Assembly: GCF_963666255.1 (NCBI RefSeq)
Contig: NZ_OY762657.1
Span: forward strand, 310,001 to 374,000
Reading direction: 5' to 3'
DNA length: 64,000 nt
DNA from: an uncultured Propionivibrio sp.
GTDB taxonomy: Bacteria; Pseudomonadota; Gammaproteobacteria; Burkholderiales; Rhodocyclaceae
The stretch's first letter is position 1. Each line of letters begins with the position of its first letter. Positions 1 to 64,000 of the stretch are shown here, piece by piece. The translations under genes and the position numbers were made by a program. Under the pieces are notes generated by a model, which searched no databases, was not told where the DNA came from, and saw only the letters and a list, made by a program, of their open reading frames with translations.

Positions 1-2037
1 CAGGCAGGGACGGGCCGGGATCAAATCCATCATAGCAGGCGTCAGCAGGCGTCGGATGATCTCGCGTTCCAGCACGCCGTCCGCTGCCATGAGATGGGCT
101 TGCTCGATGCGGCAGAGCAACTTTACCGAAGCATCCTGAAAGCGCAACCGAATCATCCGGACACCCTGCTATTGCTCGGTTTCCTGCAGGTGGGCGCGGG
201 ACGATACGCCGAAGCGCTGGACACAACCCGTCGTGCCGTCGCTACAAATCCGCGACACCCTGTGGCGCATTTCAATCAAGGCCTGGCATTGCTCGGCGCG
301 GGCCGGAACGATCAGGCGATTGCCTGCTTTGAACGTGCCATCGCCTTGAAACCGGACTACGCAGAAGCCCACAGCAACCTGGGCCTTGCCCGTCAGAACC
401 TCGGCGATCACACGGGCGCCGTCGCCTGTTTCGATCGCGCCATCGCCTGTTCGCCGAACTTCGACGCGGCCTTCAGCAACCGCGGCATCTCGCTGCAAAA
501 GCTTGGGCGCCATGACGAAGCCATCGCCAGCTTCGATCAGGCACTGTCGATCAATCCGGTCAATGGCGTTGCTTTCAACAACAGAGGCATTTCGCTGCTT
601 GCGCTCTGCCGATACGAGGCAGCACTGAACGATTTTCAACGCGCAATCGAACTGGATGCGGATTATGCCGAGGCGCTCGGCAATTGCGGGCTGGCGCTGC
701 AGTATCTCGAACGCAACGAGGAAGCGGTGGCAAGTTTTGACCGGGCTCTGGCGCTGAATCCGGACAACAGCCCGGCGTACAGCCATCGGGCCATATCGCT
801 CCTGCGGCTCGGGCGCCCGGACGAGGCCGTCGACAGCCTTAACCGGGCACTCGGCGCCGCGCCGGCGTCGGTCGATATACTGAACAACCGCGGCATTGTT
901 CTCCAGCACCTTGGTCGTCTCGATGAGGCGATGGCGTGTTTCCATCAGGCGCTGTCGCTCGATCCGCGCCGGAGCAAGACGCTGAACAATCTCGGCAATG
1001 TCCGGCGCGACCTGAACCAGAGCGAGGCGGCGCTGGACTGTTACGCACAGGCGTTGGCGACCGACGGGACTGATGCGACGATCCATCTCAATGCCGCGCT
1101 CTGCCACCTCCTGCTCGGCGACTTCAAGCACGGCTGGCCGGCTTTCGAATGGCGCTGGGAGACCGAAACATACCGCACGGCACGACGCGACTTTGCCGTC
1201 CCTCGCTGGCTCGGCGACGGAGATCTGACAGGACGAAGGATTCTCCTGCACGCCGAACAGGGCTTCGGCGACACGATCCAGTTCTGCCGCTACGCGCGAC
1301 AGGTCAGCGACCGGGGGGCGACCGTCCTGCTCGAGGTTCAAGCCCCGCTGAAGTCGCTGATGTTCACGCTGGATGGCACCAGCCAGGTTCTGGCCAAAGG
1401 CGAGGCCCTGCCCGAATTTGACTGTCACTGTCCGTTGATGAGCCTGCCACTGGCATTCGCTACCGACCTGGCGACGATCCCGGCCTCGGACCGCTATCTG
1501 TCGAGCGACCCGGAACGCCTGGCTGCCTGGCAGCACCGGTTGCGCCCCGCGGAAAGGAAGCTCAGGGTCGGAATCGCCTGGTCCGGCAATCCGGGATTCG
1601 CCAACGACCGCAACCGTTCGATTCCGCTGGCGAAGTTCGCCCGGTTGTTTTCCGCGCCGGCCCGGTTCTTCAGTTTGCAGCCGACCTTGCGGCCCGCGGA
1701 ACAGGAGATTGTGGCGACCTGCAGCAACGTGATGCACTTCGACGGTCTACTGCGCGACTTTTCCGATACCGCAGCGCTAATCGACGCCATGGATCTGGTG
1801 ATCGCTGTCGATACCGCCGTGGCCCATCTTGCCGGCGCACTCGGCAAACCGGTCTGGGTGCTGTTGCCCTTCAACAACGACTGGCGCTGGCAGCTTGGGC
1901 GAGAGGATTGCCCATGGTACCCATCGGTCAGACTGATCAGACAAGCCGGGCCAGGCGGATGGGACGAGACACTCGAGCGCGCCGCCGCTGCGCTCGCGGC
2001 ACTGTCGTCAGTGGGGCCACTTAACCCGATCGAATAA
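1..2037 (+). CDS. TPR-repeat protein with C-terminal glycosyltransferase-like domain, 5' end cut by window
   Basis: The frame is open from base 1 and has no ATG, GTG or TTG before the ATG at 94. The residues encoded upstream of 94 already look like a TPR helix, so the true start lies outside the window. From 94 there are 647 residues. About ten 34-residue tetratricopeptide repeats come first (for example AEAHSNLGLARQNLGDH). The last ~260 residues resemble the GT9/GT41-like domain often fused to TPRs, with HAEQGFGDTIQFCRYA and DTAVAHLAGALGKPVWVLLP. Such proteins are thought to glycosylate proteins or surface polymers; substrate unknown. It converges on the beta-barrel gene. Confidence 0.85.
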   Translation, partial: QAGTGRDQIHHSRRQQASDDLAFQHAVRCHEMGLLDAAEQLYRSILKAQPNHPDTLLLLGFLQVGAGRYAEALDTTRRAVATNPRHPVAHFNQGLALLGAGRNDQAIACFERAIALKPDYAEAHSNLGLARQNLGDHTGAVACFDRAIACSPNFDAAFSNRGISLQKLGRHDEAIASFDQALSINPVNGVAFNNRGISLLALCRYEAALNDFQRAIELDADYAEALGNCGLALQYLERNEEAVASFDRALALNPDNSPAYSHRAISLLRLGRPDEAVDSLNRALGAAPASVDILNNRGIVLQHLGRLDEAMACFHQALSLDPRRSKTLNNLGNVRRDLNQSEAALDCYAQALATDGTDATIHLNAALCHLLLGDFKHGWPAFEWRWETETYRTARRDFAVPRWLGDGDLTGRRILLHAEQGFGDTIQFCRYARQVSDRGATVLLEVQAPLKSLMFTLDGTSQVLAKGEALPEFDCHCPLMSLPLAFATDLATIPASDRYLSSDPERLAAWQHRLRPAERKLRVGIAWSGNPGFANDRNRSIPLAKFARLFSAPARFFSLQPTLRPAEQEIVATCSNVMHFDGLLRDFSDTAALIDAMDLVIAVDTAVAHLAGALGKPVWVLLPFNNDWRWQLGREDCPWYPSVRLIRQAGPGGWDETLERAAAALAALSSVGPLNPIE

Positions 2038-2186
2038 GGCATCGAAGGATGCTGGGCGGCAGATAGAACTACTTGCCGAAGCCATTCACGTTCCGGCCTT
2101 CGCCAGAGAGCGCACGGACTTCCACTGGCACCGGCGCACCGGCACAGAATGCATGTAAAAGTGCTGAGCGCTTTCTCCCGGCCTGG

Positions 2187-2216
2187 AAAGAAAAGGGCCG
2201 CGCAGATGCGCGGCCC
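2187..2216 (-). terminator. Rho-independent terminator of the beta-barrel gene
   Basis: A perfect 9-bp stem (GGGCCGCGC / GCGCGGCCC) with a 4-base loop is followed, reading the minus strand, by TTTTCTTT. It lies 24 bp beyond the stop of the gene at 2240-3262. Confidence 0.8.
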
Positions 2217-2239
2217 GGCTGCCTTTGATGATCTCTCGA

Positions 2240-3262
2240 TCAGAAGCGGTAATTGATGTTCGCCATGATGGTGTCGCGCTTGGAATGGCTCCGCCCCATT
2301 TCCGTGTTGAAGACGATACCACCGGTCAGGTTGTTCTTGGTCGAGATCAGGTTGACGCCGACGGTGGCGAGCCACGCGGTCTTGCCAAGGTCGGCAGTGG
2401 GATCCGTCGCACCGCCAAGATTGGAGACCGACCGGCTGTCACTCACATAGGACGCCCCGACAAACGGCAGGAGCCCGTTCATCCAGTAACCGACCTGGGC
2501 ACCAAGACGCCATTGATTGATCTTGTTCTTTGTGGCGGTGTTCGCATTCGTCGTCCCGGCGGTCTTGGTGTCGCCGTATTTTTCCTCGCCGTGCAGGTAA
2601 CTCAGTTTGCCGGAATATTGCAGGTCACCGACCCAGCGGACGTAATTCAGGTTAGTGCCGTAAAAGAGGCGGGTTGAATCACTGGTGACACTGCTGGCCG
2701 AATCGAGGGTTCCTTTGCCCCATCCGGCGATGGCGTCGAGCGAAAACTCCTTGTTGATCAGCCAACTCGCATAGGGCGCAAGGGTGTAGCCGCTGGACGT
2801 GTAGTTGCTGTTGGCGCCGCGGTCGCCGGTACCGCGGTCAAAGGCCGCCGAAACACCGGCGCTGATCGTCTGCGTCAGCGCGTAGTCGGCGCCGAATGTA
2901 GCCGTCGTGGCCTTGGCATTGAAGCGATTGGCGCCCGATGAATATTTGTTGCTGTCGTCCGAAATGTTGCCCCAGACATTGACCTTGTTGCCCATGGCCC
3001 CCGCCGCCATGCCGTAGCTCTGGCCACTGCCCGCCATCGTCACCGGACCGCCGGTCGACAAGACCCGGGCGCTGATGGCGTTCGAAATCGTCAACATCTG
3101 ACTGATCGTCGTGGTCGTGATCAACTGGGTCGCCGCTGCGTTATTCACGGGTTGGCTGCTGCTCGACAAGGACGAGGACTGCGCTGCGGCCATGTCACTT
3201 AGCGCAACGATGACCAATCCTGTAGTGGCAATGATGTATGGTTTTCTGTTCCGAATCGTCAT
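2240..3262 (-). CDS. Autotransporter-type outer-membrane beta-barrel protein
   Basis: 340 residues. An N-terminal signal peptide ends near DMAAAQ (residues 1-28). A Ser/Gln/Thr-rich stretch (29-75) follows, then about 260 residues of alternating amphipathic strands typical of an autotransporter barrel, ending in the outer-membrane insertion signature NINYRF. There is no long passenger domain, so it may act as a small porin-like barrel or adhesin rather than a classical autotransporter; the cargo is unknown. The start is preceded by GGAGGGGC. The FecR-like gene lies 77 bp upstream on the same strand and may be co-transcribed. Confidence 0.75.
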   Translation of the reverse strand: MTIRNRKPYIIATTGLVIVALSDMAAAQSSSLSSSSQPVNNAAATQLITTTTISQMLTISNAISARVLSTGGPVTMAGSGQSYGMAAGAMGNKVNVWGNISDDSNKYSSGANRFNAKATTATFGADYALTQTISAGVSAAFDRGTGDRGANSNYTSSGYTLAPYASWLINKEFSLDAIAGWGKGTLDSASSVTSDSTRLFYGTNLNYVRWVGDLQYSGKLSYLHGEEKYGDTKTAGTTNANTATKNKINQWRLGAQVGYWMNGLLPFVGASYVSDSRSVSNLGGATDPTADLGKTAWLATVGVNLISTKNNLTGGIVFNTEMGRSHSKRDTIMANINYRF

Positions 3263-3339
3263 GGCGCCCCTCCGTTATGAGTATTGGATAATGCATGTCG
3301 CATCAAAAAATGCCGCTGGGCTTGTAACAGTTTGTAAGA

Positions 3340-4038
3340 CTACTGCCGTTTCCCGCTATCTTTCAAGTTCTTTAATGCTTTCTGATAGAGCGAAACAATG
3401 ATTAGGGCCTCCTGATCGCCACGGCGTGTTTCGCGCAATTCGGCGAGTACCTGTTCAACCCGGTCGATTTCCCGCAACTCGAACAGCGCGGAGAGCAAGT
3501 AGAGTTCAGGGTTCAGATCACCACGCACGGCCTCCATGCGCATGCGGCGATAGGTTTCCTCAACCTTCTCAAGCGAATTTCCCATGTCCAGGCCACGTTG
3601 CCGCACAGCTCTCAGGTCGGACGGCGTCCGCGCAATCTGCCGGACGACGGCGACCGCAAGCGTGGCGGTTTCCGGCACAGGAAGCCCGCTCCCCAGTCCC
3701 TGGGTCTCGCGGATGTCGACTTTTCCACTACCGCGCCAGGTCTCCTGACGCCCGTTGGCAAGAAACAGAAGCCGGACGAGTGCGCCTCCCTGAAGACGAA
3801 GGGACTCGTCGGACCTGATTCGGGCAAAAGGCTGCAACGGCGTCACGCCCTGCGATGTAACGACATCGACGCCGCCATGAACTGCCGTGACGATTGCCGC
3901 TGTGCTGGATTCCAGGGTTTGGGACTCGGCTCGAACCGGCTGCACGGCGACAATAGACAGCGCCCAGACCCACACGATTGCCGAGCAAGCACCGCGTCGT
4001 CCTGCACGAAAGCGGTAGGACCATGAAGACAGGTTCAT
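3340..4038 (-). CDS. FecR-like exported protein of unknown function
   Basis: 232 residues. A basic N-terminus and hydrophobic segment end near PVRAE (about residue 38), consistent with a signal peptide. Residues about 45-115 resemble the FecR fold (short strands, then an LRLQGGALVRLLF-like segment). The C-terminal half is helical and charged, with TPR-like spacing around LYLLSALFELREIDRVEQVL. FecR-fold proteins often sit in the periplasm with outer-membrane partners; the neighbouring barrel gene on the same strand fits, but a direct partnership is inference. There is no sigma-factor gene beside it, so ordinary Fec-type signalling is not supported. Confidence 0.55.
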   Translation of the reverse strand: MNLSSWSYRFRAGRRGACSAIVWVWALSIVAVQPVRAESQTLESSTAAIVTAVHGGVDVVTSQGVTPLQPFARIRSDESLRLQGGALVRLLFLANGRQETWRGSGKVDIRETQGLGSGLPVPETATLAVAVVRQIARTPSDLRAVRQRGLDMGNSLEKVEETYRRMRMEAVRGDLNPELYLLSALFELREIDRVEQVLAELRETRRGDQEALIIVSLYQKALKNLKDSGKRQ

Positions 4039-4098
4039 TGGCGGATCTCCGAAATACCGCTACCGTAACCAATCGCCGCTTGTGACGGGATTATCAGC

Positions 4099-4120
4099 GG
4101 CCGGCGCGCGGCCGGCGCGC
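4099..4120. repeat. Tandem 11-bp GC repeat
   Basis: GGCCGGCGCGC occurs twice head to tail in the 173-bp gap between the FecR-like gene and the GntR gene. It is self-complementary in part, with no U-tract, so it is not a convincing terminator. No gene is seen in this gap. Confidence 0.5.
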
Positions 4121-4211
4121 GCCCCAACGTCTTCGTTATGGACCAGACAAGCAGTACGGTCAAGCAATTTCATGCATCCGGTCGCATGCCGGACGCCACA
4201 CCAAACCGGAT

Positions 4212-4898
4212 TCAATCCTGATATTTCGGGACTTCCATGCGTGACAAGGAAGCGATCAGGTCGGAGAAAATCTCGCCCTGGATAATCACGTGCGCATGAA
4301 CCCTTTGCGCCGCCAGATCGCCGTCGCCGGCGACAATCGCGTCGATGATGCCGAGATGTTCGTCACGCGAACTCTTCAGCCGCCCGCGACTGCGCAGTTG
4401 CAGGCGGCGATACGCACCAAGCCGCCGATGCATCGCCGACGTTTCCTCGCAAAGAAAACTGTTGTGGCTCGCCTGATAGATCGCCATGTGGAAGCGTTCG
4501 TTGTCGTGATAGTAAGCGTCAACATCGCCGGCTTCGTAGGCCTTCTCGCAAGCCGCCTGCGCCGCCTGTATCTGCCGTAGATCTGCCTCCGTATGGCGCC
4601 GCGCCGCCAGTCGGACGCTCATCGCTTCAAGTCCGGCCATCACTTCGAACATCTCGTAGAGCCGCTTGGGCGACGCCTCGGCGACGATCGCGCCACGCCG
4701 CGGACGGATATCGACGAGGCCGGCCGACGCAAGTTGAATCAGAGCCTCACGTACCGGCGTACGCGACACCGAGAACTCAGTCGCCAATTCGGTCTCGTCC
4801 AGGCGCAATCCTGGGCGGTATTGACCGGTAACGATCCGTTCCTCGAGTTTTTCTTTCAACTGCTCCGAAATTTTCGACTGGTTTTTATTCGTGCGCAT
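4212..4898 (-). CDS. GntR/FadR-family (FCD) transcriptional regulator, probably of the CoA-transferase operon
   Basis: 228 residues. Residues about 10-75 form the GntR winged helix-turn-helix (EFSVSRTPVREALIQLASAG). Residues about 85-215 form the all-helical FCD ligand domain with the expected Asp/His metal-binding positions (NERFHMAIYQASHN, DEHLGIIDAI). FCD regulators sense carboxylates and usually repress a neighbouring operon. It is divergent from the CoA-transferase gene with a 180-bp gap that holds a FadR-type palindrome at 4970. The ligand is not readable; malonate- or dicarboxylate-like acids would fit the neighbours. Confidence 0.85.
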   Translation of the reverse strand: MRTNKNQSKISEQLKEKLEERIVTGQYRPGLRLDETELATEFSVSRTPVREALIQLASAGLVDIRPRRGAIVAEASPKRLYEMFEVMAGLEAMSVRLAARRHTEADLRQIQAAQAACEKAYEAGDVDAYYHDNERFHMAIYQASHNSFLCEETSAMHRRLGAYRRLQLRSRGRLKSSRDEHLGIIDAIVAGDGDLAAQRVHAHVIIQGEIFSDLIASLSRMEVPKYQD

Positions 4899-4941
4899 GG
4901 TTTGAATATACCGCAGAGCAACAGATTTTTATCAATGACGC

Positions 4942-4970
4942 TTGACTTTGCATTCAAGAATAAAATAAAT
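4942..4970 (+). promoter_or_regulatory. Predicted sigma70 promoter of the CoA-transferase operon
   Basis: TTGACT at 4942-4947 and ATAAAT at 4965-4970 are 17 bp apart, in an AT-rich gap otherwise unlike the GC-rich surroundings. A GntR-type palindrome begins at the last base of the -10 box, a repressor-like placement. Confidence 0.5.
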
Positions 4971-4979
4971 TGTATACAA
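4970..4979. promoter_or_regulatory. FadR-type GntR operator palindrome
   Basis: TTGTATACAA is a perfect 10-bp palindrome matching the general FadR-subfamily pattern of GT and AC half-sites. It lies in the divergent gap between the FCD regulator and the CoA-transferase gene and touches the predicted -10 box. Confidence 0.6.
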
Positions 4980-5078
4980 CAAAGCATTAAACGTACACAT
5001 TTAATCGGTTCCGCACTACCAAAGTCGAAGGCGTTGTCGTCAGACCGCTTCGATCTCATTCACTTAAAAGGAAAGACG

Positions 5079-6257
5079 ATGAAAGCACTGGAAGGACTCA
5101 AGGTTCTCGATCTCACCCGCGTTCTCGCGGGCCCGTACTGCGCGATGATGCTGGCCGATTTCGGCGCCAACGTGATCAAGATCGAGCCGCCCGGCGTCGG
5201 CGACGACTCGCGCGCCTTCGGTCCGTTCGTCGGCAAGGAAAGCGCCTACTTCATGAGCCTGAACCGGAACAAGCGCTCGATCACGCTGAATTTCAAGCGC
5301 GCCGAGGAAGTCGAACTGTTCCGCGAAATGGTCAAGCAGGCCGACGTCGTGCTTGAGAACTATCGTCCCGGCACCATGGAAAAATTCGGTCTCGGCTATG
5401 ACGAACTCAAGAAGATCAACCCGAAGATCATCTACGCTGCCTGCTCGGGCTTCGGCCACAGCGGCCCCTACATGCTCAAGCCGGCCTATGACATCATCGT
5501 TCAGGCAATGGGTGGCATCATGAGCATCACCGGCCCCGAAGGCGGAGAGCCGACCCGCGTCGGCGCCTCCGTCGGCGACATCATCGCCGGCATGTTCACG
5601 GCCTACGGCGTCATGGTGGCTTTGTTCCACCGTCAGCGCACCGGCGAAGGCCAGAAGGTCGATGTCGGCATGCTCGACTGCCAGCTCGCCGTCCTGGAAA
5701 ACGCGATCTCCCGCTACACCACTTCCGGCGTCGTCCCCGGACCGCTCGGCAACCGCCACCCCTCGATCACGCCGTTCGCCTCTTTCACCGCAAAGGACGG
5801 CCACATCATCGTCGGTGCGGGCAACGACCGGCTCTGGGAAAAACTCTGCAACATCCTCGGCCATCCGGAATTGATCAAGGATCCGCGCTTCGACAACAAC
5901 GGCAACCGCACGACACACGCCGTCGAACTGCAACAGATCCTCAACGACGTTTTCTCGGCCAAGACCATCGCCGAATGGCTTGAACTGCTCGAGAAGGCCG
6001 AGTTGCCCTGCGCTCCGATCAATACTGTCGACAAGATCATCAATGATCCGCACATCAAGGCGCGCGAGATGATGGTCGAACTCGAGCACCCGGTCGCCGG
6101 ACACCTCAAGATGGCCGGCGTGCCGGTCAAGATGTCGGCCACCCCCGGCGCCGTCGAAACCGCTGCGCCGCTGCTCGGTCAGCATACCGCGGAAATCCTG
6201 CAGGAACTCTTTGGCTGGGACGAAGCAAAGACCCGCCAGTTCTTCGAACGCGGCTAA
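5079..6257 (+). CDS. Class III (CaiB/BaiF) CoA-transferase
   Basis: 392 residues from the ATG at 5079, preceded by AAAAGGAAAG. The open frame extends upstream to 4593 but that part is non-family sequence. The family N-terminus LKVLDLTRVLAGPYCAMMLA and the catalytic aspartate in DVGMLD (about D200) are present. It transfers CoA between carboxylic acids in the cytoplasm. With a MatC-like carrier downstream and a GntR regulator upstream, the set looks like uptake and activation of a small carboxylic or dicarboxylic acid. The exact acid cannot be read from sequence. Confidence 0.9.
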   Translation: MKALEGLKVLDLTRVLAGPYCAMMLADFGANVIKIEPPGVGDDSRAFGPFVGKESAYFMSLNRNKRSITLNFKRAEEVELFREMVKQADVVLENYRPGTMEKFGLGYDELKKINPKIIYAACSGFGHSGPYMLKPAYDIIVQAMGGIMSITGPEGGEPTRVGASVGDIIAGMFTAYGVMVALFHRQRTGEGQKVDVGMLDCQLAVLENAISRYTTSGVVPGPLGNRHPSITPFASFTAKDGHIIVGAGNDRLWEKLCNILGHPELIKDPRFDNNGNRTTHAVELQQILNDVFSAKTIAEWLELLEKAELPCAPINTVDKIINDPHIKAREMMVELEHPVAGHLKMAGVPVKMSATPGAVETAAPLLGQHTAEILQELFGWDEAKTRQFFERG

Positions 6258-6272
6258 AGCGCAAGCAAGCGG

Positions 6273-6309
6273 ACGCCTCCTTCGCCCCCGGCCGAGGAGG
6301 CGTTTTTTT
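6273..6309 (+). terminator. Rho-independent terminator after the CoA-transferase gene
   Basis: A 9-bp stem ACGCCTCCT / AGGAGGCGT is followed by seven T. It separates the CoA-transferase from the carrier gene 200 bp downstream, so the carrier probably has its own promoter or is reached by read-through. Confidence 0.85.
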
Positions 6310-6504
6310 GCGACGAGCAAAAATAGTCAAAAAATGCTTAAAAAGTTGTGGTGTAAGGGCCGTATCTGGTACTAAAGTAACGCCCGTGACGCAGTACGTC
6401 GCCGGGAACAAGAAAAGACACCCCCGACGATCGTGCTTCAGCTATCCATGTAGTCCGGATTTGAGTGTTTTTCAGCAACGCTTTTTAATCACAGGGAGTG
6501 TCGT

Positions 6505-7860
6505 ATGGATATATCGCTTGTCGCAATCATGTCTATCGTTGCGCTGCTGATCGTCGTGATCATCAGTTGCGTCAATGAAGACCTCAACGTCGGGTTCCTC
6601 GCCATTGGTTTTGCCGTCATCGTCGCCGGCGTATGGGGGGGCACTTCCGGCGCAAAAGTACTCAGCTACTTCCCAACCAGCCTGTTCATGATCCTCGTCG
6701 GCGTTACATTCCTCTTCGGCATGGCGCAGACGAACGGAACCATGGAGAAGCTAACGGCCTACGCCGTGCGGGCAACCGGCGGCAACGTCGCGCTGATGCC
6801 GCTCGTCGTTTTCCTGCTGACGACCATCGTCACGACGATCGGCCCGGGCAACATTGCCGGTACCGCGCTGATGGCGCCGGTCGCGATGGCGATTGCCACC
6901 CGTGTCGGCATCCCGGCCTTCCTGATGACGCTGATCGTCGTCGGCGCCGCCAACGGTGCCGCGCTGTCGCCCTTCGCACCCACCGGCATCATCTCCAACG
7001 GCATCATCGCCAAGATGGCCGGCGGCCTCGGCATCGCGCCGGATGCACTGAACGGCCTCGCCTGGAAGATCCACTTCAACTCCGAAGTGGCGCAGGGCTT
7101 CGCCAACATCGGCGGATTCTTCCTGATGGGCGGCTGGGCCTGGATTGCCCAGCAAAAGGGCGGGAAGCTGAGCGTTGACGAACTGGCGCCGAAACCCGAG
7201 CCGTTTACCAACCATCAACTGTTGACGCTGGCAATGGTCGCCGTGCTGATCATCATGGTCATCCTGCCCGGCCTCGGCCCCTTGAAGCCCTTCTTCAAGG
7301 AAAACGCCTGGCTCGCCAACATGATCTCCAACGTCGGCACCGTCGCCTTCGTTCTGTCCTGCGTCCTGATGCTCACCGGCTCCGGCGACAGCAAGGCAGC
7401 GGTCAAGGTCATCCCCTGGGGCGTGATCATGATGGTCTGCGGCGTCACCGTGCTGATCGAAGTCATGGACAAGGCCGGCGGCCTCAACGCGCTGGTTTCG
7501 ATGATGGCAGCCATCTCGAACCCGACCACGATCAACGGCACCCTCGGCTTCGTCACCGGCATCATCTCGGCCTACTCGAGTTCCTCGGGCGTCGTCATGC
7601 CGATGTTCCTGCCGATGGTTCCGGGCCTCGTCAAGGAACTGGGCGGCGGCGATCCGATCGCGATGATCTCGTCGATCAACATCGGTGCCCACCTGGTCGA
7701 CACCTCGCCGCTCTCGACGCTCGGCGCGCTTTGTATCGCCTGTGCCGGCGACCACGAGGACAAGGCGAAGCTGTTCCGCAAGCTGCTGATCTGGGGCCTG
7801 TCGATGTCTGTCGTCGGCGCCGCGATCTGCTACGTCTTCTTCGGACTGCTCGGTTTGTAA
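6505..7860 (+). CDS. MatC/SLC13-type carboxylate transporter
   Basis: 451 residues, almost entirely hydrophobic, with about 11-12 predicted membrane spans. The N-terminal half matches the MatC_N pattern (glycine-rich spans, TIGPGNIAGTALMAPVAMA, NGAALSPFAPTGIISNGI). The C-terminal half has a matching serine-rich re-entrant motif (SAYSSSSGVVMPMFLP). Family members move malonate or other di- and tricarboxylates across the inner membrane with cations. The start is preceded by AGGGAG at 6493. It follows the CoA-transferase, which would activate the imported acid. Confidence 0.8.
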   Translation: MDISLVAIMSIVALLIVVIISCVNEDLNVGFLAIGFAVIVAGVWGGTSGAKVLSYFPTSLFMILVGVTFLFGMAQTNGTMEKLTAYAVRATGGNVALMPLVVFLLTTIVTTIGPGNIAGTALMAPVAMAIATRVGIPAFLMTLIVVGAANGAALSPFAPTGIISNGIIAKMAGGLGIAPDALNGLAWKIHFNSEVAQGFANIGGFFLMGGWAWIAQQKGGKLSVDELAPKPEPFTNHQLLTLAMVAVLIIMVILPGLGPLKPFFKENAWLANMISNVGTVAFVLSCVLMLTGSGDSKAAVKVIPWGVIMMVCGVTVLIEVMDKAGGLNALVSMMAAISNPTTINGTLGFVTGIISAYSSSSGVVMPMFLPMVPGLVKELGGGDPIAMISSINIGAHLVDTSPLSTLGALCIACAGDHEDKAKLFRKLLIWGLSMSVVGAAICYVFFGLLGL

Positions 7861-7913
7861 TCCAGCCCGCGCAACCGGCAGATCCCTCGGGACTGCCGGT
7901 AACCAGAAACACC

Positions 7914-7942
7914 AAGCCCGCCAGTTGGCGGGCTTGTTTTTT
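7914..7942 (+). terminator. Rho-independent terminator of the carrier gene
   Basis: A 10-bp inverted repeat, AAGCCCGCCA / TGGCGGGCTT, is followed by GTTTTTT. It lies 53 bp past the carrier stop and just before the convergent rpoS end. Confidence 0.85.
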
Positions 7943-7973
7943 GGCTTTCCGCCACGGCGGCGGAGCGATCGAA

Positions 7974-8945
7974 TCAGAGCAGAGTATCGCGATTGACACC
8001 GCCACGCTTGATCGCCCGGCGCAACTGGTCGAGCGCCTCGATCTGGATCTGGCGGACGCGTTCGCGCGTGAGATCAAGATCGGCGGCGATCTCCTCCAGC
8101 GTGCTGATATCGGCGCCGCCCAATCCGTAACGCCGCTCAAGCACGCGCCGCTGTTTCTCGGGCAGCTGCTCGACCCACTCTCCGATCAGCCCTTCCACTT
8201 CACTCGACTGCAGCAAGGTTTCGGGATCCAGCGCATTATCGTCAGGAATGGCATCGGCGATCGTGTGGTTGGGGTCGATCTCTAGCGGCGCATCAAGCGA
8301 CGCAATATGCTCGTTAAGGGCCATCGCCCGCCGCACCTCGTCGGCCGACCGGTCGATCAGGTGAGCGATGTGCTCGACGCTGATTTCGCGTCCGTTGGCC
8401 ATTTCGAGATGGCGGATCGCACGCAGGATCAGGTTGATTTCCTTGACCACGTGGACTGGCAGGCGGATCGTTCGCGACTGGTTCATGATCGCCCGTTCGA
8501 TGCTTTGCCGGATCCACCAGGTCGCATAGGTGGAAAAACGGAACCCGCGTTCGGGATCAAATTTCTCGATCGCGTGAATCAGGCCAAGATTACCTTCCTC
8601 GATCAGGTCGAGCAGGGGAATGCCGCGATTCAGATAGTGTTTGGCGATATTGACGACGAGCCTCAGATTGTGCTCGATCATCTTCTGCCGCGCGACGAAG
8701 TCCCCCCGCTTGGCGAGGCATGCCCAGTCGTATTCCTCCTTGGGCGAGAACAGCGGCTTGGCACCGATCTCGTTCAGATAGTGCTGCGTGACATCGTTGA
8801 GCAGTTCGTATTCCGGCGAGGCCGCAGTCGCCTCCGCCTCTTCCGCCGATTCATCGACCGACTCGCCCGGAAAGGCGTCGTCGGATGTCGGCTCGCCGTC
8901 GGGGAGCTCGGCTTCGACAAACCCCGATTCGCTGTCGTCGCGCAT
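7974..8945 (-). CDS. rpoS: RNA polymerase sigma factor RpoS
   Basis: 323 residues, close to the usual ~330. An acidic N-terminus (1-45) is followed by sigma70 region 1.2 ([17 protein letters not shown]), region 2 ([18 protein letters not shown] through [19 protein letters not shown]), region 3, and region 4.2 with the helix-turn-helix [18 protein letters not shown]. It directs transcription in stationary phase and under general stress. It follows nlpD by 2 bp. In related bacteria rpoS is often transcribed from a promoter inside nlpD; such a promoter could not be defined here. Confidence 0.95.
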
Positions 8946-8947
8946 GC

Positions 8948-9886
8948 TTATCGCGCCGGCAGATACTTGAGCGGATCGACCGGTTTTCCGAGGCGGCGAA
9001 CCTCAAAGTGCAGTTTCACCTGATCGGCGTCGGAATTCCCCATTTCCGCAATCTTCTGTCCCTTGGTCACGCTCTGCCCCTCCTTGACGAGAATGGTTTG
9101 GTTATGTGCGTAAGCAGAAAGATAGGTGTTGTTATGCTTGAGGATGACGAGTTTTCCATAGCCGCGCAGCCCGGTTCCGCTGTAGACGACCCGTCCGTCA
9201 GACGCAGCAAGTACGGGATCGCCGGCCTTTCCGGCAATATCGACGCCCTTGCCGCCATTTTCGCTGTAGGTGCCGATGGTCTTTCCGTTCGCCGGCCAGA
9301 TCCACGCCACTTCGTCGCCGCCCACCTCGGGCGCTTTTGTTTCGGCCGGTTTCTCGCCGGCAGCCGGCGCCGGCGCCGGCGCGGCCTCCGGTTTCGCACT
9401 GGGCTGGCCCTGCGCCTCGGCCAAGGCACGATCCGAGTACGGCTCCTTGCCGGCGCGCGGTTCGCGCTTGAGCATGTCGGTATTGCCGGAGGCGGCAAGC
9501 GGACGCTTCTCGACCAGCGGCTCAACCGTGATCGGCTGCGCCATGACGACCGGCGAGGTCACCGCAGTCGCCGTGGCCGCTCCACTGCCCTGCGGCCGGA
9601 CTTTCAGCGTGCGCCCGACGGCGATGTGATTGGGATTCTCGATGGAATTCAGCGCGATCAGTTCGCGATAATCCATGCCGTGTTCGCGGGCGATGCTGTA
9701 CAGCGTGTCGCCGCCCTTGACGACATAGGTATCCCTCACCTTCGCGGCCTCCGGTGCCGCTACGGGCATGCCTTCGCGACCAACGACCGGCGCGGGCGTA
9801 TTGCTGGCGCAACCGGCCAATGCCAGGGCGAATGCGATGCCAAAACCAATACCTGCTCTTGGTCCCATTGAAAATCTCTTCTTCAT
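8948..9886 (-). CDS. nlpD: NlpD-like lipoprotein, LysM plus degenerate M23 (LytM) domain
   Basis: 312 residues. Signal peptide with lipobox LAGC (Cys about 26); LysM near residues 52-96 ([17 protein letters not shown]); Ala/Pro/Glu-rich linker; C-terminal M23 fold (about 195-310). Two zinc-ligand positions are changed: the HxxxD position reads GKGVD and the HxH position reads KLH. It is therefore probably a non-catalytic activator of a cell-division amidase, as for E. coli NlpD. It acts in the periplasm, anchored to the outer membrane. Its start overlaps the pcm stop by ATGA. Confidence 0.92.
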
Positions 9887-10539
9887 TCGAGTCCTGATAA
9901 TAACGGCACGAAACGCACACTATTGAGACGGCTTTCGACGATACCTTCCGGCCGGTGCTCGAACAGCGACAAGGTCTGCTCGCCCGTCCCCACCGGAACC
10001 AGCATCCTGCCGCCCGGCGCGAGTTGTTGCAACAGTCCCTGCGGCACGCTGGCGGCAGCCGCCGCGACAATGATCGAATCGAAAGGCGCCGCCTCGGGCA
10101 GGCCGAAATGGCCATCCGCATGTTTGAGCCGGACGCGGAATTCCTGAATCGTGCGCAAGTTGAGCTTGGCCCGGGCAAGCAGCGGCTCGATGCGTTCGAC
10201 GGCATAGACCTCGGGGGTGAGCTGCGCCAGCACCGCGGCCTGATAGCCGGAACCGGCGCCGATTTCGAGCGTCTTGCCAAGCGCGCGACCGGCGAGCAGG
10301 ATCTCGATCATGCGCGCGACGATGAAGGGCTGCGAGATCGTTTGCGAAAACCCGAGCGGTAGCGCCGAATCCTCATAGGCACGCGAGGCCAGCGCCTCCT
10401 CGACAAAAACATGGCGAGGTACGGCGGCGATGGCCGCCAGCACGCGCTCGTCACGAATACCTTCGGTGCGCAGGCGCTCGATCATCCTCGCCCGCGTCCG
10501 CTGCGAGGTCATGCCGAGGCCGGTGTGCGCGCGTGTCAT
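9883..10539 (-). CDS. pcm: Protein-L-isoaspartate O-methyltransferase
   Basis: 218 residues. It methylates isoaspartyl residues in damaged proteins using SAM. The SAM-binding motif [15 protein letters not shown] (about 85-100) and the PCMT motifs [20 protein letters not shown] and GGRMLVPVG are present. The ATG at 10539 overlaps the surE stop (ATGA), the usual arrangement. The frame is open further upstream to 10686, but that sequence lies inside surE and lacks family similarity. Confidence 0.95.
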
Positions 10540-11291
10540 TTCGCCAGCAGGCGCCGGATGGAGGGCAACTGCGCCGAATGCGTGAGATCGACCTGCAGCG
10601 GCGTCACCGAGATCTGATGATGCGCGACCGCATGAAAATCGGTTCCCTCGCCGGCGTCCTGCGCCTCGCCGGCAGCGCCAACCCAATACACCGTCTCGTG
10701 GCGCGGCGTCACCGCACGCACCACCGGCTCCGCCTTGTGCCGCTTGCCGAGACGCGTCACCACGGTGCCCTGCAGCATTTCCCAGGGCTCGTCCGGCACA
10801 TTTACGTTAAGCAGCACCGGTTCACAGTTCTTGTCTTCAAGCGTCCGCGCCTGCAGGCGCTGAACGAGATCCAGCGCAACCCGGGCAGCGCTGTCGAAAT
10901 GACGCCCAACCTTGCTGCACAGGGAGACGGCGATGGAGGGAACGCCGAGCAGGAAACCTTCGGTGGCAGCGGCAACGGTACCCGAGTAAAGCGTGTCGTC
11001 GCCCATGTTGGCGCCGAGGTTGATGCCGGCCACCACCATGTCGGGCAACTGGTCGAGCATGCCGCTCACCGCCAGGTGCACGCAATCGGTCGGTGTGCCA
11101 TTGACATAGTAGAAGCCGTTGGCGGCGCGCCGCAGCGAAAGCGGCCGGTCGAGCGTCAGCGAATTGCTCGCGCCGCTGCGGTCACACTCCGGGGCCACCA
11201 CGGTGACTTCCGCAATCTGCGACAGCGTTTTCGCCAGACAGTCGATTCCAGGAGAAAAATAGCCATCGTCATTGCTGAGGAGTATGCGCAT
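10536..11291 (-). CDS. surE: 5'/3'-nucleotidase SurE
   Basis: 251 residues from the ATG at 11291 (an upstream TTG at 11309 is less likely). It begins with the family hallmark [16 protein letters not shown], whose two Asp bind metal. [13 protein letters not shown], the metal-site [19 protein letters not shown] and NVNVPD also match. It is a survival-associated phosphatase for nucleoside monophosphates. It is the first gene of the surE-pcm-nlpD-rpoS run. Confidence 0.95.
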
Positions 11292-11481
11292 GTCGCCCGA
11301 AAGTCTCAAAAAAACAAACGAAAAAAACCGGCCCCTTGCCGGCTGGATCGAAAGTGACCGGACGTCAACCGCCGCGCGATACGCACACCGAATAGCCGAA
11401 CGGCCACAACAGCCCGATTATACGGGCATTCGACACCTGCTGCGAAGCCCCCGCGCCGCGAACCCCGGCGTTGCCGGGCGC

Positions 11482-11519
11482 ATAAAAGAAATCCCCCCGG
11501 AATGTTTCCCGGGGGGATT
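11482..11519 (-). terminator. Rho-independent terminator of the yia-like operon
   Basis: An 11-bp stem, AATCCCCCCGG / CCGGGGGGATT, with a 7-base loop is followed on the minus strand by TCTTTTAT. It lies 44 bp past the dctP stop at 11563. The remaining gap up to surE holds no gene. Confidence 0.8.
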
Positions 11520-11562
11520 GTCTGGCACAAGTGCGCCGCCAGCCGGCGGCGCCGCTGCAGGC

Positions 11563-12552
11563 TTACTTGACGTCGCGGACGGCGTCGATGGCCTTGATCA
11601 CGTCTTCACCGCCGAACTTGTCGGTGAAGGTCTTGCGGCCCGCCTTCGTCGCTTCCAGGAACGGCGCCGGATCAACTTTCTCCACCACCGAAACGTTCAG
11701 CTTCTTCAGGTCCGCAACGATCTTCGCGATGTTGTCGTTGTTCAGCTTGCGCTGGTACGCGCCCGCTTCACGCGCCGCTTCGACGATCGCCTTCTGATTC
11801 GCCGGCGACAACGATTCAAACTTCTGCTTGTTCATCACCACCACCAGCGCGCTGTACGCGTGGTACGTCAGCGACAGGTGCTTCTGCACTTCGTACAGCT
11901 TCGCCGACCACAGCACCCCGATCGGGTGTTCCTGCGCGTCCACCGTCTTCATTTCCAGCGCCGTGTACAGTTCCGCCAAAGGCATCGGCACCGGGTTCGC
12001 GCCCAAGAGCTTGAACGCTTCGATGTGCGCCGGGCTGCCCGTCGTCCGCATCTTCAGCCCCTTCACGTCCGCCGGTACGTTGATCGGGTGCTTCGAGTTG
12101 CTCATCTGACGCCAGCCGTTGTCCCAGTACGCCAGACCCTTCATGTTGAATTCGGCCAGCTTGTCCAGCATGTCCTGGCCCGGCTTGCCGTCCAGCGCGC
12201 GGTACGCGTGCGCCGTGTCCTTGAACATGAACGGGATGTCGAAGATCCCCATCAGCGGCACCAGCCCGCTGAAGTTGCCCGAACCCGAGACGATGATGTC
12301 GATCGTCCCGCCACGCACGCCGCTGATCGCCGCGTCAAACTTGCCCAGCGAGCTGTCCGGGTACACTTTCAGTTCCAGCGCGCCTTTCGTCTTCGCTTTC
12401 AGCAGTTCGCTGAATTTCTCGCCACCCTGGAATTGCGTGTCCGAGCGCGGCGCTTCCGATGCAAAGCGCAGCGTTTCCGCTTGCGCCGCCGCGAACATCC
12501 CCGCCAGCGCCCCGGCCATCAGCAACGTTTTGAACATGCCCTTGATTTTCAT
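11563..12552 (-). CDS. dctP: TRAP transporter solute-binding protein (set 1)
   Basis: 329 residues. Signal peptide to AQAE (about 26), then the DctP fold. The conserved substrate-carboxylate Arg lies in LKMRTTGSPAHIEAF. The usual DGQENP signature reads DAQEHP here, a deviation from the other two DctP proteins of the window. It binds a carboxylate in the periplasm and hands it to DctQM. Last gene of the yia-like operon. Codons favour GCG, GTG, ACG and CCG, whereas neighbours prefer third-position C. Start preceded by GAGGAGAAACGGA. Confidence 0.92.
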   Translation of the reverse strand: MKIKGMFKTLLMAGALAGMFAAAQAETLRFASEAPRSDTQFQGGEKFSELLKAKTKGALELKVYPDSSLGKFDAAISGVRGGTIDIIVSGSGNFSGLVPLMGIFDIPFMFKDTAHAYRALDGKPGQDMLDKLAEFNMKGLAYWDNGWRQMSNSKHPINVPADVKGLKMRTTGSPAHIEAFKLLGANPVPMPLAELYTALEMKTVDAQEHPIGVLWSAKLYEVQKHLSLTYHAYSALVVVMNKQKFESLSPANQKAIVEAAREAGAYQRKLNNDNIAKIVADLKKLNVSVVEKVDPAPFLEATKAGRKTFTDKFGGEDVIKAIDAVRDVK

Positions 12553-12602
12553 TCCGTTTCTCCTCGTTTGATTGAACTACAACAGAACTCTTTTTACTTT
12601 GC

Positions 12603-13883
12603 TCAGTAGAACCACCGCGCCGGGATCGTCACCAGTTGCGGGAACGCCACCAGCAGGAACATCACCAGCGTTTCCGCCACCAGGAACGGGAACATCCCCT
12701 TGATCACCGTGTCCAGATTCACCCGCGCCACGCTCGAGACAACGTTCAGGACCGTCCCTACCGGCGGTGTGATCAGCCCGATCGCGTTGTTCATCATGAA
12801 CATGATGCCAAAGTAGTACGGGTCGATTCCCGCCGCTTTCACCAGCGGCATCAGCACCGGCGTCAGGATCAGTACCGTCGGCGCCAGGTCCAGTGCCGTC
12901 CCCACCGCAAAGACCAGGATCATCAGGATGACCATCAGCAGCAGCCGGTTGTCCATGAACGGCGCCATCATCTCCGTCACTTGCGCCGGAATGTCCGCGA
13001 TCGTGATCAGCCATGCCGATACCATCGACGCCGCCACGATCAGCATGATCGAGCTCGCCGTCTTCGCCGAGGCCAGCAGGATCTTCGGCAGGTCCGACAG
13101 TTTCATGCCGCGGTAGATGAACAGGCTGACGATCAGCGCCACCACCGCCGCCACCACCGCCGCTTCCGTCGGCGTGAACATCCCGCTCTTCATCCCGCCA
13201 ATGATGATGAACGGCAGGAGCAGCGCCCAGATCGCTTCGCGCAGCGAGGTCCACAGCACTTGTGCGTCAAACTTTTGCTTCGGCGCGTTGGCAAAGTCTT
13301 TCCGCGCCACGAACTTCCAGGTGATCACCAGCGACAGCGCCATGATCAGCCCCGGGAAGATCCCCGTGAAGAAGAGTTTCGTGATCGACAGTTGCGCCGC
13401 TACCCCGAACAGCACCAGCGGCATCGCCGGCGGCAGGATCGGCGCGATGCACGCCGCTCCGGCAATCAGGCCCGCCGACCGTCCGACGTTGTAGTTCGCC
13501 TTGCGCATCATCGGGATCACCACCGCCGCCAGCGCCGCGCTGTCCGCCGCCGCCGATCCCGAGATGCTCGCCAGAATCAGCGCCGCAATGATCGCGACAT
13601 AGCCCAGCCCGCCTTCAATGTGCCCGACCAGTGCGTTCGCCACTTTGACGATCTGGTGCGAGATCCCCCCCTTGTTCATGATCTCGCCCGCCAGCATGAA
13701 GAACGGGATCGCCATCAGCGGGAAATTGTCCGCTCCAGAGACCAGGTTCTGCGCCAGGATCTGCACGTCGAACGAGTTCAGGTGAATCATCAGCGACACG
13801 CCGCAGACCAGCAGCGCAAACGCTACCGGCATGCCAATGAACATCGCTCCGCACAGCGATACCAAGAATACTGTTACCGTCAT
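12603..13883 (-). CDS. dctM: TRAP transporter large permease subunit (set 1)
   Basis: 426 residues with about 12-13 predicted membrane spans. The signature segments AIPFFMLAGEIMNKGGIS, SISGSAAADSAALAAVVIPM and MFTPTEAAVVAAV are typical of DctM. It forms the sodium-coupled transport channel in the inner membrane with DctQ. It lies between dctQ and dctP, in the order Q-M-P on the transcribed strand. Codon use shares the third-position G preference of its two partners. Confidence 0.93.
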   Translation of the reverse strand: MTVTVFLVSLCGAMFIGMPVAFALLVCGVSLMIHLNSFDVQILAQNLVSGADNFPLMAIPFFMLAGEIMNKGGISHQIVKVANALVGHIEGGLGYVAIIAALILASISGSAAADSAALAAVVIPMMRKANYNVGRSAGLIAGAACIAPILPPAMPLVLFGVAAQLSITKLFFTGIFPGLIMALSLVITWKFVARKDFANAPKQKFDAQVLWTSLREAIWALLLPFIIIGGMKSGMFTPTEAAVVAAVVALIVSLFIYRGMKLSDLPKILLASAKTASSIMLIVAASMVSAWLITIADIPAQVTEMMAPFMDNRLLLMVILMILVFAVGTALDLAPTVLILTPVLMPLVKAAGIDPYYFGIMFMMNNAIGLITPPVGTVLNVVSSVARVNLDTVIKGMFPFLVAETLVMFLLVAFPQLVTIPARWFY

Positions 13884-13903
13884 TTTCTTTCGCTCCGCGT
13901 CGC

Positions 13904-14404
13904 TTATAGCGCGTCTTCAATATCCGGACACATTTCCTGCTCGTCCATCTGCCCCGTCACCAACCGGTACAGCGAACCCAGCAGCAGGACGCCCATCCCC
14001 ACGCTGCACACCAGCAGCGCCATATACACCACCCCGATCGGGATCCCCGATACCGGCGCGATGTTCGCCATGTTCAGCCCCACAATCTTGATCCCGCCGT
14101 ACGTCATCAGCACGCAGCACGCCAGCGTCGTCACGTCGCTGATGAATTTGCATGCCTTCTTCCCCGCCAGCGGCAGCAGCTTCGTCACCGTGTGCACCCC
14201 AAGGTGCCCGTTGTCATACAGCATCAGCACCGATCCCAGGAATACCATCCACACAAACAGGAAGCGCGATACCTCTTCCGAGAAAATAATCCCGTAGTTG
14301 AACCCGTAGCGCAGCACCACGTTCCCGAATACCAGCAACACCATCAGCCCGAATATGCAGATCAGCAGCCATTCCAGCGTCTTCAGCAACAGCTTTGAAA
14401 ACAT
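13904..14404 (-). CDS. dctQ: TRAP transporter small permease subunit (set 1)
   Basis: 166 residues from the ATG at 14404, preceded by AAGGGGAG seven bases upstream. An in-frame ATG at 14428 has no ribosome site. Four predicted membrane spans, with the family segment EEVSRFLFVWMVFLGS. It is the accessory membrane subunit pairing with DctM. It lies 38 bp after idnD, so it belongs to the same transcript. Confidence 0.9.
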   Translation of the reverse strand: MFSKLLLKTLEWLLICIFGLMVLLVFGNVVLRYGFNYGIIFSEEVSRFLFVWMVFLGSVLMLYDNGHLGVHTVTKLLPLAGKKACKFISDVTTLACCVLMTYGGIKIVGLNMANIAPVSGIPIGVVYMALLVCSVGMGVLLLGSLYRLVTGQMDEQEMCPDIEDAL

Positions 14405-14442
14405 CCCTTTACTCCCCTTTGCTTGCATTGCATCCGGCCGGA

Positions 14443-15486
14443 TCAGCCGAACGACAGTTGAACCTTCATCTGCGACAAACGGTCCCGGGCAATCGCGAAG
14501 GCTTCGGCGATCCGCTCCATCGGCAACGTCGTCGTGATCACCGGCCGCACATCGATCCGCCTTTCGCGGATCAGCCGCGCCGCCACCGCATATTCCGGGT
14601 GGAAGCGATGCGTACCGACCAGGCGGATTTCCTTTCCGACCAGCGCATTAATCGGAATGTCGGCACTGCCCGTGACACCGACCTGGACGATGGTGCCACG
14701 CGGACGAATCACCGGAAACGCCTGCTTGAGCACACCGCCCACGCCAGTACATTCAAATACTACGTCGAAATAGCCCTTGTCGGCGGAATATTCGGCGGCG
14801 AGACGGTCCGGTTCCTGTGCCGCGTTGATGGCGACATCGGCGCCCATCTGCAGCGCCGCCTTGAGCGGTGCTCCGGAAATATCCATGGCGACGATTTCCT
14901 GCGCCCCGGCCACGCGGGCAGCACCAATCAGCAAAGCGCCGATCGGTCCCGCACCGGTCACCAGCACACGCTTGCCGAGCAGGCTGCCGGCCTGATTGAC
15001 GGCATGCACACCGACCGCCAGCGGTTCGGTACAGGCCGCTTCGCCGAGCGAGACGTTGTTGCCCATCAATTCGCACTGGACTTCCTCGGCGACCAGGCGA
15101 TCGCGGAAGCCGCCGTGCGTATGCGGCTTGCGCATGGCGCTGCCGAAGAACTGCATGTCGAGGCAATGCTGCGGTTCGCCCGCCAGGCAGAACTTGCAAC
15201 GACCACAGGGACGGCTCGGGCTGACCGCGACGCGATCGCCGGGACGCACGCGGGTGACGCGCGCGCCGACGGCCTCGACCGTACCGGCCACTTCATGCCC
15301 CATGACGATCGGTTCGGTCACGCGGATCGTGCCAATGCCGCCTTCCCAGTAGTAGTGGATGTCCGATCCGCAGACGCCACCCGCACCGATGCGAACCAGC
15401 ACCTGCGTCGGCCCGACGTCGCCGACCTCGCGAGTTTCAATGCGGACGTCTTCCTGCCCGTACAGGACACACGCGCGTGTTTCCAT
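14443..15486 (-). CDS. idnD: Zinc-dependent alcohol dehydrogenase, L-idonate 5-dehydrogenase-like
   Basis: 347 residues, medium-chain dehydrogenase. Catalytic-zinc motifs GGVCGSDIHYY and IVMGHEVAGTVE, the structural-zinc Cys cluster CGRCKFCLAGEPQHC, and the nucleotide-binding GAGPIGALLIGAA are present. Best fit is L-idonate 5-dehydrogenase, which interconverts L-idonate and 5-keto-D-gluconate with NAD(P). Placement beside dlgD and a TRAP system supports a sugar-acid substrate; other polyol substrates remain possible. Confidence 0.82.
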   Translation of the reverse strand: METRACVLYGQEDVRIETREVGDVGPTQVLVRIGAGGVCGSDIHYYWEGGIGTIRVTEPIVMGHEVAGTVEAVGARVTRVRPGDRVAVSPSRPCGRCKFCLAGEPQHCLDMQFFGSAMRKPHTHGGFRDRLVAEEVQCELMGNNVSLGEAACTEPLAVGVHAVNQAGSLLGKRVLVTGAGPIGALLIGAARVAGAQEIVAMDISGAPLKAALQMGADVAINAAQEPDRLAAEYSADKGYFDVVFECTGVGGVLKQAFPVIRPRGTIVQVGVTGSADIPINALVGKEIRLVGTHRFHPEYAVAARLIRERRIDVRPVITTTLPMERIAEAFAIARDRLSQMKVQLSFG

Positions 15487-15506
15487 CGTTCGCTCCCGGA
15501 ACCGGC

Positions 15507-16511
15507 TCAGAACGCCTGGATCTTGGCCCAGACGCCGTCATCGACCGGGATGCCGTTGGCAAGATTGGCGGCACGGATCGCCGCCGAATTCTCGCCCGGG
15601 AACAGCACGGGCTTGCCGGCATCGACCGGTACCGATCCGTGCAGGTTGTCGAGCGCTTCGTTGACCGCCGCAGCCAGATAGTCGTCGCCGGCGATGCGCG
15701 TGGCATCGATGGCGATGAACATCTGCGACAGGCCGTATTCGTCCGAACCGAGCTTGCCGACGCCGTGCGTCGAACGCCCGCCCGAGAGGACGGCAGCGAC
15801 GAGGTCGAGCACGATCGACATCGCCGAGCCCTTCCAGTAGCCGATCGGCAGCACGCGCCAGGTCTTCGAAATCTCGCGCGGATCGCAGGAGAGCTGGCCC
15901 TGTTCGTCATAACCGCCGGGCACCGGCAGCAATTCGCCGCGCAAGGCCTTGTTTTCCATCTGGCCGTAGGAGAATTGCGCCATCGCGATGTCGACGACGA
16001 CGTGCCCTTCGGCGCGCGGCACCGCCATGACGAACGGGTTATTGCCGATGCGCCGGTCCTTGGCGCCCCAGGCCGGCATGTTCGGCTGGGTGTTGGTCCA
16101 GCAGATGCCGACGCAGCCGGCATCAGCCGCCTGCCAGCCGTAGGTGCCGCCGCGCAGCCAGTGGTTGGTGTTGGCCAGCGCGACGCAGCCGATGCCGTGT
16201 TCGCGCGCCAGTTCGATGGCGCGGTCCATGGACAGTTTGGCGTTGACGTTGCCGAGACCGAGATTGCCGTCCCAGCGCTCGAACGCCCCCATGCTGGCAA
16301 CACAGGTGGGCTTGGCCTTGAGATCGATGTAGCCCTTGTCGATGTACTCGACGACGCGGGGGAAGCGATTGACGCCGTGGGAATAGACCCCGTCGCAACT
16401 GGTTTCCGCCATCAGGCGCGCCGACAACTCGGCGCTTTCTGCATCGCAGCCCTTCTTGATGAGGACGCGCTGGAATTCGGCTTTCAATTCGTCAAACGTG
16501 ATGCGTGGCAT
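15507..16511 (-). CDS. dlgD: 2,3-diketo-L-gulonate reductase (YiaK/DlgD)
   Basis: 334 residues of the LDH2/MDH2 oxidoreductase family, collinear over its full length with E. coli YiaK. Conserved segments include GVYSHGVNRFPR, ANTNHWLRGGTYGWQAA, GICWTNTQPNMPAWGAKDRR, LPIGYWKGSAMSIVLD and the C-terminal VWAKIQAF. It reduces 2,3-diketo-L-gulonate with NADH in the cytoplasm. In E. coli yiaK heads an operon with yiaL and the TRAP genes yiaMNO; the same neighbours occur here. Confidence 0.88.
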   Translation of the reverse strand: MPRITFDELKAEFQRVLIKKGCDAESAELSARLMAETSCDGVYSHGVNRFPRVVEYIDKGYIDLKAKPTCVASMGAFERWDGNLGLGNVNAKLSMDRAIELAREHGIGCVALANTNHWLRGGTYGWQAADAGCVGICWTNTQPNMPAWGAKDRRIGNNPFVMAVPRAEGHVVVDIAMAQFSYGQMENKALRGELLPVPGGYDEQGQLSCDPREISKTWRVLPIGYWKGSAMSIVLDLVAAVLSGGRSTHGVGKLGSDEYGLSQMFIAIDATRIAGDDYLAAAVNEALDNLHGSVPVDAGKPVLFPGENSAAIRAANLANGIPVDDGVWAKIQAF

Positions 16512-16578
16512 GTCTTACTAACTCCTCTCGGTTCTTGCATTCAATTCGTTGCGGCGGGATCCGGCAAATTCGCCGCGA

Positions 16579-17574
16579 TCAATAGCCCTTCTGCGCGCGA
16601 TAGCCCTTGAGCACCTCGTCGGCCACCCAGGTCGAACGCACGGCGCTTTCGACATTACCGGGGCACGGCGCGACACCATTGAGGTCGTCGACGATGCTCT
16701 GGATGAAGGGTTGCTGGACGTGGGCCGGGTTGGGAATATCCATGTCGAGCGATTGCCCCTCGGCGATCAGTTTCAGCGGCTTGTCGGAGAAGAACTCGAA
16801 GGAAATCCGCCCCTTCGAGCCGACGATCTCGACGTAGTCCTCGTCGTTGCCGCAGACATAGCACCAGGAACCGAAACCCTGTACGCCACTGGCATGGCGC
16901 CAGGTCGCCGTAACGGTGTCCTCGACGTCATAGAGTCCGCCCTGATTGCTGGCGATGCCATGCACCTCCTCAATCGCGCCGAAGAGGAAGTCGAACAGGT
17001 CGAGTTCATGAATGCCCATGTCAAGGAACTTGCCACCGCCCGACACGGCCGGGATCAGACGCCACGGCAGCGTCGCGCGCGACAGGTCCTCGGGCGCCGG
17101 GCGCTGGTGCTGGACGGCACGCACGGTGCGCACCTCTCCGATGACACCAGCATCGATCCACTGCTTGATCTGGAGAAAGCGCGGCATGGCGCGGCGATAG
17201 AAAGCGACGAACAGGCGGACGCCGCGTTGCGCGCAGACATCGACGATCTCGCGGCATTCTTCGAAACGCATGGCCATCGGCTTTTCAACATAAACGTGCT
17301 TGCCGGCCTTGGCGACCTCGAGCGCGAGCGGCTTGTGCGATGACGGCGGCGTCGCCACATAGACGGCCTGCACGGCAGGATCGGCGAGCAGTTCGGCCGT
17401 CGTGTCATAGGCCCTGGCGACGCCATGACGCTCGGCGAACGAACGCGTCATCGCCACGTCGGCACTGGTCACGGCGACCAACGCCGAATTGTTCGACTTG
17501 TAGAATCCCGGCCCGCTCTTGACCTCGGCGACCGCGCCGCAGCCGATCATCCCCCACTGGATCGTTGCCATCAT
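16579..17574 (-). CDS. Gfo/Idh/MocA-family NAD(P)-dependent oxidoreductase
   Basis: 331 residues. The N-terminal Rossmann fold begins WGMIGCGAVAE. The family EKP motif lies in HVYVEKPMAM, with the catalytic region GGGKFLDMGIHELDLFDFLFG. It oxidises or reduces a sugar, inositol or sugar-acid carbon; the substrate cannot be read. The start codon overlaps the yiaL stop (TGATG), so translation is coupled. The second ATG at 17571 is an equally plausible start. This gene is not part of the E. coli yia operon. Confidence 0.85.
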   Translation of the reverse strand: MMATIQWGMIGCGAVAEVKSGPGFYKSNNSALVAVTSADVAMTRSFAERHGVARAYDTTAELLADPAVQAVYVATPPSSHKPLALEVAKAGKHVYVEKPMAMRFEECREIVDVCAQRGVRLFVAFYRRAMPRFLQIKQWIDAGVIGEVRTVRAVQHQRPAPEDLSRATLPWRLIPAVSGGGKFLDMGIHELDLFDFLFGAIEEVHGIASNQGGLYDVEDTVTATWRHASGVQGFGSWCYVCGNDEDYVEIVGSKGRISFEFFSDKPLKLIAEGQSLDMDIPNPAHVQQPFIQSIVDDLNGVAPCPGNVESAVRSTWVADEVLKGYRAQKGY

Positions 17575-18053
17575 CAGACTCCTTCGAGCAAAGACAGACG
17601 CACCTTGACGACCACTTTGCGGATCGCCTCGGGCGCGTCGAAGGCGCAGCCAGGACGATGCACGTCAGTGGGCATGAACACGGCGAAGCTGCCGGGTGTC
17701 ATCGTCAGCGTCGATTCGTTTTCCATACCGCTATAGAACAGCAGGTCGCGCTGCGCAAGCAGGTCTTCTGCAACGGCGTTGTTGCCGGTATCGGCGGCGA
17801 CGCCGATCTTCTCGCGTCCGCGCGCGAGGAATTGCACGTCAATGTACTGGCGGTGCACTTCGGCGCGCGTCTCGGCGAAGGGCTTGGTCGTCATATCAAT
17901 GACTTGGACATAGATATCCTTGCCCTGGAGATCGTAGTTACCGGCCGGAAGCGCCAGGAAGTCGGTCTTGCTCAGATGCTCGACAGCTGTTTTCAGGGGG
18001 CGGGGAAGCCAGCCGAAGGCCGACTCAAAATCATTGACGTGTCCGAATATCAT
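17574..18053 (-). CDS. yiaL: YhcH/YjgK/YiaL-family protein
   Basis: 159 residues from the ATG at 18053, preceded by AAGGAA. The cupin-like family signatures HRQYIDVQFLARGREKIG and FAVFMPTDVHRPG match YiaL/YhcH, a small beta-sandwich protein found with sugar-acid genes; it probably helps process or isomerise an intermediate. It is the first gene of the operon and is divergent from the IclR regulator. The frame stays open to 18461 but upstream residues show no family similarity. Confidence 0.88.
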   Translation of the reverse strand: MIFGHVNDFESAFGWLPRPLKTAVEHLSKTDFLALPAGNYDLQGKDIYVQVIDMTTKPFAETRAEVHRQYIDVQFLARGREKIGVAADTGNNAVAEDLLAQRDLLFYSGMENESTLTMTPGSFAVFMPTDVHRPGCAFDAPEAIRKVVVKVRLSLLEGV

Positions 18054-18454
18054 CGCGTTTTCCTTGAATAAAAACGTCCGCACCGGCATGCGTTTCCGCA
18101 TGTGCCGTCGCGCCACGGCGGTACCCTCGAGGAGGTGAGGCACCGCCGTCGCGCGGCTTTCCCGGCACGAACAAAGCCTGCACTGATACGCCAGTTCCGT
18201 CGGATTTCCAGACCCGCGGAAGGCACAACCCGGTTGCGCCGCCGGTCCGTTAAATTCTATCTTTCGGAATTGCGTTCTGCTTGTTAGAATATAAAAGCAG
18301 GTCGGCGCTGTCAAGCCATTTGCAAGGCGTCGGCACCTCCGGCACATGTTGCCTCCGCCGGGAAACACCAGCTTGACGCCGACCGCTTTGATTTTGCGCC
18401 GGAATACGGCACGATTCCGGTTTCGACGACCCCACCCCTCGCAGGAGCCCCCTG
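18054..18454. promoter_or_regulatory. 401-bp divergent control region between yiaL and iclR
   Basis: No gene is supported here. Its most telling part is AT-rich: ATTCTA at 18254-18259 (TAGAAT on the minus strand) and TAGAAT at 18285-18290 could be the -10 boxes of outward-facing promoters. The expected -35 positions match poorly, so activator dependence is possible. A GAA-N5-TTC motif at 18267-18277 lies between them. The rest is GC-rich with short inverted repeats of uncertain meaning. Confidence 0.45.
18265..18279. promoter_or_regulatory. Candidate IclR-family operator
   Basis: CGGAATTGCGTTCTG is an imperfect inverted repeat, GAA-N5-TTC at its core. This resembles the GAA/TTC half-sites of IclR-family regulators such as KdgR. 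It is centred between two outward-facing TAGAAT boxes. Confidence 0.35.
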
Positions 18455-19240
18455 GTGGCAAATAACGACAACGAAAGCCCGTCGGGCACGCAAAGCCTGA
18501 TTCGCGGGCTGCAACTGATGGAAGAATTGAGCAACTACCCGAACGGCTGCCCGCTCGCGCGACTGGCCGAGGAGACCGGACTGAGCAAGAGCACGACCCA
18601 CCGTCTCCTGCAGGGATTGCAGAGCGCCGGCTACGTCACGGCGGCCCCGACGCACGGCAGCTACCGGCTGACGACGAAATGCGTCGCGGTCGGGCAAAAG
18701 GCGCTGTCGTCGCTGAACGTCATCCACGTCGCCGCACGGCATGTAGAGGCGCTGAACCTGGATACCGGCGAGACCGTCAACCTGTCCTCGCTCGAGGACG
18801 GTCGGGCGATCATGATCTACAAGCTGGAAGCCAATCGCGGCATGATCCGCACCCGGGCCTATGTCGGACAGCATATTTCGCTGTATTGCTCGGCGATGGG
18901 CAAGCTGTTCCTGGCCCACGCCTTCAGGGGCAAGATCGACGCCTACTGGGCATCCCACCGCGACGAGATCACGACGCTGACGCGCAACACGATCACCGAT
19001 CTGGCCGCCATGCACAAGGAAATCGCCGCGATCGAAAAGTGCGGCTACGCGGTCGACCGCGAGGAAAACGAGATGGGCATCTGCTGCGTCGCCGCACCGA
19101 TCTTCGACGTCATGGGCAACATGCCGTACTCGGTCTCGGTGTCCTTGACGACCGCCAAGCTCAAGGAACTCGGCGAGAAAGCGATCGCCGACAAAGTCAT
19201 GGCGACGGCGCGAAAGATTTCGCAGGAACTCGGCGGCTGA
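18455..19240 (+). CDS. IclR-family transcriptional regulator of the yia-like operon
   Basis: 261 residues from a GTG start at 18455, with AGGAG at 18443-18447. N-terminal winged helix (LARLAEETGLSKSTTHRLLQGLQSAGY, here spanning about residues 28-55) and C-terminal IclR effector domain (about 80-255; SAMGKLFLA, YAVDREENEMGICCVAAPIF). It most likely controls yiaL-dctP, as YiaJ controls the E. coli yia genes. The effector is unknown. Confidence 0.88.
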   Translation: MANNDNESPSGTQSLIRGLQLMEELSNYPNGCPLARLAEETGLSKSTTHRLLQGLQSAGYVTAAPTHGSYRLTTKCVAVGQKALSSLNVIHVAARHVEALNLDTGETVNLSSLEDGRAIMIYKLEANRGMIRTRAYVGQHISLYCSAMGKLFLAHAFRGKIDAYWASHRDEITTLTRNTITDLAAMHKEIAAIEKCGYAVDREENEMGICCVAAPIFDVMGNMPYSVSVSLTTAKLKELGEKAIADKVMATARKISQELGG

Positions 19241-19279
19241 AGCGAACCCCGCGCCAGCCGCCGATCACGGGATCGCGCC

Positions 19280-20326
19280 TTATGCGCGGCCGTACTTGCT
19301 GACGGCTTCCCACAAACCGTTCAGATACACGGCACCGAGGGCGCGGTCGTAGAGGCCGTAGCCCGGCTTGCCGGTTTCGCCCCAGATCATGCGGCCGTGG
19401 TCGGGACGCCAGTAGCCGTCGAAGCCGGTGTCATAGTAGGCCTTGACGATCGCCGCCATGTCGAGCGAGCCGTCGCAGGAACGGTGCGTCGATTCGTAGA
19501 AACTGCCGTCAGCCTCGACCTTGACGTTGCGCAGGTGGCCGAAGTGGATGCGACCCTTGGCGCCGAATTCGCGCACCATCGACTCGACGCTGTTGCACAG
19601 ATCGGCGCCGAGCGAACCCGAGCAGAGCGTGATGCCGTTCGACGGCGAATCGACAATGCCGATGAGACGCGCATAATCGTCGCGATTCTTCATGATGCGC
19701 GGCAGGCCGAAGATCGGCCGGGGCGGATCGTCCGGATGCATCGCCATCTTGACGCCGACTTCCTCGGCCACCGGGATGATCGCCTTGAGGAAATATTCGA
19801 GATTGGCCCACAGCTTCTTCTCGTCGACCGACTTGTATTCCTCGAGCAGCGCCTTCAGTTCCTCGGGCTTGTAACTCGCGTCCCAGCCGGGCAGCGAAAT
19901 ACCCTTTTCCGGATCGATCTTGGCGACTTCGGCCGCATCGAATGACAGCGTCGTCGAGCCGTCGGGCAGGACCTTGGCCATCTCGGTCCGCGTCCAGTCG
20001 AAAACCGGCATGAAGTTGTAGCAGATCACCTTGACGCCAACCGCGGCGCAGTTGCGGATGTTCTGCTGGAAGTTGGCGATCAGGCGATCGCGGCCCGGTT
20101 TGCCGAGCTTGATGTCCTCGTGCGTCGGCACGCTCTCGACCACCTCGAACTTGAGCCCGGCGCGCTCGATGCGATCACGCAGCGCCTGCAGTTTCGCGAC
20201 CGGCCACACCTCACCCACCGGCACATCGTAGATGGCCGAGACAATCCCGTACATGCCGGGGATCTGACGGATATTTTCCAGAGTGACGGGATCGGATTCC
20301 CCGTACCAGCGGAACGTCATTTTCAT
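19280..20326 (-). CDS. uxuA: Mannonate dehydratase UxuA
   Basis: 348 residues. It dehydrates D-mannonate to 2-keto-3-deoxygluconate in the hexuronate pathway. Family segments: [52 protein letters not shown] (metal and substrate residues), [14 protein letters not shown] and the His/Asp-rich [10 protein letters not shown] little shorter than E. coli UxuA (~394), like other members of the short subgroup. It follows uxuB by 45 bp on the same strand. No uxaC isomerase is present in the window. Confidence 0.93.
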
Positions 20327-20371
20327 AGCTTCACCATTTCCAGAGTCGTGTTACAAAAAAGTTCAGGGCGT

Positions 20372-21844
20372 TCAGACGCGGATCGGCGCCGTCGCCACGT
20401 CGGGATTCGCCGCCAGCGCAGCGAAGGCTGCGAGCAATTCCTTGCGGAAGACGGCATTGAAGGGCAGATCCTGGCCGAAGATCTTCTCCAGCCCGAGCAG
20501 GCTGTCGACGATGCCGACGGCATCGCTGGCCTGACGCGCGCGCTCGAGGATCGCCGCCGACATCGGGTCACTCAGGACGCCGTCCGGGGACTGCGCCACC
20601 TTGAGAACGAAATGCATCCAGGCCGCGATCGCCGTGGCGATGGCCGGCGACGCCAGACCCAGCGCCATGCGTTCGCGCAGCGGGGCCAGCAGCCGTTGCG
20701 GCAGCTTCTGCGAACCGTCCGAGGCGATCTGCGCCGTCTTGTGCTTGAGCGCCGGATTGCGGAAACGCCGCTTGAGCTGTTCGATATAGCCGGCCGGATC
20801 GACGCCCTTCGGCGCCTTCAGCACGTCGCGGTTCTCCCGCCAGAGGCGGTCGAGCACGTCGCAGATCAGCGCGCTGTCCATCGCTTCGGCAACCGTTTCG
20901 CGGCCGGTCAGCTGGCCGAGATAGGAGAGCGTCGAGTGCGCGCCGTTGAGGCAGCGCAGCTTCATGCTTTCCCAGCGCTCGATCTCGTCGGAGAACACCG
21001 CGCCGCCGATCGTCCAGTCCGGACGACCCATCGTGAATTTGTCCTCGATGACCCACTGCACGAACTGCTCGGTCATCACCGGCCAGGCATCCTCGGCGCC
21101 AAGCTTGGCGGCGATCTGCGCGCGGTCGGCATCGGTCGTCGCCGGCGTGATGCGGTCGACCATCGTGCACGGGAAACACACCGCGGCCTCGATCCAGGCA
21201 GCGAGATCCGCGTCGAGCTGACGCGCATAGGCGAGCACCGCGGCGCGGGCGAGCTTGCCGTTGTTCGGCAGGTTGTCGCAGCTCAGCACGGTAAACGGCA
21301 GAACGCCCGCGGCACGACGTTGACGCAGCGATTCGGCGATCAGGCCGAGAATCGTTTTCGGATGCGACGGATCGGCAAGATCGGCGGCAATCGCCGGATT
21401 CTGCAATTGCAGCTGACCGGTCGCCATGTCAAGGTAATAGCCCTTCTCGGTCACCGTCAGGCTGACGATGCGCGTGCTCGCGTCGCTCATTTTCGCCAGC
21501 AGGCGGGCCTTCTCGCTCGGCTCGGCACCGCCGACGACATCGACGATCGCGCCGATCACGCTCAGGCGCTCCGAATCGGCGCCGACTTCCGACAACACAT
21601 AGAGATTGTCCTGCGGCGCCAGCGCATCGCGCATGCCGGAAGACTGCATGCCGGCACCGACGATACCCCAGCCGAGGTCGCCCGAGGCCAGCACGGCTTC
21701 GGTGAAGAAAGCCTGGTGCGCACGATGGAAGGCGCCGAGACCGAGATGAACGATCGACGCCGTCACCTTGCGGCGATCATAGGTCGGGCGATTGACGCCG
21801 GCCGGCAAGTTCGACAGAGTCGCTTCGCAAATTCTTGTAGCCAC
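20372..21844 (-). CDS. uxuB: Fructuronate reductase / mannitol dehydrogenase family (UxuB)
   Basis: 490 residues from a GTG at 21844, preceded by GAGGAGAG. Conserved polyol-dehydrogenase segments: SIVHLGLGAFHRAHQAFF (N-terminal nucleotide site), SCDNLPNNGK, VCFPCTMVDRITPATT and KLRCLNGAHSTLSYLG with the catalytic Lys-Asn-His set. It reduces D-fructuronate to D-mannonate with NADH, the step before UxuA. The frame runs upstream to 22642 but that stretch is antisense to the divergent regulator. Confidence 0.92.
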   Translation of the reverse strand: MATRICEATLSNLPAGVNRPTYDRRKVTASIVHLGLGAFHRAHQAFFTEAVLASGDLGWGIVGAGMQSSGMRDALAPQDNLYVLSEVGADSERLSVIGAIVDVVGGAEPSEKARLLAKMSDASTRIVSLTVTEKGYYLDMATGQLQLQNPAIAADLADPSHPKTILGLIAESLRQRRAAGVLPFTVLSCDNLPNNGKLARAAVLAYARQLDADLAAWIEAAVCFPCTMVDRITPATTDADRAQIAAKLGAEDAWPVMTEQFVQWVIEDKFTMGRPDWTIGGAVFSDEIERWESMKLRCLNGAHSTLSYLGQLTGRETVAEAMDSALICDVLDRLWRENRDVLKAPKGVDPAGYIEQLKRRFRNPALKHKTAQIASDGSQKLPQRLLAPLRERMALGLASPAIATAIAAWMHFVLKVAQSPDGVLSDPMSAAILERARQASDAVGIVDSLLGLEKIFGQDLPFNAVFRKELLAAFAALAANPDVATAPIRV

Positions 21845-21934
21845 ACTACTCTCCTCTTTTTCCGCTTTATCGATAGAATGCGCCTCGAAACGAAATTCGC
21901 AGCACCGCACCGAGAGAACACACATAATACAAAT

Positions 21935-21950
21935 GCTATACTTGTATAGC
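21935..21950. promoter_or_regulatory. Candidate GntR operator between uxuB and its regulator
   Basis: GCTATAC-TT-GTATAGC is a 16-bp inverted repeat with 7-bp perfect arms. It overlaps a second, larger inverted repeat with ATACAA (21927-21932) and TTGTAT (21942-21947). It sits in the AT-rich middle of the 162-bp divergent gap, as expected for an autoregulating FCD repressor. Confidence 0.55.
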
Positions 21951-22006
21951 AGAAAGTGTATCATTGCTGTTGATGAATCACAAGGCTCGGCCCCAGGGAA
22001 CTCCTC

Positions 22007-22711
22007 ATGAAGAATAGCCCAGAAGTCAAAACCCAGAATTTTCTGCCACAGGAATCGCAATCGATCGGCAGCCAGTTGCATCGCCTGCTGCGCGCGGCAA
22101 TCATCGAAGGCGAACTGCTGCCGGGCCAGATCATTTCGGAAATCGAAATGAGCAAGCGATTCGATATCAGCCGGCAACCGGTGCGCGAGGCCTTCATCAA
22201 GCTCGCCGAGGAACGGTTGGTCGAAGTACGTCCGCAGCGCGGCACCTTCGTGCGCAAGATCTCGGTCAAGGAAGTGCTCGATGCCCGCCATCTGCGCGAA
22301 ATCATCGAAGTCTCGATCGTGCGCGAGGTCAGCGAAAAGCATGATGCCAATCTCATCAACCGGCTGCGCCAGCTGATCGCCCAGCAGAAGGAAACGGCAC
22401 CCGGCGACGCGCACGCCTTCCTCGAACTCGACGAGGAAATGCACCGTACCATCGCCCTGCATGCCGGCCGCGAATATGCCTGGCGCGTCACCGAAAGCAT
22501 CAAGGCGCAGATGAACCGCGTCCGCTTCCTCTCCTTCGACTTCGCCCAATCGAAGTTCGAACTGGCCGGTGAGCATTCGACCATCGTCGATGCGATCGAA
22601 GCCGGTAACGCGGACCTGGCGGCCCAGTTGATGGAAAAGCACCTGCGCGGCATCCTGGCCACCCTGCCCCGAGTCGTCAGCCAGTATCCGGACTACTTCA
22701 CCGACAGCTGA
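22007..22711 (+). CDS. GntR/FadR-family (FCD) regulator of the uxu genes
   Basis: 234 residues. GntR winged helix (about 20-85; KRFDISRQPVREAFIKLAEE) and FCD domain (about 95-225; ELDEEMHRTIALHAGREYAW, EHSTIVDAIEAGN). It resembles UxuR/ExuR- and LldR-type repressors. It is divergent from uxuB-uxuA with a shared palindrome in the gap. The likely inducer is a hexuronate or mannonate/fructuronate; this follows from context only. Confidence 0.87.
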   Translation: MKNSPEVKTQNFLPQESQSIGSQLHRLLRAAIIEGELLPGQIISEIEMSKRFDISRQPVREAFIKLAEERLVEVRPQRGTFVRKISVKEVLDARHLREIIEVSIVREVSEKHDANLINRLRQLIAQQKETAPGDAHAFLELDEEMHRTIALHAGREYAWRVTESIKAQMNRVRFLSFDFAQSKFELAGEHSTIVDAIEAGNADLAAQLMEKHLRGILATLPRVVSQYPDYFTDS

Positions 22712-22796
22712 GCGCCTATTTCGTCAGGGATCGTGGGCCGCGAGCCCTGCCGAAACAGACTCCAGAGCATCATCCTCCTGTCGAAACAACAATTTA

Positions 22797-22826
22797 TTGC
22801 ACGGTCGCAGAACAGCGTCCTATAAT
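22797..22826 (+). promoter_or_regulatory. Predicted sigma70 promoter of galM
   Basis: TTGCAC (22797-22802) and a perfect TATAAT (22821-22826) are 18 bp apart, about 100 bp upstream of the galM start. The rest of the 213-bp gap holds nothing else recognisable. Confidence 0.6.
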
Positions 22827-22924
22827 CGCTCTGGTCAGGCCACCAAGCCAAACCGGACAGCGCGACGTCGGTTCGGGCGTGGCCCTGAAGAAAGCAATAA
22901 TCACGACAAACCAGGAGGAGTCCA

Positions 22925-24142
22925 ATGAAAAAGGCAACCACCGCATTGAGCCTGTGCGCGGCCAGCGCACTGCTGCTGACCCCCGCCGCCGTGTTCGCCG
23001 CCGGCAAGACGGCCACGCCCAAGGCGCCGGCGTTCGTCGAACTGCGCGACGTCGACTTCCAGAAAGAGGTCGATGGCAAGCAGGTCGGCCTCTACACGAT
23101 CAAGAACAAGAAGGGCATGGTCGTCAAGGTCACCAACTACGGCGCCCGCGTCGAACAGATTCTGGTCCCCGACCGCAACGGCAAGCTCGGCGACGTCGCC
23201 CAGGGGTACGAAACGATCGACCAGGTTCTCGGCGGCCAAGGCTCGATGGGCGCCTTCATCGGACGCTATGCCAACCGGATCGCCAACGGCACGTTCTCGC
23301 TCGACGGCACCGAATACAAACTCGCCATCAACGACCTGTCGACGCCGCCCGCGGCACCGCGCCAGAACACGCTGCACGGCGGCAAGAAGGGCTCGCGCTT
23401 CGTCGTCTTCGACGCCAAGCAACTGTCCGAAAATGCCGTTCAGATGACGATCCTGTTCAAGGACGGCGAAGAAGGCTTCCCGGGCGATCTGCCGGTCAAG
23501 GTGGTCTACTCGGTCAGCGACGCCAACGAACTCGTCATCAGCTACGACGCTGTCGCCGCCAACAAGAAGACCGTCGCCAATTTTACCGGCCACACCTTCT
23601 TCAACCTCTCCGGCGATCTCGGCAGCTCGATCGAGGATCACATCCTGACCGTGCCGTCCGACAAGGTTCTGGAAGTCTCCGGAGCGCTGGTGCCGAACGG
23701 TAATTTCCGCGACGTCACCGGCACGCCGATGGACTTCCGCAAGCCCAAGGCACTCGGCAAGGACATCAAGGCCGACTACGACCTGCTCAAAGCCGGCAAC
23801 GGTTACGACAACCACTACGTCATCAACTTCAAACAGCCGAGCGAACTCGGTCTCAATGCCAGGATCATGGACCCGAAGTCGGGCCGCGTGCTTGAAGTGT
23901 GGTCGACCGAGCCGGGTGTCCAGGTCTATTCGGGCAATTTCCTCGAAGGCAAGCTGCCGCGCGATCTCGGCAAGGGCTCGACGGTGTACAACTTCCGCAG
24001 CGCGTTCTGCCTCGAACCCTCGCGCTTCCCGGATTCGGTGAACCACTCGGGTTTCCCGACCACCGAAATCAAGCCGGGTGAATGGTACAGCGGCAAGATC
24101 GTCTACAAGTTCTCGGTCGACAAGGGCAAAGCGGCCAAGTAA
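22925..24142 (+). CDS. galM: Exported aldose 1-epimerase (mutarotase)
   Basis: 405 residues. A signal peptide ends near AVFAAG (about 26), so it works outside the cytoplasm. The catalytic set of GalM is visible: His in NTLHGGKKG, His in GHTFFNLSG, Asp in GYDNHYV and the Glu base in YSGNFLEG. It interconverts alpha and beta anomers of aldoses such as glucose or galactose. AGGAGGAG lies just upstream. A periplasmic mutarotase beside uronate genes suggests use of sugars released from polysaccharide. Confidence 0.92.
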   Translation: MKKATTALSLCAASALLLTPAAVFAAGKTATPKAPAFVELRDVDFQKEVDGKQVGLYTIKNKKGMVVKVTNYGARVEQILVPDRNGKLGDVAQGYETIDQVLGGQGSMGAFIGRYANRIANGTFSLDGTEYKLAINDLSTPPAAPRQNTLHGGKKGSRFVVFDAKQLSENAVQMTILFKDGEEGFPGDLPVKVVYSVSDANELVISYDAVAANKKTVANFTGHTFFNLSGDLGSSIEDHILTVPSDKVLEVSGALVPNGNFRDVTGTPMDFRKPKALGKDIKADYDLLKAGNGYDNHYVINFKQPSELGLNARIMDPKSGRVLEVWSTEPGVQVYSGNFLEGKLPRDLGKGSTVYNFRSAFCLEPSRFPDSVNHSGFPTTEIKPGEWYSGKIVYKFSVDKGKAAK

Positions 24143-24167
24143 GACAAACGGCCATTCCATGACGCAT

Positions 24168-24198
24168 GGCCTCGCCGGTCTTCCGGCGGGGCCTTTTC
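24168..24198 (+). terminator. Rho-independent terminator of galM
   Basis: GGCCTCGCCGG / CCGGCGGGGCC (one G-T pair) with a TCTT loop is followed by TTTT, 26 bp past the galM stop. Confidence 0.8.
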
Positions 24199-24219
24199 AT
24201 ATGCGTACAGGAAGCCGAT

Positions 24220-25095
24220 TTATCGGTTGCGCTCGCACACGGCAAGATAGAGTCCGCTGCACACCAGGACGCCGATCCCGACAAGCGACCAGAAATCCGG
24301 GAAGTCGCCGAACGCGAAAAAGCCGATCGCCGCAACCCAGATGAGTTGCGAATATCCAAAGGGTGCAAGCCGTGATGCCGGCGCGAGTTCGTAGGCCCGG
24401 ATCAGGACAAGATGCGCGATACCGCTGACTGCGCCGACCCCCACCAATGCCGCTGCGTGCAGGGTCGTTTGCGGCATCACCCAAACACCGGGCAACAGCA
24501 AGGACGAGAGCATCGAGCCGACCAGCCCGGCATAGAAGATCGACGCATGCGGACGATCGATGCCGGCAAGCCGACGCGTCAATATCTGATATGACGCATA
24601 CGAAACCGCATTGCCGACCGGCAGCAGGACCGCCCACGTGAAGACGTCGCTGCCGGGCCGGATGATCGTCAGTACGCCGGCAAAGCCGAAGAAGACCGCA
24701 AGCCATCGCCCGGTGCCGACGGTCTCCCGTAGAAACAGAACAGACATCAGCGTCACCAGAATCGGGGCCAGATAGGCGACGGCAGTGGCTTCGGCCAGAG
24801 GCATGTATTTCAAGGCGCTGACGAAGAATGCCGACGCCATCACAAGGGACACGCCGCGCGCAAGCTGGATGAACGGATGCTTCGTTTTGACCAGCGCGAG
24901 TCCAAGGCGGGGCCCAAGCGTCGCCACGATCAGGAGCAGATGAAACGTGAAGCGCGCCCAGACAATCAAAGGAATCGGATAGTGGCGCGTCAGATATTTC
25001 GTGACGAAATCACAGACGGCAAGAATGGCCACGGCACTCATGACCATGAGCACGCCGCGCGACACCTCTGAAAGTTTCCCTGGCCCAGCCCTCAT
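24220..25095 (-). CDS. EamA/DMT-family transporter
   Basis: 291 residues from the ATG at 25095, which has GGAGGAACG immediately upstream; the longer frame to 25194 lacks a ribosome site. About ten predicted membrane spans in two EamA repeats (roughly 10-140 and 150-285; LAEATAVAYLAPILVTLMSV, LAPASRLAPFGYSQLIWVAA). Such proteins export or import small metabolites. It is the last gene of the 12-gene minus-strand run. Substrate unknown. Confidence 0.85.
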   Translation of the reverse strand: MRAGPGKLSEVSRGVLMVMSAVAILAVCDFVTKYLTRHYPIPLIVWARFTFHLLLIVATLGPRLGLALVKTKHPFIQLARGVSLVMASAFFVSALKYMPLAEATAVAYLAPILVTLMSVLFLRETVGTGRWLAVFFGFAGVLTIIRPGSDVFTWAVLLPVGNAVSYASYQILTRRLAGIDRPHASIFYAGLVGSMLSSLLLPGVWVMPQTTLHAAALVGVGAVSGIAHLVLIRAYELAPASRLAPFGYSQLIWVAAIGFFAFGDFPDFWSLVGIGVLVCSGLYLAVCERNR

Positions 25096-25190
25096 CGTTC
25101 CTCCGGTTCCTGACTGCAAGCCAGCATCCCGCCGCGGGACCGACCTGTCAATATCCGGCGGCCCGACACCGCGCAACGCAGAGACTGCCG

Positions 25191-26297
25191 TCACGCGCCA
25201 ATGCGGTCGAGAAATATCATCGTCATCGCGTCGGCGCCGTGGCTTCCGCCAAGCTCGATCGGAAACGCGCCGCCACCGGCATAGGCTTCCTCCACCGCGG
25301 CATCGATGAGAAGCGCAGCGTCATTGAGCTGGGCATTCCCCGTGCGCTCGCCCAACCAATCGAGCATCATGGCGGCCGACAGGATCATCGCCGTCGGATT
25401 GGCGATACCCCGCCCGGCGATATCCGGCGCCGTCCCATGTGCCGGCTGAAAGAGCGCGTGCGTGTCGCCGATATCCCCCGACGGTGCCATCCCCATGCCG
25501 CCGACGAGACCGGCGACAAGATCGGAGAGGATGTCCCCGAACATGTTCTCGGCCACCAGCACGTCATAGACCCACGGTTTCTTGACGAGATTGAGCGCCA
25601 TCGCATCGACATAAGCGCTCTCGGCAGCGATGCCCGGAAACCGGGCAGAAACGTCTTCGAACACGCGCCGCCAGAAAGCCATCGATGGAAAGACATTCGC
25701 CTTGTCGATACTCGTGACGCGCCCCGCCCGCCCCTTGAGTTGCGCGCGTCTGGCGGCAAGCCGGAAGGCGAAATCGCAAATCCGCCCGGTGCCATGGCGA
25801 CTGATCTTCATGGTGTCGCGCACGGACTCGATCTGCCCGTCGACGCGATGGGCCTCGGAGTGCTTGCGTCCGTAGAACAGTCCCTCGATGTTTTCACGGA
25901 CCAGGACCAGATCGATTTCCCTCCATTTCGGGTCCGTGAGAATCTGCGGAAGCCCGGCAAATGCGCGGATCGGCCGCACCCCGGCATAGAGATCGAAGTG
26001 GAAACGCAGATCAAGTTGCGGAATGACCTCGGTGCCATCGGGATAACGGACGCCGGGCAAACCCATCGCGCCGAAGAGGATCGCATCGGCCTGCTCGCAG
26101 GCGGCGAGCGTTTCGTCGGGAAGCGCCACGCCGGTGTCGAGATAATGCTGCGCGCCACCCGGCAGGTGCTGCAGGCGCAGGCTCAGATTCGTCTTGCGCG
26201 CCACGACGGCAAGAACGCGCTCGGCGCAGGCCATGACCTCATCGCCGATCCCGTCCCCCGGCAATACCGCGATATTCAATTCAGCCGCGACATTCAT
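25191..26297 (-). CDS. Isocitrate/isopropylmalate-type beta-decarboxylating dehydrogenase
   Basis: 368 residues. NAD-dependent oxidative decarboxylase of a 2-hydroxy acid. Family signatures: [37 protein letters not shown] (catalytic Lys) and [19 protein letters not shown]. The phenylalanine-rich segment [20 protein letters not shown] is unlike true LeuB and points to the tartrate, D-malate or related tetronate-type subgroup. The start at 26297 overlaps the 3' end of the GntR gene, with AAGGGAG upstream; the ATG at 26300 is an alternative. The substrate is inferred to be a C4-type acid from context. Confidence 0.8.
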
Positions 26298-26985
26298 CAT
26301 GATGCTCCCTTGAAAAGCGCTCCAGCATGTCGAAACATGGCACCGGCATACGGGCCAGATAATCGACGATATGGGCGAAATGCCCTTCGAGTTCTTCGCG
26401 CGCCGCCGCGCGATCACGTGCGCGAATGGCCGCGATGATCCGTTCATGTTGCCCGGTCGACCCGGCCGGAATCGACGTGAGCGAAAGCATCTTCAGTCGC
26501 GCACGTTGCAATTGCGCCCAGAAGCGTCGGTGAAGATCGACCAGCGCCTGGTTACCCGACACAGCGACAAGCCGATTGTGGAATCCCTCGTCGGCACGTA
26601 TCCAGGCCCCGTAATCGGCCCGCCCATATGCCGAATCCATGGCCCGGTTCAGGCGGACCAGCGCGGCCATGTCCTCGTCCGGCACCGGGCGCGCGGTAGC
26701 CAATTCCACCGCGAGCGACTCCAGGCGTGTGAATACCTGATAGGTTTCCAGGAGATCGATCCTCGAAACCGGCACGACATGAAATCCGTGCCGCGGCACC
26801 AGCTTGATGAGCCCGTCGCCCTGCAACCGGTCGAGCGCCTGGCGGACCGTCGTCCGGCTCAGCCCCAGTTCCGCGACAACATCGCCTTCGAGCGCGTGGA
26901 AGCCCTCCCCCCATTGGCAGTGGAGGATCCTGTCCCGGAGTTCATGATACGCACGGTCAACAAGGCTGGCTTTTGGCGCATTCAT
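26281..26985 (-). CDS. GntR/FadR-family (FCD) regulator inside the 12-gene operon
   Basis: 234 residues: GntR winged helix (ELGLSRTTVRQALDRLQGDG) and FCD domain (ADEGFHNRLVAVSGN; HERIIAAIRARD). It is clearly paralogous to the regulator at 35733: both share VPRHG just after the helix-turn-helix and an FW-(x)2-QRAR-x-MLSL segment. It lies between the SMP-30 gene (9 bp upstream) and the dehydrogenase gene (overlapping), so it is co-transcribed rather than divergent. Confidence 0.85.
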   Translation of the reverse strand: MNAPKASLVDRAYHELRDRILHCQWGEGFHALEGDVVAELGLSRTTVRQALDRLQGDGLIKLVPRHGFHVVPVSRIDLLETYQVFTRLESLAVELATARPVPDEDMAALVRLNRAMDSAYGRADYGAWIRADEGFHNRLVAVSGNQALVDLHRRFWAQLQRARLKMLSLTSIPAGSTGQHERIIAAIRARDRAAAREELEGHFAHIVDYLARMPVPCFDMLERFSREHHDECRG

Positions 26986-26994
26986 GCATGACTT

Positions 26995-27999
26995 TTATCG
27001 GTATCCCCAATGCACCGGCGGGTAGCCGGCAACGTCCTGTCGCAGGCGCGCGATACGGTCTCCAAGTAGGCAACCCAGATACAGCGTACGCAAATCCGCA
27101 CCGCCGAAGGCAATGCTGGAGACATTTTTCAGGAGGGTGTTGCCGGCGTTGTCAAGATGGGGACGGCCGAGCGTGCCGCGCAAGAACGCGTCCTCGACCC
27201 AATCGACATGTGCCGTGTCGGCATCCTCGATCATGAGTTGCTGCCGGCCATCGGGGAAGATCCGGATCAACCGGTTGCTGATGATGCTGGTAATCCAGAC
27301 GCAACCATCCTGGTCGAAGGCCAGCCCGTCCGGGAAGACGCCCGCGCCAAATTCGGTGACGACCTCGCGCCGCCCGAGGTCGCCGTTGGGCAGAATCGCA
27401 TAACGCAGCAAGCGGCGCCCGAAGGTTTCATTGATGTACAGCGCATTTCCATCGGGGTGGACATAGGCCTCGTTCGTATAGCCCAGCGCATCGGCGACGA
27501 TCCGCGCGCCTTTGTCATCGATCAGGATGACGAAGCCATCGGCAACATCGCTGCGATACGCCGCAGCCCGGGGGACATGCCGCGTGCTGACGGTGATCCA
27601 GCGTCGCCCTGCCCGGTCGGTGAAGACGTAATTGGTTGGCGGCAGGGGTTCGCCATCAACATGGTCGAGAAAGACGCTGACAGCGCCGTCGCGGGTCAGC
27701 CGATAGACGCCCCCGGTGGTGTCGCCGAGATGGGCGATGAGAAAGGACCCGTCCTTTTCCAGGCAAATGCCATTCGGCCGCAATGCGCCGCCGTCGGGCA
27801 GGCGCCCGAGATAGGCTCGCTGGCTTCCGTCCGGCAGGAGATGCGAAACGCCGCCGCGCCAATCGGAGGCAAACACATCGCCGCGCGCGGTGCAGACGAC
27901 GCATTCCGGACGATGCAGACCCCGGCCGACAAAATCGAACGCCGCCCCGTTGATCGCCGGCACTGGCGAAGACGAATTGGGGGACGCCGGGGAGTTCAT
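26995..27999 (-). CDS. SMP-30/gluconolactonase-like protein
   Basis: 334 residues from the ATG at 27999, which overlaps the rpiB-like stop by ATGA. Six-bladed beta-propeller pattern with SMP-30 metal-site elements: RPECVV near the N-terminus, LRPNGICLEKDG, YTNEAYVHPDGNALYI and GVFPDGLAFDQDG. It hydrolyses a sugar lactone to the acid. Its cytoplasmic location (no signal peptide) and neighbours suggest a lactone intermediate of the operon's pathway; the specific sugar is unknown. Confidence 0.83.
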   Translation of the reverse strand: MNSPASPNSSSPVPAINGAAFDFVGRGLHRPECVVCTARGDVFASDWRGGVSHLLPDGSQRAYLGRLPDGGALRPNGICLEKDGSFLIAHLGDTTGGVYRLTRDGAVSVFLDHVDGEPLPPTNYVFTDRAGRRWITVSTRHVPRAAAYRSDVADGFVILIDDKGARIVADALGYTNEAYVHPDGNALYINETFGRRLLRYAILPNGDLGRREVVTEFGAGVFPDGLAFDQDGCVWITSIISNRLIRIFPDGRQQLMIEDADTAHVDWVEDAFLRGTLGRPHLDNAGNTLLKNVSSIAFGGADLRTLYLGCLLGDRIARLRQDVAGYPPVHWGYR

Positions 28000-28460
28000 A
28001 TGACCGACCGATATTTCCGTTCGAGCGTCGTGATCGCCTCGACATTGCCGGCCGAAGGTCCCGCCGGATCGAAATGCGAGGCCAGCCAGACACTCACGAT
28101 CGTTTTTGCCAACTCCGTCCCGACCACGCGCGCGCCCAGCGTCACGACATGCGCATCGTTGCTTTTGGCCGCGCGCTCGGCCGAAAAGCTGTCGTGCGTC
28201 TGAGCAGCCCGAATGCCGGGCACCTTGTTGGCCGACATCGCCATGCCGATGCCGGTGCCGCAACAGAGGATGCCGCGCTCGAATTCGCCGGCCAGAATCG
28301 CCCGGCAGACGCGCTCGGCGATCTCCGCATACCGCTCTTCGCGGCCGTCCGACGCCGCGCTCAGGTTCGCCACCGACATCCCCGGCAACGTAGCCACATG
28401 CGCACACAACACGCTGGCAAGTTCGATACCGACAGAGTCACCCGCAATCGCAATCTTCAA
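27996..28460 (-). CDS. RpiB/LacAB-family sugar-phosphate isomerase
   Basis: 154 residues from a TTG start at 28460, preceded by AAGGATGA. Motif GILCCGTGIGMAMSANKVPG contains the active-site Cys and phosphate-binding residues; RAAQTHDSFSAE and NDAHVVTLGARVVG follow. It interconverts aldose and ketose phosphates. RpiB-type enzymes serve ribose-5-P, galactose-6-P or erythrulose-4-P. Next to dhaL/dhaK, an erythrulose-phosphate isomerase (EryI/DerI-like) is the most attractive reading, but that is inference. Confidence 0.85.
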   Translation of the reverse strand: MKIAIAGDSVGIELASVLCAHVATLPGMSVANLSAASDGREERYAEIAERVCRAILAGEFERGILCCGTGIGMAMSANKVPGIRAAQTHDSFSAERAAKSNDAHVVTLGARVVGTELAKTIVSVWLASHFDPAGPSAGNVEAITTLERKYRSVI

Positions 28461-28526
28461 TTTCTCATCCTTATCGTCATACCAGCCGACGTATTCCCCC
28501 GGCCCACTTTGACTACCATCGGCGCG

Positions 28527-29177
28527 TTATGCCAAACGGGAGACAAGGCCATTGCCCAACCCCTGCAGCAACAGGAAGCACGAGGTCGCCCCGGCATCGA
28601 GCACACCGATGGAACGCTCGCCGAGACGGGCGGCGCGGCCGACCCGGGCTTGCAGATCCTTGGTCGAACGCCATCCGGTTTCGGCCGCCGCGAGCATCGC
28701 CGCAATGGCTGCCGCGAAATCGGCGCCACCGGCGATCGCCGCCTGATAGGCGTCGCGCGCCGGAATCAGGGTATCCATCAGCGTCTTGTCGCCGACCTTG
28801 GCGTTACCGACACTTTCGACCCCTTCGACACCTTGTGCCAGCGCCTTCCCGAACAGCGCCGCGTCGAGCTGCGCATGCCCCGCCAGTGCTTCCGACAGAC
28901 CCATGAAGAAACTGCCGTAGAGCGGCCCCATCGAACCGCCGATACCTTCAAGCAGCGTCATCGCGAGCGTGTCGAGCGCTTCCGCCAGCCCCGGCAGTTC
29001 CGCTTTGGCGAGCAGCGACTCCCGGCACTGCGAGAAGCCCTTGCTCATGTTGATGCCGTGGTCGCCATCGCCGATCGCGCCGTCGATCTCCGACAGATAG
29101 GCGCGGTTCTCGTTGATGATGTCGATCAGCGCCAGGACGATGGCGCCGGATGATTTCAGGTCGATGCCTTGATTCAT
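28527..29177 (-). CDS. dhaL: Dihydroxyacetone-kinase nucleotide-binding subunit DhaL
   Basis: 216 residues, all-helical DhaL fold. Conserved SEIDGAIGDGDHGINMSKG holds the Asp residues that bind the Mg-nucleotide; EGIGGSMGPLYGSFF and KVGDKTLMDTLIPA also match. With DhaK it phosphorylates dihydroxyacetone or a related short ketose such as erythrulose. No dhaM (PTS phosphodonor subunit) is present in the window, so ATP use or a distant DhaM is needed. Preceded by GAGGACACC. Confidence 0.92.
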   Translation of the reverse strand: MNQGIDLKSSGAIVLALIDIINENRAYLSEIDGAIGDGDHGINMSKGFSQCRESLLAKAELPGLAEALDTLAMTLLEGIGGSMGPLYGSFFMGLSEALAGHAQLDAALFGKALAQGVEGVESVGNAKVGDKTLMDTLIPARDAYQAAIAGGADFAAAIAAMLAAAETGWRSTKDLQARVGRAARLGERSIGVLDAGATSCFLLLQGLGNGLVSRLA

Positions 29178-29204
29178 GGTGTCCTCGCTCCTTATGCGAA
29201 GCTG

Positions 29205-30203
29205 CTATTTGCGATTGAAGCCGATCGACGCACACGGATGCGTGATGAGCTTTTCGAGTTCCTCGTCAAGCTGGAGCACGGAGAGCGTGACACCCATCAT
29301 TTCGAGCGAGGTGAAGAAATTGCCGACCAGCGGCACCGCCACCGTCAGTCCCGCCTCGCTCAGGGCTTTCTCAACCCCCGAGTACAAGATGTACTGCTCC
29401 ATCAGCGGCGTCGCGCCGAGGCCGGAAATCAGCACGGCGACACGGTCGCCGCGGCCAAAGGGCAAGTCCGGCAGCACCGTCCCGACCATGATCTTCGCCA
29501 TCTGCTCGGCGCTCACCGTGTCGGCGACGTTTGTGCCGGGCTCGCCGTGATGGCCGATGCCGACCTCCATCTTGCCGTCCTCGATATTAAAATTGGCTTT
29601 TCCCGCCGCCGGGATCACGCAGGACGACAGACCGATGCCGATGCTGCGCGTGCGGTCGATGGTCTTCTGCGCGACGGCGATGACCTCATCGAGCGATCCG
29701 CCCAGCGCGGCACAGGCGCCGGCTGTCTTCCACATCAGGATTTCGCCGGCGACGCCGCGCCGCTTGGCTTCGTCGCCCTTGGGCGCGGACGGCACGTCGT
29801 CATTGGCGACGACGGTCCGGACCGTCATGCCGGCCCGTTCGGCCATCTTGATCGCCATCTTGACGTTCATGTTGTCGCCGGCATAGTTGCCGTAGAGACA
29901 GGCAACGCCCCGGCCACCGTCGGCCGCCTTCATCGCATCGAAGAAGCTCTTGGCCGTCGGTGACGAGAAGATCTCGCCGACAGCGACCGCATCGACAAGA
30001 TTCTCGCCGACATAGCCGAGAAATGCCGGCTCGTGCCCCGACCCGCCGCCGGTGACGATACCGACCTTGCCGGCCATCGGCGCGCAGCTGCGCTTGATGA
30101 CGCGGGGATTATCGGGCGTGGCCTGCAGTTCCGGATGCGCGGCGACGATGCCCTTGAGCATGTCCTCGACCACCAGGTCGGGATGATTGATGACACGATT
30201 CAT
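29205..30203 (-). CDS. dhaK: Dihydroxyacetone-kinase substrate-binding subunit DhaK
   Basis: 332 residues. The family GIVTGGGSGHEPAFLGYVG loop is at about 48-66, YGNYAGDNMNV at about 104-114, and the His that covalently binds the ketone substrate lies in VGIGHHGEPG (about 220). It works with DhaL, 27 bp downstream. Close relatives act on dihydroxyacetone; others act on D- or L-erythrulose. The surrounding isomerase genes make a C4 ketose plausible. Confidence 0.93.
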   Translation of the reverse strand: MNRVINHPDLVVEDMLKGIVAAHPELQATPDNPRVIKRSCAPMAGKVGIVTGGGSGHEPAFLGYVGENLVDAVAVGEIFSSPTAKSFFDAMKAADGGRGVACLYGNYAGDNMNVKMAIKMAERAGMTVRTVVANDDVPSAPKGDEAKRRGVAGEILMWKTAGACAALGGSLDEVIAVAQKTIDRTRSIGIGLSSCVIPAAGKANFNIEDGKMEVGIGHHGEPGTNVADTVSAEQMAKIMVGTVLPDLPFGRGDRVAVLISGLGATPLMEQYILYSGVEKALSEAGLTVAVPLVGNFFTSLEMMGVTLSVLQLDEELEKLITHPCASIGFNRK

Positions 30204-30244
30204 GATCTCTCCTGAGAAGTGCGACTAAGCGCAGCCAAGAACAA

Positions 30245-31102
30245 CTAAGACACAGCAAGGTGTTGGCGAACGAAGGCCAGCGAAGCCCGCACGGCCGACT
30301 CGATCTCGGCGCGCGGCACAGGCTGCGGACGGCGCCGCGGCAGCGCGTCGGGGCCGCGGTGCAGACGCAGCGGCAGCTCGATCGACAGGTTGAGCGCCGT
30401 CGCAGCCAGTGCGGCGAGGATGCGACCGCAGCCGATGTCGCCCTCTCCGATCGGCTTGAAGAAATAGCCCTCCGGGCTTATCCGGATGTCCTTGATATGG
30501 ACGTGGCCGCAATACGGCAGGGCGAGAATGGCGTCATCGGCCGGATTGACGCCGTCGAAGCCGTCTTCCGGCCGATGTGAGGCGGTGTTGGCGGCGTCGT
30601 AGTTCAGGCGCACACGCGGACTGCCAATGCGCTGGATCAGCTCGATGCCGTCCTGCGCCGTGCTGAGCAGATTGTCGCTGCCGTCGCCGAGATTTTCGAG
30701 GCAGATCACCAGATCCAATTGTTCGGCATAGGGGATCAGCGCTTCGATGTTGCGGAAGAAACGCGCACTGTCCTGCCGCGCCGAGGCATTAGTATTGATG
30801 ACCGTCGCCCCGACGCCGGCGACGAAATCCATGCGCCGGCTGAAAACCTCGACGGCGTCGGGACGCCCGAGATCGATGTGCGACGAGAAGGCATAGCAGC
30901 CGAGGCCGCTCGCCTTCAGCCATTCGACATACTGACGCGCCCGTTCCGGGCTAAAGGCGTCCTCGTTGAACGGCTCGGTGTAGCCGACGATGAAGGCCGG
31001 TTCGACATGGCTGACGCCGCAGCTGGCCAGACTGTCGAGGACTTTGGGAAAGGCATAGCCGTCATACGGGGCGGCGGAAACGGAAAGGATTCGTTGCATC
31101 AT
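30245..31102 (-). CDS. TIM-barrel sugar-phosphate isomerase/epimerase
   Basis: 285 residues of the AP-endonuclease-2-like (xylose-isomerase-type) family. Probable metal and catalytic residues lie in VICLENLGDGSD (Glu), LNYDAANTA (Asp), HVHIKDIR (His, Asp) and GEGDIGCG (Glu). It lies between dctM (10 bp upstream) and dhaK (41 bp downstream). Likely acts on a ketose or ketose phosphate; the exact reaction is unknown. It is distinct from the second isomerase at 34083, with which it shares only the fold. Confidence 0.82.
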   Translation of the reverse strand: MMQRILSVSAAPYDGYAFPKVLDSLASCGVSHVEPAFIVGYTEPFNEDAFSPERARQYVEWLKASGLGCYAFSSHIDLGRPDAVEVFSRRMDFVAGVGATVINTNASARQDSARFFRNIEALIPYAEQLDLVICLENLGDGSDNLLSTAQDGIELIQRIGSPRVRLNYDAANTASHRPEDGFDGVNPADDAILALPYCGHVHIKDIRISPEGYFFKPIGEGDIGCGRILAALAATALNLSIELPLRLHRGPDALPRRRPQPVPRAEIESAVRASLAFVRQHLAVS

Positions 31103-31112
31103 CGCGCCCCGC

Positions 31113-32405
31113 CTAGCCTACACCGAACAGCAGCCGCGGCAGGATCTTCGACAGCCACGGCACATACGAGGTCAGGAACAACACGGCGATATTCATCGCC
31201 ATCAGCGGCATGATGTGTTTCGACATCCCGCCGATGCTCGCCTTGGCGAGCTTGGCGGCGACGAACAGCGTGCCGCCGACGGGCGGCGTGTAGAGCGCGA
31301 TCGAGAGATTCATCACCATGATGACGCCCATCAGCACCAGGTCGATCTGCATGGCCTGGGCCATCGGCAGGAACAGCGGCGCCGTCAGCAGCATCGCCGG
31401 CAGCGGCTCGATGAAGATCCCGAGCAGCAGCAGCACGATGTTGAGCAAGAGCAGGAACTGCCAGGGCTGGCTCGCCACCGACTGGATCCATTCGGCCAGC
31501 TGCATCGCAACCATTTCCGCCGTCAGCAGCCAGGACAGCACACCGGTCGCGCCGATCACCAGCAGCACCGAGGCGCTGGTCTGGAAGGCCTTGAGTGCGA
31601 GTGCCGGCAGATCGCGGAACTTGAGATCCCTGTAGAGAAACAGCGAAATGACGAGGCCATAAGCCACCGCCACCGCCGCCGCTTCGGTCGGGGTGAAGAC
31701 GCCTGTCCAGATACCGCCGACAATGATCACCGGCATCAGGAGCGCCGGGCCGGCGTCCTTGGTCACGGCCCAGATTTCCTTGAGCGAAGCGCGCTGCGAG
31801 CCGTTGTCGCAGCCCGTTTTCTTGCCATAGCGAATGCAGACGATCGCCAGCGCCACCGCGCAGATCAGCCCCGGGATTACGCCGGACATCGACAGGATGC
31901 GCATCGAGGCGCCTGAGATGAAGGCGAAGACCAGGAAAGGAATTGACAGCGGCATCAGCAGGGCGAGCGTTCCGGCCACCGACAGCAGCGCCGCGGTGAA
32001 GTCCGGGTGATAGCCCTTTTCCTTCATCGTCGGCGCGACGAGCGAGCCGATCGCCGCGGTATCGGCGATCGCCGACCCCGAGACGCCGCCGAACATCAGG
32101 CAGGAAACGATGGTGACGACGCCCATGCCGCCCGGCATCCAGCCGAACAGCGCGCTGGCGAAGGCGACGATGCGCTTGCCGACACCGCCGCGGGAGAGCA
32201 GCTCGCCGGCGAAGATGAAGAGCGGCACGGCGATCAGGACGAAGGGCTCGACGCCGGCGATCAGATTCAGCAACAAGGAGTCCATCTGATACGGCAGGTC
32301 CTTGAAATAGACCATGCCGGCGGTCGTCGCAATCAGCGCATAAAAAAGCGGAATACCGGCGAGCGCGATGATGAAAAAGACACCAAACACCTGGATGGTC
32401 AGCAT
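31113..32405 (-). CDS. dctM: TRAP transporter large permease subunit (set 2)
   Basis: 430 residues from the ATG at 32405, which overlaps the dctQ stop (TAATG), so the two are translationally coupled. About 12 membrane spans; signatures VPLFIFAGELLSRGGVGKR, GVSGSAIADTAAIGSLV and GVFTPTEAAAVAVAYGL. It is the main transport subunit of the second TRAP system, encoded upstream of the kinase and isomerase genes it presumably feeds. Confidence 0.93.
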   Translation of the reverse strand: MLTIQVFGVFFIIALAGIPLFYALIATTAGMVYFKDLPYQMDSLLLNLIAGVEPFVLIAVPLFIFAGELLSRGGVGKRIVAFASALFGWMPGGMGVVTIVSCLMFGGVSGSAIADTAAIGSLVAPTMKEKGYHPDFTAALLSVAGTLALLMPLSIPFLVFAFISGASMRILSMSGVIPGLICAVALAIVCIRYGKKTGCDNGSQRASLKEIWAVTKDAGPALLMPVIIVGGIWTGVFTPTEAAAVAVAYGLVISLFLYRDLKFRDLPALALKAFQTSASVLLVIGATGVLSWLLTAEMVAMQLAEWIQSVASQPWQFLLLLNIVLLLLGIFIEPLPAMLLTAPLFLPMAQAMQIDLVLMGVIMVMNLSIALYTPPVGGTLFVAAKLAKASIGGMSKHIMPLMAMNIAVLFLTSYVPWLSKILPRLLFGVG

Positions 32406-32941
32406 TATTCGTCCGCTCCGTAACGCTCTTCGCGCGATTTCCCGCAAAGAATCTGGTAAAGGTCATACAGCACGAAAACCATGCCGATCCCGCTGGCGAT
32501 CGAGAGCGGCATGTATTGGATCGACATCGGAATGCCCAATACCGTGAGGATGTTGCCCCAGTTGTTGTCGATGATGATGAGTCCGTTGCGGAAGAGGATC
32601 CACAGCACGCCCAGCGCGAACAGCTGCACGATGAAATCGGCGTAACGGCGCGGCTGCTCGCCGAGTTTGTCGATAAACTCGGTGATGGTCATGTGGCCGG
32701 CGCGCCGGATGATCGACGCGCCGCCGAGAAAAGAGACCCAGACCATCATCAGTTCGCAGGCTTCCGTCGTCGCCGCAATGTCATGGCCGGCGGCATGCGC
32801 ACAGACATTGAAGAACACCAGCACGATCATTGCCGCCGCTGCCAGGACCAGCAGCCAGTCGACCACCCGCGCCAGCAGGTGGATCGGCCATGCCTGCTGC
32901 GGCCCGCGCGGCAGAATTTCCTTCATCGCAACGTTTAACAC
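32405..32941 (-). CDS. dctQ: TRAP transporter small permease subunit (set 2)
   Basis: 178 residues from a GTG at 32941 with GAAAGGGGAA upstream; the internal ATG at 32926 is a weaker candidate. Four membrane spans, with TTEACELMMVWVSFLGGAS as the family signature. It pairs with the overlapping dctM. Confidence 0.9.
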   Translation of the reverse strand: MLNVAMKEILPRGPQQAWPIHLLARVVDWLLVLAAAAMIVLVFFNVCAHAAGHDIAATTEACELMMVWVSFLGGASIIRRAGHMTITEFIDKLGEQPRRYADFIVQLFALGVLWILFRNGLIIIDNNWGNILTVLGIPMSIQYMPLSIASGIGMVFVLYDLYQILCGKSREERYGADE

Positions 32942-32983
32942 GCCATTCCCCTTTCCCCAACCCCGCCCCAGGTGCCCCGCGCG

Positions 32984-33991
32984 CTATTTCTTGACCGGCA
33001 GCGCTTTACGGATTGAAGCGGCTTCGGCCAGCACCGCGTCGACATCGGCGCCCCACTTGGCCTTCGCCCGCTCGTAGGTCGGCTTGACGGCATCGCGGAA
33101 CGGCGTCAGGTTCGGGCTGTTGATCTTCGCCCCCTTCTTGGCCATTTCGGCCAGTTGCCCTTCCTCGTCTTCCTTGACCTTGGCGCGGTTCCAGTCGGCA
33201 GCTTCCTGCGCGGCCCGCGTAATCGCCTTCTGATCCTCGGCCGACAGCTTCTGCCAGGTCTTTTCCGAGATCGCCAGCGGGATCGGACTGTAGACGTGTT
33301 TCGTCAGCGTCACATGCGGCGCCACTTCGTAGAACTTGTTCGAATAGATCGTATCGACCGGATTCTCCTGGCCAGCAACGACGCCCTGCTGAATGGCGAG
33401 ATAGACCTCCGGCAGCGGCATGATCTGCACGCCGAAACCGACGTCTTCAAGCAGCCAGCGCATCATTTCGTTCGGGAACGTGCGCAGTTTCTTGCCTTTG
33501 GCATCGGCCGGCGAATTCAGCACGTCCTTGGTCGTCATGCTGCGGAACCCCGCTTCCCACGTCGCCAGGAAGCGGAAGCCCTTGGCCGGCGCCTTGTCGA
33601 ACTGGGCCTTGAGCCAGGCCGACGTGTCATAAAACTTCCAGCCCTGTTCATAGCTGTCGAAGAGGAACGGCAGCATCGTCAGGTTCAGCGAATCGAGATG
33701 CGGTGCATAGGAGCCGGTGGCCGAAACGGTGAAGTCGATGCCGCCGGCAACGAGCTGTTCGATATTCTTGGGATCGTTGCCCAACTGGCTGCAGCAAAAG
33801 ACATTCACCTTGTAGCGGTTGTTGGTGTACTCGGCGACCTTCTTGGCGAAGATCTGCGCCCCCGCCTGGCGGGCGCCCTGCTGCTGGTCGGTGTGGCTGA
33901 ATTTCAGGACTGTCTGGGCGCTGGCACTGAACGCGACAGCGAGCCCGGCAGCAAGAACGGAAATACGAAAAAGTTGCTTGACGGTGTTCAT
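32984..33991 (-). CDS. dctP: TRAP transporter solute-binding protein (set 2)
   Basis: 335 residues. Signal peptide to SASAQ (about 26). The carboxylate-binding Arg lies in KKLRTFPNEMMRWL; the PLPEVYLAIQQGVVAGQENP segment is canonical. It binds the substrate in the periplasm for DctQM set 2. Gene order is P-Q-M, unlike the other two sets. Preceded by AAGGAGG. The co-operonic kinase and isomerases suggest a C4-C6 sugar-acid ligand. Confidence 0.93.
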   Translation of the reverse strand: MNTVKQLFRISVLAAGLAVAFSASAQTVLKFSHTDQQQGARQAGAQIFAKKVAEYTNNRYKVNVFCCSQLGNDPKNIEQLVAGGIDFTVSATGSYAPHLDSLNLTMLPFLFDSYEQGWKFYDTSAWLKAQFDKAPAKGFRFLATWEAGFRSMTTKDVLNSPADAKGKKLRTFPNEMMRWLLEDVGFGVQIMPLPEVYLAIQQGVVAGQENPVDTIYSNKFYEVAPHVTLTKHVYSPIPLAISEKTWQKLSAEDQKAITRAAQEAADWNRAKVKEDEEGQLAEMAKKGAKINSPNLTPFRDAVKPTYERAKAKWGADVDAVLAEAASIRKALPVKK

Positions 33992-34082
33992 ACAACCTCC
34001 TTGGCCTCACATCGTTATTGGTCGAAACATCCCCGCACTGTTGAAAAGCACTCCCTGCTACCGATTACCGCTGTGATTCAAT

Positions 34083-35045
34083 TCACTGCACCCGATAAAT
34101 CTCGCGCGTCACCAGCGACATCAACTCGTTGTAATTTTCCTCCGCCATCAGACGGCGATACTTCTTGGGATCGAGTTTATTGACGAGATTCCAGATCCCC
34201 AGGCTCACTTCCGCGTGCCGCTCGAAGAAATCGATGATGTTGAAAATCCGTGGCGATGCATCCGTCGTGAAATACTTGTTGTAGCCGTATTCCTTCGCCC
34301 AGAACAGCAGTTCGACGTAATTCAGGAAATGGCGGCTGCCGCCGACCAGATCCCAATCGGCCTTCGTGTCATTGTCATTGGTATGAACATAGACATCGAA
34401 ACCGCTTTCGATCGTCGTCACCAGCATCTGCGCCGGGTTCTCCTGACTCTGGATGGAATGGCCGAGATCGAGCGTGATGCCGGTGTTCGGATTGCCGATT
34501 TCCTTGAGCAGCAACAAGGCTTTCGACGTGCTGTCGAGCTGACAGTGCACACGTACCTCGGAATACTTCGGCTCCAGGAAGAGCGGAACTTCCGGGAGAT
34601 AATCCGCCGCCTCGCCGATCGTTTCGATCATGTACTTCCAGGCCGTCTGATAATCGATCTGGAATAGCATGTCATATCCGTCGGACAAGGGACAGCAGGT
34701 CACCAGCGGCGCTCCGACCGCCTTGGCAAAATCCTTGGCGCGCTTGATCATCGCCACGGCGTCGGCGCGGATCTGTTTCACCGGCCGCGACAGGCTGCCC
34801 GGCACGAACTGCGGATCCTTCTTCACATTGACGTTGATCGCGGCCCAGCGGAGACCCAGATCGCTCATCATCTGATTGATCCCGGCCGGCGTTGTCGTTT
34901 CGTGCGGGAAGACCATCTCGACACCGTCGAAGCCCTTTACCCGCTGCACCATCTGCAGTTTTTCCAGCGTCGTTTTCGGGCTGTTGTATTCGCAGAATCG
35001 ATCTTGCGTCTTCCCCATGAACGCGATGATGACACCTTGCTTCAT
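34083..35045 (-). CDS. TIM-barrel sugar isomerase/epimerase, first gene of the 12-gene operon
   Basis: 320 residues from the ATG at 35045, preceded by AGGAGAAGC; the open frame continues upstream but without family similarity. Xylose-isomerase-like barrel: VEMVFPHETTTP, PLFLEPKYSEVRVH (Glu), ITLDLGHSIQS (Asp, His), VYVHTNDND (His, Asp). It heads the run of genes that continues with TRAP set 2. Two GntR-type direct repeats lie upstream. The substrate is not readable. Confidence 0.8.
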   Translation of the reverse strand: MKQGVIIAFMGKTQDRFCEYNSPKTTLEKLQMVQRVKGFDGVEMVFPHETTTPAGINQMMSDLGLRWAAINVNVKKDPQFVPGSLSRPVKQIRADAVAMIKRAKDFAKAVGAPLVTCCPLSDGYDMLFQIDYQTAWKYMIETIGEAADYLPEVPLFLEPKYSEVRVHCQLDSTSKALLLLKEIGNPNTGITLDLGHSIQSQENPAQMLVTTIESGFDVYVHTNDNDTKADWDLVGGSRHFLNYVELLFWAKEYGYNKYFTTDASPRIFNIIDFFERHAEVSLGIWNLVNKLDPKKYRRLMAEENYNELMSLVTREIYRVQ

Positions 35046-35139
35046 CTGCTTCTCCTGTTCGAATGATTGATGCCCGGCGGTCGGTATTCGCCTTGCATCT
35101 AATTGAAACCGCCGTGTGCTGATCGCCTTGCGCAATGCG

Positions 35140-35167
35140 TTAATGAATACGTTAAAGTATGTATAAT
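35140..35167 (+). promoter_or_regulatory. Predicted promoter of the ABM-domain gene
   Basis: TTAATG (35140-35145) and TATAAT (35162-35167) are 16 bp apart on the plus strand. The first ATACGTT repeat lies between them, so a bound repressor would block both directions. Confidence 0.4.
35147..35160. promoter_or_regulatory. Candidate GntR operator, copy 1 (ATACGTT-AAA-GTAT)
   Basis: The motif ATACGTTaaaGTAT recurs at 35181 and, with one base fewer and inverted, at 35607. All three copies flank the ABM gene and the divergent regulator, and they lie in promoter regions. Confidence 0.5.
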
Positions 35168-35177
35168 TATTTGTCAA
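35149..35177 (-). promoter_or_regulatory. Predicted promoter of the 12-gene operon
   Basis: On the minus strand TTGACA (35177-35172) and TAACGT (35154-35149) are 17 bp apart. One ATACGTT-type repeat covers the -10 box and a second lies just upstream of the -35 box. Confidence 0.45.
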
Positions 35178-35180
35178 CGG

Positions 35181-35194
35181 ATACGTTGTTGTAT
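35181..35194. promoter_or_regulatory. Candidate GntR operator, copy 2 (ATACGTT-GTT-GTAT)
   Basis: Same pattern as the copy at 35147, 34 bp away, about three helical turns. It continues into GTATTCGCTATCGT (35191-35204), which is nearly repeated as GTATTCGTTATCGT at 35616-35629. Confidence 0.5.
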
Positions 35195-35246
35195 TCGCTA
35201 TCGTATGCAGGGCGTCTTTCAACGCGCGATTTCGGAGGGAGATCAA

Positions 35247-35591
35247 GTGATTCATGTACTCGCACGCGTCCACATCCGCCCCGGTTGCATGCCAGCCGCG
35301 CTGGACTGTTATCGCCAACTCGTTCCGCAGATTCTGGCGAAGGAACCGGGATGCCTCGCCTATGAACCGACCGGCGACCTTGACCAGGGACTCGGTAACC
35401 AGGAGCACGCTCCGGACGAGATTGTCGTCGTCGAGCAATGGCGGTCGCTCGACGATTTCCATCGCCATTTGCAGATGCCGCATTGCCTCGCCTTCCGGCA
35501 AGGGATCGCGCGCTACCTGAGCGCCGGCATCACCGTCCGCATTCTGCAGGGACGCTTACCGCCCGCCAATTTCGGGAGAAGCGCCATGTGA
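35247..35591 (+). CDS. ABM-domain (antibiotic biosynthesis monooxygenase-like) protein
   Basis: 114 residues from a GTG at 35247 with GGAGGGAG at 35234-35241. The ferredoxin-like ABM fold begins VIHVLARVHIRPGCM; the signatures EPGCLAYEP and IVVVEQWRSLDDFHRHLQ match the YgiN/LsrG group. Members are small dimers acting on quinones or on sugar-derived carbonyl compounds. It is divergent from the 12-gene operon and probably co-transcribed with the downstream GntR gene. Actual role unknown. Confidence 0.8.
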   Translation: MIHVLARVHIRPGCMPAALDCYRQLVPQILAKEPGCLAYEPTGDLDQGLGNQEHAPDEIVVVEQWRSLDDFHRHLQMPHCLAFRQGIARYLSAGITVRILQGRLPPANFGRSAM

Positions 35592-35606
35592 GCCGGCGAG
35601 GCCAGT

Positions 35607-35619
35607 ATAATCAACGTAT
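35607..35619. promoter_or_regulatory. Candidate GntR operator, copy 3 (inverted)
   Basis: The minus strand reads ATACGTTGATTAT, one base shorter than the copies at 35147 and 35181. It lies 114 bp upstream of the regulator start at 35733, consistent with autoregulation. Confidence 0.4.
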
Positions 35620-35732
35620 TCGTTATCGTTCGCGGCGCCATGGCAATGGCATCGACGCACGGAGAGTCGCACCGACGGAACCGAGCGGCGGAACGCCGCG
35701 ACGACCGACGCAGAACACTGGAAACCATCGCA

Positions 35733-36431
35733 ATGACAAAGAAATCGACAAAAGCCGCCGACGCCAAGCCGCAGACTTTGGTTGATCACGTCTATCACGA
35801 AATCCTCAACCGGATCCTCTACAACATCTGGGGAACGGGCCACCAGGCGCTCGAACAGGAACTGGCCGAAGAACTCGGCGTCAGCCGGACGCCGGTGCGC
35901 GAGGCGCTGATCCGCCTGCAGCGCGATGGTCTGGTCAAGGTCGTTCCGCGCCACGGCATGCGCGTCCTGCCGATCTCGCTCAAGGACATCCAGGAGATCC
36001 ACCAGATCCTGACGAGCCTCGAAGCGCTCGCCGTCGAACTCGCGGCCGCCCGCGATTTGTCCGACAGCGACCTGAAGCTGCTCGAAAAGACAACGCGACG
36101 CATGGAAATCGCGCACGCAAGCGGCGACATCAAGGCCTGGGCCGAAGCCGATGAGGATTTTCACTGCGCGCTGGTCAGCCTGTCCGGCAACCGCATTCTG
36201 ACCGAAGTCGTCGACAACTTCTGGGGGCGTGCCCAGCGCGCGCGGCTGACCATGCTCTCGCTGCGCAAGAGCACCGAAGAATCGACCATCGAACACACGC
36301 GCCTGCTCAAGGCCATCCGCGACGGCAACCCGAGCCTTGCCCGAGAAGCCCTGGAACAGCACAGGAAACGCGGTATCGCCAATCTGGCGGAACTCATGGA
36401 GCAGCACCGGAATATTCTCAAACTGTCGTGA
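35733..36431 (+). CDS. GntR/FadR-family (FCD) regulator, probable regulator of the 12-gene operon
   Basis: 232 residues from the ATG at 35733; an earlier ATG at 35640 would add a basic, non-family stretch that contains no ribosome site. GntR winged helix (ELGVSRTPVREALIRLQRDG) and FCD domain (ADEDFHCALVSLSGN; EHTRLLKAIRDGN; LEQHRKRG with the metal His residues). Paralogue of the regulator at 26281. The nearby ATACGTT repeats are its likely targets. Confidence 0.85.
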   Translation: MTKKSTKAADAKPQTLVDHVYHEILNRILYNIWGTGHQALEQELAEELGVSRTPVREALIRLQRDGLVKVVPRHGMRVLPISLKDIQEIHQILTSLEALAVELAAARDLSDSDLKLLEKTTRRMEIAHASGDIKAWAEADEDFHCALVSLSGNRILTEVVDNFWGRAQRARLTMLSLRKSTEESTIEHTRLLKAIRDGNPSLAREALEQHRKRGIANLAELMEQHRNILKLS

Positions 36432-36620
36432 CACACGCATACGGCAAGAAGTGAATATCCCGCCGGGAAACCGCTGCGATTCCGTAACAACAATGGAATG
36501 TTTCCTCCGGTGGGGAAATTACCGACGATTCGACCGCGTGAGCAATGACCCGCGCTTATCCGAAAGACGACGCGTCAACAGGGACTAACATCAACGGCGT
36601 CGCCGGTTGAACGATCGGCC

Positions 36621-36653
36621 AAGAAAAAGGCCGCAGGAACGGATGTCCGCGGC
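36621..36653 (-). terminator. Rho-independent terminator of TRAP set 3
   Basis: GGCCGC / GCGGCC stem extended by GGA / TCC, followed on the minus strand by TTTTTCTT, 48 bp past the dctQ stop. The rest of the 270-bp gap 36432-36701 contains no recognisable gene. Confidence 0.75.
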
Positions 36654-36701
36654 CTCCCACGCGACGCCGGCAAAACGCCGACGTCATCGCTTGCAATCGT
36701 C

Positions 36702-37247
36702 CTACCAGGCGCTCAGATCCTCCTTCACGCGCTCCTCGACCTGCAGATCGGGATTGAGAATCAGGGCCAGTTCGATATACATGTTCTTGATCGTATAGAC
36801 GAGCATGATCGCGCCGCAGATCGGCATGCACATGTACAACCATTTCTTCGACATCGCGAAAGCCGTCGTCTGCTCCTCGGTGCTGAGCGTCAGATCGAGC
36901 GAGTATTTGAAGAAGATGGCGATGAAAATCAACGAAATCAGTTCGACCAGCAGGCGATAGAAGAAGCGCAGACGCACGCTGGCGATATATTTCGAGATCC
37001 AGTCGCCGACGCTGAAGTGCTGATGCTCCATCCACACCACCGCCGCCCCGTAGAACACCAGCGCCGCGAACATCAGTTCCAGCACCTCGTCGAACCAGTG
37101 CATCGACATGAACGGATAAAAGCGGACGACCATGCTGAGCGTCAGGATCACGGTCATGGCACCCAGCAGCAAAATGCAGAACCAGCGCATGGCCTTGACC
37201 AGCATCTTGTCGATCTTTGTCAGCGAATCTATGACAGTCTGTTTCAT
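36702..37247 (-). CDS. dctQ: TRAP transporter small permease subunit (set 3)
   Basis: 181 residues, four membrane spans, family segment HWFDEVLELMFAALVFYGAA. Preceded by AAGGAAT. It is the last gene of the P-M-Q set; the cytoplasmic tail is longer and more acidic (VEERVKEDLSAW) than in sets 1 and 2. Confidence 0.88.
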   Translation of the reverse strand: MKQTVIDSLTKIDKMLVKAMRWFCILLLGAMTVILTLSMVVRFYPFMSMHWFDEVLELMFAALVFYGAAVVWMEHQHFSVGDWISKYIASVRLRFFYRLLVELISLIFIAIFFKYSLDLTLSTEEQTTAFAMSKKWLYMCMPICGAIMLVYTIKNMYIELALILNPDLQVEERVKEDLSAW

Positions 37248-37276
37248 TGCGATTCCTTGAATAATTCGTATGCCAA

Positions 37277-38572
37277 TCAGTTACCCGGTCCCATCAGCCA
37301 GTCCGGAACGCACAACGCGATTTCGGGAACGAAGGCGCAGAGAATGGTGACTGCGAGGATGGCCAGCAGGTGCGGCATGCTCTCATAGGCGAGTTTCCAG
37401 ACCCCTATCTTGGCGAAGCTATCGACCGCGAACAGGCACATGCCGACCGGCGGTGTCATGTTGCCGATCATGATCAGCAGCGTCATGACGACACCAAAGT
37501 TCACCATATCGACGCCGTACATCGGACAGAGCTTCATGAAAATCGGCAGCGTGATCAGGAAGATGGCATTGCCGTCGATGAAGCAACCGAGCACCAGGAC
37601 AATGGCGATGACGATCCAGATGAAGCCGGCCGGGGTCGTCCCGAGCGCCAGCAACTGCGCGATCAGCGTGTCCGGAATCCGCTCGAAGATGACAAACCAG
37701 CCGAAGAAGTTGGCCGTCGCGATGATGAACATGAGTCCGCAGGTCTGCTTGATCGTCGTGAACAACACGTCGGGCAGATCCTTGAGCTTGAGGTCCTTGT
37801 AGTAGAAACCAAGACCGAGCGCGTACAGCGAGGCGACCACCGCCGCTTCGGTCGGCGTGAAAAATCCCGTCATCATGCCGCCGATGATGATGATCGGCGC
37901 CATCAGCGGGAAAAATGCGCGCTTGGTGGCGACCCAGAGCTTCGGCCAGTAATCGCTTGTCAATTGATCGCAGGGCAAACCGCGCGGACCCGCCATCAGG
38001 TAGATGGCCAGCATCATCGCACCGCCCATGACAATGCCCGGCAGGCATCCGGCCAGGAACAACCGGGTGATCGAGACGCTGGTGATGGCGCCATAGAGCA
38101 CGAAGGGAATCGACGGCGGAATCACCGGACCGAGCGTCGACGCGCCGACCACGATCGCCGCCGCAACGCCATCGGGATAACCGGCGCGCTTCATCGAAGC
38201 GTACTGGACGCGCCCCATGCCGGCCGCATCGGCAATCGCCGATCCGGAAATGCCGGACATGATCATCGCGGCAACGATGCTGACCTGGCCAACACCGCCC
38301 TTGACGTGCCCGACAAGGGCGCGGGCGAAGCCGAACAACCGGTCCGTGGTGCCGCCGGTGTTCATCAGATTGCCGGCAAGGATGAAGAAGGGAATCGCCA
38401 GCAGCGTGAATCCCGTCGTTCCGAAATACATGCGCTGGGGCAGCAAGGTGAGGAAATTCACCTGCCCCTGCGCAACGAAGAAAATGACAGCGGTAAGACC
38501 GATGGCGACGGCGATCGGCACATCGATCATCAGCAGGACAAGCAATACGGCAAAAATGGCAAGCGTCAGCAT
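37277..38572 (-). CDS. dctM: TRAP transporter large permease subunit (set 3)
   Basis: 431 residues, about 12 membrane spans. Signatures: IPFFILAGNLMNTGGTTDR, SGISGSAIADAAGMGRVQY and GFFTPTEAAVVASLYALG. It lies 104 bp after dctP with a hairpin in between, and 29 bp before dctQ. Confidence 0.92.
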   Translation of the reverse strand: MLTLAIFAVLLVLLMIDVPIAVAIGLTAVIFFVAQGQVNFLTLLPQRMYFGTTGFTLLAIPFFILAGNLMNTGGTTDRLFGFARALVGHVKGGVGQVSIVAAMIMSGISGSAIADAAGMGRVQYASMKRAGYPDGVAAAIVVGASTLGPVIPPSIPFVLYGAITSVSITRLFLAGCLPGIVMGGAMMLAIYLMAGPRGLPCDQLTSDYWPKLWVATKRAFFPLMAPIIIIGGMMTGFFTPTEAAVVASLYALGLGFYYKDLKLKDLPDVLFTTIKQTCGLMFIIATANFFGWFVIFERIPDTLIAQLLALGTTPAGFIWIVIAIVLVLGCFIDGNAIFLITLPIFMKLCPMYGVDMVNFGVVMTLLIMIGNMTPPVGMCLFAVDSFAKIGVWKLAYESMPHLLAILAVTILCAFVPEIALCVPDWLMGPGN

Positions 38573-38624
38573 GAAATTAATCCCGAAACGGCCAGACTGA
38601 ACAAATCAGTGAATAACGAAGGTA

Positions 38625-38660
38625 GAAAAAAGGCGGGACTCCCTTCGGTCGCCCCGCCTT
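38625..38660 (-). terminator. Intra-operon hairpin with U-tract between dctP and dctM (set 3)
   Basis: AAGGCGGG / CCCGCCTT stem around a 15-base loop, followed on the minus strand by TTTTTCT. It stands 17 bp past the dctP stop and before dctM. It would end most transcripts, or protect their 3' ends, after the binding-protein gene. Confidence 0.7.
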
Positions 38661-38676
38661 CAATGCGCGCTATCCC

Positions 38677-39654
38677 TTACTTCGCGCTCTTTTCGACGAT
38701 GTCCATGAAGCGCTTGAAGTTATCCGCGCCGACACGCGCCTTGACCTTGTCCCAGGCCGGACCCATCGCGGCCTTCCACGGACCGAGGTCCGGACGCGCG
38801 ATGACGATGCCCTTGGTCGTTTCGAGGTCCTTGAGTTGCGCCGTTTCGGCATCGCGCAAGGCCTTGCGTGCCGCCTTGGCGGCCGTGATCGACTCTTCGG
38901 TGACGATCTTCTGTTGCGCCGGGGTCAGCTTGTCCCAGCTCTTCTTGTTGACCACATGCACCATCGAGCTGTAGGTGTAGTTGAGGATCGACATGTACTT
39001 CTGCGTCTCGTAGAGCTTGAGGTCGTAGATCGTGCCGACCGGATTTTCCTGGCCGTCGACGACGCCCTGCTTCATCGCCATGACGAGCTCGGCGAAGGCG
39101 ATCGTCACCGCATTGCCGCCCGCGGCTTCAACGAAGGCCTGGTAGGCGAAGGCCGGCGGCGTGCGGATCTTCATGCCCTTGAGGTCGGCCGGCGTGTTCA
39201 CCGGCTTCTTCGAGTTGGTCAGCTGGCGGAAGCCCCATTCCCAGTCGGAAACGTGCACCAGGCCCTTCTTGAGCAGTTCCGGCTCGGCCCATTTCTTGAA
39301 CTCGCCGTCGATGACCTTGTCGGCCATGGCGTAGTCCTTGAAGGCGAACGGCGTGCTGATGACGTCATAGAAGGGCAGATGCTTGGCCAGCTGGTCCTGC
39401 CCCGACAGGCTCATGTCGACGGCGCCGAGCATGACCTGTTCGAGCACTTCGGGGGGCGAACCGAGCGCGTTGTTGCCGAACAGCGAAATCTTCACTTCGC
39501 CGTTGGTGCGCTGCTCGACGTTCTTCTTGAACTGCACGGCGGCAATGCCGCATGGATGCGTGTCGGAGGCGAAATGCCCCAACTTCAGCTCGACGGCGGC
39601 GAGGGCCGTACTCGTCCCCCATACCATCATCATGGCCAATGCGAATTTCTTCAT
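38677..39654 (-). CDS. dctP: TRAP transporter solute-binding protein (set 3)
   Basis: 325 residues from the ATG at 39654, preceded by AAAGGGG. Signal peptide to TALAAVE (about 20). The substrate Arg lies in MKIRTPPAFAYQAF; AFAELVMAMKQGVVDGQENP is canonical. First gene of the set, with its own strong promoter at 39733-39760. No catabolic gene accompanies this set, so its substrate is less constrained than for sets 1 and 2. Confidence 0.92.
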   Translation of the reverse strand: MKKFALAMMMVWGTSTALAAVELKLGHFASDTHPCGIAAVQFKKNVEQRTNGEVKISLFGNNALGSPPEVLEQVMLGAVDMSLSGQDQLAKHLPFYDVISTPFAFKDYAMADKVIDGEFKKWAEPELLKKGLVHVSDWEWGFRQLTNSKKPVNTPADLKGMKIRTPPAFAYQAFVEAAGGNAVTIAFAELVMAMKQGVVDGQENPVGTIYDLKLYETQKYMSILNYTYSSMVHVVNKKSWDKLTPAQQKIVTEESITAAKAARKALRDAETAQLKDLETTKGIVIARPDLGPWKAAMGPAWDKVKARVGADNFKRFMDIVEKSAK

Positions 39655-39732
39655 TGCAATCCCCTTTGCTGGACCCGGTTTATTTGTATGGCAGAACACA
39701 GCCCTGCCACGCTTGAAATTACTTATCGGGTG

Positions 39733-39760
39733 AGTATAGGAGCTGGCCAAACCCTGTCAA
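39733..39760 (-). promoter_or_regulatory. Strong predicted sigma70 promoter of TRAP set 3
   Basis: On the minus strand a perfect TTGACA (39760-39755) and TATACT (39738-39733) are 16 bp apart, about 79 bp upstream of the dctP start. Confidence 0.7.
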
Positions 39761-39807
39761 GTGGTCAGGCCGAAAACGCCGGCGGAAAAATTGCCAAATA
39801 AACCGAT

Positions 39808-41973
39808 TCAGCGACCTTCGGCGAGGGCCAGCCAGGAGGGGTCGGGCCAGCGGGCGACCCAGCCGGGCACGTCTTCCGCCGGCATCGGCCGGGCAATGCC
39901 GTAACCCTGGAACTGATGACATCCGAGACTGAGCAGCAACCTGGCGTGCTCAAGCGTTTCCACCCCTTCGGCGACGACCTGGCGATCGAAGGCACTGGCC
40001 AGTCCAATCACGCCGGAGACGATGGCGAGGTCACCCTTGTCTTCCATCATGTTGCGGATGAAGGACTGGTCGATCTTCAGCGTATCGGCCGACAGGGCGC
40101 GCAGGTAGGTCAGCGAGGAATAGCCGGTGCCGAAATCGTCGAGCGAAAAGCCGACGCCATGCGCACGGCAGGCGACGATGACCCGCTCGACATGTTCGAT
40201 GTTGTCGAGACGCGAGCTCTCCAGCACCTCGATCTCCAGACTGCCGGTCGGTACCTCGGGATGTGCGGCGAGCAAGGCCTGCAGGCGCTCGATGAAATCG
40301 TTCTGGAGCAGGTGCTGGGCGGCGATATTGACGCTGACGCACAACGCAAGCCCCTGCGTGCGCCAGCGCGCGACCTGCGCCAGCGCCTCGCCGATCACCC
40401 AGTCGCCCAGATCGACGGCAAAAGCGTCTTCCTCGATCGCCGGCAGGAATGCGCCCGGCGGCAACAGGCCGCGTTCCGGATGACTCCAGCGGATCAGCGC
40501 CTCGACACCGGTGATCGTCCGCGTTTCGAGGTCGACCTTCGGCTGGTAGTAAAGAACGAATTCCCGACGCGACAAGGCAGCGCGCATCAGCTCGATGCTT
40601 TCGTACTGTTCCCGCACGCGGCGGTCGCCTTCGGCGTCGAACAGCTCCTGCCGCCCCTTGCCGAGCTGCTTGGCGCGCATCATCGACTGGTCGGCATGGC
40701 GCAGCAGGGTGTCGGCGTCGGCACTGTCCTGAGGATAGATCGTCACGCCAATGCTGGCGCTCACGGTGATGACAGCGGTATCGGAAACGAAGGGTTCGGA
40801 CAGCCGCGCGCTGACGTTGTCGAGGAAGGCCGTCAACTCCATGTGGCTGTTGATGCCAAGCACGAGCAGCACGAATTCGTCTCCGCCGACGCGCGCCAGC
40901 GTGTCGCCGCCGCGCAGGCAGCCGCGCAGGCATTCGGCCGTATTGATCAGCAGATGGTCGCTGATCTCCTGGCCGTGGGCCGCGTTGAGCGAGGCAAAGC
41001 CATCGAGGTCGATATAGCAGACCGCCATCCAGCAACCCGTCTGTTTCGCCTGCGCCACGCCCTGGCGAATTCGCTCGGTCAGCAGCATGCGGTTCGGCAG
41101 GCCCGTCAGCGCATCGTAATGCAACGAGAATTCGAGTTTCAGCCGGTGTTCGCGCGCTTCCAGCCGCAACTGTTCCTCGATCTTGCGGCGTTCGGTGATG
41201 TCCTGCAGCATCAGGATGTGCGCCCGGCAGCCCGGATAGGCAACGCACTGGACGATGCCCTCGGTCTCGACCTGGCGGCCATCGGCATGCGAGAGGCGCA
41301 GGTGCCCGGTCAGGACCGCTTCCTCGGAATGCTCGGTCAGGTTCCGCGACAGCGCCCGCATCGCATCGCGCTGCTCACGCTCAAGCATGAAGCCGAGCGA
41401 ACTGCCGACCCACCGTTGGCGCGGATAGCCGAGCATGCGCGTGCAGGCGCCATTGACCTCGACGATCTTCCAGGTGTCGGCGTCATAGACAATGACGGCC
41501 AGCGGACTGTCCTCGAAGAGCACGCGGTAACGCGCCTCGCTCTCTTCGAGCGCCCGCGTGCGTTCGGCCACCCGGCGCTCAAGATCGCGCTTGATGCCGT
41601 TGAGCTCAAGATGGGTTCTGACGCGTGCCAGCACCTCTTCGGCCTGGAAGGGCTTGGTCACGTAGTCGATGCCGCCGGCGCCGAACGCCATGACTTTGTC
41701 CTCGACCTCGTTCATCGCGCTGATGAAGATCACCGGGATATCGCGGGTGGCCACGTCGGCCTTGAGCCGGCGACACACCTCGAAGCCGCTCATCTCCGGC
41801 ATCTTGACGTCGAGCAGGACGAGATCCGGCCGCCGCTTGGCCACCGCGCGCAAGGCGACATCGCCCGACAGTGCCGCATGCACGCGGAAAGGTTCGCGCC
41901 TGAGGATATCGCTCAGCACCTGCAGGTTGATGGGATTGTCATCAACCACGAGGATATCGGCGCGATCATCCAT
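39808..41973 (-). CDS. REC-PAS-GGDEF-EAL c-di-GMP signalling protein
   Basis: 721 residues. Receiver domain 1-125 (phospho-acceptor D55 in LLDVKMPEMSG), a PAS region about 145-265, GGDEF about 285-440 and EAL about 460-710. The GGDEF site is intact (G363-F367), with an RGGD product-inhibition site five residues before it (354-357). The EAL site is intact (491-493), and DDFGTGYSS is present. Both synthesis and breakdown of c-di-GMP are therefore possible. Its ATG abuts the cheB stop (TGA then ATG), so it ends the chemotaxis operon and may be phosphorylated by CheA. Confidence 0.9.
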   Translation of the reverse strand: MDDRADILVVDDNPINLQVLSDILRREPFRVHAALSGDVALRAVAKRRPDLVLLDVKMPEMSGFEVCRRLKADVATRDIPVIFISAMNEVEDKVMAFGAGGIDYVTKPFQAEEVLARVRTHLELNGIKRDLERRVAERTRALEESEARYRVLFEDSPLAVIVYDADTWKIVEVNGACTRMLGYPRQRWVGSSLGFMLEREQRDAMRALSRNLTEHSEEAVLTGHLRLSHADGRQVETEGIVQCVAYPGCRAHILMLQDITERRKIEEQLRLEAREHRLKLEFSLHYDALTGLPNRMLLTERIRQGVAQAKQTGCWMAVCYIDLDGFASLNAAHGQEISDHLLINTAECLRGCLRGGDTLARVGGDEFVLLVLGINSHMELTAFLDNVSARLSEPFVSDTAVITVSASIGVTIYPQDSADADTLLRHADQSMMRAKQLGKGRQELFDAEGDRRVREQYESIELMRAALSRREFVLYYQPKVDLETRTITGVEALIRWSHPERGLLPPGAFLPAIEEDAFAVDLGDWVIGEALAQVARWRTQGLALCVSVNIAAQHLLQNDFIERLQALLAAHPEVPTGSLEIEVLESSRLDNIEHVERVIVACRAHGVGFSLDDFGTGYSSLTYLRALSADTLKIDQSFIRNMMEDKGDLAIVSGVIGLASAFDRQVVAEGVETLEHARLLLSLGCHQFQGYGIARPMPAEDVPGWVARWPDPSWLALAEGR

Positions 41974-43032
41974 TCACAGCGCTCCCGGTCCCTTCATGAT
42001 GGCGCCGGCCAGCGAGGTCAGCGGCAGGCTGCGATCGACGCCGCCGTGCTTGACCGCTTCGCGCGGCATGCCATAGACGACGCAGCTCGCCTCGTCCTGC
42101 GCCAGCGTGTAGGCGCCGGCGTCGTGCATTTCCTTCATCCCCCGCGCGCCGTCGTCGCCCATGCCGGTCATGATCACGCCCATGGCATTCTTGCCGGCAT
42201 ATTTGGCAACCGAGCGGAAGAGCACATCGACCGAAGGCCGGAAGCGATTGACGAGCGGTCCGTCCTTGATCTCGACCTGATACTGCGCGCCGCTGCGCAC
42301 CAGCTGCATGTGCTTGCCGCCCGGCGCGATGAGCGCCTGCCCCGGCAGGACGCGCTGGCCGTGCTTGGCCTCGAAGACCGAGATCTCGCAGAGCTTGTCG
42401 AGCCGCGCCGCGAACGACGCCGTATAGCGTTCCGGCATATGCTGGACGATGACGAGGCCGGGACAGACACGCGGCAGCTCGGTGAGCAGGACTTCGAGCG
42501 CGACGGTACCGCCGGTCGAGGTGCCGACGGCGACGATGCGCTCGGTCGTCTGCGCCATCGCCGAGGTGACCGCCGGCCGCGGATGCGGCTGCCGGCACAG
42601 CTGCGTGCCGGTACGCACCGCGCCCATGTTGGCGCGCGCCGCCGACTTGACGGCGACGATGAGGTCGTCAGCGGCATTCTGCAGAAAGCCCTCGACGCCC
42701 AGCGTCGGCTTGGTGATGATGCTGACGGCACCGGCAGCCAGCGCCTGCAGGGTCGTCTCGGCGCCTTCGGTCGTCAGCGACGAGCAGACCACCACCGGCG
42801 TCGGCCGCTCGGCCATGAGCTGTCCGAGGAAGGTGACGCCGTCCATGCGCGGCATCTCGATGTCGAGCGTGATGACGTCGGGCCAGTCCCGGCGCATCTT
42901 TTCGATGGCGAACAGGGGATCCGGCGCCGTGCCGATGACCTTGATATCCGGATCGCGCTCCAGCACCGCGGTCATCACCTTGCGTACCACCGCCGAATCG
43001 TCCACCACCATGACGCGGATTGGCTTACCCAT
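41974..43032 (-). CDS. cheB: Chemotaxis protein-glutamate methylesterase/glutaminase CheB (cluster A)
   Basis: 352 residues; the ATG at 43032 is six bases from GGGAG, and the ATG at 43035 is an alternative. Receiver domain about 1-125 ([10 protein letters not shown]). Catalytic domain about 160-350 with Ser in [12 protein letters not shown], His in IVQHMP and Asp in MGDDGARGM. It removes methyl groups from, and deamidates, MCPs when phosphorylated by CheA. Paralogue of the CheB at 60131. No cheR occurs in this cluster; the only cheR is in cluster B. Confidence 0.95.
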
Positions 43033-43134
43033 CATTCACTCCCGTTATCGATCCTGCCCAAATTGTTTCAATTCATTCTGCATGACAACGAATTGACGTC
43101 GATCGTTCCCCGCGCGATGCGCATGCTCGTCGCA

Positions 43135-45057
43135 TCAGAACTTGACGAAGTCCTTCAACTCCGACGCCGGCGGCACCTTGCCAGCGACCGGAACCGGCGA
43201 CGGCACGGCAATCGTGGCATCGACGGTGGCAAGTCCGGCAAAGCCTTCCTGGCCGGACACCTTGAAGCGCGACATCAGCTGCTTGAGACTTTCGGCCTGC
43301 GCGTTCATTTCCTCGGCCGTCGCCGACAACTCTTCCGAAGCCGCCGCGTTCTGCTGCGTCACGCTGTTGAGCTGCGTCATCGCCTGGCTGATCTGCCCGG
43401 CGCCGGTGGTCTGCTCTTCCGATGCCGCCGTGATTTCCCGCACCAGCTCGGCCGTCTTGCGGATCGACGGCAGCATCGTCTCCAGCAGGTTGCCGGCCTG
43501 CTCGGCCTGCTCGACGCTGCTCGCCGCCAACTCGCCGATTTCCTGCGCCGCCACCTGCGAGCGCTCGGCCAGCTTGCGCACTTCCGCCGCCACCACGGCA
43601 AAGCCCTTGCCGTGCTCACCGGCCCGCGCCGCCTCGATCGCCGCATTGAGCGCCAGGAGATCGGTGCGATAGGCGATGTCGTCGATGATCGAGATCCGCC
43701 CGGCAATCGACTTCATCGCGTCCACCGTCGATTTCACCGCCACACCGCCCGACAACGCGTCCTGCGACGCCTGATGGGCGATGCCGTCGGTCGTCTTGGC
43801 GTTGTCGGTATTCTGCGCGATCGATGCCGACATCTGCTCGACCGCCGCCGTCGTCTCTTCGAGGCTCGCCGCCTGCTCCGACGTCGCTTGCGACAGCGCC
43901 TGTGAGGTTGCCGCCACCTGCGACGAGGCGCTCGTCAGCTCACCTGCCGAAATACGGATTTCATCGACGATCTGGCGCAGGCGCAGCACCATGTTGCGCA
44001 TGGCGCTCATCAGGCGCCCGGTTTCGTCGGAAGATGTCACGGCCACCTCTACCGTCAGATCGCCCTCGGCAATGCGGAAGGCAGCCTGCATCGCCGCCTG
44101 CACCGGAGCAATGACCTGCCGTCGCAACAGAACAACGAGTAATGCGATCAGCAGGACGCAGGCCAGCACGCCGACTGCGGCGATCTCGCCGATCCGATCG
44201 CGGCTGATTTCGCTGACTTCGCGGTGCGGATAAGCAGCGAAGACACTGAAGCCCCAGGCCGGGAAGTCTTCCTTGAGCACGTCCCATCCGCCGCCGGCGG
44301 ACTTGACCGTCTTGACGACGGCATCATCGTCGACATGTCCCGAGCGGAAGCGAACCTTGTCATGATCGTCGACAATGGCGATGAAGCCGCTCGCCAGCAG
44401 CCGCGTGGCGCCGACGATCTCCTTCAGCGCCGCCATGTCGACCTTGTAGCCGACGTACCAGATGCCGATCGTCTGCCCCTGTGCGTCGCGGATCGGCTCG
44501 TAGCCGGTGATGTAGGGATTACCCAGAATATCGACCTTGCCGTAGAACGCCTGCCCCTTGAGGATGGCGGCAATCGCCTTGCCGGCCGGATCGAGAACGG
44601 TACCGATGGCGCGTTCGCCTTCGGTCTTCACGTTCGTCGAGACGCGCACGAATTCGTCGCCATGACGGACGAAGAGCGTCGCCGTTCCTCCCATCGCCCG
44701 GACGACGCCGTCGACGAGCTCGTACTGGAGGTTCTGCGGCTTGCCGCCGAACATCAGGCCCGGCACCGTCTTGCCCCTGACCGCGACCGCCGGCCCCAGC
44801 GTCGCCGCGCCAAGCACCCGGCTGCGCTCGATCAGAATGTTCATGGCCGCCCGCGTCTGCTGGTTCATCAGCGCATCGGTCACGCCCATCAACTCGTTGA
44901 CGCCCCGCATCTGCCGCCGCGCCTGCGCCGCGATTTCCCGGTCGATACGCTGCGCCTCGCTCAGCGAAAAAGCCGTCGCCCCGGCCGCCACCAGCGCCAC
45001 GACCAGTACCGACACCGGCACGATGAAACGCAGCAGCAAACTGTTCTTGATTCTCAT
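43135..45057 (-). CDS. Methyl-accepting chemotaxis protein with Cache-type sensor
   Basis: 640 residues. Membrane span about 8-30; periplasmic Cache region about 35-285 (fits the Cache_3/Cache_2 fusion type, [20 protein letters not shown]); second span about 293-315; HAMP about 315-370; signalling hairpin with the tip [20 protein letters not shown]. The C-terminal pentapeptide DFVKF after a flexible linker fits the aromatic-x-x-aromatic docking tail for CheR/CheB. Located between cheW and cheB. Ligand unknown. Confidence 0.93.
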
Positions 45058-45163
45058 GGGCTTAACCCTCTTTTCCTGACACCCCGCCCGGGCGCATTAC
45101 ATTCGCATTGAGGGCCCCTGGCCGACGCCGGGGCACCCCGTCCTGCGACGCTCACTCATTCAT

Positions 45164-45724
45164 TCATTCATTCTGTGCATCGACCGCCTTGATCGCCGCC
45201 ATCTCCTCGATCGACAGCGCCCGGCCGACGTCGAGAATGATGATGAACTTGCCATTGACGCGCGCCATCCCCTCGATGAACTCGGTATTGACGCGGGTAC
45301 CGAAGCTCGGCGCCGGTTCGACATTGGCGGCATCGATCTCCATCACCGCATTGACGCCATCGACCATCAGTCCGAGCACATGCGTCGCGCCCTCGTGCTG
45401 CACCTCGACGATGACGATGCAGGTGCGCTTGCCGACACCGGTCGCCTCACGGCCAAAGCGGATGGCGAGGTCGATGACCGGTACCACCGAGCCGCGCAGG
45501 TTGATGACGCCGCGCACCGACGGCGGCATCATCGGAACACTCGTCGGCACGCTGTATTCGATGATTTCCCGGATACGCAGGATATCGATCGCGAATACCT
45601 CGTCGGACAGGCGGAACGCCAGGTACAACTGCTCCGCGCCAACACCTTGCGAGACCAGATTGCCGCCCGGATTCGACGACACAGGGGACGACACCGCGCC
45701 CGCAACAGCAACATCCGTAGTCAT
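45164..45724 (-). CDS. cheW: Chemotaxis coupling protein CheW
   Basis: 186 residues. The CheW fold spans about 30-175 (YLAFRLSDEVFAIDILRIRE; PPSVRGVINLRGSVVPVIDL; LGLMVDGVNAVMEI). It links MCPs to CheA. A Ser/Gly-rich N-terminal 28 residues precede the domain. Preceded by GAGGAGACATC. It lies between two MCP genes and is the only cheW in the window. An ATGA tetranucleotide run covers its stop and the following bases. Confidence 0.94.
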   Translation of the reverse strand: MTTDVAVAGAVSSPVSSNPGGNLVSQGVGAEQLYLAFRLSDEVFAIDILRIREIIEYSVPTSVPMMPPSVRGVINLRGSVVPVIDLAIRFGREATGVGKRTCIVIVEVQHEGATHVLGLMVDGVNAVMEIDAANVEPAPSFGTRVNTEFIEGMARVNGKFIIILDVGRALSIEEMAAIKAVDAQNE

Positions 45725-45733
45725 GATGTCTCC

Positions 45734-47887
45734 TCAGAATTTAACGAAATCCTTCAACGCGTCGGCGGTCATCGGCGCGACCCGGGCCGGCACCTTCTGC
45801 ACCGGTTTCGCGACCGCCTTCCCGCCGGCCGGCACATCGGCCGCCACCGTGAATTGCGCCATCAGGTCTTTCAGGTTCTCGGCCTGCGCGTTCATCTCCT
45901 CGGCCGTCGCCGACAGTTCTTCCGAGGCCGAGGCGTTCTGCTGCGTCACGCTGTTAAGCTGCGCCATCGCGTGGCTGATCTGGCTCGTCCCGGTACTCTG
46001 CTCTTCCGATGCCGCCGTGATTTCGCGCACCAGGTCCGCCGTCTTGCGGATCGACGGCAGCATCGTCTCGAGCAGACCACCGGCCTGCTCGGCCGTATCG
46101 ACGCTGCTCGTCGCCAGTTCGCCGATTTCCTGCGCCGCGATCTGCGAACGCTCGGCCAGCTTGCGCACTTCCGCCGCCACCACCGCGAAGCCCTTGCCGT
46201 GCTCGCCCGCCCGCGCCGCTTCGATTGCCGCGTTCAGCGCCAGCAGGTCGGTGCGATAGGCAATGTCGTCGATGATCGAGATCTTCCCGGCGATCGACTT
46301 CATCGCCTCGACCGTCGACTTCACCGCTTCGCCGCCCGACAGCGCGTCCTGCGAGGCCTTGCGCGCGATGCCGTCGGTCGTCTTGGCGTTGTCGGTGTTC
46401 TGTGCGATCGATGCCGACATCTCCTCGATCGCCGCCGTCGTCTCTTCCAGGCTCGCCGCCTGTTCCGAGGTCGCCTGCGACAGCGATTGCGAGGTCGCCG
46501 ACACCTGCGACGACGCGCTCGTCAGCTCGGTCGCCGACGCCCGTACCTGCGCAATGATCGACGACAGCCGCTCGACCGTGTTGTTCACGCTCGCCTGCAG
46601 TCCGCCGAAGTCGCCCTGGTAGTTGCCATTGACGCGCCGCGTCAGGTCGCCCTGCTCCACGGCCGCCATCACATCGCGCACTTCGTCGATCGGCGCCACC
46701 ACCGCGTCCATCGTCGCGTTGATCCCGTCGATGATCGCCCGGAACTCGCCCTGATGCTTCGCCGCATCGGCGCGCACGCTGAGCTTGCCCTGCTGCGCCG
46801 ATGCCGACAGCGTATTGGCATCCTCGACCAGCGTCCTGACCGTCCCGCTCATGCCCTTGACCGCCGCCATCAGCGTGCCGAATTCGCCCCGGTATTCGGT
46901 ATCGGAACGTTGCGACAGATCGCCCTTCTCGACGGCGACCATGACGCGCTTGACCTCGTCGATCGGCCCGGCCACCGCCACCATCGTGTTGTTGATTCCC
47001 TCAACGATCGCCCGGAACTCACCCTGGTGCTTCGCCGCGTCGGCCCGCGCATCGAGCTTGCCGGCGGCTGCCGCCGCAGACAGCACGTTGGCATCGGCAA
47101 TCATCGCCTGCACCGAGGTTTTCACCGTCATGACGGCGCGGAAGACGTCGCCGGCCTCGTCCTTCGCCTGCGTGTCGAGCGTGAAGTCGAAATCGCCCGC
47201 GGCCATCCGGTCGGACACCGTGACGACATCGGCAAGCGGCCGGGCGATCGAGCGCGAGATCATCCAGCCGAGGAAGGACAGGATCACCATGAGACCGAGC
47301 GAGATCGAGCCCATGATCAGCAGCGAGCGCTGGAACGCGGCATCGACGTCATCGATGTAGATGCCGGTACCGAGCACCAGGTTCCAGGGCTTGAACAGCG
47401 TCGCATAGCCGAGCTTCGGCGTTACCCGCTGCGTATCGGGCTTGGGAAACTCATAGGCGACATAGCCGCCGCCAACCATCGCCACGCCGATCAATTCCTT
47501 GAGCAGGAATTTGCCGTTCGAATCCTTCATGTCCAGCTTGTTCTTGCCTTCGAAGTCGCGGTTCGGCGGCAGCAGGTAGTACACGCCCTGGGTATCGAAG
47601 CCGAACAGGTAGTTACCGTTCTCGAAGCGCATCACGCGCAGGGTTTCGATCGCGGTTTCCCGCGCCTCTTTTTCCGGCATCTTGCCGGCAACGGCGAGTT
47701 GATGGTAATGCTCCATGACACCAACGCCGACCTCGACCAGGCTCTTGATCCGCAGTTTGCGGTCGTCGAGCATGCTGTCGCGGATGGCGAAGAGGGAGAC
47801 CGCACAGACCAGCAGCAGGCCAAGCGCGGTGAGCACGCTGAGCACCTGTGTGCGCGTACTCACCCGGAACGATCTGAGCCATTTCAC
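45734..47887 (-). CDS. Methyl-accepting chemotaxis protein with sCache_2 sensor and repeated HAMP-like modules
   Basis: 717 residues from a GTG at 47887, with AAGGAG seven bases upstream. Span about 12-34; periplasmic sCache_2 region about 40-185 ([28 protein letters not shown]); span about 190-212; HAMP; then two copies, 91 residues apart (about 282 and 373), of a module beginning [13 protein letters not shown]; then the signalling hairpin. The tail is DFVKF. The 3' 0.94 kb is nearly identical to that of the next MCP gene. Confidence 0.93.
45836..46776. repeat. Long DNA repeat, copy 1 (MCP signalling region)
   Basis: 941 bp aligning without any gap to 48050-48990 (constant offset of 2214), with only scattered substitutions, mostly synonymous. 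It encodes the last HAMP-like module and the whole signalling hairpin. Confidence 0.85.
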
Positions 47888-47947
47888 GATGGAACTCCTT
47901 TCCTTTCAGTAAAGCAGCGTCGCCCCGCGGCGACGCTGCCCGCCGCA

Positions 47948-49831
47948 TCAGAACTTGACGAAATCCTTCAATTCCTCGGCGGCACCCAATGCCACCTTGG
48001 TCGCCTTCTTGGCCGGCTTTGCCGCTTTCGCGCCACTGATGACCGTGCCATCGGCCGCCACCGTGAATTGCGCCATCAGGTCTTTCAGGTTCTCGGCCTG
48101 CGCGTTCATTTCCTCGGCCGTCGCCGACAGTTCTTCCGAGGCCGAGGCGTTCTGCTGCGTCACACTGTTGAGTTGCGCCATCGCGTTGCTGATCTGGCTC
48201 GTCCCGGCGCTCTGCTCCTCCGATGCCGCCGTGATTTCGCGTACCAGATCGGCGGTCTTGCGGATCGACGGCAGCATCGTCTCGAGCAGGCTGCCCGCCT
48301 GTTCGGCCGTATCGACGCTGCTCGTCGCCAGTTCGCCGATTTCCTGCGCCGCAATCTGCGAACGCTCGGCCAGCTTGCGCACTTCCGCCGCCACCACCGC
48401 GAAGCCCTTGCCATGTTCGCCCGCCCGAGCCGCTTCGATCGCGGCGTTCAGCGCCAGCAGGTCGGTGCGATAGGCAATATCGTCGATGATCGAGATCTTT
48501 CCGGCGATCGACTTCATCGCCTCGACCGTCGACTTCACCGCTTCGCCGCCCGACAGCGCGTCCTGCGACGCCTTGCGTGCGATCCCGTCGGTCGTTTTGG
48601 CGTTATCGGTATTCTGCGAGATCGATGCCGACATCTCCTCGATCGCCGCCGTCGTCTCTTCCAGGCTCGCCGCCTGTTCCGAGGTCGCCTGCGACAGCGA
48701 TTGCGAGGTCGCCGACACCTGCGACGACGCGCTCGTCAGCTCGGTCGCCGACGCCCGCACCTGCGCGATGATCGACGACAGCCGGTCAACCGTGTTGTTC
48801 ACGCTCGCCTGCAATCCGCCGAAGTCGCCCTGGTAGTTGCCATTGACGCGCCGCGTCAGGTCGCCTTGCTCGACCGCCGACATCACTTCGCGCACTTCGT
48901 CGATCGGCGCCACCACCGCGTCCATCGTCGCGTTGATCCCTTCGATGATCGTCCGGAATTCGCCCTGGTGTTTCGCCGCATCCGCCCGCATCTCGAGTTG
49001 CCCTTGCTTGGCTGCTGCCGACAAGCCGTGCGCATCGGCGACCAATGCCCGAATCGTGGCGCTCATGTGATCCATTGCCACCATCATGCTCGTGCTGTCG
49101 CCTGCCCGAAGCGTGATCTTCGTCGACAGATCCCCGGCGGCGATCCGGTTGGCCACTTCTGCCGCGAAATCAGGCTCACCCCCCATCTGACGGAGCAGTG
49201 TTCTCGTCACCAAGAACCCTATCAGCATCACCGCCAGCAGCGTGAGTGCCGACACGCTCCAGGCGACTACCACCGAACTGTTCCTGATCGCTACCGCCTC
49301 GTCCGCGGCCTTAACGCCGAGGTCAACGTTGTACTGGAAGTGCTTCTGGATCGCATCCTCGAGGGCGTTAGCCTGTGTTCTGGCGCTTTCCAGGAGATCC
49401 CTGGCCTTTTCATTATGGTTGGCGCGCGACTCGATCAGAATCGGCTCGATCTTCGCCTCGAATTCAGCGAGCAGCTTGCCTTCCTGGCTGAGCAAGTCCC
49501 GATCCTTGCCGTCGGCGACCAAGGGCTCATATTTCTTGATCTGCGCCGCGATGTCTTCTCGGGCGCTCTTGATCGTCGCTTCGACTTCGGCCATTTTCGT
49601 GCCATCGGCATTCATGATGTGCCGTGCCACACGCAGACGCAGCGCCAGCACGGCGCGGCGCATGTCGCCAAGGACGATCAAGCTCGGCACGGTGTTAACG
49701 TTGGCGAAATTCGCCGACTCGTAGATCCGGTGCATCTGGTATTGACCGAGACCGGTCAATATCCCGATGCCGAGCAAGGCCGCGCCGACCAGCGCGATCA
49801 TTTTTTGTGCCACGGTCAATTTTGCTGACAT
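47948..49831 (-). CDS. Methyl-accepting chemotaxis protein with four-helix-bundle sensor
   Basis: 627 residues from the ATG at 49831, with AGGAGAATCGAT upstream; the longer frame to 49867 lacks a site. Span about 10-30; periplasmic 4HB_MCP helices about 33-185 ([20 protein letters not shown]); span about 190-212; HAMP and one [11 protein letters not shown] module; signalling hairpin. The Ala/Lys-rich linker ends in DFVKF. It follows cheA by 57 bp. Most of its cytoplasmic part is a near copy of the MCP at 45734. Confidence 0.93.
48050..48990. repeat. Long DNA repeat, copy 2 (MCP signalling region)
   Basis: Partner of 45836-46776, in direct orientation. Recombination between the copies would delete the 5' part of the upstream-transcribed pair and produce a hybrid receptor. 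Confidence 0.85.
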
Positions 49832-49888
49832 ATCGATTCTCCTGAGAGTTTTCCTTTCATTCACCACGCCTTGCCCGAACCTGGCACG

Positions 49889-52090
49889 TCAAGGCTCGGG
49901 CAGCGCCGTCAAAGCGGGTTTTCTTGCGACGGGCTTGTTCCGGGAAATGCTCGAGCAATGCCGGATCAGCGCCGGAACGTCGAGAATCATGCCGACATCG
50001 CCGTTGCCGATGATCGTGGACCCCGAGACCGCCGGCACCTCGGTGAACAAGGGGCCGAGCGGCTTGATGACCGTCTGGCACTTGCCGTAGATGCGATCGA
50101 CGACGAGCCCTGCGCGCCGGCTGCCGAAGCGCACGACGATGATGCGCGGGCGCGGATGCGCCGGGCCCTCCTCGTGGAAGACGTCGCGCAGGCGAATGAA
50201 CGGCAGGGGCTCGCCGCGCTGTTCGAAATATTCGGCATCACCGATATCGGGCGGCAATTCGATGCATTCGACGACCATGTCGAGCGGGATGATGAAATGC
50301 GAGCTGCCGACACCGACGTGGAAGCCGTCGATGATCGCCAGCGTCAGCGGCAGACACAAGCGCATCGTCGTGCTCTGGCCCGGCACCGACTCGATGTCGA
50401 GCGTGCCGCGCAAGGCCTCGATGTTGCTGCGCACAACGTCCATGCCGACGCCGCGCCCCGAGAGATTGGTGATCTTCTCGGCCGTCGAGAAACCCGGGGC
50501 CAGGATCAGCCGATAGACATCCTGATCGGAGAGAATCGCCTCCGGCGAAATCAGTCCCTGTTCCACGGCTTTCCTGAAGATGCGCTCGCGGTCGAGCCCG
50601 CCGCCGTCGTCCTTGACCTCGATGTTGATGCTGCCCGACTCGTGGTAGGCGTTGAGTTCGACCGTGCCGAACTCGGGCTTGCCCCGCGCGCGCCGGACCT
50701 CGGCCGGTTCGATGCCGTGATCCATCGAGTTGCGCACGAGGTGCATGAGCGGGTCGCCGATCTTCTCGACCATCGATTTGTCGAGTTCGGCTTCGGCCCC
50801 GTGGATGCGCAGTTCGATCTGCTTGCCGAGTTCCTTGGAGACGTCGCGCACGACGCGCGGGAAGCGCGAGAACACCTCGCCGATCGCAACCATGCGCAGG
50901 CGCAGCGCCATGTCGCGGATATCCTCGACCAGCGAGAGCAGGAGGTCGGCCGATTCGAGCAAGTCGGGCTTGTCGAGGCGGCCGATCTGGGCATGCGTGC
51001 CGACGCCGGCGATGACCAGTTCGCCGACGCGGTCGATCAGCGCATCGAGCCGTTCGGCCGGCACCTTGACGCTCTTCGACTCGACGTTGCGCCGCTCCTC
51101 GGCATGGATCTGCTTCTTGACCGCTGCCTCGACCACCGTCGGCTGCACGGCGCCCTGCTCGATCAGGATCTCGCCGATACGGGCCGGCGCGTCGGTGCGT
51201 TGCTGCTCGGCCAGCGCCTGTTCAAGTTCCTTGGCCGTCACCGAGCCACAGGCCACGAGGATTTCACCAATACGTGAAACGTCGCCACGCAAGGCTTCGA
51301 TCTGGCTCAGAAATTCGGCGATACGGCTCTGCGGCGGCAGGATGACGATCTGCGAATTTTCCTGGACGAATTCGAACACACCCTCGATCTCGGCCTTGCT
51401 CGCCGAACTGATCAGCGAGACCTCGAAACCGAGATAGCAGATCTCCGGATCGGCGCCGTCGAAATCCGGCAGCCGGTCGGTGACCGTTTCGACGTGGGCG
51501 ATCTTGCCGTACTGGTTGAGGTAATTGATGAAGGCCAGCGGGTCCATGCCGTCCTGCAGCACGCCTTCGCCAAAGCGCAGCGACAGGTGCCAGTGATCGG
51601 CGGCCATCACCGCGCTGCCATCCTGCCCGCGCTCCGGCTCGACCGGCGCTTCCGGCGCCGGCGCCGGCGTCGTCGCCACCGCGCTGCCGGCCACCTGGCC
51701 GAGCACGCCCTGCAATTCGACGATCAGCGCGTCGCTGCGTTCCACCGGCATCTCGCTGTGCTCGGCCACCGCCACGATCAGGTTGGATATATGATCCTGG
51801 CATTCAAGCAGCAAGGTGATCAGGGCGCTGTCGAACTGCAGGCTGCCCTTGCGCAGGCGGTCGAGCAGGTTCTCGACGACGTGGGTGAAGCGCACCACCT
51901 CGTCGAGCCCGAACAGGCCGCCCGAGCCCTTGATCGTATGGGCGCAGCGAAACAGCGCGTTGAGGTCCTCCTCGTCGCAGGCCGCATCCTCGGCACGCAA
52001 GAGGATCGCCTCCATCTGGTCGAGCAGTTCCCGCGCCTCCTCCATGAACGCGCCGAGCGCTTGCGACAGGTCAATGCTGGAATCGGCCAT
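49889..52090 (-). CDS. cheA: Chemotaxis histidine kinase CheA with tandem MshEN-like motifs
   Basis: 733 residues. P1 (HPt) about 5-115 with phospho-His 51 in HTIKGSGGLFG; Pro/Ala linker; P2-like domain about 165-255 (HLSLRFGEGVLQDGMDP); two RIGEIL repeats at 273-296 and 304-327; P3 dimerisation about 335-400; P4 ATPase about 400-560 (LVRNSMDHGIEP, KDDGGGLD, GRGVGMDVV); P5 CheW-like about 565-705. It phosphorylates CheY and CheB in response to MCPs. The repeats are not part of standard CheA and resemble c-di-GMP-binding MshEN motifs. It sits between the STAS gene and an MCP gene. Confidence 0.95.
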   Translation of the reverse strand: MADSSIDLSQALGAFMEEARELLDQMEAILLRAEDAACDEEDLNALFRCAHTIKGSGGLFGLDEVVRFTHVVENLLDRLRKGSLQFDSALITLLLECQDHISNLIVAVAEHSEMPVERSDALIVELQGVLGQVAGSAVATTPAPAPEAPVEPERGQDGSAVMAADHWHLSLRFGEGVLQDGMDPLAFINYLNQYGKIAHVETVTDRLPDFDGADPEICYLGFEVSLISSASKAEIEGVFEFVQENSQIVILPPQSRIAEFLSQIEALRGDVSRIGEILVACGSVTAKELEQALAEQQRTDAPARIGEILIEQGAVQPTVVEAAVKKQIHAEERRNVESKSVKVPAERLDALIDRVGELVIAGVGTHAQIGRLDKPDLLESADLLLSLVEDIRDMALRLRMVAIGEVFSRFPRVVRDVSKELGKQIELRIHGAEAELDKSMVEKIGDPLMHLVRNSMDHGIEPAEVRRARGKPEFGTVELNAYHESGSINIEVKDDGGGLDRERIFRKAVEQGLISPEAILSDQDVYRLILAPGFSTAEKITNLSGRGVGMDVVRSNIEALRGTLDIESVPGQSTTMRLCLPLTLAIIDGFHVGVGSSHFIIPLDMVVECIELPPDIGDAEYFEQRGEPLPFIRLRDVFHEEGPAHPRPRIIVVRFGSRRAGLVVDRIYGKCQTVIKPLGPLFTEVPAVSGSTIIGNGDVGMILDVPALIRHCSSISRNKPVARKPALTALPEP

Positions 52091-52100
52091 GGCCTTCTCC

Positions 52101-52415
52101 TCAGGATTCGACGGCAGCGAGATACAGCGGGTCGCCGAGCGCGCTGCCGAGATTGGCGAGATCGACGAGCCGCAGCACGGCCGGCGGATGATTGACGAAC
52201 TGCACCGATTTGCCCGGATAGCGTTTGGCGATCAGCATCAGCTGCAGTCCGGCGGTATCCATTTCGGTCACGCCGGTCAGATCGATTTCCAGTTCATCGA
52301 CTGCCAGGAGCTCGGCGGCCAGCGCCGCCTTGAGTTCGCCGACCGTGTAGATCGTCAGTTCGCCGGTCAGCGTTGCCACCGACCGAGTCCCGTCCCGTTG
52401 GAATTCGAGTCCCAT
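52101..52415 (-). CDS. STAS-domain protein (anti-sigma-antagonist-like), cluster A
   Basis: 104 residues forming a single STAS domain: LTGELTIYTVGELKAAL, then LEIDLTGVTEMDTAGLQLML. The usual phosphorylatable Ser after the Asp is a Thr here (EMDTAG), still able to accept phosphate. There is no SpoIIAB-type kinase in the window. It lies 10 bp upstream of cheA and 7 bp downstream of cheY, so it likely works within the chemosensory pathway. A second STAS gene occupies the matching place in cluster B. Confidence 0.87.
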   Translation of the reverse strand: MGLEFQRDGTRSVATLTGELTIYTVGELKAALAAELLAVDELEIDLTGVTEMDTAGLQLMLIAKRYPGKSVQFVNHPPAVLRLVDLANLGSALGDPLYLAAVES

Positions 52416-52422
52416 GATTGCC

Positions 52423-52788
52423 TCACATCAGCAGTTTGGAGACCACCGCCAGCATCTGCTGCGGCTGGAAGGGCTTGACGACCCAGGCCTTGGCACCGGC
52501 CTCCTGCCCTGCCTTCTTTTTCTCCTCGGCCCCTTCGGTGGTCAGCATGACCACCGGCACGAACTTGTAGGCGGGCAGCTTCTTCATTTCCCGCACGAAG
52601 GTGATGCCGTCCATGTTGGGCATGTTGACGTCGCTGATGACGAGGTGGATCTTGCGCCCGTCGAGCTTGGCCAGTGCATCCTTGCCATCGACAGCCTCGA
52701 TCACCTCGTAGCTGTTGCTCTTGAGCGCCATGCTGACGACCTGACGCATCGAGGTCGAATCATCAACAATCAGAATGGTTTTGCTCAT
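52423..52788 (-). CDS. cheY: Response regulator CheY (cluster A)
   Basis: 121 residues, a single receiver domain. Acidic pair IVDDSTSMRQVV, phospho-acceptor Asp in LVISDVNMPNMDG, conserved Thr in VVMLTTEG and Lys in VVKPFQPQQM. It is phosphorylated by CheA and signals to the flagellar motor or another output. Placed directly after the MCP-like gene and before the STAS gene. Confidence 0.94.
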   Translation of the reverse strand: MSKTILIVDDSTSMRQVVSMALKSNSYEVIEAVDGKDALAKLDGRKIHLVISDVNMPNMDGITFVREMKKLPAYKFVPVVMLTTEGAEEKKKAGQEAGAKAWVVKPFQPQQMLAVVSKLLM

Positions 52789-52818
52789 GTGTATTCCCCC
52801 TGCTTGAAATTTCGAAGA

Positions 52819-53991
52819 TCAGAAAAAGGTGACATCGGACTCGGCAACTGCCCCGCGCGCTGCCGGATGGGCGTGATCGTGCTGCTCGATCGTCGTGTAC
52901 ATGCGCTCGATCGCGGTCACCCAGGCCGACACGTCGATCGGCGCCGGAACGCCGGCGGCCGACAGGCTCGCCTCATCCTCTTCCACCCGCTGCCGGAGCA
53001 GGTGGATGCCGCCGACGACGGCCTGAAGGATCTGGCTGACGCGATCCTGGAACTGCAGATGCACCATGACCGCCTCGATATGCTCGCGTACCTGCAGGCT
53101 GCCGGCGCTCATGCTCTCTGCCTCACTGGCGAGTTCGCCGACCAGTCCGCCGATGCGTTCGAGCACCGAGTGGATCGTCGCGCCGGAATCGTTCATCAAC
53201 GCGGTGTTCTGCGCCGACAGGTGCGAGGCCGTGCCGAGCGCCGCCAGCGTCGCCTGGCTGACGGCATCGACCTTGATCTGGATTTCCTGCCCGAGCTTGC
53301 CGGACTGGTTCGACAGCTTGCGCACCTCGTCGGCGACCACCGCGAATCCCCGTCCGGCCTCGCCGGCGCGTGCGGCTTCAATGGCGGCATTGAGCGCCAG
53401 CAAATTGGTCTGCTTGGCGATATCGGCAACGCCCTCCGCCATGCGCTTGAGATCGTCGTTAACACCCGACAGGCTGTTGAACTGGTCGAACATCGGCTTT
53501 TGCGCCGCGAACGCGTGCTCCAGGCGCTCCAGCATATGCACAAGCTCGCCGCGCGCGCCGTCGAGCACGCCGACCGCGCCCTGCTCGGACGTATTCTGAT
53601 GCCGGTCGAGCATCTGATGCAGTTCCGTCAGGATCGCGCCGAACCCCTGCGTCAATTCGCCGCCGGCCGTTTCGATCTGCAGGCGGGCGATATCGACATG
53701 CCTGGCCCAGCGCGCCATCGACGCTTCCGACGCCGCATGCAGGCTGGTGACATACGGGACCAGCGCACGCGCATCGGCAGCCGCCCCGCGCTCGCTGTCA
53801 TCGCTCGCCGCCACCGGCGTCGGGCGATGCTCCAGTACCGAGACCACCGCCATGGCACCGACCAGGCCGGCAGCAAGCGCCAGTCCCAACGTCAATGACG
53901 CCTGGCTCCACACCAGCAGACCGCCGCCGGCCGCCGCGACGGCCATCGACCCCCAGCGCACCCGTTTCAGCAAGGATTCAGATTCATTCAT
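52819..53991 (-). CDS. Short membrane MCP-like protein with CheZ-like FQDxxxQ motif (cluster A)
   Basis: 390 residues. Two hydrophobic segments (about 13-52) form a membrane hairpin with no periplasmic sensor or HAMP. A receptor-type hairpin tip follows ([19 protein letters not shown], about 193-211; [10 protein letters not shown]). Residues 310-326 contain [16 protein letters not shown], in which D316 and Q320 have the spacing of the catalytic Asp and Gln of CheZ. The C-terminus is DVTFF. It may be a CheY-P phosphatase or adaptor. Start overlaps the preceding REC gene (ATGA). Confidence 0.85.
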
Positions 53992-54425
53992 GTCGCCCCC
54001 CGTTTCCCAGCCGCATCGGCTGCTGTTCCCACCATGCCGGCGTCGTCTCCCGCGGCATCAAACAGGCGAAGCTGAAGCTCAGCCAGCACGCCGAGAAAAG
54101 TATCGATATCGCGCGATTTGTCGAAAAAGTAGTCGGCGCCCAGATCCAGACAACGGGCCCGGTATTCGGCGTCGCCATAATTGGTAAGAACAATGACGAT
54201 CACATCCGGCTGCCGCGCCTTGACGTAGTCCAGGACGGACAAACCGCTCCCGCCGCGCAGGCGCAAATCCAGCACAATGACATCAGGCCGCAGTTGATCG
54301 ACACGCAAGCGAGCATCGGCCTCGGTATCTGCCTCGGCCACGATCTCGCAGCCCGGAACGGCGCGGATCATGCCGCGCAGCCGCTCCCGGAGCAGTCTGG
54401 AATCCTCGACAAGTAAAAGTCTCAT
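53988..54425 (-). CDS. Single-domain response regulator (REC), first gene of cluster A
   Basis: 145 residues. Receiver domain 1-120: [14 protein letters not shown], phospho-Asp in [12 protein letters not shown], Thr in VLTNYG and Lys in FFDKSRDID. The last 25 residues are Ala/Gly-rich without a DNA-binding domain, so output is by protein contact. Coupled by ATGA overlap to the MCP-like gene. The sequence upstream of the start has only a weak ribosome site. Confidence 0.87.
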
Positions 54426-54572
54426 GCTTGCACCCGCCAGCGCCTTTCGACGCGATGGACGCAGTGTGCCGGACGGGCATGGACGACGAAACCGGCCGGC
54501 GGCGACAGTGCATGTCGGAACACGCCGGCAACGACGTAGGAATCGGACTACAACCAGAAGCGGAACCCGCGA

Positions 54573-55220
54573 TCAGCCCGGCGGCATATCCTCGAAGAGG
54601 GCGTGGCGGACGCCGTAGCGCACGAGTTCGGCAACGCTCGCCATCTCCATCTTCTGGAGCAGGCGCGTCTTGTAGGTACTCACGGTCTTCGGACTGAGGT
54701 TGAGGCGCAGGGCGATCTCGACCACCCCCTCGCCGGCCGCCAGCAGGCGGAAGATCTGGAACTCGCGGTCGGACAGGCTTTCGTGCGGCGCCCTGTCGTC
54801 CTTGACGATGAGACCGTACGCCAGTTCGCCAGCCACTTCCGGGCTGATGAAATGGCCGCCGGCGGCGACCTTGCGAATGGCGCTGATCAGCTGCGCCGAA
54901 GCGCTGTCCTTGCACAGATAGCCTGCCGCCCCGGCGCGAATCGTGCGGATGGCATATTCGTCTTCCTTGTACATGCTGAGTACCAGGATCGGCAGCTGCG
55001 GCGCCTCGCCGCGAATCTGCCGGATCAGATCGACACCGCTGCGGCCCGGCATCGACATATCGAGCAGCAGGATGTCCCAGCCGCCTTCGCGCACCCGTGC
55101 GAGCGTCTCGAAACCGTCGCCGGCCTCGCCTTTAACCGCCATGTCGGGACTGGCGGCAAGGATCTGCTTCAAGCCCTCGCGCACCAGCGTATGGTCGTCG
55201 GCAATCAGGATGCGGATCAT
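54573..55220 (-). CDS. NarL/FixJ-family response regulator
   Basis: 215 residues. Receiver domain about 1-120 (LIADDHTLVREGL; LLLDMSMPGRSG; KDSASAQLI) and LuxR-type helix-turn-helix about 145-210 (GEGVVEIALRLNLSPKTVST). Its start overlaps the stop of the sensor gene (ATGA), so the two form a two-component pair. Possible targets are the divergent transcript at 56610 and its matched element at 62055. Confidence 0.92.
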   Translation of the reverse strand: MIRILIADDHTLVREGLKQILAASPDMAVKGEAGDGFETLARVREGGWDILLLDMSMPGRSGVDLIRQIRGEAPQLPILVLSMYKEDEYAIRTIRAGAAGYLCKDSASAQLISAIRKVAAGGHFISPEVAGELAYGLIVKDDRAPHESLSDREFQIFRLLAAGEGVVEIALRLNLSPKTVSTYKTRLLQKMEMASVAELVRYGVRHALFEDMPPG

Positions 55221-56314
55221 GCCGCTCCCCCGCCAGACCTCGGAATACAGACCTCGATGTGCGTGCCGCGTCCGGGTTCGCTGTCGATCGTCACCGTCCC
55301 GCGCAGCATGCTGACACGCTCACGAATGCCGACGATACCGAAGGACTGGCGTGCCTCGACGGGTTCGGGCGGCAGCCCGCGCCCGTCGTCGGCAATCGTC
55401 AGGAAGAGATCGCCGTCGCGCTCCTCGAGCGCAACCATCGCGTGGGACGCCTCGGCATGCCGAGCGATATTGGTCAGCGACTCCTGCACGATGCGGAAGA
55501 TCGCCGTCGACATCGGCTCATCGAGGCCAAAATCTTCGCGTGACAAGGACAGATCGCAGATCACCCCGAACTGCCGGGAGAAGCGCCGCGCATAGCTCGC
55601 CAATGCGGCTTCGAGGCCAAGATCGTCGAGCATGCCCGGACGCAGGTCCTCGCAGATGCGGCGCACCGAATCCACCGTCGTGTTGAGCATCGTGTCGATC
55701 GTCGCCAGGCGCTCGGCAATCATCGGATTGCGCGTGGACAAGCTGGCCGTCAGCGCGTTGAAATCGATACGCAGCGCCGTCAGGCTCTGACCCAGCTCGT
55801 CGTGCAGTTCGCGGGCGAAACGCCGCCGGTCTTCTTCGCGCACCCGCAACAGGAACTCCGACAGGCGGCGCAGATGTGCTTCGCTCGCTTCAAGCTCGCG
55901 CGTCCGCTGGACGACCCGCTGTTCGAGATGACGGCGAATACGGAAAAGATTGGCGTGGGCGCGGGCCCGGCCGAGCACTTCGTCGACGAAAAATGGCTTG
56001 CCGACATAATCGACGCCACCGGCATCGAAGGCGGCGACGCGATCGACCCGGCTATCGGAGGCGCTGACGAAGATCACCGGGATATCGCCCGTACGCGGAT
56101 CGGCCTTGAGCCGCCGGCAGACCTCGTAACCGTCCATGATCGGCATATACACATCGAGCATGATGAGGTCGGGCATTTCCTGCTCGACGAGATCCAGTGC
56201 CGCCTGACCGGACTGCGCCCATCGGACCCGGAAACCATCCTGCTCAAGGATGGCCTGCAACAGGACCAGGTTGTCGCTGTTGTCATCGACGATGAGAACG
56301 TAGGTCGATTCCAT
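55217..56314 (-). CDS. REC-HisKA_3 hybrid histidine kinase
   Basis: 365 residues from the ATG at 56314. An N-terminal receiver (about 1-125; LIMLDVYMPIMDGYE), a short coiled coil, then a NarX/DesK-type kinase: dimerisation motif RRFARELHDELGQSLTALR with the phospho-His, and HATPase region (FRIVQESLTNIARHAEASHA; IADDGRGLPPE; FGIVGIRERV). No membrane span, so it is cytoplasmic. The receiver-first order suggests that it is itself controlled by another kinase, perhaps CheA, and passes phosphate to the NarL-type partner. Confidence 0.9.
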   Translation of the reverse strand: MESTYVLIVDDNSDNLVLLQAILEQDGFRVRWAQSGQAALDLVEQEMPDLIMLDVYMPIMDGYEVCRRLKADPRTGDIPVIFVSASDSRVDRVAAFDAGGVDYVGKPFFVDEVLGRARAHANLFRIRRHLEQRVVQRTRELEASEAHLRRLSEFLLRVREEDRRRFARELHDELGQSLTALRIDFNALTASLSTRNPMIAERLATIDTMLNTTVDSVRRICEDLRPGMLDDLGLEAALASYARRFSRQFGVICDLSLSREDFGLDEPMSTAIFRIVQESLTNIARHAEASHAMVALEERDGDLFLTIADDGRGLPPEPVEARQSFGIVGIRERVSMLRGTVTIDSEPGRGTHIEVCIPRSGGGAA

Positions 56315-56442
56315 CAACCGCTCACCGTGCAGGACCAGTCGGGAGAAGGCAGGGCGGCGGGCATCGGATCATCACGGCATCATTTAATCAAAATGGTTAC
56401 TCTATGCAATGCGCGTCAGGAGTCAACTGCTTTGGCCGGCTG

Positions 56443-56486
56443 ACTACGTAGTTTCCGCAAAAAGTTGCAGAAATTACGGATGCACA
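56443..56486 (+). promoter_or_regulatory. 44-bp element shared with 62055-62098, copy 1
   Basis: It begins with the perfect palindrome ACTACGTAGT, contains CCGCAAA, and ends ACGGATGCACA. It matches 62055-62098 without gaps at 34 of 44 positions. It lies in the 295-bp gap between the divergent sensor-kinase and HPt genes, 124 bp before the HPt start. No gene is seen in the gap. Confidence 0.55.
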
Positions 56487-56609
56487 GCGGACGGCGACTC
56501 TGGGAGCATGTCAGCATGGTATCCAGACGTGCGGAAGGGTCGAGGCGCAATGCGCATGCGTACGGCGCCGTCAGAGGACCTTTTTTTGCACGCATTGCAG
56601 GAGAATGTC

Positions 56610-57029
56610 ATGAATGAACTGAAACAGGATGTCGCCGCCCGGACGCAGGAAGGTGCGGGCACGACATCGACATCGTCGGCGCTCGCGGAGTTGCGCCAGA
56701 TTCGCGTCGACGAGGCGCTTGCCCGTTTTGGCGGCGACCAGGAACGCTACATCCACTGGCTGGTCGAATTCACCGACCATGGCCCGAACGCCGCGAGGCA
56801 GATCCGGCAGTCGATCACCAGTGGCACCATCGACGCCGCAACCAAGCTTACCCATGCCCTCAAGGGCCGGACGGGCATGCTCGGCATGGGCGAATTGCAT
56901 GCCATCTGCCAGACGCTCGAACTGGCCCTGCGCAGCGGCGATCCGCCCCTGCTGTGGCTGGAGGAGCTGGAAACCGCCGTCGAGGAAATGCGCGCGCAGA
57001 TCACAACGGCATTCGGACCGGGTCGCTGA
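56610..57029 (+). CDS. Histidine phosphotransfer (HPt) protein
   Basis: 139 residues from the ATG at 56610, with AGGAG at 56599-56603. HPt four-helix bundle about 30-135; the phospho-His is about H82 in KLTHALKGRTGMLG. It can shuttle phosphate between receivers. First gene of cluster B, directly before a REC protein and near a hybrid kinase that has its own receiver, so a phosphorelay linking the NarL pair with cluster B is plausible. The partner is not proven. Confidence 0.87.
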   Translation: MNELKQDVAARTQEGAGTTSTSSALAELRQIRVDEALARFGGDQERYIHWLVEFTDHGPNAARQIRQSITSGTIDAATKLTHALKGRTGMLGMGELHAICQTLELALRSGDPPLLWLEELETAVEEMRAQITTAFGPGR

Positions 57030-57065
57030 CCCGCGCTGATCAACGCAGAATACCTTCCCAACACC

Positions 57066-58193
57066 ATGCCCACATCCTTTTCCGTATACGTCGTCGATGA
57101 TGACCCTGTCGTGCTCGATGTCATTGGCACCATCCTGAAGGACGATTGCCGCATCAGCACCTTCACCAGCGTCGAAGACTGCCAGTTGAAGCTGGCCGAC
57201 GAAAAGCCGGATCTCTTCCTGCTCGACGTCAACCTGCCGGGCCTCGACGGCTACACCTTCTGTCGCACGCTCAAGGACGAGTTCGCGACGCACCGGACAC
57301 CGGTCATCTTCGTCTCCTCGAAGGACACCATCGAGGAGCGCCTGCAGGGTTATGACGCCGGCGGCGAGGACTTCATCGTCAAGCCGTTCGCGCCCGAGGA
57401 ACTCCGGCGCAAGGTCAAGGTGGCGCAAGCCATGACCGCCAACCACAAGGCGCTCGCCGGGCAGATCGAGGAAGCCGAGATGCTGTCCTCGCTGATCATG
57501 GCCAGCATGGACGAAACGGGCATCCTGCTCCAGTTCATGAGCAAGCTCATCGGCATGGAAAGCTGCGATGAAATCGCCGTCGAACTGCTCGAACTGCTGC
57601 GCCGGTACCGCCTCGAAGGCGTTGTCCAGACCCGCTTCGACGGTGAGACGAACACGCTGAGCGCCAGCGGCAAGAATATGCCGCTCGAAGTCTCGATCAT
57701 CGAACACGTGCGCGACCAGGGGCGGATTTTCGAATTCCGCCGCCGCAGCGTGCACAACTTCGAACGCATCACCCTGATGATCAACAACCTGCCGATCGAG
57801 GACCCGGACTATTGCGGGCGTCTGCGTGACCATCTCTCGGTCGCCGCCCAGGGTGCCGATTCGCGCCTCAAGGCCATGGCGGCGGAGCAGAGCAGCCGGC
57901 GGGCGCAGGTGGCGCTGCTTGGCGCGCTCGACAGCATCGGCTCGACCCTGCGCGAGCTGCAGATGGCCGACGAAGTCAAGACAAAAGCCAGCGCGGCCCT
58001 GATCGTCGAACTGCAGAAGACGCTGATCGACTCCTTCTATCGCCTCGGCCTGACCGACAACCAGGAGAAATTCCTGCAGGAACTTGTCGGCGAGTTCATG
58101 GCGCGCATGGCCGCCCAGATCAACAGTGCGACGGAGACGCGGGAAACGCTGCAACGCCTGCTGTCAAAGCTGGGAGAGCTGCGCGGCCAGTGA
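57066..58193 (+). CDS. Response regulator with uncharacterised C-terminal region (REC-X)
   Basis: 375 residues. Receiver domain 1-120 with YVVDDDPVVLDV, D54 in FLLDVNLPGLDG, and KPFAPEELRRK. The remaining ~250 residues match no domain I recognise: a helical stretch (about 125-190), a mixed region with a GAF-like feel (ETNTLSASGKNMPLE), and a helical end (about 270-370) rich in Leu/Glu. There is no DNA-binding, GGDEF, HD-GYP or phosphatase motif. It probably receives phosphate from the adjacent HPt protein. Located 36 bp after hpt and 15 bp before cheD. Confidence 0.82.
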   Translation: MPTSFSVYVVDDDPVVLDVIGTILKDDCRISTFTSVEDCQLKLADEKPDLFLLDVNLPGLDGYTFCRTLKDEFATHRTPVIFVSSKDTIEERLQGYDAGGEDFIVKPFAPEELRRKVKVAQAMTANHKALAGQIEEAEMLSSLIMASMDETGILLQFMSKLIGMESCDEIAVELLELLRRYRLEGVVQTRFDGETNTLSASGKNMPLEVSIIEHVRDQGRIFEFRRRSVHNFERITLMINNLPIEDPDYCGRLRDHLSVAAQGADSRLKAMAAEQSSRRAQVALLGALDSIGSTLRELQMADEVKTKASAALIVELQKTLIDSFYRLGLTDNQEKFLQELVGEFMARMAAQINSATETRETLQRLLSKLGELRGQ

Positions 58194-58208
58194 CGCGTGG
58201 AGATGCTG

Positions 58209-58802
58209 ATGGACTACGCGAAAATGCCGGCCCGCGAAATCGAGCGCCTCGCACGCAACGTGCATCCGGGCGCCTGGACCATCGATTCGTCGCAGCCGTT
58301 GGCAACACTGCTCGGCTCCTGCGTCGCCGTCTGCCTGCATGATCCGCTGCTCCGGATCGGCGGCATCAACCATTTCATGCTCCCCGACCTCGTCCGCAGC
58401 AAGCACGGCGACGTCGACAGCCTGCTGGCCGGAAACTTCGCCATGGAAGCGCTGCTCAATGCCCTGCTCGGCAAGGGTGCCAAGAAGGTCCGGCTGCAGG
58501 CCAAGGCATTCGGCGGCGGCACCATCATCGACACCGACGGCGGATCGCTCAGCATCGGCATGCGCAATGCCAATTTCGCCAAGGAATGGCTGGACCGCGA
58601 AGGTATCCCGCTGACATCCTCGGATTTTCTCGGCCCGTGGTCGCGCAAGATCATTTTCCTGCCAACTTCGGGAGACGCTTTCTGCAAGCGGATGGTGACC
58701 AACATGGCGACGGCCGAGGTCATTGCCCGCGAAGAGCGGGCTTACGCGCAGACGTTGCAGCAGAAACCTGCGACCACCGACAAGAAGATAGAGCTATTCT
58801 GA
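58209..58802 (+). CDS. cheD: Chemoreceptor glutamine deamidase CheD, first copy
   Basis: 197 residues from the ATG at 58209, six bases after GGAG; a GTG at 58197 and an ATG at 58203 are weaker alternatives. CheD core with TLLGSCVAVCLHDPLLRIGG (catalytic Cys), His in INHFMLP, and the glycine-rich AFGGGTII. It deamidates receptor glutamines. The C-terminal extension ends KKIELF, the same RIELF/KIELF-type tail as the MCP-like protein at 62581. The stop overlaps the cheR start (TGATG). Confidence 0.93.
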   Translation: MDYAKMPAREIERLARNVHPGAWTIDSSQPLATLLGSCVAVCLHDPLLRIGGINHFMLPDLVRSKHGDVDSLLAGNFAMEALLNALLGKGAKKVRLQAKAFGGGTIIDTDGGSLSIGMRNANFAKEWLDREGIPLTSSDFLGPWSRKIIFLPTSGDAFCKRMVTNMATAEVIAREERAYAQTLQQKPATTDKKIELF

Positions 58803-59611
58803 TGTCAGACATTCCGATCACTGCCCAGGAATTCGCGCTGTTCCAGCGGCTCATCTACAAGATCGCCGGGATCAGCCTGAGCGATGCCAAACGCGTGCTA
58901 CTCGTCGGTCGCCTGAGTCGCCGGCTCAGGCATTACGGACTCGACACCTTCAGCCAGTACTATCGCATGCTGCAAAACGGCGACCAGCCCGAAGAGCTGC
59001 AGACCATGGTGGACCTGCTCACCACCAACGAGACCTATTTCTTCCGCGAACCCAAGCACTTCGACTTCCTGCGCAACCAGATCGTCGCACGGCGCAGCAG
59101 CCCGACAACCTTCCGGGTGTGGAGTGCCGCCAGTTCGAGCGGCGAGGAAGCCTACTCGATTGCCATGACGCTGGCCGATTCGATGCCGGGCAAGAACTGG
59201 GAAATCGTCGGCTCGGACATCAGCACGCAGGTGCTGCGCCGTGCCGCCGCCGGACATTATTCGCTGGCCCGCACCGAAGGCATCCCGAACGACTTTCTCA
59301 GGCGCTTCTGCCTGCGCGGCGTGCGCGCCAACGAAGGCACGCTGCTCATCGCCCCGGAACTTCGCCAGCGCGTCAGCTTCCACCAGATCAACCTGACGCT
59401 GCGCGTCGACGCCGACATCGGCGAGTTCGACGTCATATTCCTGCGTAATGTTATGATCTACTTCGATCCGGAAACGAAGACGCGGGTCGTGCATAACCTG
59501 CTGCCGCGACTCAAGTCGGGCGGCTACCTGTTCATCGGCCATTCCGAAACACTCAACGGCATCACCGACCGGGTGCAGAGTGTCGAGCCGACCATTTACC
59601 AGAAGCCATGA
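58802..59611 (+). CDS. cheR: Chemoreceptor methyltransferase CheR
   Basis: 269 residues. N-terminal helical domain (about 1-75; YKIAGISLSDAKRVLLVGRL), LLTTNETYFFREPKHFDFL, SAM-binding motif WSAASSSGEEAYSIAMTLAD and IFLRNVMIYFD. It methylates MCP glutamates. Only cheR in the window, so it probably serves both clusters; the DFVKF tails of the cluster A receptors would be its docking site. Overlaps cheD genes on both sides. Confidence 0.95.
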   Translation: MSDIPITAQEFALFQRLIYKIAGISLSDAKRVLLVGRLSRRLRHYGLDTFSQYYRMLQNGDQPEELQTMVDLLTTNETYFFREPKHFDFLRNQIVARRSSPTTFRVWSAASSSGEEAYSIAMTLADSMPGKNWEIVGSDISTQVLRRAAAGHYSLARTEGIPNDFLRRFCLRGVRANEGTLLIAPELRQRVSFHQINLTLRVDADIGEFDVIFLRNVMIYFDPETKTRVVHNLLPRLKSGGYLFIGHSETLNGITDRVQSVEPTIYQKP

Positions 59612-60138
59612 AGATGATTCCCAACGCCGATTTCGAGACCGTCGTCCTGCATGCCGGCGATTTCTACTTCGGCGGCGGACGCACGCGCATCTCGACCCTG
59701 CTCGGCTCCTGCGTCTCGATCAGCCTCTGGCACCCGCGCCTGCGCATCGGCGGCATGTGCCACTACATGATGGAGGCGCGGCCACGCCCGAGCGACGAAA
59801 CACTCGACGGCCGCTATGGCAGCGAAGCCTTCCTGATGTTCCTGCAGCACATCAGCCGCAGCGGCACGCAGCCCGGCGACTACCAGGCCAAGCTCTTTGG
59901 CGGCGGCAACATGTTCAATGCCGAACGTGGCCGCAATCCTGAAATCGGCGCCCGCAACATCGAATGCGGCAAGCAGTTTCTCGCCGACTACAACATCCCG
60001 CTGATCTCCTCGCATGTCGGTGGCAGCGGCCGGCGCAAACTGCATTTCGACCTGTGGACCGGCGACGTCTGGCTCGCCTTCCCGGAGGGCGAAGGCGCCC
60101 ACGTGCACTCTCACCGGGGCAAACACAACCATGGCTGA
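59608..60138 (+). CDS. cheD: Chemoreceptor glutamine deamidase CheD, second copy
   Basis: 176 residues. The same core as the first copy, [19 protein letters not shown] with the catalytic Cys, His in [10 protein letters not shown], and [14 protein letters not shown]. It lacks the IELF tail and instead ends in a His-rich stretch ([13 protein letters not shown]). It overlaps cheR by ATGA and cheB by 8 bp. The two copies flanking cheR differ in length and tail, so they may serve different receptors. Confidence 0.92.
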
Positions 60139-61198
60139 GCGCATCAAGGTCATGATCATCGACGACTCGGCCGTCGTCCGCCAGGTCGTCACCCAGGCAC
60201 TCGCCGCCGATGCCGGCATCGAGGTCGTCGGCGCCGCCTCCGATCCGGTCTTCGCAATGAGCCGGATGCAGACCGTCTGGCCCGACGTGATCATCCTCGA
60301 CATCGAGATGCCGCGCATGGATGGCATCACCTTCCTCAAGAAGGTCATGGCCAAACGGCCGACCCCGACGATCATCTGCTCTTCGCTCGCCGAACGCGGT
60401 GCCAGCGCGACCTTCGCCGCGCTCGAAGCCGGCGCCGTCTCGGTCATCACCAAGCCGAAACTTGGTCTCAAGAGTTTCCTTGAAGACTCATCCAATGACA
60501 TCGTCCAGGCCGTACGCAGCGCCGCCCGCGCCAACCCGCGCGTGCTCGGCGCGGCACGCCGGCCGGTCGCCGCCGTCGCAAGCGAACGGCATGCGGCGCT
60601 GGAACGCACCACCGACCAGGTGATCGCCATCGGCACCTCGACCGGCGGCACCATCGCCCTCGAATCGGTGCTCACCCAGCTGCCCGCGACGACGCTCGGC
60701 ATCGTCATCGTCCAGCACATGCCGGCGATGTTCACCGCGATGTTCTCCGAACGCCTCAACGACCTCTGCCAGATCGAGGTGCGCGAAGCCTGCCACGGCG
60801 ACCGCGTCATCCCCGGCCGCGCCCTGATCGCGCCCGGCGGCAAACACATGACGCTGCGCCGCAATGGCGCCCAATATGTCGTCGACGTTGCCGACGGACC
60901 GCTCATCAACCGGCACAAACCCTCGGTCGACGTCCTCTTCCGCTCGGTCGCCAAGATCGCCGGCGCCAATGCGCTTGGCATCATCATGACCGGCATGGGC
61001 GACGACGGCGCGCGCGGCATGCGCGAAATGCATGACGCCGGCGCGCGCACCATCGCACAGGATGAGGCCAGCTGCGTCGTCTTCGGCATGCCGAAGGAAG
61101 CGATCAAGCTCAGCGCCGTCGACCAGGTCATTCCGCTCGACCAGATCCCGGCCGCGATCGTCGGCCACTCCGCCCGCCACCTCAAAGGAGACAGCTGA
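60131..61198 (+). CDS. cheB: Chemotaxis protein-glutamate methylesterase CheB (cluster B)
   Basis: 355 residues from the ATG at 60131, inside the 3' end of cheD. Receiver about 1-125 ([27 protein letters not shown]) and catalytic domain about 160-350 ([33 protein letters not shown]). Closely related to the CheB of cluster A over the full length. Its stop overlaps the HDOD gene start (TGATG). Confidence 0.95.
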
Positions 61199-62037
61199 TG
61201 GACCCCCTGTCTGCCCTGGAAGGCATCGCGGCCGACGCGGCGCGCGGTGACATCGTCTTCCCGACCCACACCGACATCGCCCTGCGCGTGCAGCGCCGGC
61301 TCGATGACCCCGATTGCAGCAGCGAAGCGCTCGTCAAGCTGCTGGCAGCCGAACCGCTGCTCTCGGCACGCGTACTCTCGCTCGCCAACTCGACCGCCTA
61401 CAACCCGGGCGGCCGCAGCATCACCGATCTCAAGAACGCTGTCGCACGCATCGGTTACGCCGCCCTGCGCGCGCTCACCGCCTCGACTGTAGTCCGCCAG
61501 ATGCAGGGCATGTCGAACGATCCGGCACACCGCGCGATTGCCGCCCGCCTCTGGGAACACACCACGCATGTCGCGTCGCTGGCCCGTCTGCTCGCCCGCC
61601 GCGTTACCCGACAGAATCCCGACGCCGCGTTCTTTGCCGGCGTCGTGCACGAAGTCGGCAGTTTCTACCTGATCTCGCGCGCCGCCGCCTTTCCCGGACT
61701 GCTCGAGGGCGAACGCACCCTGGAAACATGGTGCGGCGACGGCGAGGCGCTGGTCGGACGCGCCGTACTTAAGGCGCTCGACGTGCCCGCCTCGGTTGCC
61801 GAGGCCATGGAGGTGCTGTGGGGCGGCTATCTCGCCATGCCACCGTCCTCGCTCGGCGACACCCTGCTCCTCGCCAACGAACTGGCGCCGGTCGAATCGC
61901 CGCTCGACGCGCTCGAGAGCATGAGCCGCAAGAATCTGCCGGTCGAGCTCGACCTCCTGATCAACGACGAAACACTGACGTCGATCCTGGCCGAGTCGGC
62001 AGACGAAGTGCAGTCGCTGCGCCAGGCGCTGGCCTGA
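61198..62037 (+). CDS. HDOD-domain signalling protein
   Basis: 279 residues; HDOD domain about 15-215 with LVKLLAAEPLLSARVLSLAN, LKNAVARIGYAALRAL and FFAGVVHEVGSFYLI. HDOD proteins lack the full HD metal site and act as regulators, often beside c-di-GMP or chemotaxis genes. Start overlaps the cheB stop. It is the last gene before the second copy of the 44-bp element. Confidence 0.88.
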   Translation: MDPLSALEGIAADAARGDIVFPTHTDIALRVQRRLDDPDCSSEALVKLLAAEPLLSARVLSLANSTAYNPGGRSITDLKNAVARIGYAALRALTASTVVRQMQGMSNDPAHRAIAARLWEHTTHVASLARLLARRVTRQNPDAAFFAGVVHEVGSFYLISRAAAFPGLLEGERTLETWCGDGEALVGRAVLKALDVPASVAEAMEVLWGGYLAMPPSSLGDTLLLANELAPVESPLDALESMSRKNLPVELDLLINDETLTSILAESADEVQSLRQALA

Positions 62038-62054
62038 CGCGGAAGACCTGCTGT

Positions 62055-62098
62055 ACTACGTAGTTCCCGCAAATTCCTGCGGTTTTCACGGATGCACA
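62055..62098 (+). promoter_or_regulatory. 44-bp element shared with 56443-56486, copy 2
   Basis: ACTACGTAGTT, CCGCAAA, TGC and ACGGATGCACA are conserved in register with copy 1; the ten differences lie in the middle. It stands 108 bp before the cheY start at 62206, 18 bp past the HDOD stop. The 168-bp gap has no gene. Confidence 0.55.
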
Positions 62099-62205
62099 AA
62101 TCGATCGGCATTTGAGAGCATTCACCAGTCATGGCAAACCCCGCAGACCGCGTGGTCTGAAACGACGAGACCGTACCACCGTCGACCACATTTAAAAGGA
62201 ACAAC

Positions 62206-62571
62206 ATGCGCACAATCATGCTGGTGGATGACTCCGCCACCATTCTGTTGAGCATTTCGAGCATTCTGAGCAAAGCTGGCTACGGTGTCGAAAAAGCGGC
62301 CAATGCCGAACTCGCGCTGCAGAAGTTCACCGCCGGCGTCAAGGTCGATCTGCTCATCACCGACCTCAACATGCCGGGAATGAACGGCATCGAACTGATC
62401 CGCGAAGTCCGCAAATTGCCGGCCTACAAATTCATGCCGATCCTCTTCCTGACGACCGAGTCGCAGCAAAGCCGCAAACTCGAAGCCAAGGAAGCCGGTG
62501 CTTCCGGCTGGATCGTCAAACCGGCCACTGCCGACGAGCTGCTCAACACCATCAAACTGGTCCTCAAATAA
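62206..62571 (+). CDS. cheY: Single-domain response regulator, CheY-like (cluster B)
   Basis: 121 residues. MLVDDSATILLSISSIL, phospho-Asp in LLITDLNMPGMNG, Thr in LFLTTESQ and Lys in WIVKPATADELL. Preceded by AAAAGGAACAAC. With the downstream MCP-like and STAS genes it repeats the triad of cluster A (CheY, MCP-like, STAS), though the relative order differs: here CheY comes first. Confidence 0.93.
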   Translation: MRTIMLVDDSATILLSISSILSKAGYGVEKAANAELALQKFTAGVKVDLLITDLNMPGMNGIELIREVRKLPAYKFMPILFLTTESQQSRKLEAKEAGASGWIVKPATADELLNTIKLVLK

Positions 62572-62580
62572 GGATCTGAC

Positions 62581-63882
62581 ATGACGCCGTTGGCGAATTC
62601 GCCACGCCGGCAAATCGGCCGCCGCGCGCTGGCGGTACAGGTCTCGGCCGCGATCCTGGTCGCGGTGCTGGTCTATGTGCAGCATCCCTGGTACCACACG
62701 ACGCTGGCGCCGACGCTCGGCCTCGATGCGCGCATCATCGACACGCTCGGCACCTTCGGTATCCTGCTTTTCTTCATCGCGTTCCAGCGCGTCATCTCGA
62801 CGCTGTATTTCCGCGACGCCTACTTCGGCCTGCGCGAAGTCATCGAAGACCCGCGGCCGCGCTGCAACACCGACCGCCTGTGCGACCGCATGATCATCCC
62901 TGAGCTGCGCCAGATCGCCCCGGTCAATCAGCTGCTGGTCGAGCAATTGCACGACGTCGTTGCCCAGACCGAGAAGGCGGCTTTCGACATCGCCGAACGC
63001 CTGCATGCCGTTGACAATGTCATCAACGACCTGCAGCAGGTCGTCACCGCCGCCAGCGTCGAAACGATCGGCATCGCCCAGAGTTCTGAAAGCCGGTCGA
63101 CGCAGAACCAGCTCCTGATCGAACGCCTGAAGACCTTCATTCATCAGCGTCTTGACGATACGCAGCGCGAGGCGGCTGAGAGCAAGGAGGTCATCGACCG
63201 GACCGAATCGCTGATGAAACTCGCCGAGCTTGTCGGCGCCATCTCGGCACAGACCAAGCTGCTCGCGCTCAACGCCGCCATCGAGGCCGCACGCGCCGGC
63301 GAAACCGGACGCGGCTTCGCCGTCGTCGCCGACGAGGTCCGCAAGCTGTCGGAAAGCACCGATGCCGCCGTCGACAAGATCAGCGCCGGCATCGGCGCCG
63401 TCTCGGCGATCATCGAAAGCCAGCACCGGAAAAAACTCGACCACCAGCGCATCGACGAGGAGCAGAAGGCGCTCGAGGCCTTCGCGTCGCAACTCGAATC
63501 GCTCGACCAGAGCTATCGGCAGATGGTCGACAAGGAACACGACGTCATCGCCCGCATCGGCGAAAGCAGCGAGGAACTCGCTCAGATGTTCGTCGGCGCG
63601 CTGGCCAGCGTGCAATTCCAGGACGTCACCCGGCAACAGATCGAGCACGTGATCGACGGGCTCAAGGCCGTCGGCACCCATACCGTTGCCGTCGCCGACG
63701 CCTGCGCCCCCGGCGCCTGCGACAACCCGCCGGAAGGGCTGCCGACACTGAAGGAACGGATGGACACGCTGTATGCGAGCTACGTCATGGAGAACCAGCG
63801 CGACATCCATGACCGGGCGCTCGGCCGCACCACGCCGGAACGTCCGGCCGCCGGGACGAAAAACCGGATCGAGTTGTTCTAG
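62581..63882 (+). CDS. Membrane MCP-like protein with CheZ-like FQDxxxQ motif (cluster B)
   Basis: 433 residues. Two membrane spans (about 17-34 and 53-72) with a short loop, no sensor domain and no HAMP. Coiled coil, then the receptor tip ([20 protein letters not shown], about 222-241; [12 protein letters not shown]). Residues 343-357 read [15 protein letters not shown], with D348 and Q352 spaced as in the CheZ active site. The C-terminus NRIELF matches the CheD tail. It resembles the protein at 52819 over its cytoplasmic part. Likely a signalling or phosphatase component rather than a classical receptor. Confidence 0.85.
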
Positions 63883-63894
63883 GAGAAAAGCGCC

Positions 63895-64000
63895 ATGCCA
63901 ACGACACAACGACTGAGCGTGACCGAAGATTTGACGATCTACCATGCGCTCGATCAGAAAAACCTGCTGCTCGATGCGCTTCTGACCTGCGACGTGCTCG
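63895..64000 (+). CDS. STAS-domain protein (cluster B), 3' end cut by window
   Basis: The ATG at 63895 follows AGGAGAAAAG and lies 12 bp after the MCP-like gene. The 35 visible residues begin MPTTQRLSVTEDLTIYHALD and align with the STAS protein of cluster A (LTGELTIYTVGELK region). The rest, including the phosphorylation site, lies beyond the window. The cluster A order predicts that a cheA gene follows. Confidence 0.7.
   Translation, partial: MPTTQRLSVTEDLTIYHALDQKNLLLDALLTCDVL

Follow-up and report, generated by a model that had tools for sequence, protein, structure and literature searches.

Known links between c-di-GMP and chemotaxis

Links between c-di-GMP and chemotaxis that act elsewhere than on the kinase CheA run through CheY-like proteins and, reportedly, through a PilZ chemoreceptor, and c-di-GMP heterogeneity is itself said to arise through the chemotaxis machinery. 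Among the closest described relatives of the CheA module considered here are the tandem motifs of MshE, in which R1, L2, G3, L17, L21 and Q24 are described as contacting the ligand and the middle hydrophobic residues as forming the core (PMC5013675). Wang et al. (2016) name CheA among the partners of MshEN in a single clause that points to Supplementary Table 4; in the main-text passages naming it, no CheA is described or tested (PMC5013675). The MshEN-CheA pairing has therefore been in print since 2016 and the CheA of this window (the whole stretch of 64,000 nucleotides analysed) is a further case, to which the present analysis adds the spread of the module through a CheA class and its fixed pairs of G3 and Q24. 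In the open-licence literature no paper testing c-di-GMP binding by CheA was found, and exact phrases gave none.

A MshEN_N-like module between P2 and P3

The protein carries Hpt, H-kinase_dim, HATPase_c and CheW-like domains in the order of a CheA, each over its Pfam cut-off (Table 1). The first-pass annotation had described two 24-residue units starting with RIGEIL at residues 273-296 and 304-327, separated by a 7-residue spacer and bearing Ser or Ala instead of an aliphatic residue at position 11. All of this was found again, and the coordinates are exact, with residue 273 beginning at 51274 and residue 327 finishing at 51110 of the minus strand. The units are identical at 11 of 24 residues, while in 60 shuffles of the 733-aa sequence no ungapped 24-residue pair at offsets of 24-59 exceeded 10 identities; more telling than the shuffle is the match of the pair to NF053729.1 described below. 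Measured against the motif R-L-G...G...L...L..Q, both units have the consensus residue at positions 1, 3, 10 and 24 and an aliphatic residue at 2, 17 and 21, and deviate at position 11 (Ser, Ala). On visual comparison, the relaxed motif of Wang et al. is satisfied by unit 2, and by unit 1 except at position 11. Since the contacts listed for MshE exclude the middle hydrophobic residues, position 11 is a core position and not a contact.

Table 1. Features of the CheA protein and its gene cluster, in positions of the window.
Feature	Position	Strand	CheA residues	Remarks
cheA	49889..52090	-		733-aa CheA; Pfam and full-length AlphaFold secondary structure
P1/Hpt			11-97	over Pfam cut-off
P2-like region			about 158-253	label assigned here
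MshEN_N-like module			273-327	between P2-like region and P3
P3 (H-kinase_dim)			338-396	over Pfam cut-off
P4 (HATPase_c)			447-583	over Pfam cut-off
P5/CheW-like			590-711	over Pfam cut-off
Segment modelled alone	51056..51328	-	255-345	pLDDT 87, pTM 0.76
Unit 1	51203..51274	-	273-296	RIGEILVACGSVTAKELEQALAEQ; contact positions R1 I2 G3 L17 L21 Q24
Spacer	51182..51202	-	297-303	QRTDAPA, 7 residues
Unit 2	51110..51181	-	304-327	RIGEILIEQGAVQPTVVEAAVKKQ; contact positions R1 I2 G3 V17 V21 Q24
MCP-signalling-domain protein	52819..53991	-		upstream of cheY; "soluble MCP" is a putative label
CheY-like receiver	52423..52788	-		
STAS-domain protein	52101..52415	-		directly upstream of cheA
MCP	47948..49867	-		downstream of cheA
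MCP	45734..47887	-		downstream of cheA, second of adjacent pair
CheW	45164..45724	-		
MCP with Cache domain	43135..45057	-		
CheB	41974..43035	-		
REC-PAS-GGDEF-EAL protein	39808..41973	-		Pfam; GGDEF and EAL signature motifs present

Residues 273-327 match the NCBIfam profile NF053729.1, entitled "cyclic di-GMP-binding domain-containing protein, MshE-related", with 47.6 bits (curated cut-off 38, E 1e-12) over positions 1-53 of its 53. In the whole genome two proteins exceed this cut-off, the CheA and a 583-aa frame that we label PilB-type, and among the other five matches at E<=1 the highest, at 18.7 bits, covers the first half of the unit pair carried by a second CheA. The first-pass annotation had pointed to the MshEN profile as a check on its call, and here the two databases part: the NCBIfam profile passes, whereas PF05157 (Pfam "MshEN") has no match in CheA at E<=10. 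The silence of PF05157 is uninformative, because it models the C-terminal alpha/beta subdomain, which is absent from CheA and in whose place P3 follows. In the PilB-type frame, C2:1548464 is the last position of the motif and C2:1548465 the first of the PF05157 match; among the five frames of the genome that pass PF05157, this is the only one with the NF053729.1 motif over the cut-off, another (contig C2, 783 aa) having a weak match of 17.2 bits. PF05157 was rejected as a membership test since it models the C-terminal half, and it is well supported that residues 273-327 are MshEN_N only, not the whole MshEN domain.

A single-sequence search of PDB chains retrieved PilF (E 5.3e-9), PilB (from 2.4e-6) and MshE (0.022), with four unrelated sequences ranking after all of these chains at E of at least 1.3. 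The same three proteins account for all 14 matches at E<=1 of profile A1, which was made from 57 segments (the window CheA, the second CheA and 55 of 64 pattern-passing relatives). Two Pfam families match the 80-aa CheA segment searched alone weakly and under their cut-offs, namely DUF4388 at residues 273-329 (E 0.0011), which may be distant kin of the unit or contain a distant copy of the motif, and AbiEi_3 (E 0.018).

Modelled alone, residues 255-345 form a short helix (257-266) followed by helices at 274-281, 286-298, 305-311 and 317-339, the last of which continues into P3. In this predicted model the module has the four-helix fold of MshEN_N and superposes on 5htl_B with 0.9 A over 57 columns at 35% identity. 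Helical bundles reach high Z scores in structure searches by chance, and two results count against the explanation preferred below: the best Foldseek E-value of the segment model is only 0.13, and unit 2 is poorly confident in the full-length AlphaFold model (residues 299-310 and 313-315 below 50). The curated profile, the PDB sequence profile, the predicted fold and the conservation of the ligand contacts nevertheless agree on the MshEN-like domain proposed by the first-pass annotation, which had named a missing profile match together with a different fold as grounds for abandoning it; neither was encountered.

Conservation of the ligand contacts

At the 12 contact positions CheA has eight residues identical to the MshE consensus and four conservative ones (R I G L L Q in unit 1, R I G V V Q in unit 2). 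A ligand model with two c-di-GMP molecules had been suggested at first, a number to be corrected to one, as in MshE the two motifs are reported to hold the halves of a single c-di-GMP (PMC5013675). The pattern by which units were recognised in aligned relatives requires Gly at position 3 and either Gln or Asn at position 24, and invariance is therefore quoted from 31 loci fetched by profile. Of these, 20 belong to the 48 strong matches of the family search, the second CheA among them, and the remaining 11 to the 33 matches listed in the class search. In these loci, whose source profile A1 itself consists of pattern-passing rows and the second CheA, unit 1 retains G3, G10, L21 and Q24 in all 31 and R1 in 26; its position 17 is Leu in 27 and Lys in one, and its position 11 is Ala in 27. 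Unit 2 retains G3 and Q24 in all 31 and is aliphatic at positions 2 and 17 throughout, and it drifts at position 1 (Arg in 5, Pro in 15, Gln in 7), position 10 (Gly in 5) and position 21 (Ala in 8). With G3 and Q24 invariant in both units, the fixed positions are those that hydrogen-bond the ligand in MshE. Position 23 of unit 2, before Gln24 and outside the published motif, is fixed as Lys or Arg in 16 representatives and could touch a ligand phosphate.

By analogy with known binders, some of the drifting positions, such as Arg1, appear to be tolerated: motif II of PilF GSPII-C, a domain credited with the 460 nM KD2 of PilF1-482, starts with Pro, and GSPII-B, in which both Arg are missing, is reported to bind at 6 nM (PMC11731258). 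Other substitutions are costly. In PilF GSPII-A constructs, Ile at positions 17/21 of motif II caused a 2.4-fold loss and Ala for G3 of motif II another tenfold loss (PMC12002112), and in MshE Ala at the Leu positions 17/21 cut the affinity about tenfold or more, the loss at position 21 being about tenfold (PMC5013675). Against binding by CheA speak, accordingly, V17 and V21 of unit 2, which are smaller than the Leu and Ile tested in known binders, Ala at position 21 of unit 2 (8/31) and Lys at position 17 of unit 1 (one locus), as well as the retention of Arg1 and of Gly10 of unit 2 in 5/31 loci each. An elongated and capped first helix, together with the C-terminal half, can also block binding, as described for GSPII-A, which has a perfect consensus and bound only after both had been removed (PMC12002112). 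CheA lacks this C-terminal half, and in its model the helix of unit 1 begins past the Arg, at residue 274. The module quite probably binds c-di-GMP.

Gene cluster and neighbours

The cluster reads MCP-like / CheY / STAS / CheA / MCP / MCP / CheW / MCP / CheB / REC-PAS-GGDEF-EAL. The last protein contains GGDEF, an RxxD five residues ahead of it, and EAL; that its receiver might be phosphorylated by CheA, making a feedback loop possible, is speculative. The two adjacent MCPs downstream of cheA have differing sensor parts and, by eye, nearly identical signalling halves, as if they were the product of a tandem duplication or gene conversion.

The first-pass annotation had noted that a GGDEF/EAL gene ends the operon. 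It is indeed the last che-type gene on the strand before a DctP gene, but it lends the c-di-GMP reading no special support: genes for c-di-GMP enzymes were found within about 10 kb in 8/19 regions around unit-bearing CheAs and 12/20 around other CheAs, counts that refer to regions hand-picked, not random, from matches on longer contigs (20 kb, one of 13.4 kb), searched by phmmer with the GGDEF/EAL domains of the window. The 19 include both neighbouring, overlapping clusters of this genome, and the window's own GGDEF/EAL gene falls where its region was cut off and is counted as a miss in 8/19. This lack of enrichment counts against the preferred explanation, and the in-operon GGDEF/EAL gene was not upheld as support for c-di-GMP sensing.

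A STAS gene adjoins CheA in 19/19 unit-bearing regions and was found in 0/20 regions around other CheAs. Among 80 relatives, however, STAS is adjacent in 25/63 unit-bearing rows with more than 400 bp of upstream DNA and in 12/16 unit-less rows, so that STAS marks the CheA class and was rejected as a mark of the unit itself. Of the 38 unit-bearing misses, one is L034 and the other 37 fall in the block L036-L076, many of them from Rhodoferax or other Comamonadaceae, where the single-sequence STAS query may be too weak. Clusters of the type CheY / MCP-like / STAS / CheA are common in the host family, which judging by its named members is probably Rhodocyclaceae.

A second such cluster (L157) lies beside the first on the opposite strand, so that two kindred che clusters stand side by side. 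Its 744-aa CheA (C3:374225-376459, L093:4225-6459) is located about 0.2 kb beyond the end of the window and has a degenerate pair (RLGEML...Q and PLGEIL...Q) with a longer spacer and Arg at Gly10 of unit 2. Its NF053729.1 score of 27.2 stays under the cut-off of 38, which counts against the preferred explanation.

Spread and loss of the module

The closest named relative is Propionivibrio dicarboxylicus (L001, 93%). In an alignment of the query with 80 loci, 65 of the 81 CheAs have both units by pattern, all 65 with Q24 twice and with spacers of 7 to 22 residues. Among the others, L006, L023, L039 and L071 keep R-x-G of unit 1 and have neither unit 2 nor Q24; seven Herbaspirillum/Duganella rows retain a central stretch of unit 1, for example SGALT, with no Q24 and mostly no G3; and in L021, L060, L078 and L080 unit 1 is absent from the aligned frame. 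The loss of unit 2 is thus mostly accompanied by that of Gln24 of unit 1, indicating that the half-sites tend to go together; L077, which has a deletion in unit 2 yet keeps Q24 of unit 1, is an exception that tells against the preferred explanation.

A FastTree tree of P3-P5 from 116 sequences (96 unit-bearing, 15 unit-less and 5 controls; L060 was left out and control L170 fell to the length filter) gives 8 changes of unit presence by parsimony, on a topology whose support is weak in places and in which L021, L077 and L080 may be broken MAG genes. The seven Herbaspirillum/Duganella rows form the first branch, and the other unit-less rows are nested among unit-bearing ones. The module has been lost more than once and is therefore dispensable, a further point against the preferred explanation.

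In the host family, profile A1 gave 48 matches at E<=1.3e-20 in 32/61 genomes, followed by a gap to 2e-11, where the next matches are mostly frames of 570-600 aa. For 47 of the 48, with G011:C8 as the exception, a same-strand match to H-kinase_dim follows immediately downstream in a frame of equal length, so that 47 of the 145 CheA-type kinases in the family genomes drawn bear the unit. In the wider draws, both including the own genome, matches at E<=1e-12 occurred in 25/321 genomes of the class and in 9/299 genomes of the phylum, all nine belonging to the same class.

How the module might act, and competing explanations

The explanation that we consider the most plausible, and moderately probable, is that a MshEN_N module between P2 and P3 binds one c-di-GMP and tunes the phosphate flow through CheA. 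One c-di-GMP would span units 1 and 2, with a KD of about 0.3 to several uM by analogy, and would lock the pair of helical hairpins together, stiffening the joint. The module sits on the tether between the phosphate-carrying P1/P2 arm and the P3-P5 core, and its long fourth helix would pass the change on to the way in which the kinase core meets this arm. From this position and the helix running into P3, the expected effect would be on the geometry of the dimer or on how accessible P1 is, and by it the messenger would tune the phosphate flow from the receptor array. An effect on kinase output is, overall, somewhat favoured; as to its direction we can offer a guess, namely that high c-di-GMP would lower the output and damp the response.

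Alternatively, a true MshEN_N fold could work as a protein-docking or spacer module. Non-binding GSPII domains are reported, XpsE (PMC5013675) and PilF GSPII-A among them, and the N-terminal domains of PilB also bind a PilZ protein (PDB titles 7lko, 7lkm). The drift of R1 and G10 in unit 2, Ala at position 21 in 8/31 loci and the lack of enrichment of c-di-GMP genes would suit such a role. A docking face would, however, not obviously require G3 and Q24, which are reported lost in non-binders (PMC5013675, PMC12002112) and are invariant here in both units (31/31), and we regard this alternative as rather unlikely. Less likely still is that c-di-GMP is bound but acts on place, by setting the site of kinase assembly or the array that the kinase joins. 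In favour are the best-known occurrences of the domain, in pilus and secretion motors, and the membership of this CheA in a separate, STAS-associated paralog class; the module abuts P3, however, which favours a conformational effect. A chance likeness of two amphipathic helical repeats might be suspected from a short motif of common residues and the ease with which helical bundles match; it is contradicted by the E-value of 1e-12 over a curated cut-off, the 14/14 PDB matches and the conservation in 31 loci, and is very improbable.

If c-di-GMP binding with an effect on phosphate flow is correct, c-di-GMP would gate the kinase itself, beyond receptors, CheY or motor, and the messenger of swimming versus biofilm would act directly on the chemosensory kinase. 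Binding in one CheA would bear on about a third of the CheA-type kinases in the family genomes drawn. Whether a c-di-GMP sensor is built in between P2 and P3 throughout the paralog class with CheY / MCP-like / STAS / CheA clusters we consider evenly balanced.

Comparison with known systems

NfrB is a c-di-GMP-activated glycosyltransferase, and the CheA module matches a stretch of its NCBIfam model with 19-20 bits, far below the whole-protein cut-off; enzyme and arrangement both differ. With MshEN_N of Vibrio cholerae MshE (5htl) the module shares the tandem 24-residue motifs, the contact positions being kept or conservatively replaced. It differs from MshE in the spacer (7 versus 5 residues), in Ser/Ala at position 11, in Ile/Val for four Leu, and in its location inside CheA without the C-terminal subdomain, whereas that of MshE is found at the start of an ATPase. 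A spacer of 5 is not required, since PilF GSPII-C has 7, a length that by alignments is common to CheA, GSPII-C and Geobacter-type PilB. GSPII-C of Thermus thermophilus PilF is the best PDB sequence match (E 5.3e-9 for the whole sequence, best stretch 303-360). GSPII-C differs from CheA in possessing a third motif as well as a C-terminal subdomain, and the window CheA has Arg1 in both units, while 15 of the 31 CheA loci share the Pro of GSPII-C at position 1 of motif II.
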